NCBI GenBank assembly: GCA_029560465.1
Contig: JAKQKX010000088.1
Span: forward strand, 1-32,840
DNA length: 32,840 bases
Reading direction: 5' to 3'
Origin: Candidatus Omnitrophota bacterium
GTDB taxonomy: Bacteria; Omnitrophota; Gorgyraeia; Zapsychrales; JANLHA01
The notes under the pieces: model-generated
Databases searched by the model: none
What the model saw: the letters and a program-made list of their open reading frames with translations, nothing else
What the model was told of the DNA's origin: nothing
Position numbers and translations under genes: made by a program
Shown: in pieces, positions 1 through 32,840 of the stretch
How the letters are laid out: every line of letters starts with the position of its first letter
Numbering within the stretch: position 1 is the first letter of the stretch

Positions 1-505
1 GGGCCAGGTCTCCCCAGTGCCCCGCCTTCCGTCCCTGGTATTCGGTTCCCAAAGCATGCGCACAATCTTCAATAATAGGAACACCCAATTTTTTAAATTG
101 CTCAACCGGGGCTGGATACCCAAACATATGAGGCACAATGATGGCTTGTGTGCGGGCATTTATCTTCTTTTGGGTATCGGTGACGGATAAATTGTATGTG
201 TCCGGATCTACGTCACACAAAACCGGCTTGGCTCGGCAGTATAGAATCGCGTTCAAAACAGAGCGGCACGTGTAGCTTGGGATAATAATTTCACCCCCGG
301 GTTTGATGTCGAGGCCAAGAAGCGCTAAATGAAGGGCCAAGGTTCCGGTAGAAGTCGCCACCGCGCCTGAAGAACCAATGTAGGCCGCCACCTCGTCTTC
401 AAAACGATGAACTTCCGGTCCTTCCGCAATATAATTGGAAGTTAGGGTTTTCAGGACGGCTTTTTTTTCCTCCTGCCCCAGTGTCGGTCGTGAATGTTCG
501 ATCAT
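1..505 (-). CDS. DegT/DnrJ/EryC1/StrS-family sugar aminotransferase, C-terminus cut off by window edge
   Basis: Reading leftwards from the ATG at 505 gives 168 codons without a stop before the window ends. The translation begins MIEHSRPTLGQEEKKAV and contains the family's N-terminal hallmarks: the GTxALHLAL segment, the 'IIIPSYTCRS' strand, a 'DVDPDTYNLS' turn, 'IIVPHMFGYPAP' and 'IIEDCAHALG', the last being the region that contacts pyridoxal phosphate. The catalytic lysine would lie beyond the edge. Family members are PLP-dependent aminotransferases that make amino sugars for surface polysaccharides, normally about 370-400 residues, so less than half is visible. This agrees with the glycan genes further right, although a long gap separates them. 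The exact sugar substrate cannot be told. No strong Shine-Dalgarno sequence precedes the start. Confidence 0.88.
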   Translation of the reverse strand, partial: MIEHSRPTLGQEEKKAVLKTLTSNYIAEGPEVHRFEDEVAAYIGSSGAVATSTGTLALHLALLGLDIKPGGEIIIPSYTCRSVLNAILYCRAKPVLCDVDPDTYNLSVTDTQKKINARTQAIIVPHMFGYPAPVEQFKKLGVPIIEDCAHALGTEYQGRKAGHWGDLA

Positions 506-922
506 ACTCGGCCCTGCTTCATTTAGCTATCAATGATATTTTGATTAATATAACATAGAATTAATTTATAGCTAGAGTTTATAATGTCTTAATTATTATA
601 TAACTAAGCTTAAAAGCTTTATACTGATTTATTGATCGCCCCAACACGGGGGAACACCTGTTGGGCCTGCCTGTATTATCTTAAAGTTATCGCCTGAAAT
701 GTCAAGAAAATAGTTCTAATTTGGAAGTATTTTAAGCCTAATGATACTACATCATTAGGAGTATTTTTTTAAATTTTTTGATTGCCCAACGGTTTTATCT
801 TATGCTTTCAGGCTGACAGGGAAATAAAAAATGATTTTGATTAGCTGATTGTTTTTCCATGTTATAATAAACCCAAAATTAACCGAAAATTCAGAAAAAA
901 CATAATAAAAGGATTAATATCT
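506..922. other. AT-rich divergent intergenic region
   Basis: This 417-base stretch separates the leftward aminotransferase gene from the rightward gene at 923 and should hold both promoters. It is strongly AT-rich. A TATAAT hexamer lies at 863-868, 55 bases before the ATG at 923, with only a poor -35 match (TTGATT at 837-842, spacing too long). A short inverted repeat, CCCAACA at 640-646 and TGTTGGG at 659-665, stands in an otherwise AT-rich setting; it has no T-run on either side and so is not a convincing terminator. I see no coding frame, RNA gene or repeat family here. Confidence 0.5.
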
Positions 923-1678
923 ATGGCTAAGAAATATTTTGAGAATAAATCTGTTTTAACCTATGGCGTTATCGGGATCCTTTCTGGCTGCTTGTTCTTT
1001 TTTATCGGACACACAATCGGCTTACGTCAAACCACCCCGGTCATTGCTGGAGAATGGCTTCTAAAATCCTATGACTCAAGAGGCATACCGGTAGGTAAAA
1101 GCGCTGTGATTACGATCACGCAAGACTCCGGGCACCGGGTTTCTTTAGCCGAGGGAACGCGGATATACGAAGGGCAGATCAACAAGAATAATTTACACCT
1201 TGTTGCTCCTTGCCCTAATACCCAGGGCTGCGATTCCACGGAAGTTCAGGGCGTCATGTCAGGGAAAGTTTTAAGTGGAACGTGGAAAGATCTTAAAGGG
1301 GATAAAATCGTGAATACCGGGCGTTGGCTTGCCGAAAAGAATGACGAAACTCTCAAGAAATGCGGCGTTAATGGTTCAAGCATCCCCGACATTAATGGCA
1401 ATTGGGCATTTAAGATTTTTAATAAAGAGGGCCTGGCAGAAGAACGGACAATTATTATTTTTCAGGAAGGGCAACGGATCACGATCCGGGAGCAGGAAGA
1501 AGAATTTAAGGGATATATTAATGATAACGAAATTTTCGCCTATTCTGTTGTGGCTGATAAAAATGAAATCGTAGAAATTGAAGGGAAAGTTTCCGGGGAC
1601 ACTATTCTGGGAGAATGGAAAGTTCAAGTCGGAAAAACCCTTGCTGAAGAAGGAACCTGGGAAGCCCGGAGAAAATAA
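923..1678 (+). CDS. Membrane-anchored protein with two tandem copies of a beta-rich domain, function unknown
   Basis: The 251-residue product has a short basic N-terminus, one hydrophobic segment at about residues 13-34 and then a long polar region, so it is probably anchored in the inner membrane with the bulk outside the cytoplasm. The polar part is an internal duplication. Copy one starts at 'AGEWLLKSYDSRG' and ends 'TGRWLAEKN'; copy two starts at 'NGNWAFKIFNKEG' and ends 'EGTWEARRK'. Both have the order GxW...ITI...YxGxI...GxVSGxxxxGxWK...G.W, as in small beta-barrel (lipocalin-like) domains of about 95 residues. Copy one has a pair of cysteines (C..GC) missing from copy two. An AAAGGA Shine-Dalgarno sequence lies at 908-913. 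I do not recognise a named family. Confidence 0.8.
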   Translation: MAKKYFENKSVLTYGVIGILSGCLFFFIGHTIGLRQTTPVIAGEWLLKSYDSRGIPVGKSAVITITQDSGHRVSLAEGTRIYEGQINKNNLHLVAPCPNTQGCDSTEVQGVMSGKVLSGTWKDLKGDKIVNTGRWLAEKNDETLKKCGVNGSSIPDINGNWAFKIFNKEGLAEERTIIIFQEGQRITIREQEEEFKGYINDNEIFAYSVVADKNEIVEIEGKVSGDTILGEWKVQVGKTLAEEGTWEARRK

Positions 1679-1690
1679 GCATTTTCTCCG
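1667..1690. repeat. Perfect 10-bp hairpin spanning the stop codon of the gene at 923-1678
   Basis: CGGAGAAAAT at 1667-1676 is followed by the four-base loop AAGC and its exact reverse complement at 1681-1690. The TAA stop (1676-1678) straddles the stem and loop. No T-run follows on either strand, so it is not a classical intrinsic terminator; it could protect the 3' end of the mRNA or end transcription weakly between the convergent genes. Confidence 0.5.
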
Positions 1691-1764
1691 AAACGACGGG
1701 ACTTGGGGGCATATAAGCCTTGAACATGCTTAGGATATCTTTTTGAAAACAGGGCCTCTTTGAG

Positions 1765-3429
1765 TTATTTTATCGCTATGCCCAACAACATCGGATTGAG
1801 AAGAAGCGCTAGCCCCAAGAGGATCATGATGATCCCGCCGATGAATTTCATGATTTCCACCTGCCGCTGGGTAACATGCGTGGCTTTAAAGGTGTGAATA
1901 ATCACGAAGACAATGACCGCCAAAGGAAGGACGTAAACGATATTGTAATAAATTAAATACAGATAATACTGGGCAGTTTTTTCAAGCCCTTTGCCTGTCA
2001 AAATCCCGGTATAAATAATAGGGAACCCCGCCGTACAAAGCAATTCGATTAATGAAGAGAATACCGCAAGGCTGATCGCCGAGCCCAAAAGGACAAGCAA
2101 AGATCCCTTCTCAATACGTGAACGCAAATCTCGCATTTTCTTAAACAAGGGCCCCTTGTGCTGTTCTTGTATCGTGAGGCTGACTCCTTTTTTAAAGAAT
2201 AAAATCTCTTTACAATTGATCGTCCCGGCGATTAAAGCGATCACCGCCAGGGTCATCCTTAACGGCGTCACAAATCCCATGTATTTAAAAACATTTAGCC
2301 ACGCCGCCATAAACAAAAAGTAAAACAGGAAGACCACGAACACAAAGCAGAATCCCACCAGATAAAGCCTTTGACGGGTGCTGGAGGTTGAAACCAATAA
2401 GCCCAAAAGACAGGTCAGGACAAACATGTTACAGGGGTTAAATCCGTCGACTAACCCAATGAACAAGGTAAAAAGCGGCAAAGGCATGGAGTAGCCACTT
2501 TTTTCAATTAAGTCCGGGGGTATTTTGCCTGCGAAGATAAAAAACAAGATCAAGCCCAAGACAGCGCCAATGACCATAACGCTATCTTTAACTTTTACCC
2601 CCAAACGGAATCTCACTTTTATCCCGGTCGAAGTTTGAGTTATTTCAAAGAGGGTGAAAAGAATCCCAAGGAACAACAAGAAGACAAAAATCCCGGCAAG
2701 AATCCTGGAAATATCTTCCCCTCGGCTCCTCTGCGCAGATAAAGGCGCGCCGTTCCATTGCACAACCCAACCACCGATCTTAACGGCGTGCTCAAAATCA
2801 ATCTCGCCCTGAGAGATTTCAAAAGGCACGGCATCGATCGTTTTGAATTTCATGCCTTGTAAAGACTCGGAAATATCCGGCCCCATCACAATCCGATGCA
2901 AAACCCGAGTTTCTCCGTTCGGGGCGCTCTCCGGCATAAGAAGTCGGTTCTTCGTCCAAATATTAACCCGGCCTGGCAGCCGATTAAGATCCAATTCTTC
3001 AAATGCTTTGCTTGAACCGTCAGGCAGAGCGCAATGCGAGACGCCTTGACCTTTAATAATCTGGTTTACGGCCTTGAGCACTTCAATCCGTCCTATCGCT
3101 GTCCGTTTCTCCCCCCAGATCAAAAAAGGAACGCCCGGGCGTCGGCCTGGAATATAATTCTCAAAATACTGATCTTTAACCCCCGTGTTTTCCTGCTGGG
3201 TCTTGTAAATTTCGTATTCTAGAATGACCAAATCGGGATTGTTAGCTGTCGCTTCCGTAAAAAGCGACGGGTCAGTTATGGCGCAATTGCTGCAGCCGTT
3301 CCCGGTAATATAGACAACGCAAAACGTTTTGTTCCCCGACTCTTGAGCTTGGGCATTCCCTCCGGCCAGCAGAAGCATCGTCAGGAAGGTCAAAACATAT
3401 AATTTAAAAGAATATCTTATTTTAAACAT
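1765..3429 (-). CDS. Exported thioredoxin-like domain fused to a DsbD/CcdA-like transmembrane domain
   Basis: The 554-residue product starts with a signal peptide or anchor (residues about 8-29, ending AQAQ). A thioredoxin-like domain follows, with the motif GNGCSNCAI; the cysteine pair is residues 46 and 49. A periplasmic stretch leads to a helix at about 241-263, and from about 283 to the C-terminus there are several membrane helices. These include 'GFNPC' (Cys333) and 'LLCTAGFP' (Cys465), matching the two membrane cysteines of the CcdA/DsbD core that passes electrons from cytoplasmic thioredoxin across the inner membrane. The inferred role is delivery of reductant to the periplasm through the fused N-terminal CxxC domain. 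E. coli DsbD has its thioredoxin domain at the C-terminus, so the order here is different. It lies 46 bp downstream of the histidine kinase gene on the same strand. Named target unknown. Confidence 0.82.
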   Translation of the reverse strand: MFKIRYSFKLYVLTFLTMLLLAGGNAQAQESGNKTFCVVYITGNGCSNCAITDPSLFTEATANNPDLVILEYEIYKTQQENTGVKDQYFENYIPGRRPGVPFLIWGEKRTAIGRIEVLKAVNQIIKGQGVSHCALPDGSSKAFEELDLNRLPGRVNIWTKNRLLMPESAPNGETRVLHRIVMGPDISESLQGMKFKTIDAVPFEISQGEIDFEHAVKIGGWVVQWNGAPLSAQRSRGEDISRILAGIFVFLLFLGILFTLFEITQTSTGIKVRFRLGVKVKDSVMVIGAVLGLILFFIFAGKIPPDLIEKSGYSMPLPLFTLFIGLVDGFNPCNMFVLTCLLGLLVSTSSTRQRLYLVGFCFVFVVFLFYFLFMAAWLNVFKYMGFVTPLRMTLAVIALIAGTINCKEILFFKKGVSLTIQEQHKGPLFKKMRDLRSRIEKGSLLVLLGSAISLAVFSSLIELLCTAGFPIIYTGILTGKGLEKTAQYYLYLIYYNIVYVLPLAVIVFVIIHTFKATHVTQRQVEIMKFIGGIIMILLGLALLLNPMLLGIAIK

Positions 3430-3475
3430 TTTTTCCCATTTACAAAAAATTTTAAAGTAGTGGATGTCAAACGTT

Positions 3476-5671
3476 TCAGAGATTCAAGTCAGGCGTTTTC
3501 TGAAGTTCAGACTTTATGATCCTCGCGAGCTTATCGAGAGTATAAGGTTTTTTAAGATACGCGCCCGCCCCTAAATTCTGTAATTCCCGGACACGCTGCG
3601 TTTCCGAATAACCGCTGGCAACGACCGCTTTTTGATGAGGATGTTGTTTAATAATTTTTTTATAACATTCCAGGCCATCCATCCCCGGCGCCATGATCAT
3701 ATCCAATAAAAGTATATCCACTGAGTTATTTCTCATATATTCAACGGCGGCTTCTCCACTTTCGACAGTCGTGACTGAATATCCCAAAAACGTCAACATT
3801 TGAGAAGCGACATTGCGTTGTTCCGGGACATCATCAATGACCAGGACCGTTTCACCCTGCCCACGATAATCATCCAAAGAAAAAGGTTGATGTTCCGGCA
3901 TCTGAAACTCATAAGAAACTGGAAAGAAAATGGTAAAAATTGTCCCCTGCCCTTCCTTACTTACAAGATCAATAAAGCCGTTATGGTCTTTAACCGTGCC
4001 CCAGACAACAGCCAGCCCAAGCCCTGTCCCGCTGCGTCCCATCATTTTTTTGGTGTAAAAAGGCTCAAAAATCCTTTTATAGTCTTCCATCGAAACCCCG
4101 ACCCCGGTATCCTCCACCGAAAGGCTGACATAATCCCCTTCGGGGATGCGTTCGTAACTGTTAAACGAGCGGTCGACGTGGCGATTTTCCGTCATGACTA
4201 AAATGTGTCCTTTTTTAGGGATAGCTTCAGCGGCATTCGAAACCAAGTTCATGATTGTTTTGAAAATATGCACCCGTGAGCCCTGCATATTAAAAAGCTC
4301 TTCATCAATCTGGAGCGTGAATTGAATATCCGGATGATAAGATTTAAGTTGGCCGAATTCAGGGCTCCGCCAATATTCACGGATAATATTATTTAAATTC
4401 ACAACTTCTCGTTTAGAAACGCCTCTTCGGGCCAAAGTTAAAAGATCTTGAACAATCTCCGCCGCCTTTTGCCCGGATTCCTTAATGATCTCAATAGATT
4501 GACGCAGGGGATTGTCTTCTGCCAGTTCCATGAGCAACAAGTCAGGATACCCCACAATGCCCGCCAGGATGTTATTTAAATCATGCGCGACTCCCCCCGC
4601 AAGCGTGCCGAGAGCTTCCATTTTTTCGGACCTTTGAAGTTGTTCGGCCAATTTTTTGTTTTCACGTTCTGCTTTTCTGCGGTCAGTCATATCATTCGCT
4701 ATAACAATGGCTCCTACAATTTGCCCCTTAGAATCACGGTACGGAGAATAGAGGACATCAAAGAACACTTCTTCTTTGGCACCTTGCAGGCAGACCGTGT
4801 CCGTAAAAACCCGCCCTTCAATAGCGACCTGAATCCCTTTAAAAATATCAGGGTAATTTTTTGAGAATTCTTGAATAGATTTACCGACGAGCCCTCCTGG
4901 AGATTGTCCTAACGTTTCCAAAGACTTCCCTTCAGCAAGCGTAAAAATGCCGTTTTTATCGATACAAAATATAATCGGCAATGAATTCGTGACAATTGTC
5001 CTGAAAATCTCTTCACTTCTTTGCAGGGCTGTCAAGGCGCATTCCCGTTCTTCACTTTCTTTTTTGAGAAGTCTGTGGGCCTCTTCAAGTTTGATATTTT
5101 GAATAACCACTTGGTTCTCAGTGTAGCGGGACGCGATCCTGTAATAAAAAGAATAGGACGACAGAAAAGCGAAAAAAATAATATAATTAAGGAAACGAAT
5201 TCTCTGAAGAAATTCCGGGGCAATCGGGATTAAATATTGGCCGGCCGCCATAAAATCAAGAAAAATATACGTGGCGCACAAAAACATGGTCAGACAAATG
5301 CGAGCGCGAGAATTGAGCGTCGGGTGAAAAAACAATAACGGGCCCATGCAAATAATATAAATGTAAAACCCGCTGTCCCAACCGGCAAAAATAACGCTGA
5401 AGGTAGCGTGAGTTATGACTTCGGCCATAAAAAGAATCAACGCGAATTTTACCTGTCCTTTACGGCACAAGAAAAAACACAGGATAAAAACAGAACAACT
5501 GATAAGATTAAAAAAAGACATGAACTCAACATGAATGTAGCTAAATATAAAGAAAAAAATCAAATGGGTTAAGAAAGCCAGGATGGACGAGTAATATACT
5601 ACGGTATAAAGATGAAACCAGAGGAAAGGAATTTCAGCTTTGCGGAATATTTTCTCGGATAAAGAATTCAT
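3476..5671 (-). CDS. Hybrid sensor histidine kinase (7TM-like sensor, PAS, HisKA, HATPase, receiver)
   Basis: The 731-residue protein has about six hydrophobic segments within residues 15-178, a coiled coil at about 185-218, and a PAS domain at about 219-332 ending in a PAC-like 'DMTDRRKAE'. The HisKA dimerisation domain has the phospho-acceptor His363 in 'GGVAHDLNNIL'. An HATPase domain follows with the N-box Asn475 in 'IMNLVSNAAEAI', 'DTGVG' at 521-525 and 'GTGLGLAVV' at about 548. A C-terminal receiver domain (about 607-722) has the acidic pair in 'VIDD', the phospho-acceptor Asp657 in 'LLLDM' and Lys708 in 'KKP'. All catalytic residues are present. No output domain and no partner response regulator is seen nearby, so phosphotransfer to a distant protein is likely. 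The signal sensed is unknown. The start has only a weak ribosome site. Confidence 0.93.
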   Translation of the reverse strand: MNSLSEKIFRKAEIPFLWFHLYTVVYYSSILAFLTHLIFFFIFSYIHVEFMSFFNLISCSVFILCFFLCRKGQVKFALILFMAEVITHATFSVIFAGWDSGFYIYIICMGPLLFFHPTLNSRARICLTMFLCATYIFLDFMAAGQYLIPIAPEFLQRIRFLNYIIFFAFLSSYSFYYRIASRYTENQVVIQNIKLEEAHRLLKKESEERECALTALQRSEEIFRTIVTNSLPIIFCIDKNGIFTLAEGKSLETLGQSPGGLVGKSIQEFSKNYPDIFKGIQVAIEGRVFTDTVCLQGAKEEVFFDVLYSPYRDSKGQIVGAIVIANDMTDRRKAERENKKLAEQLQRSEKMEALGTLAGGVAHDLNNILAGIVGYPDLLLMELAEDNPLRQSIEIIKESGQKAAEIVQDLLTLARRGVSKREVVNLNNIIREYWRSPEFGQLKSYHPDIQFTLQIDEELFNMQGSRVHIFKTIMNLVSNAAEAIPKKGHILVMTENRHVDRSFNSYERIPEGDYVSLSVEDTGVGVSMEDYKRIFEPFYTKKMMGRSGTGLGLAVVWGTVKDHNGFIDLVSKEGQGTIFTIFFPVSYEFQMPEHQPFSLDDYRGQGETVLVIDDVPEQRNVASQMLTFLGYSVTTVESGEAAVEYMRNNSVDILLLDMIMAPGMDGLECYKKIIKQHPHQKAVVASGYSETQRVRELQNLGAGAYLKKPYTLDKLARIIKSELQKTPDLNL

Positions 5672-5902
5672 GCCGTTTAAAAAAAACCGCCTTCGGGAAG
5701 AAATTTTACCATAGATATTATTTCGAACCAGATGATCTACAAATATATTTATTATAATATTTTTTCAAAATTTATAATAAGAAATTACTAAAAATATAGT
5801 GGGACTTTAGAAATAAGATAACCAGATAAATTCGTGTTAAATATCATTGCCGTCCAAATTAGACGCGTGTATCCGCTCGGGCAGGTTTCCAAAGGCCAAA
5901 CA

Positions 5903-6214
5903 TTATAAATTTTTATGGAAAAACTGCATGATATGAATAATCAAGATGCTACATCCGATCCCAATCCGGAAACTTTTAGTCCATTGTTCGCGGATATGGC
6001 ATAGCCGGTGTCGGAAAACATCGTGTAATCCTTCTATGAGCAGAAATAAGCCAAATAGGATAGCCACAATATCAATAGTGATGGGATCAAGATAACTGCA
6101 GGCGTTTGTGGATATGTTGGCGCGGCTTTGGATCAAAAACGCGCCGGCAGAACACGCGATGGAGAAAATAAATGTTAATTGAAGAGTCTTCTTGAGATTA
6201 TTTTCTTCTGGCAT
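5903..6214 (-). CDS. Small three-helix membrane protein, function unknown
   Basis: The 103-residue product MPEENNLKKTLQL... has three hydrophobic segments: about residues 8-26, 40-60 and 76-95, with short polar connections. The longer frame could begin at a TTG at 6232, but that codon overlaps the Shine-Dalgarno sequence itself. AAGGAGGG lies just upstream of the ATG at 6214, so I place the start there. Two TATAAT hexamers on the same strand lie upstream (6341-6346 and 6316-6321) and could belong to its promoter, though neither has a good -35 box. It faces the same way as its neighbours, with more than 200 bp on each side, so it is probably a single-gene unit. No family recognised. Confidence 0.68.
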   Translation of the reverse strand: MPEENNLKKTLQLTFIFSIACSAGAFLIQSRANISTNACSYLDPITIDIVAILFGLFLLIEGLHDVFRHRLCHIREQWTKSFRIGIGCSILIIHIMQFFHKNL

Positions 6215-6429
6215 AAAAGCCCTCCTTTTCAATGTCCCATAAAATTCATGATGTTAAATTTCTGGAAATGGGCCGCCCTCTCGGGAGAACAAAAGCAACA
6301 AACTCACGCAAGGGTATTATAAGGATTTAAAAGATAGGCGATTATACCTTATTTGCAATAAGAAATAAAGGGATGAACCTGAAAAGATATTTGAGCAAAC
6401 AGTGGCCTGAAACGGTTTTGCGACCCGGA

Positions 6430-7053
6430 TTAACCGCGCTGTCTTTTCCTGACACCGAACCCGGACAATAGGCTAAAGAATGTCAAGGCCAGCGTCGAAG
6501 GTTCAGGCACAGTCGGAGAGGTTTCAATTTTCAACCAGGCGCCTTTGTTCCAATAATGGCAGTCGGCATCCAGGCCTAACCCAAAAGTCCCATTAGCTAG
6601 GAAAGTGGTTAATACGGCCAAATCCGCATCATTGAATGTGTAGAGGTAGTCTTCTGAAGGGCCTGGACTATCTTGAGTATCGGTGTAGGTGTCTAAATGC
6701 CAGTAATCAATATTGTGGTTGTTTGCGTAGAATTTAACGGCGTTACCAACTCCTTGTCCATCATAATAAGTATGAACTCCTAAGGGAGCCTCATTCAGGA
6801 GGCCAATAAAAAGATGGTCATTGGCTTCAGTGGTCCAGTTGTTGATGTCATCAATAAAGAAGCTGGCCCCTGTAATATGTTCATTCGCAGGGATATTCCA
6901 ATTAATGCCCCACAAATGATAATAGTAATGATCTAAATCATTAAAATTTGAAGGATTTGGCACAAAAGTAAAAATAGAACTGGCGTCGGCAGGCATAACA
7001 ACCATAACTTGAGCAAAAATTAATAAAATTATACAAAAAATAAATTTTTTCAT
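6430..7053 (-). CDS. Secreted PEP-CTERM sorting-signal protein
   Basis: The 207-residue protein has a cleavable signal peptide (MKKFIFCIILLIFAQ..., cleavage near residue 25 after 'ADA'). It ends in a classical PEP-CTERM tail: VPEPSTLAL, a hydrophobic helix, and the basic end GVRKRQRG. By family knowledge such proteins are exported by Sec and processed by an exosortase (EpsH/XrtA type), usually in bacteria that make an extracellular polysaccharide; no exosortase gene is in the window. The mature part is rich in Asn, Asp, Tyr and Trp and has no recognised enzyme motif, so a structural or matrix role is possible. A GGGAGGT Shine-Dalgarno sequence precedes the ATG. A sigma54-like promoter lies just upstream (7082-7097). 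Confidence 0.9.
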   Translation of the reverse strand: MKKFIFCIILLIFAQVMVVMPADASSIFTFVPNPSNFNDLDHYYYHLWGINWNIPANEHITGASFFIDDINNWTTEANDHLFIGLLNEAPLGVHTYYDGQGVGNAVKFYANNHNIDYWHLDTYTDTQDSPGPSEDYLYTFNDADLAVLTTFLANGTFGLGLDADCHYWNKGAWLKIETSPTVPEPSTLALTFFSLLSGFGVRKRQRG

Positions 7054-7081
7054 AATAGACCTCCCTTTTTTAATTTAGAAA

Positions 7082-7097
7082 GCAAGAATTATACCAA
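7082..7097 (-). promoter_or_regulatory. Candidate sigma54 (-24/-12) promoter of the PEP-CTERM gene
   Basis: On the minus strand the sequence reads TTGGTATAATTCTTGCT. It keeps the invariant GG (7095-7094), exactly ten bases, then GC (7083-7082), with the TTGCT element of the sigma54 -12 box. The -24 box is TTGGTAT and not the ideal TGGCAC. The -12 element is 29 bases from the ATG at 7053. A TATAAT hexamer is embedded in the same site (7088-7093), so a sigma70 promoter with a poor -35 box is the alternative. Confidence 0.4.
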
Positions 7098-7264
7098 AAT
7101 AATGATAGAGGATTTTTAGAAAATTCCTTCAATTTATGACTATTCCTATCCTGTTACAAACTAAATATGTTTAAAAATGTCTATATTGTCTAGTTTTTGC
7201 ATCAACATAAAACACAGGGCTGGGAGTTGTTTTTGTGTTCGCAGCTCTCCTGATGCCGGCATGA

Positions 7265-9238
7265 TTACTGCCTGACTTTTTCGATTGTTTCTGCCGTCTT
7301 TCTGTTAAAAGGAAAGAATGGGAATCGTTTTATTTCAGACAGCAATGATCTTCTTTTCATCCCCTCCGCAGGCGCGTCTTCCTGAATCCCACACAGCCTT
7401 TTCGAGAAATTTTGAAAGGCCATATATGTCTGGTCGGATAAGGTCAGGATATCGTGTTGAGCCCGGGTTCTTTCTGAAAACTGTTTCGCAAGCCAGACAC
7501 GGTTTTTATTCTTAAGAAGGGTGGAATTGGAGACATGGCTCACGTTCTCAAAAGGCTCATCCAGAAAATACTTAAAAAAATCTTCGCGGGAAAACAGGTC
7601 CTCAAATTGATCGCCTAACCCCGGACCTGTAAAAATAATATGGGTGTCATCCAACCCAAAAGAATCTTTAAGGAGCGCCGCGAGCTCTCGCCCTTCGACA
7701 TCATGTTCTAAAACGACTTGAAACGCGACACGGCATCCAACCATGTAAGAAGCCATCTGCCGGATATTCATGCGGTCCGCGGATGGGATCAAATGATAGT
7801 TCTCCCAAGAAACATCTTTCACGCACGCCCGCAACCCTTCCAGGAAATAGTAATTCGCGAGGCCGTCCACGATAATGTTTTTGCGCCCATCATCAAGACC
7901 GGATAAATTTTGGCTCAAATTCATGTTTAATACCGACATTAAAGGCATCAAGGTTTCATTATCCGCGTGCATATTAAGAAGGCTTTGAATAATGCTGCCT
8001 TTTTGAGCGTCTTTAATGACCAGTCGAAGCCGGTCGAGCCTGAGGCTGTCAATCAAATAGGGGGAGTGCGTGCTGAAAACAACCTGATTATCCTGGGTGC
8101 TCATGCTTTCCAACACTTTAATAATTTCAAGCTGGGCTTTAGCGTGGAGGTTCATTCCAGGCTCGTCGATAAGGATGACATTATTTCTTCCCCGTTGGCT
8201 ATTCAAACGCAGGTAAAACGCGAGGAACCACTGGAACCCTTTACTGCGCTGCTGAACCTTAAAAATTTCAGTTTTATCGGCTTCCTTGACTCCGAAAAGC
8301 AGCTTATCCCCTTCCGGCCAAATAATCAATTCCATTTTATTCTGGCCCCAGTAATTGAGGAAATCCCCGCTAATGGACGCTGAATGGCGATTCAAGATAT
8401 TTAATCTTTTTTGCGTGTCTTCGGTAGCGATAACCTTGTCAATATCGAGTCCGGCGATCTTAGCAAAATCCATAACGGCCTGGTTGGATTTAATTTCATG
8501 GAGAGGAATTTCAAAAGGCAGCACTCCGTTAAATTCGTTGAAAAAGATAAAATGGGGCAACCGATCAAGAACGGCATTCAAAAAGACGGCCATCACATCT
8601 CTGGAAGGTTCTTTTTCCGGGAGGCTTTTTGATTCCTGTTTAATAAAACGCAACGATTCAATAACGGCCTGCTGTAAATTTTCATCCTTCAGAAGCGGCA
8701 ACATGGATTTAATGGTGACAAAAAGTTGTTGAACCCTGTCCTGGATAACGGCGACAGGGGCCGCCAAGTCTAAATCGGGGAGGGTATATCCTTTTAAAAG
8801 TTCTATCAGTTTCTTCTCTTCTCTCCGGATAAAATAGCGCTGCCCCTGATTAACGGCATCAAGAAGTTGCACTAAAGTTTCATCTTTTAAATAATACGCG
8901 CCCCGGCTGTCCTTCCCTATCCGAAGGCCGTTTTCGAGCACATAAGCGGAAATTTTTTCCTCCAGTTTTATGCCTGTTGCTTCACGGATCGTTTTTAAAT
9001 CATCATCATCCACGGAAAAAAGCATTTCAATCCCCGGCTCATCACCATTGCCGTTGACAGGGAAAGCCTCTCCTGGGATAGACAGAACCTGCCGGTCAAA
9101 ATCCCGCAAAGCTTCCAGGATGGCGGTTTTGCCCGACTCATTTTTCCCAAGCAAAATTGTCAAATCAGAAGAAAGGGAACAATATCCGCTGTCGGTAATG
9201 GACTTGTACTGGCGTATTCGAAATTTTTTTAATTTCAT
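7265..9238 (-). CDS. OLD-like AAA/ABC-type ATPase with C-terminal TOPRIM-like domain
   Basis: The 657-residue protein has an SMC/RecF-type ATPase split by a long insert. Walker A is GKNESGKT (31-38), the signature-like motif is 'QRSKGFQW' (330-337), Walker B with D-loop is 'VILIDEPGMNLHA' (354-366) and the switch histidine is in 'STHSPYLI' (389-396). A TOPRIM-like region follows (about 454-550): 'NIIVDGLANYYFLEGL', 'VVLEHDVEGREL' and 'DQFEDLF'. OLD-family proteins are ATP-regulated nucleases, some of them in phage defence. Here the usual 'VEG..DYYYL' motif reads 'VDG..NYYFL', so Glu and Asp are replaced by Asp and Asn. No UvrD-like (Gabija) or other defence partner is adjacent. GAGGG precedes the ATG by five bases. 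Promoter and operator are at 9309-9358. Confidence 0.82.
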   Translation of the reverse strand: MKLKKFRIRQYKSITDSGYCSLSSDLTILLGKNESGKTAILEALRDFDRQVLSIPGEAFPVNGNGDEPGIEMLFSVDDDDLKTIREATGIKLEEKISAYVLENGLRIGKDSRGAYYLKDETLVQLLDAVNQGQRYFIRREEKKLIELLKGYTLPDLDLAAPVAVIQDRVQQLFVTIKSMLPLLKDENLQQAVIESLRFIKQESKSLPEKEPSRDVMAVFLNAVLDRLPHFIFFNEFNGVLPFEIPLHEIKSNQAVMDFAKIAGLDIDKVIATEDTQKRLNILNRHSASISGDFLNYWGQNKMELIIWPEGDKLLFGVKEADKTEIFKVQQRSKGFQWFLAFYLRLNSQRGRNNVILIDEPGMNLHAKAQLEIIKVLESMSTQDNQVVFSTHSPYLIDSLRLDRLRLVIKDAQKGSIIQSLLNMHADNETLMPLMSVLNMNLSQNLSGLDDGRKNIIVDGLANYYFLEGLRACVKDVSWENYHLIPSADRMNIRQMASYMVGCRVAFQVVLEHDVEGRELAALLKDSFGLDDTHIIFTGPGLGDQFEDLFSREDFFKYFLDEPFENVSHVSNSTLLKNKNRVWLAKQFSERTRAQHDILTLSDQTYMAFQNFSKRLCGIQEDAPAEGMKRRSLLSEIKRFPFFPFNRKTAETIEKVRQ

Positions 9239-9308
9239 GATGGCCCTCGGTTACCGCAGATTACTGATAAAATATTTTATGCCGGGAATCTACGGGGAAA
9301 CTGATATA

Positions 9309-9340
9309 AAAATTATAATACACTTCCGCATTATAATTTT
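9309..9340. repeat. Perfect 11-bp inverted repeat, probable operator
   Basis: AAAATTATAAT at 9309-9319 and its exact reverse complement at 9330-9340 are separated by ten bases. The right arm contains the -10 box of the promoter at 9330-9358 and the left arm covers the expected transcription start downstream. This arrangement is typical of a repressor operator. As an intrinsic terminator it would be poor because the stem has no G or C. Confidence 0.6.
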
Positions 9341-9358
9341 CATCATATTTAATGTCAA
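9330..9358 (-). promoter_or_regulatory. Consensus sigma70 promoter of the OLD-like gene (TTGACA-17-TATAAT)
   Basis: On the minus strand TTGACA (9358-9353) and TATAAT (9335-9330) are both perfect matches, with the optimal 17-base spacer. Transcription would start near 9323, giving an untranslated leader of about 85 bases before the ATG at 9238. A promoter this strong in front of an ATPase/nuclease-like gene suggests that it is normally held down, consistent with the overlapping inverted repeat. Confidence 0.72.
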
Positions 9359-9385
9359 GAGAATCGCCCAGACAAAAAGACGCCT

Positions 9386-11071
9386 TCAGGGGGTAAAGAG
9401 GTCTACGCAAATCCCATCCTCACAGGAGGAAAACTGTGGATTATAAATCTGCCTCAATTGAATTAGGAGCTCCTCCGCATCCATTCCCAAAGACCGATCC
9501 ATATCCCAGCTGGATGTAACGACCCATAAACGTTTGAGGTTATTGTTATGCAACTGGATCGGTTGCATCATGACCTTGCGGTCCCCCAGTAACTGATATG
9601 CGTAGAAATTTTTTAATTTCTGAACAGGCAACGCTTTTATTGAAGTGTCGATTCCCATATAGCGCTGGTCGTACTGAAAAACATACTGCGGGGCGAATAC
9701 GAAAAATAACTCATCCTGAGACAAACTCCCGTGGCCCCCCTGTTTTTCAAGATACGCCCTTAATAAGATATAAGATTGAAGGTCTCCGGCGATAAGCGAA
9801 TCCTCTTCCCGGAAGGAACGTTTCAAAGAAGAAAAAAGCGGCAGATAGCGTTTTTTAGGGTAAACTCCGCCCAACAGATCCGCCCGGAAAGGATTGGAAA
9901 ACATGTATCCGTTATAATAATTCTGGAGGCTGCCCAAAAGCAAGGTCGCGGCTGTCAAAACAATGAGGACGCCGAAGCGGCGGGACAGGATTTTGTCGCA
10001 TCCTTGCGCGATCCCGATATAATAAAAGGGGGAAAAAATCATCAATTGCCGATGGATATAAATCGGGACATAATATTTTGAAATATAATACGCCAGGAAA
10101 AAAGGAACGGCGATGAATATGACCAGGATAAAAGCTTTTTTCTGGTCGGAAGAAAATAAGGTCAACAACCCGAGGGCGAATAGGCTTGAAAATATGACCA
10201 GGCCGATCAAATACTGGGGGCACGTCGAGGAAAACCCCTGGTTAAAAATCATCTGGGTGAGGAACAAGGTTGTCAGGGACGGTTGCGGGATCCAGAAGCT
10301 GTGTTTCACAAAACTAAATTGACTTAAAAAGATCGGCTTCATCAACAGCAGGACGGCCAACATCCCTATCACGGAAAAGGCCCATTTCCGCCAATAACGG
10401 CGGTTATCCGGGATCAATAAGATCAACCCTGTCCCTATTAATAAAAAGACCGAAAAATAACTGGCCACAAGCGCCAGGACTCCTGTTATCAGGAATAATA
10501 TCCAAGCCTGGAGTTTATTTGTGCGTAAAGCTAACATATAAGCCGCCGCCATTAAGAGGGCAAAAAAGCATACGAACGCATACATCCTGGCTTCCTGGGC
10601 GTACCAGATGTGCAGTGGGTGGATTGCCAGGAATCCGGTAGCTAACACGCTTCCGCGAAAGCTAAGAAACAACGTTGAGAAGAAGAAGAAAAGTAGGCAT
10701 GCCCCCAGGCTAAAAATAACTGATAAAAGCCGGAGCGGCATGTCACCTCCGCCTAATTGGCTGAAAAAATAAATTGTAAAATAATATAGCGGCGAATGAG
10801 GATCGTTTTTCATTTGCTCGCGAATAACCTCAAAAGGCGCGCGGCCGGATAAACGCGACACGCTATTCACAGATTGGAAACTGTACATGTCCGTCCCAAG
10901 TTCATCAAATGTCAGGTCGTAGATGTTGAGGTGATGTGATCTTAGAATCCCGGCGGCCATAAGGATGAATAAAAGGAGCGTCAACTTAAATAAAGTGGTT
11001 TTCAGCGGAGAGTCGAACCCGTTAATTTTTAAAAGGGAGAAAATGTTTGAAGATCTGTATAAATTCGACAT
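9386..11071 (-). CDS. GT39/ArnT-like membrane glycosyltransferase
   Basis: The 561-residue protein has a first membrane helix at about residues 27-43, then an acidic loop 'YDLTFDELGTDMYSF' (FDE at 55-57), a second loop with 'KNDPHSPLYYF', about ten more hydrophobic helices, and a soluble C-terminal part from about residue 400. This is the plan of GT-C enzymes (PMT, ArnT, RgtABCD). They use polyprenyl-phosphate sugars as donors and the acidic residues of the first periplasmic loop for catalysis. It probably adds a sugar to a surface lipid, glycan or protein on the periplasmic side of the inner membrane. It lies 65 bp downstream of the tandem small-protein genes on the same strand. Acceptor and sugar are unknown. 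Confidence 0.82.
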   Translation of the reverse strand: MSNLYRSSNIFSLLKINGFDSPLKTTLFKLTLLLFILMAAGILRSHHLNIYDLTFDELGTDMYSFQSVNSVSRLSGRAPFEVIREQMKNDPHSPLYYFTIYFFSQLGGGDMPLRLLSVIFSLGACLLFFFFSTLFLSFRGSVLATGFLAIHPLHIWYAQEARMYAFVCFFALLMAAAYMLALRTNKLQAWILFLITGVLALVASYFSVFLLIGTGLILLIPDNRRYWRKWAFSVIGMLAVLLLMKPIFLSQFSFVKHSFWIPQPSLTTLFLTQMIFNQGFSSTCPQYLIGLVIFSSLFALGLLTLFSSDQKKAFILVIFIAVPFFLAYYISKYYVPIYIHRQLMIFSPFYYIGIAQGCDKILSRRFGVLIVLTAATLLLGSLQNYYNGYMFSNPFRADLLGGVYPKKRYLPLFSSLKRSFREEDSLIAGDLQSYILLRAYLEKQGGHGSLSQDELFFVFAPQYVFQYDQRYMGIDTSIKALPVQKLKNFYAYQLLGDRKVMMQPIQLHNNNLKRLWVVTSSWDMDRSLGMDAEELLIQLRQIYNPQFSSCEDGICVDLFTP

Positions 11072-11136
11072 GCCTTATGCGGCAAAAAAGGGTAAAGAAT
11101 CCAGGGGTGGTTTCATTGCCAGGCCATGAGCGCGCA

Positions 11137-11403
11137 TTAAATCGAACACAATGCGACATATCGGCTCGCTGACCCGCCATAGACAGGAACCGTGCCGCTA
11201 TAAACATAGCTGACCACGACCCCTCCCGCGCATCCGGGAACCGCGTTATTGGCAGCATCAAGCCAGAATCTGACACATTGCGCGTCCGCTTCCTTGACAG
11301 GCATGACTGCTGTTTTTGTTTCAGTGAGGGTCATACCTAAAATTAAAAACAACTGTAAGATAACCAAGACGCCCCCCCACCAAAGAAGTTTTTCCCTTAA
11401 CAT
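11137..11403 (-). CDS. Small exported or anchored protein, paralogue 1 of a tandem pair
   Basis: The 88-residue product MLREKLLWWGGVLVILQ... has one hydrophobic segment (about residues 7-26), then 'PVKEADAQC', 'FWL', 'NAVPGCAGG', 'YVYSGTVPVYGG' and a final 'RYVALCSI'. The start at 11403 is chosen because AAAGGAGG stands seven bases before it; the longer frame to 11454 would run upstream of this signal. Over half of the residues match the upstream gene at 11436-11708, including three aligned cysteines in the C-terminal part (in ADAQC, AVPGC and ALC). It could be an anchored small protein or could be cleaved after ADA. I do not recognise the family. It lies between glycan genes on the same strand. 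Confidence 0.72.
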   Translation of the reverse strand: MLREKLLWWGGVLVILQLFLILGMTLTETKTAVMPVKEADAQCVRFWLDAANNAVPGCAGGVVVSYVYSGTVPVYGGSASRYVALCSI

Positions 11404-11435
11404 CAAATAGCCTCCTTTAATCATTTGCGTATGAA

Positions 11436-11708
11436 CTATAAAGTCCTTGCGCATAATCCTATGTATCGATCCGCTGTTCCACCGTACACAGGGACCCGAC
11501 CGCTATAGACATACCCCAAAAGAGAGCCTCCGGCACATACGGGGACAGCATTATCCCCGGTCGCTAACCAAAAAGTGAGACATTGCGCGTCAGCTTCCTT
11601 AACAGGTGTTATCGGCGTTTTGGGACCGGTGAGGGTTAGTCCGAAGATTATGAATACCTGCAAGATAACCAGAACGCCACCGCACCAGAAACGTTTTTTG
11701 CTTGACAT
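11436..11708 (-). CDS. Small exported or anchored protein, paralogue 2 of a tandem pair
   Basis: The 90-residue product begins MSSKKRFWCGGVLVILQ. It has the same plan as its downstream paralogue: a hydrophobic segment at about 9-27, the shared 'PVKEADAQC', then 'NAVPVCAGG', 'GYVYSGRVPVYGG' and 'RYIGLCARTL'. The three C-terminal cysteines align with those of the other copy, and one more cysteine lies in the N-terminal part (FWC). The ATG at 11708 is preceded by GGAGGG; the longer frame to 11756 runs into a leader hairpin (11725-11771). The gap to the second copy is 32 bases, so the two are cotranscribed. A promoter candidate lies at 11796-11825. Strong conservation of the VPVYGG region and of the cysteines implies selection on the protein. 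Function unknown. Confidence 0.72.
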   Translation of the reverse strand: MSSKKRFWCGGVLVILQVFIIFGLTLTGPKTPITPVKEADAQCLTFWLATGDNAVPVCAGGSLLGYVYSGRVPVYGGTADRYIGLCARTL

Positions 11709-11724
11709 CCTAAAACCCTCCATT

Positions 11725-11771
11725 TCATGATCTCCGCGCAGGCAGAAAAATAACACTATCGGGGATCATGA
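11725..11771 (-). promoter_or_regulatory. Leader hairpin next to the ribosome site of the tandem small-protein genes
   Basis: On the minus-strand transcript, TCATGATCCCCG (11771-11760) can pair with CGGAGATCATGA (11736-11725): 11 of 12 positions, one C-A mismatch, and a 23-base loop. The stem ends a few bases before the GGAGGG Shine-Dalgarno sequence of the gene starting at 11708. It may control translation or mRNA stability, or be a DNA operator. Not recognised as a known riboswitch. Confidence 0.45.
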
Positions 11772-11795
11772 AGGTTTAACCGCTAGGAATTCATA

Positions 11796-11825
11796 ATTAA
11801 AGTCAATTTCATTTAAGCATGTAAA
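11796..11825 (-). promoter_or_regulatory. Candidate promoter of the tandem small-protein genes (TTTACA-18-TTTAAT)
   Basis: On the minus strand TTTACA (11825-11820) and TTTAAT (11801-11796) each differ from consensus at one base and are 18 bases apart. Transcription would start near 11789, placing the hairpin at 11725-11771 in the leader. The rest of the gap up to 11963 is AT-rich and shows nothing else that I can support. Confidence 0.4.
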
Positions 11826-11963
11826 AAGCTAAAAATCAAAGGATTTTTTGGAAATGATTCGCCTTCTCTTCTGCATCCCTCATTTACTACAAATTATAGA
11901 AATTCTTTTATAATATAAGTATATTTTGAGATCGCCTTAATATACAAGACGATTTTAAAAAAA

Positions 11964-13187
11964 TTATTGGTTTAAAACACGGATAGCACTTTGCAACACA
12001 TCGTCAACGGGAATAGCTTGTACGCAACGATTTTCGTTACAGGGGGATACGCGGTGATTATAGGCTGTTAAACACGGGCTGCAGGATAGCGATGCATAAA
12101 AAATGGTTTTATTATTTTTAAGGGGTCCGTATAAATCAGGGGTTTCCGGCCCAAAAATGCCAATGATGGGGATCCGGGTCAAGGAGGCGATATGGATCAT
12201 CCCTCCGTCATGGCTTATCAACAGATTCGAAAGATTAAACAAATCGATCAAATCCGGGATATGCGTCTTCCCGATCAAATTAATGGTCCGCGGCCCCTTT
12301 AATCTGTCGTATAGCCCGGATTCTTTTGGGGAACCTCCTACCCCGGAATATATAATCATCAGATCCGGGAGAGAAGATAATTTTTCAACCAACTGAAGAT
12401 AATTATCCAGGGGCCACCGGCGTAAAGGCAATGCGTCCTGTATTCCCGGATGAATGACAACCTTTTTCCGGCAACGTTCGATTTCCGGGTTTTCACGGTG
12501 GAGCATATCCCAAAGTCTGGTTTTACGCTCCTGAGAAGATTCAATCACAGGTAAAGTTAACAGCCCCGGTGAATTTTTCCAGCATTCCTTGACGCACGGA
12601 ATTTGTCCTGGCGGGGATTTGAGCGCATAAACCAACGCCAAATAATTCCGGGAGATGTGCTGATAAGGATTGTAGGGGACGTCGTGCGTTCGCAAAGCCC
12701 CCCGGTAAAGTCCTTCTTGGGCAAACGTCCCGAACCCAACCCGAAAACGGGCTCTGGACAGGAAAGACAAGATACTGCTGAACCTCGAAAAAAGCTCCAT
12801 ATCAATCACAGCGTCAATACGTTCTTCTCGGATCCTTTGAAGATTTTGGATAATATCTTTACAAAAGCACAAAAGGTTATTTGTTCGGACAGTCAACACC
12901 TTGTCTCTGTCGATTATATTTAACAAATGAACAGCGTCCTGGTTGTCAGCAAATATCCAGAAAAACAACTCGCTGTCGGGATACAATTCTTTCAGCGTTC
13001 GCATTGCGGGATAAGACAAGATTGTGCTTCCTATTTCTGATAATTCCAAAAAAAGCACTTTCTTGATAGGCTTTTCAAGCGGCGGGTGAGGACAAAAAAA
13101 CTTTTTCGCGGAATAGAATAGAGACAAGAAGAAACAGGATGGGATTCCAACCCAAAAATCTAATTTTCGCATGAGACCAACCGTCAT
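11964..13187 (-). CDS. Glycosyltransferase family 9 (ADP-heptose:LPS heptosyltransferase-like)
   Basis: The product has 407 residues if started at the ATG at 13187, which has GGAG five bases upstream. A GTG at 13280 would add 31 residues and overlap the preceding gene by 16 bases. An N-terminal amphipathic or membrane segment (WVGIPSCFFLSLF) is followed by the GT9 fold: 'KKVLFLELSEIGSTIL' in the N-lobe, 'VVIHPGI', 'RRWPLDNYLQLVEKL', and in the C-lobe 'LISHDGGMIHIASL', 'PIIGIFGPETPDLYGP' and 'CSPC'. GT9 enzymes use nucleotide-activated heptose or related sugars in LPS core assembly on the cytoplasmic face. The CSPC...C cluster near the end is common in this family. It is cotranscribed with the GT2 gene upstream. 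Confidence 0.88.
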   Translation of the reverse strand: MTVGLMRKLDFWVGIPSCFFLSLFYSAKKFFCPHPPLEKPIKKVLFLELSEIGSTILSYPAMRTLKELYPDSELFFWIFADNQDAVHLLNIIDRDKVLTVRTNNLLCFCKDIIQNLQRIREERIDAVIDMELFSRFSSILSFLSRARFRVGFGTFAQEGLYRGALRTHDVPYNPYQHISRNYLALVYALKSPPGQIPCVKECWKNSPGLLTLPVIESSQERKTRLWDMLHRENPEIERCRKKVVIHPGIQDALPLRRWPLDNYLQLVEKLSSLPDLMIIYSGVGGSPKESGLYDRLKGPRTINLIGKTHIPDLIDLFNLSNLLISHDGGMIHIASLTRIPIIGIFGPETPDLYGPLKNNKTIFYASLSCSPCLTAYNHRVSPCNENRCVQAIPVDDVLQSAIRVLNQ

Positions 13188-13264
13188 GGTTTCTCCGGGG
13201 TTTTCTGCAAAATAATAAAAATTTTCACTGTAAGTGTTACTTGTATAGGCAAGGCCCGCAAGAT

Positions 13265-13969
13265 TTATTCCCCGCTCCACAGCAAACGGATGACATCAAT
13301 CACGGCCGCCGACACAACCTTTAAACTCGCTCCGGTTTGCTTCCCTCTCACCCTTGGAAAATGTTCGACCGGTAATTGTTGGACCCGGCAACCCTGTTTT
13401 ATAGCCTTCATAAAAAAATCCGTATAAAAAACGCCCCCATGCGAGCTGATCGCGTCTATATTTATTATATCTTTTCTGAACAATTTAAACCCGCAATTAA
13501 TGTCTTTCAAATTAACCTTAAATAACAGCGCCGCCAAACGGCTGTAGCATTGCCCCAAAAAAATCCTGTACAGGGAGTCGGTCCTTTTAAAACGGAATCC
13601 TGCCACAATGTCATAATGCTCAAGACACGGGATCATGGGCAACAAGGCGTCAACTTTAAATTGTCCGTCCGCATCCATGAGGAGGACCCATTCCGAAATG
13701 GCCTGCTGAATCCCAGACACAAGCGCGGCTCCGTAGCCAAGGTTCCTGGGATGATGAAGCACTTTTAAATGACGAACCTGATCACCGAGGGAATTTAATA
13801 TCGTCCGGCTCGCATCTGTGCTACCATCATCGACGACAATCATTTCATACGCGCTGAGGAACGATTGCTCGCTTAGAAATTTGGCCGTATCGGCAACCGT
13901 GTCCGCGATATTCTCCCCCTCGTTATAAACAGGCAGGATGACAGATAATGAAAAAAAGGGTTCTTTCAT
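13265..13969 (-). CDS. Glycosyltransferase family 2, dolichyl-/polyprenyl-phosphate sugar synthase type
   Basis: The 234-residue protein is a soluble GT-A fold: 'LSVILPVYNEGENI' at the N-terminus, 'IVVDDGSTDASR' for nucleotide binding, 'LLMDADGQF' with the DxD-type metal site, and 'DINCGFKLFRKDI' in the acceptor region. The length and lack of C-terminal membrane helices match the DPM1-type enzymes that load a sugar from a nucleotide onto polyprenyl phosphate at the cytoplasmic membrane. Its lipid-linked product would be the natural donor for the two GT39-like enzymes in this cluster (9386 and 14072); this link is inference. Its 3' end overlaps the region in front of the GT9 gene. No clear Shine-Dalgarno sequence precedes the ATG. 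Confidence 0.9.
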   Translation of the reverse strand: MKEPFFSLSVILPVYNEGENIADTVADTAKFLSEQSFLSAYEMIVVDDGSTDASRTILNSLGDQVRHLKVLHHPRNLGYGAALVSGIQQAISEWVLLMDADGQFKVDALLPMIPCLEHYDIVAGFRFKRTDSLYRIFLGQCYSRLAALLFKVNLKDINCGFKLFRKDIINIDAISSHGGVFYTDFFMKAIKQGCRVQQLPVEHFPRVRGKQTGASLKVVSAAVIDVIRLLWSGE

Positions 13970-14071
13970 GACGTTTATTCAAAATTTTCCTATTCGACCA
14001 TGACAGGGGTCTCAAAGAGCTCAATCCCAGATTTTACCTTATATTCATTGATTAACTATTATTTTTTTATT

Positions 14072-15754
14072 TTAGTTTCCAGGATAGTCCGTGGTAACCG
14101 GCGCTTCCTCCGAGGATCTTTTCCTGTAAATAAAAACCGATTCTGTTCCCGGGTCATAATCCCGCACCGGGAGAAAAGAGTGCCAAAAGAGTTCCGGACG
14201 GATCAGGTCCGACCAGTAAACATCCAGGTGCCCGACAGTATCGTAACGGACGCCCCAGGCATTGGGGGCGTCCAGCAGGCCAGCAACCTCAATGACCGAT
14301 GGCCCGAAAGCGACGATATAATCAGGCAAACACCGGTTCCGGAAATGGATGTCCGGCAGATTCTGAAATTGCCGGCCGGATTCATCGCCCGCAAGTTGCC
14401 AGGCGTACACCGCGTGGGGCGCATGAAAAATCAACGGGTAAACAGTATAACCGGGGACAGTCAGGATGCTTTCCCCTTCCCTAACGTTTGCGTTGATCCA
14501 GTCGGCCGCCATTCGGTAAGGTCCTTTCCGCCGCGCCGCCAATTCCCGCCAGAATTCCAGGATTGTGGAACGCCGCGGGGCTTTTCGGATCACCTGCGAG
14601 AAAGACGTTCCGTCGGGATACTGAAACAGGGGGCCCCCGTGCATGATATTTGTCATGAAAAACAGCAACGCCAGAGGACAAGCCAGCCATGGTATTTTAG
14701 CGGATATGGCCTGTATGACGAATACGGCCGTAAGAATGCATAACGGAATCAGCGGGCACAAATACCGGACAAAGGCCACGGACATTTGCTCAACCGGTTG
14801 GGGAGAAAAAATAGCGATCGTCAGAATATAGGTAAAAATCATAAGAGGAGCTTCAATGAGCCGGCGGTCTTTTTTTAAGAAATACACCAAAGGCGCAACG
14901 GCAATCAATAAGCCAGCGCCCATTTCACAGGCGTTTAAATCCCGCAGGTTCCACCAGAAAAGCAGAAGCCTTTCTGTGAACCATGATCGGCTCGAGTAAT
15001 CCCAGACGTTTTTTCCCAAAGGGTTATAAATAGCCAGGATGCCTCCTCCCCCCAGCAATTGCGTGACCGCGAAAATAATTTTTTCCTGGCCTGAAAAAGG
15101 CCGCTCTTTCTTCCCCCAGATCAAATAATGAACAATACCGCAGACGATAACAGCGATATAAGCCAGATAATGGGACGCCAAAAGCATGATGGCCACAGCC
15201 GCCATGATTCCAATCTTTTTTCTGCCTTTTGCCTTGTTCAGATACAGATACCCCAAAAGGAACGTGAAAAGCATCATGGGGGCGTAATACCGGCATTGAC
15301 GAGAGAAAAGGATAAAAGAAACATTTCCCATAAATCCGGCCGATACCAGCAGCCATGTATTGAGAGACGCTTTTGCGGCCCAAAGCCCATAGAGAATCAA
15401 CGCGACAATGGCCAGCCCGCAAAGCGCAAATGGAAAACGGACCGCAAAGGCTGAATCATGGGTGAGTCCGGCAAACGGGGCGACGATGTAAAATTGTAAA
15501 GGCGGGACATACCGCTGGCGCAGGTCATCAAGCTCCCGTCCATCGTTAAACGCAATAATATTTTGACCTAAAAGGGCGGACGTGTCGCCGGTTTTAAAAA
15601 GGGTTTTGCCGAATAGGGCGCAGATGGCCTCGTCATCCCATAAGGCGTAATGGCCCAGGCGAAAAAAAATCAGGAACGTCATCCAGGAGAAAACAATGAT
15701 GGCGACCAAAAGTTTAATACGGTCAGGTTGCTTCAAAGCAGGCGGCCGGATCAT
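14072..15754 (-). CDS. GT39/ArnT-like membrane glycosyltransferase
   Basis: The 560-residue protein has a membrane helix at about residues 13-31, then the catalytic-type acidic motif 'HYALWDDEAICAL' (Asp40, Asp41, Glu42) in the first external loop. About ten further helices and a soluble C-terminal domain from about residue 395 follow. This is the GT-C plan of PMT/ArnT enzymes, which transfer sugars from polyprenyl phosphate at the outer face of the inner membrane. Its ATG overlaps the TGA of the radical SAM gene (ATGA, 15751-15754), so the two are translationally coupled. It resembles the other GT39-like gene at 9386 in plan but only weakly in sequence, so they probably use different acceptors. 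Confidence 0.87.
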   Translation of the reverse strand: MIRPPALKQPDRIKLLVAIIVFSWMTFLIFFRLGHYALWDDEAICALFGKTLFKTGDTSALLGQNIIAFNDGRELDDLRQRYVPPLQFYIVAPFAGLTHDSAFAVRFPFALCGLAIVALILYGLWAAKASLNTWLLVSAGFMGNVSFILFSRQCRYYAPMMLFTFLLGYLYLNKAKGRKKIGIMAAVAIMLLASHYLAYIAVIVCGIVHYLIWGKKERPFSGQEKIIFAVTQLLGGGGILAIYNPLGKNVWDYSSRSWFTERLLLFWWNLRDLNACEMGAGLLIAVAPLVYFLKKDRRLIEAPLMIFTYILTIAIFSPQPVEQMSVAFVRYLCPLIPLCILTAVFVIQAISAKIPWLACPLALLFFMTNIMHGGPLFQYPDGTSFSQVIRKAPRRSTILEFWRELAARRKGPYRMAADWINANVREGESILTVPGYTVYPLIFHAPHAVYAWQLAGDESGRQFQNLPDIHFRNRCLPDYIVAFGPSVIEVAGLLDAPNAWGVRYDTVGHLDVYWSDLIRPELFWHSFLPVRDYDPGTESVFIYRKRSSEEAPVTTDYPGN

Positions 15755-17046
15755 GTCTTGAGCCGCCCCAGGAGGAGCCGCAAACTGCGCAGGAGCGCCC
15801 CTCCGTTCATGCGTCGCAAGGGACCCGGACGCAGGTAATACCTCAAAATAGCCATGCGGATAAACCTGTCAATATCCCGGTTTTTATCTAAATCCGCGAG
15901 ATAAAAAGTCCCTTCCCGGTACGGAAAAATCTTATGGAAGGACACATAATCCGGGTCACATTCTCTGGCAAAACGCAGGGCCGATTCCCGGTCTTGAGCC
16001 GTTTCCCCGGAAAAGCCAAAAAGCAAAAAAATCAGTGATTGAATACCCGCTGAACGGCACATCCTGACCGCTTCCCTGCCCTGTTCCAGCCGCAAGTTTT
16101 TATCGGTAAGGTCCAGGTATTTCTGCTGGCCGCTTTCGATGCCCATATGGATCAAACGGCATCCCGCGCGCTTCATTTTATTTAAAATAGTTCCATCCAG
16201 GGAATCAGCCCGGGTCTGGCAACACCATTGGAACGGATAATGTTTTGATATCAAAAAATCACAAACCCCCTCTGCCAGGTCCCGATCGGCGAGAAATTCA
16301 AGGTCAAAGAAATACCCGGTCCTGTAATGATGCTGTTCGACCGCGGCTTGAATTTCAAGCGTGGCCTGCTGAATGCTTTTCGTCCTTAATCGGGGGCCAT
16401 ACATGGTTTTATTGCAAAATTTACAGTTGTATGGGCATCCCCGGCTGAATTCAAAAAGGGCGAAATCATTCCCTAAAATTTCGTAGGAATACCGGCGCCG
16501 CTCAATGCGATGATACGCCGGAAGGGGCAAGGAGCGCATGTCTAAATGCCCGCCATCTGCCGTCGACATGATTTTATCTTTTGAAAAGTATGTCAATCCC
16601 GGGATATCAGGCCGGGGCTTCCCGTCCCCCAGGGCCCGGATCCTCCCTTCTGGCTCACCTCTTAAAACAGCTTTGGCTTGGGTGAGTTTCAGGATTTTAT
16701 CAGGGTCCGCTGTCCCGTGATATCCCATAACATAAACCTCATCCGTGAATTGTTTCGCTGCCCGGACAGTGTCCAGGAAAGGCGTGATATCGAGAGGGGG
16801 GCATTGCCAGCGGTCTAACGAGGAGGACGTAATAAAAATTTTATCATATCCTTGCAGGCGGGAAAAAAGCTGTTGAGGTTTAAGCCTTAAAGCATGGGCA
16901 TCCAAAATATGCGCTTCATGACCGTGTTGTTCCAAAACCGCCGCGCAGTTCATAAGAGACAGCGGGGGCCATATACGATGGTACGTATGATCCCCCTTGC
17001 TGTAAGGGTAAGGCCAACACGGTTTTACAAATAAGAAATGCGCCAT
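15751..17046 (-). CDS. Radical SAM protein with N-terminal B12-binding-like domain
   Basis: The 431-residue protein has an N-terminal Rossmann-like part (about 1-140: 'HFLFVKPCWPYPYS', 'PPLSLMNCAAVLEQHGHEAHILDA') of the kind seen in cobalamin-binding radical SAM proteins, though the B12-ligating DxHxxG motif is not visible. The radical SAM core has 'FSRGCPYNCKFCNK', with the 4Fe-4S cysteines at 204, 208 and 211, and later 'LIHMGIESG' and 'DYVSFHKIFPYREGT'. Relatives methylate or rearrange unreactive carbons, often in lipid or glycan clusters. It heads a two-gene unit with the GT39-like gene by ATGA overlap and has an extended -10 promoter (17080-17088). The substrate is unknown; a modified sugar or lipid is inferred from context. 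Confidence 0.85.
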   Translation of the reverse strand: MAHFLFVKPCWPYPYSKGDHTYHRIWPPLSLMNCAAVLEQHGHEAHILDAHALRLKPQQLFSRLQGYDKIFITSSSLDRWQCPPLDITPFLDTVRAAKQFTDEVYVMGYHGTADPDKILKLTQAKAVLRGEPEGRIRALGDGKPRPDIPGLTYFSKDKIMSTADGGHLDMRSLPLPAYHRIERRRYSYEILGNDFALFEFSRGCPYNCKFCNKTMYGPRLRTKSIQQATLEIQAAVEQHHYRTGYFFDLEFLADRDLAEGVCDFLISKHYPFQWCCQTRADSLDGTILNKMKRAGCRLIHMGIESGQQKYLDLTDKNLRLEQGREAVRMCRSAGIQSLIFLLFGFSGETAQDRESALRFARECDPDYVSFHKIFPYREGTFYLADLDKNRDIDRFIRMAILRYYLRPGPLRRMNGGALLRSLRLLLGRLKT

Positions 17047-17079
17047 CTCATTGGATAATAGAAATTTATGAACACACGC

Positions 17080-17088
17080 ATTATATCA
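17080..17088 (-). promoter_or_regulatory. Extended -10 promoter of the radical SAM/GT39 pair
   Basis: On the minus strand TGATATAAT (17088-17080) is a perfect TATAAT with the TGn extension. No good -35 hexamer lies upstream, as is usual for this promoter class. It is 34 bases before the ATG at 17046. Confidence 0.5.
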
Positions 17089-17153
17089 TGCTTTTCTTAA
17101 AATCCACGATCCCGCGAGAAGGAACGTTCTGGAATTGAGGTTCTAAGAATTGT

Positions 17154-17543
17154 TTATAGCGAGGAAATAATACCGCCGGTTGTCAACGTAAAAGTGCTGG
17201 TCCCGGAAGAAACATTAGCCGGAGAAGCGGTAATCGTGTATGAATAATCTGCTAAGACGCTCGTAAATAAGTATCCAGCGTGAGCCCCAGAGAAGAAATC
17301 GATACTCAGATACGGAGGGCTGGCGCCCAAGAGTTGGGATGTGTTGGCGGGATAAACACTGTGAACGGCCGCATAATTTTCTAGAGAATTCGCTATGGAT
17401 TTCAAATGGGCCTGAGCCGTCGAAGCATTGGCCTGTATTCGAGCCCGGTAAAGGTTCGGGATCGCGATCACGGCTAAAAGAGCGATAATCGCGACAACAA
17501 TCATCACCTCAACTAGAGTAAATCCAGTCTTTTTGTTGCTCAT
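17154..17543 (-). CDS. Type IV pilin-like (prepilin) protein
   Basis: The 129-residue product begins MSNKKTG|FTLVEVMIVVAIIA: a short basic leader, Gly7-Phe8 as prepilin peptidase site, Glu12 (Glu5 of the mature form) and a hydrophobic helix, as in pilins and GspG/GspH pseudopilins. The globular part has 'QANASTAQAHLKSIANSLENYA', like many pilins of environmental bacteria, and a Ser/Thr/Gly-rich C-terminus. A GTG at 17546 is directly before the ATG at 17543; AAGGA is nearer the usual distance for the ATG, so that start is preferred. No pilus assembly genes are in the window. The gene follows the thioredoxin-fold gene by about 40 bases and may be cotranscribed. Confidence 0.9.
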   Translation of the reverse strand: MSNKKTGFTLVEVMIVVAIIALLAVIAIPNLYRARIQANASTAQAHLKSIANSLENYAAVHSVYPANTSQLLGASPPYLSIDFFSGAHAGYLFTSVLADYSYTITASPANVSSGTSTFTLTTGGIISSL

Positions 17544-17584
17544 CACGTTTTCCTTATTAATTTGACCGTTAACCCAAAGACCGT

Positions 17585-18103
17585 CTATTGTTTTTTTCCC
17601 GTCTCTTCCAGCAGCTGTTTGATCTTGATGATATCCGGGCCGGAAACCGCCTGATCGCCGACAATTGTTATGGGAAGCGGCATACCTTGATATTGCTGGT
17701 ACAATTCTTTTCCCCGAGGACTTGTCTCAACATTATGAGAGCGGAAAAAAATCTTGTTGACACGCAATTGAGAGAAAAGCCTCATGCATCCTTTACAGTG
17801 GGAAGTCATCAGAACATCAAGAATAACTTTAGGGGGATTCGCGGTCTGAGCATCCCCCTCATCCAGGTTCTGGCCCCCGCCCATCAGAGGAACGTCCTCT
17901 TTCTTCTCTTCGGCTTGAGCCCGCTCCGCCGCTTCTAACTGAGGCCGGACTTGATCCATGTAGCGCTGGGGCACCTGGGCCACGGTGGTGTTCACATAGT
18001 GAATTTTGCCGTTTTCATCGTAATAATGAACCATCACCGCATAGGCGGCCGTTGTTTGGGTTAACCAGAAACACATTATTAAAATAGAAAATATTTTTTT
18101 CAT
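17585..18103 (-). CDS. Exported DUF4124-like plus glutaredoxin/thioredoxin-fold protein
   Basis: The 172-residue protein has a signal peptide (MKKIFSILIMCFWLTQTTAAYA), a short DUF4124-like segment ('HYYDENGKIHYVN'), a charged Glu/Gln-rich linker (about 50-85) and a C-terminal glutaredoxin-type domain. That domain has the redox pair in 'TSHCKGCMRLF' (Cys103, Cys106), the cis-Pro loop 'MPLPITIVGDQ' and the ending helix. It would act in the periplasm on disulfides, and could receive electrons from a DsbD-like protein such as that at 1765-3429, though they are 14 kb apart. DUF4124 plus glutaredoxin is a known pairing, partner unknown. Ribosome site weak. Confidence 0.82.
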   Translation of the reverse strand: MKKIFSILIMCFWLTQTTAAYAVMVHYYDENGKIHYVNTTVAQVPQRYMDQVRPQLEAAERAQAEEKKEDVPLMGGGQNLDEGDAQTANPPKVILDVLMTSHCKGCMRLFSQLRVNKIFFRSHNVETSPRGKELYQQYQGMPLPITIVGDQAVSGPDIIKIKQLLEETGKKQ

Positions 18104-18182
18104 ATTAAAATTTATATCATAAACTCTTACCTTTGTCTATGGAAAGCCCATAATATTTTGGTATATTCTGAGAAGAAAGCAC

Positions 18183-18746
18183 TTATGGGGCCCATTGTAT
18201 AAAATCAAAACTCCGCATCATTTTCGCAAACAGCGGGAGATATTTCCGGAATTGCCCGGCACTCCGGGCCGAATAGCTGACGCGGTAAAGGTGACTGTCC
18301 CGGATGAAAAAGTAATCAAGCAGATATGTTTCCGGCATCCCCTGCGGCTGGGCCTCCACCCGGACGGCTTTTTTCCAGCTGACAAAAGTTTTGGCATATT
18401 TAAATCCATCCGCGTATTCAAAAACACGTTTTAAAGCAACCGGGGTTAAATCAGAAAAAGCCAACCCCACTTCTTCTGATTTGGAAACGGTCACGGAAAC
18501 CTCTGCGTCCACGGAAGCGTCGACAATCAGTTTCAAACTTTGAGTATTGCGCCGGGTCGGCCAGCGCGGATTACATAAAATTTTAAACGCCATTTTCTTA
18601 TCACCGCACTCGATCAAGTCGATGCTGGTCGTCTGTGCGTTTTCAGCCAACACCCTGCCGGGGAACAGCCATAAGGCCAAGAAGATCGCGCCAAGAGTCG
18701 GCCTGAAGAAACCACGACGCGTAATATCACGGCCCGGATTCATCAT
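18183..18746 (-). CDS. Tat-signal exported protein with PsbP-like C-terminal region
   Basis: The product has 187 residues from the ATG at 18746, which overlaps the stop of the upstream gene (ATGATGA). A longer ATG start at 18797 would overlap that gene by 55 bases. The N-terminus has a twin-arginine motif, 'ITRRGFFR', a hydrophobic stretch 'LGAIFLALWLFPG' and a likely cleavage after 'VLA'. The mature part, 'VSVTVSKSEEVGLAFSDLT...', ends 'LLDYFFIRDSHLYRVSYSA...LPLFAKMMRSFDFI'. This order resembles the PsbP-like/DUF1795 fold, whose members bind small ligands or assist complexes, but no specific function can be given. It is cotranscribed with the TIR-like gene, from which translational coupling is expected. 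Confidence 0.7.
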   Translation of the reverse strand: MMNPGRDITRRGFFRPTLGAIFLALWLFPGRVLAENAQTTSIDLIECGDKKMAFKILCNPRWPTRRNTQSLKLIVDASVDAEVSVTVSKSEEVGLAFSDLTPVALKRVFEYADGFKYAKTFVSWKKAVRVEAQPQGMPETYLLDYFFIRDSHLYRVSYSARSAGQFRKYLPLFAKMMRSFDFIQWAP

Positions 18747-19453
18747 GATAGGGCATACCCGCTCCCGACCAACCGGGATTTTAACATGTCTTTCCATCGG
18801 ATATCATCATCCAGCACAGTGAATATGCCATGGATTAAGCTGGTCGGCAGCACGAAACTTTTCTGTTCTTTGTAAAGCACGAAACAGTTGCTTTTCCCGT
18901 GGCGCCCGATCAAATACCCCAGTTTAAAAACAACATCTTGTCTTGAAGCAACCCGGGCTTGGGCCGGCTTGCCGTTTTTTTCGTAAACAAACTCGTCCCC
19001 GGACAGCGTCACGACACAAAAGAAAATTTCCGGATTATTTTTCATGATTTCATCCAACGCCTGTTCCATGTAAGTCGAAGACAGATCAATCCAGGAGAAT
19101 CCCAGCTTTTTCAATTCATCCTTTAGCCGCTGATTCAATTTTTCATGGCTCCCGCCCAGAAAGTAAACTCTTTTGACCAGCGGTTTCGGCGCCGGCCCGG
19201 CAACCAAGGCCTCAGCCAAACATGGCGTGGCCTCCGGCTCGGACAGAGCCGGGGCTGCGCCCGAACCCGGATCGGGCGGATTCCCCGCGCCGGCCCCGCC
19301 CTCCTCCGGCAACGGGATGGGGGACGGCGCGGAGGCTGCCTCCGGGCCGCCAGGACATAATGTCTGGTCTGGTTGCCCGGCAACGGCCCCTCCTGTTTCC
19401 ATGGTCTCCGGCTGGGGGCGAATTTGTTTTTTAAAAAATTTTAAAAAAGACAT
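18743..19453 (-). CDS. TIR-like (CAP12/Pycsar-effector-type, PF10137-like) domain protein with Pro-rich N-terminal linker
   Basis: The 236-residue protein starts with a short basic segment and a Pro/Ala/Gly-rich linker (about 20-92), which causes the GC-rich DNA at 19180-19400. From residue 94 it has 'VKRVYFLGGSHEKLNQRLKDEL', 'GFSWIDLSS', 'IFFCVVTLSGDEF' and 'SRQDVVFKLGYLIGRHG', then 'CFVLYK' and 'SLIHGIFTVLDDD'. This follows the order of the TIR-like nucleotide-binding domain called PF10137, whose motif 'RQNVIFELGYFIGKLG' is matched closely. The glutamate expected in 'FELGY', thought to be the NADase residue, is Lys177 here. No cyclase gene is adjacent. It is three bases downstream of mtaB. 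Possible role: a signalling or binding protein with an inactive enzyme domain. Confidence 0.7.
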   Translation of the reverse strand: MSFLKFFKKQIRPQPETMETGGAVAGQPDQTLCPGGPEAASAPSPIPLPEEGGAGAGNPPDPGSGAAPALSEPEATPCLAEALVAGPAPKPLVKRVYFLGGSHEKLNQRLKDELKKLGFSWIDLSSTYMEQALDEIMKNNPEIFFCVVTLSGDEFVYEKNGKPAQARVASRQDVVFKLGYLIGRHGKSNCFVLYKEQKSFVLPTSLIHGIFTVLDDDIRWKDMLKSRLVGSGYALS

Positions 19454-19456
19454 ATT

Positions 19457-20749
19457 TTACTCAACCAATTGCCCGCTCATGAATTGATCGTGCGGATGAT
19501 TTAATTTAACGGGCACAAGGCGGTTGGCAAGATTACGGCCTGTTTTGACCTGCACCCGGACATAATGATCACTCACCCCTGTCCATCCCCCCTTTTTTTC
19601 CTCCTCAAACAGGACGTCGGTGACCTTCCCGGCCAGGGACTCAAAATATGCCCGTCTTTTTACGCGGGACAATTCCCGCAATATGGCGCTGCGACGGCTA
19701 ATTTCTTCGACAGGGACCGTGCCGCCCATGTCTTTGCTTTTGGCGTTCAGCCGCCGCGAATAGCTGAAAACATGGAAATACTGCAGCGGCTCTTTTTTGA
19801 GAAAGGAATACGTCCTGTCAAAATGGGTTCGGGTTTCTCCGGGGAACCCGACAATAACATCCGTGCCGACGCACAACCCCTCAACCTGCTCATGGGCTTT
19901 TTGAAGCCAAGCGGCGAAATCCGCCGAAGAATACCGGCGGTCCATCAAACGCAAGACCGAGTCATCGCCGCTCTGTAAGGGCACATGCAGGTAGCGGCAC
20001 AGCTTGCCTCCAGGGAACATCTTTTTAAAAATACGGTTATTAAACGTCTTTAATTCAATGGAAGAAATCCGGATCCGTGCTATACCGGGCACAGATTCTA
20101 ATCCCGCGAGAACATCAAGTATTGTTAACGCGCCATCCCGGTACATCCCGAGATTGATACCTGTCAACACGATTTCCTTGTGCCCCGCGGCGGCGAGTTC
20201 TTTTCCCGCCTGTATCACATCGTCATAAAACCGGCTGCGGGCCCGGCCACGGGCATAAGGCACTTCGCAATACGAGCAGAAAAAATCGCAGCCATCCTGT
20301 ATTTTCAAGTTTGCCCGGGTATGGTGCCGGTCCCGCCCGACAGGCGGCATAGAAAATTGTTCCCGTTGGATAGGGGAGATAACCACCCGGGCCAAACGGC
20401 CGGTTCTTTTTTCCTTGAGAATCTCCGGGAGATTCATTTTGGCCGCCGTGCCCACCACCCACCGCACATGGGTTAGCTGGGCTAATTGATCTCCCTGAAG
20501 CTGGGCCTGACAACCGATCAGGGCTATCTTGGCCTTCGGAAATTTGCGCACAATTTTGTTGACTATTTTACGCGTGTCCGCGTCCCCTTTGGCCGTGACC
20601 GTGCAGGTGTTAATCACCACGATCTGCGCCGGGGCGTCAAAATCCACGACTTTAAATCCTGCCCGGACGCATAAATTTTGAAGGACCGCGGTTTCCGACT
20701 GGTTAACCCGGCAGCCTAAAGTAAAAAAGGAAATGGCCGTCTGTTTCAT
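19457..20749 (-). CDS. mtaB: MtaB-type tRNA N6-threonylcarbamoyladenosine (t6A37) methylthiotransferase
   Basis: The 430-residue product has the methylthiotransferase N-domain with Cys13 in 'LGCRVNQSE', Cys49 in 'INTCTVT' and Cys80 in 'LIGCQAQ', which bind the auxiliary 4Fe-4S cluster. The radical SAM core has 'QDGCDFFCSYCEVPYARG' (Cys154, Cys158, Cys161), and 'VGTDVIVGFPGET' follows. It ends with a TRAM-type domain. MtaB converts t6A37 to ms2t6A37 in tRNAs that read ANN codons. A longer frame reaches 20950, but it would run through the promoter and start of the divergent dus gene. The ATG at 20749 gives MKQTAISFFTLGCRVNQ, as in the family, so it is chosen. It is divergent from dus, another tRNA modification gene. 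Confidence 0.92.
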   Translation of the reverse strand: MKQTAISFFTLGCRVNQSETAVLQNLCVRAGFKVVDFDAPAQIVVINTCTVTAKGDADTRKIVNKIVRKFPKAKIALIGCQAQLQGDQLAQLTHVRWVVGTAAKMNLPEILKEKRTGRLARVVISPIQREQFSMPPVGRDRHHTRANLKIQDGCDFFCSYCEVPYARGRARSRFYDDVIQAGKELAAAGHKEIVLTGINLGMYRDGALTILDVLAGLESVPGIARIRISSIELKTFNNRIFKKMFPGGKLCRYLHVPLQSGDDSVLRLMDRRYSSADFAAWLQKAHEQVEGLCVGTDVIVGFPGETRTHFDRTYSFLKKEPLQYFHVFSYSRRLNAKSKDMGGTVPVEEISRRSAILRELSRVKRRAYFESLAGKVTDVLFEEEKKGGWTGVSDHYVRVQVKTGRNLANRLVPVKLNHPHDQFMSGQLVE

Positions 20750-20799
20750 AACATTTTTACCCACATGATAATCATACATATACACCATTTCAGGAATGT

Positions 20800-20827
20800 T
20801 TGCAAACAAACTAAAATCAAGTATAAT
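20800..20827 (+). promoter_or_regulatory. Promoter of dus (TTGCAA-16-TATAAT)
   Basis: TTGCAA (20800-20805) and a perfect TATAAT (20822-20827) are 16 bases apart. Transcription would start near 20834, leaving a leader of about 24 bases before the ATG at 20858. The site lies between the divergent mtaB and dus genes. Confidence 0.6.
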
Positions 20828-20857
20828 TGGTCGGACTTGAAACGCACAGGACTTTAT

Positions 20858-21829
20858 ATGAAGACAAATTTCCTCAACCGGGACACCCCTCTGATCCTCG
20901 CGCCGATGGATGACGTGACAGATATCCCCTTTCGCCGGATTTGCAGGCAATTGGGTGCGGATATCGTGATGACCGAATTCACCAGTTGTGAAGCCTTAAT
21001 CCGTGGCATCCCGAAATCCCTCGCGCGTATCCGGATCCAGCCGGACGAACACCCTGTCGGAATACAGCTTTTCGGCAGCCGGGTCGAGTCCATGGAGAAA
21101 GCCGTTGACATCGCTTCCCAGTTACAGCCGGACTTCATCGATATCAACTGCGGATGCTGGGCCCGGAATCACGCTCAACGCGGAGAGGGAGCGGCCCTGC
21201 TCAAAGATCTTCCGTTGCTGGAACGCATCGTCGCCGCGGTTGTCAAAACCTCCCCTGTCCCGGTCACCGTTAAAACCCGTTTAGGATGGGACCAAAATTC
21301 CATCGTCATCCTGGATGTCGCCCGCATCGTGGAACAGGCCGGAGCGCAAGCCCTCACGATCCATTGCCGGACGCGCAATCAAGCCTACAAAGGGGCCGCC
21401 GACTGGCAGTGGTTAGCGAAGGTCAAAGCGACAATTTCGATCCCAGTCATCGGCAACGGCGACGTTCAGACGCCTGTTGACGTCCGGGCCATGCTGGATT
21501 TGGGCTGTGACGGAGTCATGATCGGCCGCGAAGCCATCATCAACCCGTGGATTTTTAAAATGTCCCGCCATTACCTCGAAACCGGTGAAGAATCCGCGCC
21601 CCCTTCTCCCGGGGAGCGGTTTCAAATTTGTCTTCAGCACCTGAATCTGGCCGAACAATATAAAAGCCCGCGCTGGGGCACGGTCCATCTCAGGAAACAT
21701 TTTATCGGTTATATCCGGGGCTTTCCGGAAGCGGCTCACATCCGTTCGAGCCTGTTTAAAATCAACGATCTGGGAATATTGCGGGAAACATTGTTAGCAT
21801 ATCAGGACCACTACCTCCGGGTTGTTTAA
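20858..21829 (+). CDS. dus: tRNA-dihydrouridine synthase (Dus family)
   Basis: The 323-residue TIM-barrel flavoprotein begins MKTNFLNRDTPLILAPMDDVTD. It shows the FMN-binding N-terminus ('LAPMDDVTDIPFR'), 'DINCGCW' with the catalytic Cys100, 'RGEGAALLKD', 'VTVKTRLGW', 'LTIHCRTRNQAYKGAADW' and 'VIGNGDV', with 'GCDGVMIGREAIINPWIF' near the C-terminus. The enzyme reduces uridines of the tRNA D-loop using NADPH and FMN. The longer frame from 20765 contains the promoter, so the ATG at 20858, with AGGA seven bases upstream, is chosen. The active-site loop reads GCW where most Dus proteins have GCP. Which uridine is modified is uncertain. Confidence 0.92.
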   Translation: MKTNFLNRDTPLILAPMDDVTDIPFRRICRQLGADIVMTEFTSCEALIRGIPKSLARIRIQPDEHPVGIQLFGSRVESMEKAVDIASQLQPDFIDINCGCWARNHAQRGEGAALLKDLPLLERIVAAVVKTSPVPVTVKTRLGWDQNSIVILDVARIVEQAGAQALTIHCRTRNQAYKGAADWQWLAKVKATISIPVIGNGDVQTPVDVRAMLDLGCDGVMIGREAIINPWIFKMSRHYLETGEESAPPSPGERFQICLQHLNLAEQYKSPRWGTVHLRKHFIGYIRGFPEAAHIRSSLFKINDLGILRETLLAYQDHYLRVV

Positions 21830-21892
21830 TTGACCTGCCCAAAGTTAAAAGGATCAAGCCCGTTTGCGAAAGCCACGCGCAGGACAAAAAAC

Positions 21893-21921
21893 TTGCATTC
21901 CCCGACACAATTTGTTAAGAT
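21893..21921 (+). promoter_or_regulatory. Promoter of ilvB (TTGCAT-17-TAAGAT)
   Basis: TTGCAT (21893-21898) and TAAGAT (21916-21921) have the ideal 17-base spacer. The expected start near 21928 leaves a leader of about 38 bases. This is too short for a leader peptide attenuator, so classical ilv attenuation is not supported. The leader carries a direct repeat of ATTAATAATT (21935-21944 and 21947-21956). Confidence 0.55.
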
Positions 21922-21965
21922 GAAACCCGTTTTAATTAATAATTTTATTAATAATTGAGGATTCT

Positions 21966-23693
21966 ATGGCAAAGAAAACGACAAAAGAGCAACTGAACGG
22001 CGCAGAAGTTCTGATCAAATGTCTCGAAGCACAAGGAGTGGAATACATATTTGGTCTTTCCGGCGGCGCCGTTATCCCCATTTTCGACGCGTTGGTTAAT
22101 TCGAAAATAAAACTGATCCTGGTGCGGCATGAACAGGCGGCCATGCATATGGCCGACGGCTATGCCCGCGTGACCGGAAGACCGGGTGTCGTTTGCGTGA
22201 CCAGCGGACCCGGGGCCACCAACGCCGTGACCGGGATTCTGACCGCCATGATGGATTCGGTGCCAGTCATCGTCCTCACAGGACAAACGATTCAGACCAT
22301 GCTGGGGAAAGACGCTTTTCAGGAAGCGGACATCGTCGGCATCACCATGCCGGTTGTCAAGCACAGTTACCTCGTCAAGGATACGAATGATATCCCCAGG
22401 ATTATCAAAGAGGCGTTTTTTATCTCCAACACCAACCGGCCCGGGCCGGTGTTAATTGATCTGCCCAAAGACGTCACCGCCGGTCCATTTACGGCAAAAA
22501 CACTGAATCCCCCGATGGATTTGGCGGGATACTCTGTGGATACCAAAACGAATATAAAAGGCATCAAAGCCATGGCCAAAATGTTTAAGAGCGCTAAACG
22601 GCCACTCCTTTTGGTGGGGCACGGGGCCGTCATCGCTAAAGCGGACCAGGAAGTGCGGGCCTTGGCTGAAAAGCTTCAGTCCCCGGTGATCTGCACGCTG
22701 CTTGGTAAAGGGGCTTTCCCGGAAACCCACGCCCTCTCCCTCGGGATGGTCGGGATGCACGGCACGGCGTATTCCAACAAAGCGCTTATCAATTGTGACC
22801 TTATTTGTTCAATCGGGTCGCGATTTGACGACCGGCTCAATGGGAACACCGAAGAATTCTGCATCGGCGCTAAAAAGCTGCATATCGATATTGATCCGGC
22901 TGAAATCGGGAAAGTTATCAAGCCGGACAGTGCCTTGATCGGGGACGCCCGTCTTATTTTAAAAGAACTGATCAAATACGTGGACAAGCTGGACACGGCC
23001 GAATGGCTCAAAGAAGTGGAGTATTATAAAAATGAATTCCCTCTTCATTATGACATCAACGCCGGTCTGACAGCCCAATATGTCATTGACACGATTTACC
23101 GCCTGACCAAAGGGAAAGCCACCGTCGTGACGGATGTCGGCCAGCACCAGATGTGGGCCGCGCAATTTTACCGCTGCGACCGGAGCGACCAATGGCTTTC
23201 ATCCGGCGGGGCCGGCACAATGGGCTACGGGTTCCCGGCCGCTTTGGGCGCCCAATTTGGACAGCCCAAAGAACTCGTTATCGCCATCGTTGGTGACGGC
23301 GGGTTTCAAATGACTCTTTATGAACTTGCGACAGCCTTCATCCACAAGCTCCCCGTGAAAATTGTGATCATCGACAATAAATACCTCGGCATGGTCCGTC
23401 AGTGGCAGGAATTGTTTTTTGATAACCGCCTCTCCGGAGTGAACCTGGAAGGGAATCCTGATTTTGTCAAATTAGCGGAGGCCTACCAGGTTAAAGGATT
23501 TCATATCGGGAACGTTAAGGAAGCGGAAACGGTCCTGAAGGCGGCGTTAAAACACCCCGGGCCGGCGCTGATTCACTGTGAGGTTATCAAAGAGGACAAC
23601 GTGTTCCCCATGGTCCCGGCCGGGAAATCAGCGTACCACATGATTATCGAACCGCCAAAATCAAAACTCGAAAAGCCAACAGGCAGCACTTAA
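21966..23693 (+). CDS. ilvB: Acetolactate synthase, large (catalytic) subunit
   Basis: The 575-residue enzyme has the full length of the family. The TPP-activating Glu56 lies in '[15 protein letters not shown]', the substrate/FAD region is '[16 protein letters not shown]', and the C-terminal TPP/Mg site is 'GDGGFQ' (443-448) with Asn471 in '[14 protein letters not shown]'. It condenses two pyruvates to acetolactate, or pyruvate with 2-oxobutyrate, the first common step of valine, leucine and isoleucine synthesis. The regulatory subunit gene follows after 11 bases. GAGGA precedes the ATG. No ilvC or ilvD is in the window. Confidence 0.96.
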
Positions 23694-23704
23694 AGAGGTA
23701 TCCC

Positions 23705-24217
23705 ATGCCATCAGAAAACAGTGAACGGAGAAATATTCACACGATCAGCATGACCGTCGCGAACAAACCCGGAGTCCTGGTCCGAATCGCCCATGTTTTT
23801 GCCAGACGGGGTTATAATATTGATTCTCTCGTTGTTTCCCCGGCTTATAACCCCCGCTACTCGAGAATGACGATCACCGCCCAGGGAGACCCGGAAACAC
23901 TGGACCAAATCATTAAACAGGCCCAGAAGCTGATTGATGTGATTCACGCCAACGAACATACCGGACAAGATTCCACTCATACCGAATTGGCGATGATTAA
24001 GATCAAAGTGTCCTCCGCCAACAGACTGATCGTGCTGAAACTCATGAAAAAATACCGCACCCGGGTTATCGACGATTCGGACAACACGCTGATTGTGGAG
24101 CAGACCGGCACAACGGCGGAACTGGACGAATTTGAGGCCTTGATGAAAAAATACGGCATTCTGGAAATGGTCAGGACCGGGAAAATTGTGATGGCGCTCG
24201 GCCATTCTGAAACTTGA
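23705..24217 (+). CDS. ilvN: Acetolactate synthase, small (regulatory) subunit
   Basis: The 170-residue protein has an N-terminal ACT domain ('HTISMTVANKPGVLVRIAHVFARRGYNIDSLVV') for feedback control by valine, and a C-terminal domain ('LALIKIKV'-type, here 'ELAMIKIKVSSANRLIVLKL'), the usual IlvH/IlvN plan and length. It activates the catalytic subunit and confers valine sensitivity. It is cotranscribed with ilvB, 11 bases downstream, with AGAGG before the ATG. A hairpin overlaps its stop codon (24194-24233). Confidence 0.94.
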   Translation: MPSENSERRNIHTISMTVANKPGVLVRIAHVFARRGYNIDSLVVSPAYNPRYSRMTITAQGDPETLDQIIKQAQKLIDVIHANEHTGQDSTHTELAMIKIKVSSANRLIVLKLMKKYRTRVIDDSDNTLIVEQTGTTAELDEFEALMKKYGILEMVRTGKIVMALGHSET

Positions 24218-24233
24218 CCGTATGGCCATGCGC
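24194..24233. terminator. Imperfect hairpin at the end of ilvN, possible weak bidirectional terminator
   Basis: GCGC (24194-24197), two unpaired bases and GGCCAT (24200-24205) can pair with ATGGCC (24222-24227), two unpaired bases and GCGC (24230-24233). The 16-base loop includes the stop codon. A T-rich stretch follows on the plus strand only after about 12 bases, so termination would be inefficient. It lies between convergent genes. Confidence 0.35.
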
Positions 24234-24251
24234 TGAAGGGCTGTTTAAATT

Positions 24252-24656
24252 TTACGCGGGGCTTGACGCGAGTTCAGGGAGGTCTTGGGGCGGAAGGATA
24301 ATTTCAGAGATAGTGATCCCGTCTTCATCATGTTTCACCGAGGTGATCAGGCAGCGCTCAGAATCAATACCGTCTTTCTGGATTCCAAAGAAGGCGGCCA
24401 AAGATGCTCTTAAAGCATCCCATTCCAGGTACAAAATATACTGCTGTTCCTCTTCCTGCAAATGCAGGGCGCTGATAAGGTCAGAAAAATTAAAATTCAG
24501 GATTTCAAAAATATTCTTCCCCTGGCAATACTGCTGAAACCCGGTTTCCCCATCAATAGGACTGCCGCAGGTCATTTTATGAAATTCAAATGAAATAAAA
24601 CGGTCCTGAATATCCAGCTTTATAATCATATTAGACGTGCGGTTTTTGCAAGGCAT
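24252..24656 (-). CDS. Hypothetical cytosolic protein, function unknown
   Basis: The 134-residue product has no signal peptide or membrane helix and contains many acidic residues ('LQEEEQQYILYLEWDALRASLAAFFG'). It carries four cysteines (residues 3, 30, 44 and about 102), not in a recognisable metal-site spacing. The N-terminal part looks like beta strands ('IIKLDIQDRFISFEFHK'), followed by helices. The ATG at 24656 has GAGGA about seven bases upstream. It is convergent with ilvN, and 98 bases separate it from menC upstream, so it may be the last gene of the menC run or stand alone. I do not recognise a family. Confidence 0.6.
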   Translation of the reverse strand: MPCKNRTSNMIIKLDIQDRFISFEFHKMTCGSPIDGETGFQQYCQGKNIFEILNFNFSDLISALHLQEEEQQYILYLEWDALRASLAAFFGIQKDGIDSERCLITSVKHDEDGITISEIILPPQDLPELASSPA

Positions 24657-24754
24657 AGGCCATCCTCGTTGGTTTTATTATACCACAGCGTTTTTCAAGA
24701 AAATCATTATTTTTTATCCCCTGTCCCGAACGGCCCGTTTATTCCTCTGCCACG

Positions 24755-25849
24755 TCAAACCCCGCAAGGAGCCAAAAGGGCCGGGTCCAGGTTCACGTTC
24801 AAAAGGTTGTACCGGTCCAGAGGCAGCCGGGCATGCGGAAATGTTAGAGGATCGCACAGGACATCCCGCTTGAAAAACTTCCCGGTATCCAGGCCGGCGG
24901 GGATATTTTTTGTGAGGCCTGCGGCGATATGCGCGATCACGGTGACCCCATACCCGGATTCAAAAGCGGAATTAAAAACGACACGCAGGCCCCGGTTTTT
25001 GGCCCGGGTGGCCAACTCCCGGATTTCATGAAAACTGCCGAACAACGTCGGTTTCAAAATCAGCACGTCAACGCCATCCATAGACTGTATGCGTTCAAAA
25101 TCCAGGGCTTGAATCGATTCATCAAGGGCCACGGGCATATAGGTTTCCTGGTAAAATTCCCCTATCAAAGACAGGTCCTTCAAAGGCTCCTTAATATATT
25201 CGATTGTCGTCAGGCCGACTTCCCGGACGAACTCAATGGCTTCCGGTAAATCCCAAGACCGGTTAGCGTCAACACGCAACAAGGCCTTGCTTTCGATCAC
25301 CGCGTTGACCGCCCGGACACGTTCAATATCATCTTTAAGGGACCCTTGCCCCACCTTGATTTTAAGCGTCCGGTACCCCTGCCGGACAGAAGATTGCGCC
25401 TGGAACACGATATCCCTCAGTGTCCCGCCGGCCAGAAAACAACTGACCGGGACCTGAAGTTCCGAATGACGGTTCATCATCCGGGCCAGAGGAATATGCC
25501 GGCTGTTGGCTTTTAACGTCAATAAAGCCGTTTCGACCGCCCACTGCACAGCGGGCCGGTATTCAGACAACGCGACGCCGTCGATATGGATTTCCGTCAT
25601 CTCTTCCGGTGTGTCCGGCAAAGGTTGGCCGCGCATCAATGCCGCCACATTGATCAGTTGCGCTTCGGTTTCTTTGAAGCTGGCGGTGCCAAGATGAGGA
25701 AGCGGGGCAGCTTCCCCCCATCCCACCGCGCCGTTCTGATCCGTGATTTTAATAAAGAACCCCTCCCTTTCTTTCATGGCAAGGCCGCCGGTCAAAACGG
25801 GAAGTTGAAGCGGAATTTTATACCGGAAGATTTCAGCGGTTTTAATCAT
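24755..25849 (-). CDS. menC: o-Succinylbenzoate synthase, enolase superfamily
   Basis: The 364-residue enolase-superfamily protein has the catalytic lysines of the OSBS/MLE group: Lys163-x-Lys165 in 'TLKIKVG' and Lys266 in 'LILKP'. The metal ligands lie in 'RVDANRSW' (Asp194), 'IEYIKEP' and 'ALDESI' (Asp243). OSBS dehydrates SHCHC to o-succinylbenzoate in menaquinone synthesis. A dipeptide epimerase or N-succinylamino acid racemase has the same motifs, so sequence alone is not decisive. The start, which forms TAATG with the menA stop at 25849-25851, supports menC. The longer frame to 26008 is just overlap with menA. No menF, D, B, E or H is in the window. Confidence 0.87.
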   Translation of the reverse strand: MIKTAEIFRYKIPLQLPVLTGGLAMKEREGFFIKITDQNGAVGWGEAAPLPHLGTASFKETEAQLINVAALMRGQPLPDTPEEMTEIHIDGVALSEYRPAVQWAVETALLTLKANSRHIPLARMMNRHSELQVPVSCFLAGGTLRDIVFQAQSSVRQGYRTLKIKVGQGSLKDDIERVRAVNAVIESKALLRVDANRSWDLPEAIEFVREVGLTTIEYIKEPLKDLSLIGEFYQETYMPVALDESIQALDFERIQSMDGVDVLILKPTLFGSFHEIRELATRAKNRGLRVVFNSAFESGYGVTVIAHIAAGLTKNIPAGLDTGKFFKRDVLCDPLTFPHARLPLDRYNLLNVNLDPALLAPCGV

Positions 25850-26733
25850 TATAAAGACCAGCCGATCGAAAAAAGTACGGTGAAAACAATAAGCAACAAA
25901 CCGGTTTGAGCAAGGGTTTTGTTTAACGCCGGGCCGTCCGTGCGCGTAAAGACTGCCTCCAGACAGGGAAACGCGAAAAAGAACACCAGGGGAGATAACA
26001 GGATCCATCGGTGATCGTTAATAATCAAATACAGCAAAACCGGCACAAAGGACCCGGTAAATATAAACGTGAGGTATTCTCTGCGCGCAAAAGATGCCCC
26101 GAACCGGACAGCCAGGGTTTTCTTCCTGGAACGCCGGTCTGTTTCGATGTCGCGCAAATTATTGACAACAAGGATGGCTGAGGAAAAACAACCGGCGGCT
26201 ATGCCGGCCCAGAAAACACCGGCGTGCATTTCAAAAGATTGAACATAATACGTCCCCATAACCGCGACCGGCCCGAAGAAAATAAAAACAAGCGCTTCTC
26301 CAAGACCAATATATCCGAGAGGATGAGGTCCGGCTGTATAGAATATCGCCGATAAAATTGATGTCACGGCGATGACGGCGATCGGCCAGCCGGCCCGGAG
26401 GACCAGAAGCGAGCTGATCAGGGCCGCAAAGCCGAAAACCAAGGCCACCGCGCACATCATCCTGCGCGGATGCACAAGGCCAGTCTGGACGACGCGCAAC
26501 GGGCCTAAACGGTCTTCCGTGTCAACGCCGTTTTTGAAATCGAAATAGTCATTAACCAGATTCGTGCCGACCTGAAGGCACAGGGCCCCCAAGAGAGCCA
26601 GCCAAGCAGACGGCCAATGCGATACGCCGTCACCCCACGCCATCGCCGTGCCGAGGATCACCGGCGCGACGCTGGCTGGAAGCGTCTGGGGCCGGGTGGC
26701 CAAAATCCAAATTTTAAACGGTGAAAGGTTCAT
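25849..26733 (-). CDS. menA: 1,4-Dihydroxy-2-naphthoate polyprenyltransferase (UbiA superfamily)
   Basis: The 294-residue integral membrane protein has the MenA N-terminus 'WILATRPQTLPASVAPVILG', the prenyl-diphosphate site 'NLVNDYFDFKNGVDTEDR' (NDxxD type) and the second site 'VNNLRDIETDRRSRKKTLAVRFG', with about eight helices. It attaches a polyprenyl chain to DHNA and releases CO2, giving demethylmenaquinone in the inner membrane. It overlaps menC by one base and follows the pif1-like gene by 24 bases, so all are probably on one transcript. No strong Shine-Dalgarno sequence is visible before the ATG. Confidence 0.94.
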   Translation of the reverse strand: MNLSPFKIWILATRPQTLPASVAPVILGTAMAWGDGVSHWPSAWLALLGALCLQVGTNLVNDYFDFKNGVDTEDRLGPLRVVQTGLVHPRRMMCAVALVFGFAALISSLLVLRAGWPIAVIAVTSILSAIFYTAGPHPLGYIGLGEALVFIFFGPVAVMGTYYVQSFEMHAGVFWAGIAAGCFSSAILVVNNLRDIETDRRSRKKTLAVRFGASFARREYLTFIFTGSFVPVLLYLIINDHRWILLSPLVFFFAFPCLEAVFTRTDGPALNKTLAQTGLLLIVFTVLFSIGWSL

Positions 26734-26757
26734 TTCGAAACAAATTTTAAAGGACGT

Positions 26758-28338
26758 TTAAGCCGGCTCGCGGTCCACAACTTTTATATCCGTGATGCAT
26801 GGCAGACGGAATACCCAGTTCGCCTGGCGGTCCAGGCAAAACGCTTCCACCCCCATGCACGGCTGACCGTTATGCTCCACCTGCCGCAGGACCCTCGGGA
26901 TGACACGGCGTAAAAATTTCTGGTTATTTTCCTTTAAATAGGTGATTTCCAGCGTCTGGTTCCGGCTTAACGCGGTTTCAATGACCGCCTGCCGTTTCTT
27001 TAAAGGGAACCGGGTCGCCGCCTGCTGATATTGGAACTGGGTCAGGAATTCCGCGATGCGGGTATCCATGAAAATATCTTTACGCGAGATCGGGCGTTTC
27101 AGGACAATCCCTTCCAGGGTGGTACAGCGGCTCAAAGCGACATACAACTGGCCGTGGCAAAATGTCCCGTCCCCGATATCCACAATGACATGATCAAACG
27201 TTTTCCCCTGGCTTTTATGAATCGTGACAGCCCAGGCCAATTTGACAGGGAACTGCTGAAAGGAGCCCACGGTTTGCGCCTCAATGGTTTCGGTCTCTTC
27301 ATTATAATAGAAATGAAACAGCTCCCACGTAAACGGCGTGACTTCAATCTTCCGGCCGTCGGATAACTCAACAAGGACACAGACCGGGGTTTCGCCTTCA
27401 AAAAAGAGGTCAAGAATTTTTCCGATACTGCCGTTCACCCATCGCTTTTCCGTGTCATTATTAAGGAGCATGACCTGTGAACCGATTTTTAAATCCAGGT
27501 TCGCGTGCGTCGGCAGAAATTTATTGTCGAACTCGCCTCTCAACACGCCTTCTACCGAAAACGACTTGCGGTCGATATCGTTCAGCCGGCGCTCGTTGAT
27601 CTGGTCAGCCAACCGGTTAGTCGTGGTTAAATAAATAAAGAATTTATCCATGTCCGGCTCAAAATCCGGCTGGCACCGTTCGTTAAACGCGTCCAAATCT
27701 TCCTGTTCCACCGCGTTAGTGCGGATCCGGTTGAGGAGGTCAATAAAGCGGTCGTCTTTCTGGCGGTAGGACTGCTCGAGCTCAATGTAGTCCATTTCAA
27801 TCTTTTGCAGCGATTTCGCCGAGAAAAAATACGGGCTGTCATAGACCGTGCTGAAAATGGCGTGTTCATCCTGGCGCACGACCGGGGCGAGCTGATACAG
27901 ATCGCCGATAAAAATCATTTGAACGCCGCCGAACGGTTTATCGGACCGCGGCCCGTACATCCGCAGGAACGCGTCAATGCAGTCCAGGAGATCCGCCCGC
28001 ACCATGGAAATCTCGTCAATGATAACGGTGTCCAGGTTTTGGTAGACCTTTTTCATCTTGGGGTGAAACCGCACGGCGCGGACCCCGTCAACGGTTATGT
28101 CCGGGCGGAAATTGAAAAAAGAATGGATGGTTTGGCCTTTGATGTTGAGCGCGGCGACCCCGGTGGGCGCCAGGACAACCAGATTCTTCCCCGTCCGCTG
28201 CCGATAAAAAAGCAAAAATGTGGACTTCCCTGTTCCGGCCCGCCCGGTGATAAAAAAATTTTTCTCTTCATATTCGATGCGCTCAAACAGAGGAGCGAAG
28301 TCCTGCGTGTTAATGGAATCCGGCAATCTATCTTTCAT
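26758..28338 (-). CDS. PIF1-like DNA helicase with C-terminal WYL domain
   Basis: The 526-residue protein has Walker A 'GRAGTGKST' (32-40), 'LAPTGVAALNIKGQTIHSFF', Walker B with 'VIIDEISMVRADLLD', 'GGVQMIFIGDLYQLAPV', 'LEQSYRQKDDRF' and 'AVTIHKSQGKTFDHVIVDIG', as in SF1B Pif1/RecD2-type helicases. A distinct domain (about 447-526: 'RQAVIETALSRNQTLEITYLK...RRVIPRVL...VFRLPCITDIKVV') fits the WYL fold, which in bacterial Pif1 proteins (e.g. from Thermotoga elfii) has been reported to bind single-stranded DNA. A role in unwinding G-quadruplexes or replication forks is likely. It is unusually placed inside a menaquinone/redox run. Confidence 0.9.
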   Translation of the reverse strand: MKDRLPDSINTQDFAPLFERIEYEEKNFFITGRAGTGKSTFLLFYRQRTGKNLVVLAPTGVAALNIKGQTIHSFFNFRPDITVDGVRAVRFHPKMKKVYQNLDTVIIDEISMVRADLLDCIDAFLRMYGPRSDKPFGGVQMIFIGDLYQLAPVVRQDEHAIFSTVYDSPYFFSAKSLQKIEMDYIELEQSYRQKDDRFIDLLNRIRTNAVEQEDLDAFNERCQPDFEPDMDKFFIYLTTTNRLADQINERRLNDIDRKSFSVEGVLRGEFDNKFLPTHANLDLKIGSQVMLLNNDTEKRWVNGSIGKILDLFFEGETPVCVLVELSDGRKIEVTPFTWELFHFYYNEETETIEAQTVGSFQQFPVKLAWAVTIHKSQGKTFDHVIVDIGDGTFCHGQLYVALSRCTTLEGIVLKRPISRKDIFMDTRIAEFLTQFQYQQAATRFPLKKRQAVIETALSRNQTLEITYLKENNQKFLRRVIPRVLRQVEHNGQPCMGVEAFCLDRQANWVFRLPCITDIKVVDREPA

Positions 28339-28436
28339 AAAGCTTTATCCCTTCAGTAAATCTTTGTGGCCCGTGAAGTCATTTAATATAACATAAATCA
28401 AAAGATGTGTCGAACTGAAGATGCCTTCTTATAAGG

Positions 28437-29189
28437 CTAAACCGCGGGGCATGCGGGATCCTGCTGAATGGTTCCCGGCTTTTGAGCCGAATAAATCGAA
28501 GACATCCCCCACAAAATAGGCTCCGTCCGGATATCCGAGAATCCACTCTGCCGGAGCCATTGACAGAAATCATCCCCGCAAGGGAAGTGTTCCACCGAGC
28601 GGGTTAGATACCGGTAGGCCTTTATGTTCCCCGAAAAAAATCCGCCGACCACGGGCACAACGCCCCGCAGATACAGCAAAGCGGCCAGCCGGATCCACTT
28701 ATTAGCCGGGAGGGAAAATTCCAGGATAAAAACACGGCCTCCCGGCTGCAAAACCCGGACTATTTCCCGTAGAACCTCCGAAGGGTCCGGCATATTCCGG
28801 ATCCCGAACCCCATGGTGACCGCATCAAAAATATCAGAAGGAAATGGTAAGTGCATGGCATCGGCTTTCAGAAAGAGAACATGCCTGGAAGAAAGACAGG
28901 AAAACTTTTCCCGGGCGAGCCGGAGCATACTTTCCGCCCTGTCGAGCCCGTATAATTTGAACGGGGCTGCGCCATGGCGGGCTATCTCCCGCAAAATGTC
29001 GCCTGTCCCGGTGGCCACGTCAAGAACCCGCCCGCTTGTCAGGCCGGTCACTTTTCCGGCAAGCCTGTGGCGCCAGGACCGGTCCATGCCCAAAGACAGG
29101 ATCCTGTTGACCGCGTCGTAACGGGAAGAGATCCGTTCAAACATCGGCCAGGATTCTTGCGGGGGTGGGCTGACAGGCTCAGGCCTCAT
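28437..29189 (-). CDS. menG: Demethylmenaquinone methyltransferase (UbiE/MenG family)
   Basis: The 250-residue SAM-dependent methyltransferase has 'MFERISSRYDAVNRILSLGMDRSWRH' typical of UbiE, the SAM-binding 'RVLDVATGTGDI', 'DAMHLPFPSDIFDAVTMGFGIRNMPDP' and 'GGRVFILEFSLP'. It carries out the last step of menaquinone synthesis, methylating the ring. The same enzyme makes ubiquinone in some bacteria, but menA and menC argue for menaquinone. The start at 29189 has GGAGGAGG upstream; the longer frame to 29492 lies in trxB. The gap to trxB is 28 bases. It lacks the usual C-terminal ending and has a short extension 'GTIQQDPACPAV'. Confidence 0.93.
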   Translation of the reverse strand: MRPEPVSPPPQESWPMFERISSRYDAVNRILSLGMDRSWRHRLAGKVTGLTSGRVLDVATGTGDILREIARHGAAPFKLYGLDRAESMLRLAREKFSCLSSRHVLFLKADAMHLPFPSDIFDAVTMGFGIRNMPDPSEVLREIVRVLQPGGRVFILEFSLPANKWIRLAALLYLRGVVPVVGGFFSGNIKAYRYLTRSVEHFPCGDDFCQWLRQSGFSDIRTEPILWGMSSIYSAQKPGTIQQDPACPAV

Positions 29190-29217
29190 GAGAGGGGCAT
29201 CCTCCTCCTTCTTCGCA

Positions 29218-30159
29218 TTACTCGCCCAGGGAGGAAAGGTAACGTTCACAATCCAGCGCGGCCATGCATCCGGACCCGGCCGCAGTAATGGCCTGGCGGT
29301 ACTTTTTGTCCTGCACGTCACCGCAGGCGAAAACACCTCCGGCATTCGTAAGCGTCCCGCCCGGCGCGGTCCGGATATATCCGTCGTCATCAAGATCAAT
29401 CTGGCCGTTAAGAAAAGCGGTGTTGGGCAAATGCCCGATCGCGTAAAAAAGGCCTCCGGCTTCATGGGTGGTTTCTTCGCCGGTCTTGACATTTTTCAGC
29501 ACAACCGCGTTCAGGAGATTCTCTCCCCTGACTTCGGCCAGGACAGAATCCCATATCATCGAAATTTTCTTATTAGCAAATATTTTTTTCTGCATGGCCT
29601 GGGACGCGCGCAACTGGTCCCGGCGATGGACAAGAAACACCTGACTGGCGTATTTTGTCAGGTGGGTCGCTTCCTCGGCCGCTGTGTCCCCCCCGCCGAT
29701 CACGAACAGGACTTTATTGCGGAAGACAGGCAGGGCGCCGTCACACACCGCACAGGCGGATATCCCCCGTTGCCAAAGCCGGTCTTCCCCCGGCACACGC
29801 ATGCGTTTTGCTGTCGCGCCCGTCGCGATGATGACCGCCGAAGAAGAATATTCTATTTCGTCCACAAAAACTTTCAACGGCCGGCCGCTGAAATCAACCG
29901 CGGTTACGGTTTCCGTCTTGATCCGTGCCCCGCACTTTATGGACTGCCGGCGCATGTCCTCCATCAAGCGCGGGCCGGGAACCCCCTCAGGGAACCCCGG
30001 GAAATTTTCGATGTCCGTGGTTGTGGTCAACTGCCCGCCGGCCGCCACTCCGCCGGCCATCATACCTTCAAAAAGCAGGGGTTCGCACTGCGCCCTTCCC
30101 AAATAAATAGCGGCGGTATGTGCCGACGGCCCAGACCCGATAATGATAACTTTTTCCAT
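29218..30159 (-). CDS. trxB: Thioredoxin reductase
   Basis: The 313-residue flavoenzyme has an FAD-binding N-terminus 'VIIIGSGPSAHTAAIYLGRA', the redox pair in 'CAVCDGA' (Cys136, Cys139), the NADPH site 'VIGGGDTAAEEA' and the FAD C-terminal motif 'GVFACGDVQDKKYRQAITAAGSG'. It reduces thioredoxin using NADPH and could in this organism also feed the DsbD-like membrane protein. The start at 30159 has GGAGG directly upstream; the 13 extra residues of the longer frame lie partly in the bioB gene end. The gap to bioB is 17 bases, so they are cotranscribed. Confidence 0.95.
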   Translation of the reverse strand: MEKVIIIGSGPSAHTAAIYLGRAQCEPLLFEGMMAGGVAAGGQLTTTTDIENFPGFPEGVPGPRLMEDMRRQSIKCGARIKTETVTAVDFSGRPLKVFVDEIEYSSSAVIIATGATAKRMRVPGEDRLWQRGISACAVCDGALPVFRNKVLFVIGGGDTAAEEATHLTKYASQVFLVHRRDQLRASQAMQKKIFANKKISMIWDSVLAEVRGENLLNAVVLKNVKTGEETTHEAGGLFYAIGHLPNTAFLNGQIDLDDDGYIRTAPGGTLTNAGGVFACGDVQDKKYRQAITAAGSGCMAALDCERYLSSLGE

Positions 30160-30176
30160 GGCCCCTCCGGTTAAAA

Positions 30177-31295
30177 TTATTGTTTCGACCCGCGGCATGA
30201 CGGTTCTGTCTGCCCCGCCGGCCTCAATTCACTTAAGCCCTTTAAAGATATGCCTGGTTGACGGTCCTGTTTATCCTGCGGCGCCCCGCAGCTCAACAAA
30301 TCCTCAAGTTTAATATCCGACTGAATATCAAACCCCGCGGACCGGATCATCTGCAACGTCGCGTTGGGGGCGGCGCCCCGCACGTTTAAATACCCGGTTA
30401 AAAACAGGGAGTTCGCCGGATACAGCGCCAGGGGCTCCAACTCTTTCAAATACAATTCCCGGCCGGCCGCCACCCGGAGATCAACCGAGGGGTTCAGGAG
30501 CCTGAACAAAGCAAGCACCCTCAGGCAATATTCCGGGGTCAGATGAGCGGGAGCGTCAAGCCGTGTTCCGGCGACAGGAATAAAAAAATTAACGGGAATC
30601 GAATCCGCGCCCAGGGCGGCCAGCGTTTGCGCCACTTCAATAATATCCCGGCTGCTCTCCCCCATTCCCACAATAATCCCCGAACAAATCTGCAGCCCTA
30701 CGGACTGGGCGGTCCGGATCGTGGCCAGGCGGTCCTCATACGTGTGCGTGGAACAAATCCGCGGGTAAAAGTTCCGGGACGTATTCAAATTATGGTTAAT
30801 GCGGTCCACCCCGGCGGCTTTAAGAATTTCGGCCTGCTCTCTGTCAAGGAGGCCGGGAGAAACACAAACTTCCATAGGGTGATAACGCCGCTTCATCTCC
30901 CTGACCAACTCGGCCAGTCGCTCTATACGTTTTAAAGAAGGGGTCCGCCCGGAAAAGACCAGGCAATGGCGGAAGGCGCCCGAATCGTAAGCTTGCGCGG
31001 CTTCAGCCAAAATCTCTTCATCCGATTTTAACCCATACGACTCGATAGGAACGGACGCCTCCCGTGACTGGGCGCAATACCGGCAGTCTTCCGGGCAAGC
31101 CCCGTTCTGGACATTATCAATGATGTGAATAAGAACTTTCTTCCCATAAAAAGTGTGGCGAAGCTGATAAGCGGCGTCTAACAGCGCAAGCAGACGGATG
31201 TCGGGCGATTCCAATATGCTGAAACATTGGGCTTCCGAAAGCGGCTCTTTATTCAACCCGGCGCTGACCAGTTGACTGTAAAAAGAATCTTCCAC
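30177..31295 (-). CDS. bioB: Biotin synthase
   Basis: The 372-residue radical SAM enzyme carries 'QNGACPEDCRYCAQS' (Cys67, Cys71, Cys74 for the 4Fe-4S cluster) and all 2Fe-2S ligands: Cys111 in 'FRHCLVFSGR', Cys144 in 'EVCVSPG', Cys204 in 'QICSGIIVG' and Arg274 in 'DLRVAAGR'. It inserts sulfur into dethiobiotin. A GTG at 31295 is chosen as start because AAGGAGG stands five bases upstream; an ATG further up (31364) runs through the promoter. It is longer than E. coli BioB because of about 35 extra polar residues at the C-terminus. It is the first gene of the leftward run and lies 125 bases from the CRISPR array. Confidence 0.94.
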   Translation of the reverse strand: MEDSFYSQLVSAGLNKEPLSEAQCFSILESPDIRLLALLDAAYQLRHTFYGKKVLIHIIDNVQNGACPEDCRYCAQSREASVPIESYGLKSDEEILAEAAQAYDSGAFRHCLVFSGRTPSLKRIERLAELVREMKRRYHPMEVCVSPGLLDREQAEILKAAGVDRINHNLNTSRNFYPRICSTHTYEDRLATIRTAQSVGLQICSGIIVGMGESSRDIIEVAQTLAALGADSIPVNFFIPVAGTRLDAPAHLTPEYCLRVLALFRLLNPSVDLRVAAGRELYLKELEPLALYPANSLFLTGYLNVRGAAPNATLQMIRSAGFDIQSDIKLEDLLSCGAPQDKQDRQPGISLKGLSELRPAGQTEPSCRGSKQ

Positions 31296-31323
31296 TTCTT
31301 CCTCCTTGTCGAAACTTGGGTGT

Positions 31324-31352
31324 ATTCTAATATAAATAACTTTTGAAAGCAA
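31324..31352 (-). promoter_or_regulatory. Promoter of bioB and the run downstream (TTGCTT-17-TAGAAT)
   Basis: On the minus strand TTGCTT (31352-31347) and TAGAAT (31329-31324) are 17 bases apart, 29 bases before the GTG start. A short CCCC/GGGG hairpin (31359-31375) with a T-rich tail lies just upstream and could stop transcripts that come out of the CRISPR array. Confidence 0.5.
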
Positions 31353-31420
31353 ATGAAACCCCATAGCCTCAGGGGAAAGGAAGCGACGTAATTACCAGCG
31401 GCTAATGCCAAACGCAAGTA

Positions 31421-32840
31421 GTTTCAATCCACGCGCCCGCGAAGGGCGCGACACATTGGACTGCGGACGACTGCGAATATTCACCGTTTCAATCCACGCG
31501 CCCGCGAAGGGCGCGACATCATGTTGCTACTAATATATATTATTGACCTGCAAGTTTCAATCCACGCGCCCGCGAAGGGCGCGACTGCGCAGGAGACAAC
31601 TACTAAACACAGGATAAATGTTTCAATCCACGCGCCCGCGAAGGGCGCGACTGATGCGTTCTTAACGAATAATCGGGTTGCAATGTTTCAATCCACGCGC
31701 CCGCGAAGGGCGCGACTCAATAATAACCGATTCAGTTTCACTTTCTACTGGTTTCAATCCACGCGCCCGCGAAGGGCGCGACTGCCGTACCTTGTTACTG
31801 TTTCAGACGAATAGCCAGGTTTCAATCCACGCGCCCGCGAAGGGCGCGACGACGGAAAAACATCTTTGGTTCATTGTGGAAGTGTTTCAATCCACGCGCC
31901 CGCGAAGGGCGCGACCATTGGCGGTTGCCGAAGCCATAGAGTAATCAAGTTTCAATCCACGCGCCCGCGAAGGGCGCGACTGCTGTTCAATCACCGGCTC
32001 AACGTCTGGATTTTGTTTCAATCCACGCGCCCGCGAAGGGCGCGACATTAATCCCGGCGAGCATGATGTTCATTTTATAGTTTCAATCCACGCGCCCGCG
32101 AAGGGCGCGACCCTCGGCGAAAGTGTTGATGTTGCCAAAGTGGACAGTTTCAATCCACGCGCCCGCGAAGGGCGCGACTTCAGACGGGAAGAAGCGGCTC
32201 ATTGATCTTGTTGTTTCAATCCACGCGCCCGCGAAGGGCGCGACCCCCAATTTTTTCCCATGTGCCCGCCCCGACAAGTTTCAATCCACGCGCCCGCGAA
32301 GGGCGCGACAGGGGTGCTCGTTCGGTGAGTTGTGCTCGTTCGGGTTTCAATCCACGCGCCCGCGAAGGGCGCGACCGACGCCGGGAAGCTATGGCTAAGA
32401 TGGTATCGGTTTCAATCCACGCGCCCGCGAAGGGCGCGACGTTTTTCTCGTCGACAAATAATTATGATGTCTACCAGTTTCAATCCACGCGCCCGCGAAG
32501 GGCGCGACTTTTTTCATCACGATATCAATCCCGCCGGGGAGGGTTTCAATCCACGCGCCCGCGAAGGGCGCGACATCAATGAGCCGCTTCTTCCCGTCTG
32601 AAACTTTCTCGTTTCAATCCACGCGCCCGCGAAGGGCGCGACGTATTAGAGCATTTTTCTAATAAACAAATACAAAGTTTCAATCCACGCGCCCGCGAAG
32701 GGCGCGACCTCTGGGATGTTTTCCACGCCAAACTTTTACTCGTTTCAATCCACGCGCCCGCGAAGGGCGCGACAACTACAGAGCCCGCATAACACGCCGG
32801 TTTGAAGTTTCAATCCACGCGCCCGCGAAGGGCGCGACTC
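31421..32840 (-). CRISPR. CRISPR array, 22 identical 32-bp repeats, type I-C-like, continues past right edge
   Basis: The plus strand repeat starts GTTTCAATCCACGCGCCCGC and ends GAAGGGCGCGAC. Repeats start at 31421, 31486, 31554, 31620, 31685, 31751, 31819, 31884, 31949, 32015, 32080, 32147, 32213, 32278, 32344, 32409, 32477, 32543, 32611, 32677, 32742 and 32807; all are identical, including the first. The 21 spacers are 33-36 bases. The reverse strand ends in TGGATTGAAAC and has a 7-bp CGCGCCC/GGGCGCG stem with a five-base loop, as in type I-C repeats; its crRNAs would be transcribed leftwards. The leader and cas genes would then lie beyond the right edge. The array continues, since two bases follow the last repeat. 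Confidence 0.97.

Follow-up and report, generated by a model that had tools for sequence, protein, structure and literature searches.

The overlapping spacer pairs of the Legionella pneumophila Toronto-2005 type I-C CRISPR-Cas system are the closest precedent for the spacers described here. This system carries many spacers against the mobile element LME-1, two pairs of which overlap, and natural priming has been proposed for it (Rao et al. 2016, PMC5071653). In Legionella, acquisition mildly favors the same strand and is not enriched close to the priming site (PMC5071653). Both primed and targeted acquisition by type I-C systems are documented (PMC5071653; cited in PMC7056967). In type I-F, priming exceeds naive uptake more than 500-fold (PMC5059440), and in Pectobacterium, targeting spacers of this type direct further capture from the same element (Staals et al. 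2016, PMC5059440; Richter et al. 2014, PMC4117759).

We describe a type I-C array from an uncultured bacterium in which two spacers, S12 and S18, target overlapping stretches of a phage. As in Legionella, the system is of type I-C, many spacers are directed against a single mobile element, the PAM is of the TTC/GAA type, and the members of the overlapping pair differ in age. However, in the Legionella pairs the newer spacer is perfect and the older one has lost its PAM or seed match, whereas S12 and S18 are identical over the 28 nt they share. Also unlike the Legionella pairs, S12 and S18 share three differences from the known phage, are of confirmed opposite-strand origin, and have their target phage in the same genome bin. 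The pair is thus a new example beside those against LME-1, one in which the opposite strands are established and the site gives no indication of escape. Capture from both strands of one element is shared with the Pectobacterium type I-F system. The Pectobacterium work, in contrast, used laboratory plasmids, involved a GG PAM, and followed millions of events (PMC5059440, PMC4117759), while the present case consists of ten events in a type I-C system facing a natural phage, known from sequence alone. S12 and S18 are a naturally occurring example with which to ask whether sites already targeted are re-sampled by type I-C systems.

The type I-C array and its host

The window, which is the whole stretch of 32,840 nucleotides that was analysed, is a complete contig (C102) in a genome bin of 2.77 Mb and 103 contigs. 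The host is probably a member of the Omnitrophota, as its rpoB is 79% identical to that of 'Candidatus Omnitrophota bacterium UBA10147' and at most 60% identical over the longest alignments to other phyla; one member of the same family gives 82%. At the right end of the window lies the trailer end of a type I-C array (31421–32838, minus strand), with 22 identical repeats of 32 nt and 21 spacers of 33–36 nt. The crRNA orientation of the array is that of the minus strand (GTCGCGCCCTTCGCGGGCGCGTGGATTGAAAC), on which the repeat reads GTCGCGCC...GATTGAAAC.

The host repeat is present on only two contigs of the bin, the window and C22. The end of C22 carries cas3, cas5c, cas8c, cas7c, cas4, cas1c, and cas2, which constitute a full type I-C set, followed by a leader, one repeat, and a spacer of which 29 nt are present. 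The cas genes score above cut-off with NCBIfam models TIGR01863, TIGR01876, TIGR02589, TIGR03640, TIGR00372, and TIGR01573, as well as with models of the Cas3 helicase and HD domain. The repeat on C22 is identical to that of the window array and is oriented as the window minus strand. We infer, with near certainty, that the two contigs hold opposite ends of a single array. Their ends have the repeat alone in common; the spacers between them are missing from the bin, and 22 spacers are seen, 21 in the window and the newest on C22. The initial annotation had placed the leader, conditionally, at the right, and the cas1-cas2 genes, leader, and repeat of C22 confirm that side. With the leader beyond the right end, S18 is therefore younger than S12.

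The assembly is broken in the leader-proximal part of the array, at the right end of the window (32840) and the right end of C22 (36646). Spacer differences between cells together with active acquisition would fit a break at this place. Just upstream of cas3, C22 has a 119-amino acid ORF (L014:11430–11789, plus strand) whose start resembles the Cas3 HD domain, and which looks from its sequence like a partial duplication of the start of cas3. Spacer S14 (32310–32343) contains an internal direct repeat, with TGCTCGTTCGG occurring twice; its target was not found.

The target site of S12 and S18

S12 (34 nt; 32179–32212, minus strand) and S18 (36 nt; 32575–32610, minus strand) had been reported in the initial annotation to overlap over 28 bases as reverse complements. 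The arms, at 32179–32206 (plus strand) in S12 and 32575–32602 (minus strand) in S18, are indeed 100% complementary, and they form the only inverted repeat of at least 18 nt reported in 30500–32840. A chance origin of this match is out of the question. The non-shared ends are 8 and 6 nt in length, and the two spacers join, as had been proposed, into a stretch of 42 nt, GAGAAAGTTTCAGACGGGAAGAAGCGGCTCATTGATCTTGTT.

The initial annotation also put forward the joined sequence as a query for finding the target, and as such it was effective. We extended the 42-mer to a 48-mer with TTC on one side and GAA on the other, these PAMs having been predicted from the type I-C PAM before the host's own genome was searched. 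The 48-mer matched one place in the bin, C79:17228–17276, with 94% identity. C79 is a tailed-phage contig of 44,860 bp in the same bin as the host. It encodes a terminase large subunit, minor head proteins, a tail tape measure protein, a tail tip protein J-like protein, tail assembly proteins, a lysozyme domain, a replication protein O-like protein, a RusA-like resolvase, and a DNA methyltransferase; no terminal redundancy or circularity was found in it. The protospacer of S12 is located at C79:17232–17265 (plus strand) and that of S18 at C79:17238–17273 (minus strand), with TTC immediately 5' of each. A single locus with TTC PAMs on opposite strands, the arrangement anticipated for two separate acquisitions, is therefore what C79 provides.

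Each spacer has three mismatches to C79, at positions 20, 28, and 31 of S12, all of them PAM-distal, and at positions 12, 15, and 23 of S18. These are the same three phage bases, and S12 and S18 therefore go back to one common allele or sister lineage that differs from C79. Two of the differences are synonymous and one is a Lys/Arg exchange. The site lies within the gene of a 445-amino acid SbcC/Rad50-like ATPase (Pfam AAA_23; weak SbcC-like PHROG match), where the reading frame is F-E-K-V-S-D-G-K-R-R-L-I-D-L-V-E. No sequence with the exact 42-mer was found, and thus we infer the donor allele of S12 and S18. In IMG/VR, a degenerate pattern of the 28-nt core gave no match and the ATPase as query gave no confirmed relative. 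A distant ATPase homologue (60% amino acid identity), reached there through a neighbouring gene only, does not preserve the spacer site. Two sister-phage contigs, L017 and L144, both leave the site outside their bounds.

The PAM-proximal seeds of the two spacers, one per strand, fall outside the shared 28 nt. As a consequence, one point mutation, whether in a PAM or in these seed ends, is not enough to escape both spacers.

Spacers against one phage group and the origin of the pair

The target had been suggested to be a persistent one, and this is supported by the rest of the array, in which at least 10 of the 22 spacers seen fit one phage group (S3 weakly). Nine of the 21 window spacers match C79 (S1, S3, S9, S10, S12, S13, S16, S17, and S18), as does the newest spacer on C22, which has 0 mismatches over its 29 known nt and a TTC PAM. 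Nine spacers have 0–3 mismatches to C79, compared with a best of 10–16 per spacer on shuffled C79. When the 21 window spacers were searched against the 2.77-Mb bin, convincing matches occurred on C79 only, and none of the 21 matched among 50,697 phage records.

The window spacers matching C79 are all on the minus strand. The oldest, S1 (31453–31485), has 0 mismatches to L144 and 3 to C79, with the flank TTT in both. The match of S3 (31586–31619) to C79:44725–44758 is weak, with 7 mismatches and the flank TCT; its E in the own-genome search was 0.003. S9 (31981–32014) matches C79:3885–3918 (minus strand, PAM TTC) with 1 mismatch. S10 (32047–32079) matches C79:9184–9216 (minus strand, flank TTT) with 2 mismatches, in a gene adjoining that of the terminase, at the portal position, and S16 (32441–32476) matches the terminase large subunit gene itself (C79:9302–9337, plus strand, TTC) with 0 mismatches. 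S9, S10, and S16 each match L017 with 1 mismatch. S13 (32245–32277) has 2 mismatches to a lysozyme-domain gene (C79:21079–21111, minus strand, flank ATT), and S17 (32509–32542) has 1 mismatch, at position 1, to a PD-(D/E)XK nuclease gene that adjoins the ATPase gene (C79:18493–18526, minus strand, PAM TTC). The TTC PAM is thus found with six of the ten phage-matching spacers (S9, S12, S16, S17, S18, and the newest), the flanks of S1, S3, S10, and S13 on C79 being those given above.

L017 (3300003154_000219) and L144 (3300003154_000384) are IMG/VR contigs with the same sample number, 87–88% identical to C79 in nucleotide sequence over separate parts, and probably belong to one sister phage of C79. 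S10 is slightly nearer to L017 than to C79, S16 and the newest spacer are perfect on C79, and S1 is perfect on L144. The simplest reading of these matches is that, while the array was growing, the host would have encountered two or more lineages of a single phage group. We also considered whether older spacers had been escaped through PAM loss, TTC being present with younger spacers and absent from several older ones (P = 0.07), but do not hold to this firmly, since S1 is a perfect match to the sister phage, where its flank is likewise TTT. The array amounts to a long history of recurrent conflict with one kind of virus. It provides a firm phage–host link for an uncultured lineage and, in order of acquisition, ten spacers against the phage group, along with two sister phage lineages for comparison.

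S12 and S18 are very probably two captures, from opposite strands, of one locus in a tailed-phage group that the host repeatedly met and re-sampled. The host would encounter this group again and again, re-sampling spacers from it, and older spacers would already direct Cascade at the phages before S18 was captured. Because these older spacers already aimed Cascade at the phage, we lean towards interference-driven or primed uptake of S18 rather than naive sampling. The initial annotation had named primed adaptation to a persistent target or repeated sampling of a hotspot. Separate acquisitions from opposite strands with TTC PAMs, and the persistence of the target, are upheld; priming, as opposed to re-sampling, is plausible, and the analysis turned up no sign of a hotspot.

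Repeated naive sampling, with a phage that is often met, independent draws of TTC sites, and two sites overlapping by chance, is a possible explanation though in our estimate not the probable one. When ten TTC sites were drawn at random from C79, any overlap occurred in 6.6% of draws (15% for draws of 15) and an opposite-strand overlap in 3.1%. An opposite-strand overlap of at least 28 nt occurred in 0.7% (P = 0.007 for ten spacers, with the 28-nt threshold set after seeing the data), which argues against naive sampling. In its favor, the ten spacers are spread over about 45 kb without significant clustering apart from the pair: six pairs of sites are less than 1.5 kb apart versus 3.0 expected (P = 0.07), and P = 0.20 without S18. 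Seven of the ten protospacers on C79 are on the minus strand (P = 0.06).

For primed uptake of S18, the priming spacer need not be S12. The S17 site is 1.2 kb from the S18 site and on the same strand, and S17 was acquired just before S18, making it an equally good candidate. Indeed, given the mild same-strand preference and lack of a proximity effect in Legionella type I-C, S18, on the strand opposite to S12, is not what priming by S12 would best predict. Classical priming on escape mutants, in which a mutated S12 target primed the capture of S18 at the same site, is unlikely. The overlapping Legionella type I-C pairs have been read in this way (PMC5071653), and the PAM and seed positions 1–6 of S12 lie outside S18, so that escape there would be invisible in S18. 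However, S18 agrees perfectly with S12 over S12 positions 7–34, which were thus unmutated in the S18 donor. Furthermore, the S12 PAM and first 19 positions are intact in C79, and the younger S18 fits C79 no better than the older S12.

We consider it quite improbable that C79 is an integrated prophage and the array self-targeting. Although C79 was binned together with the host genome, it has no Phage_integrase match, and no recombinase occurs among the Pfam families or listed PHROG families of the C79 proteins scanned. The ORF lists show phage genes from end to end of the contig, and its terminase has no relative in 34 related genomes. In the related genomes searched, neither the terminase nor the ATPase has one in the host's own family or order, and a single ATPase (38%) occurs in another family of the class. 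The tetranucleotide pattern of C79 correlates with that of the host at r 0.80–0.83, as against 0.98 between two host contigs. Lacking a detectable integrase and having a tetranucleotide pattern unlike that of the host, C79 is more likely a free phage that was co-binned. Lastly, an assembly artefact, or inversion of one spacer copy inside the array, accords with the perfect inverted repeat but is scarcely credible, as the ends differ (by 8 and 6 nt) where a flipped prespacer would be expected to have the same ends, and the extensions are contiguous with the predicted TTC on each side in an independent contig, C79; with its own PAM and its own ends for each spacer, a single flipped or duplicated prespacer is therefore excluded.

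A solitary repeat in the sister phage

RNA anti-CRISPRs (Racrs) derive from solitary repeat units, and the type I-C RacrIC1 has been validated (Camara-Wilpert et al. 2023, PMC10651486). The exact 32-nt host repeat occurs in five IMG/VR contigs, in one copy each. One of these is the sister phage contig L017 (L017:2032–2063, minus strand), and the others are L132 (2770–2801), L133 (4148–4179), L134 (8239–8270), and L135 (1439–1470). In L132 and L135, the repeat is followed directly by a stretch resembling a ribosome-binding site and by a start codon. All five copies are candidate solitary repeat units or RNA anti-CRISPRs.

The L017 repeat is identical to the host repeat at 32 of 32 positions, where the threshold asks for 90% identity or more across 90% or more of a known repeat. 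It is intergenic, located between an ORF ending at 2022 and a small HTH gene starting at 2235, and solitary, the next best match to the repeat in the contig having 13 mismatches. By these sequence characteristics, those of a solitary repeat unit as in known Racrs, this exact type I-C repeat copy is a candidate RNA anti-CRISPR. Unlike the validated Racrs (PMC10651486), it is known at the level of sequence only, and C79 is without a copy. The corresponding stretch of C79 has other genes and no repeat-like sequence. No sigma-70-like promoter site was found on the minus strand near the L017 repeat, and the number of such sites is no higher than in shuffles.

It is conceivable, though doubtful, that the solitary repeat of the sister lineage acts as an RNA anti-CRISPR and that the S12 and S18 guides might anneal and weaken each other. 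The duplex of these two guide RNAs has 28 bp and −54 kcal/mol, compared with −27 kcal/mol for the next spacer pair. If so, a repeat-based anti-CRISPR would help explain both the persistence of the phage despite ten spacers and the double sampling of the same 42 bp, and annealing guides would make opposite-strand overlaps costly. Known Racrs lower priming as well as interference, and for this reason an anti-CRISPR sits awkwardly with the heavy sampling of the phage. The candidate repeat mimic in L017, exact to the repeat of the very host that targets L017, makes a directly testable arms-race pair.

An identical type I-C repeat is also found in an array of a genome from the same class but another family (G166; L138/L140/L142). 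Its spacers are unrelated and have no match to C79 or L017, and the identity of the repeat suggests, from sequence, either transfer or strong conservation. C79 and L017 differ at a variable spot flanked by an HTH gene and by the next block that the two share (about 11550–13330 in C79 and about 1560–2230 in L017). The spot contains proteins of 181 and 233 amino acids in C79, and a 143-amino acid protein together with the solitary repeat in L017, and may hold counter-defence genes. C79 also encodes a 240-amino acid protein (L013:891–1613, minus strand) with an N-terminal HTH_3 domain (amino acids 8–66) and a phage lysozyme domain (amino acids 100–231), an unusual combination in which a regulator-like domain accompanies a lysis enzyme.
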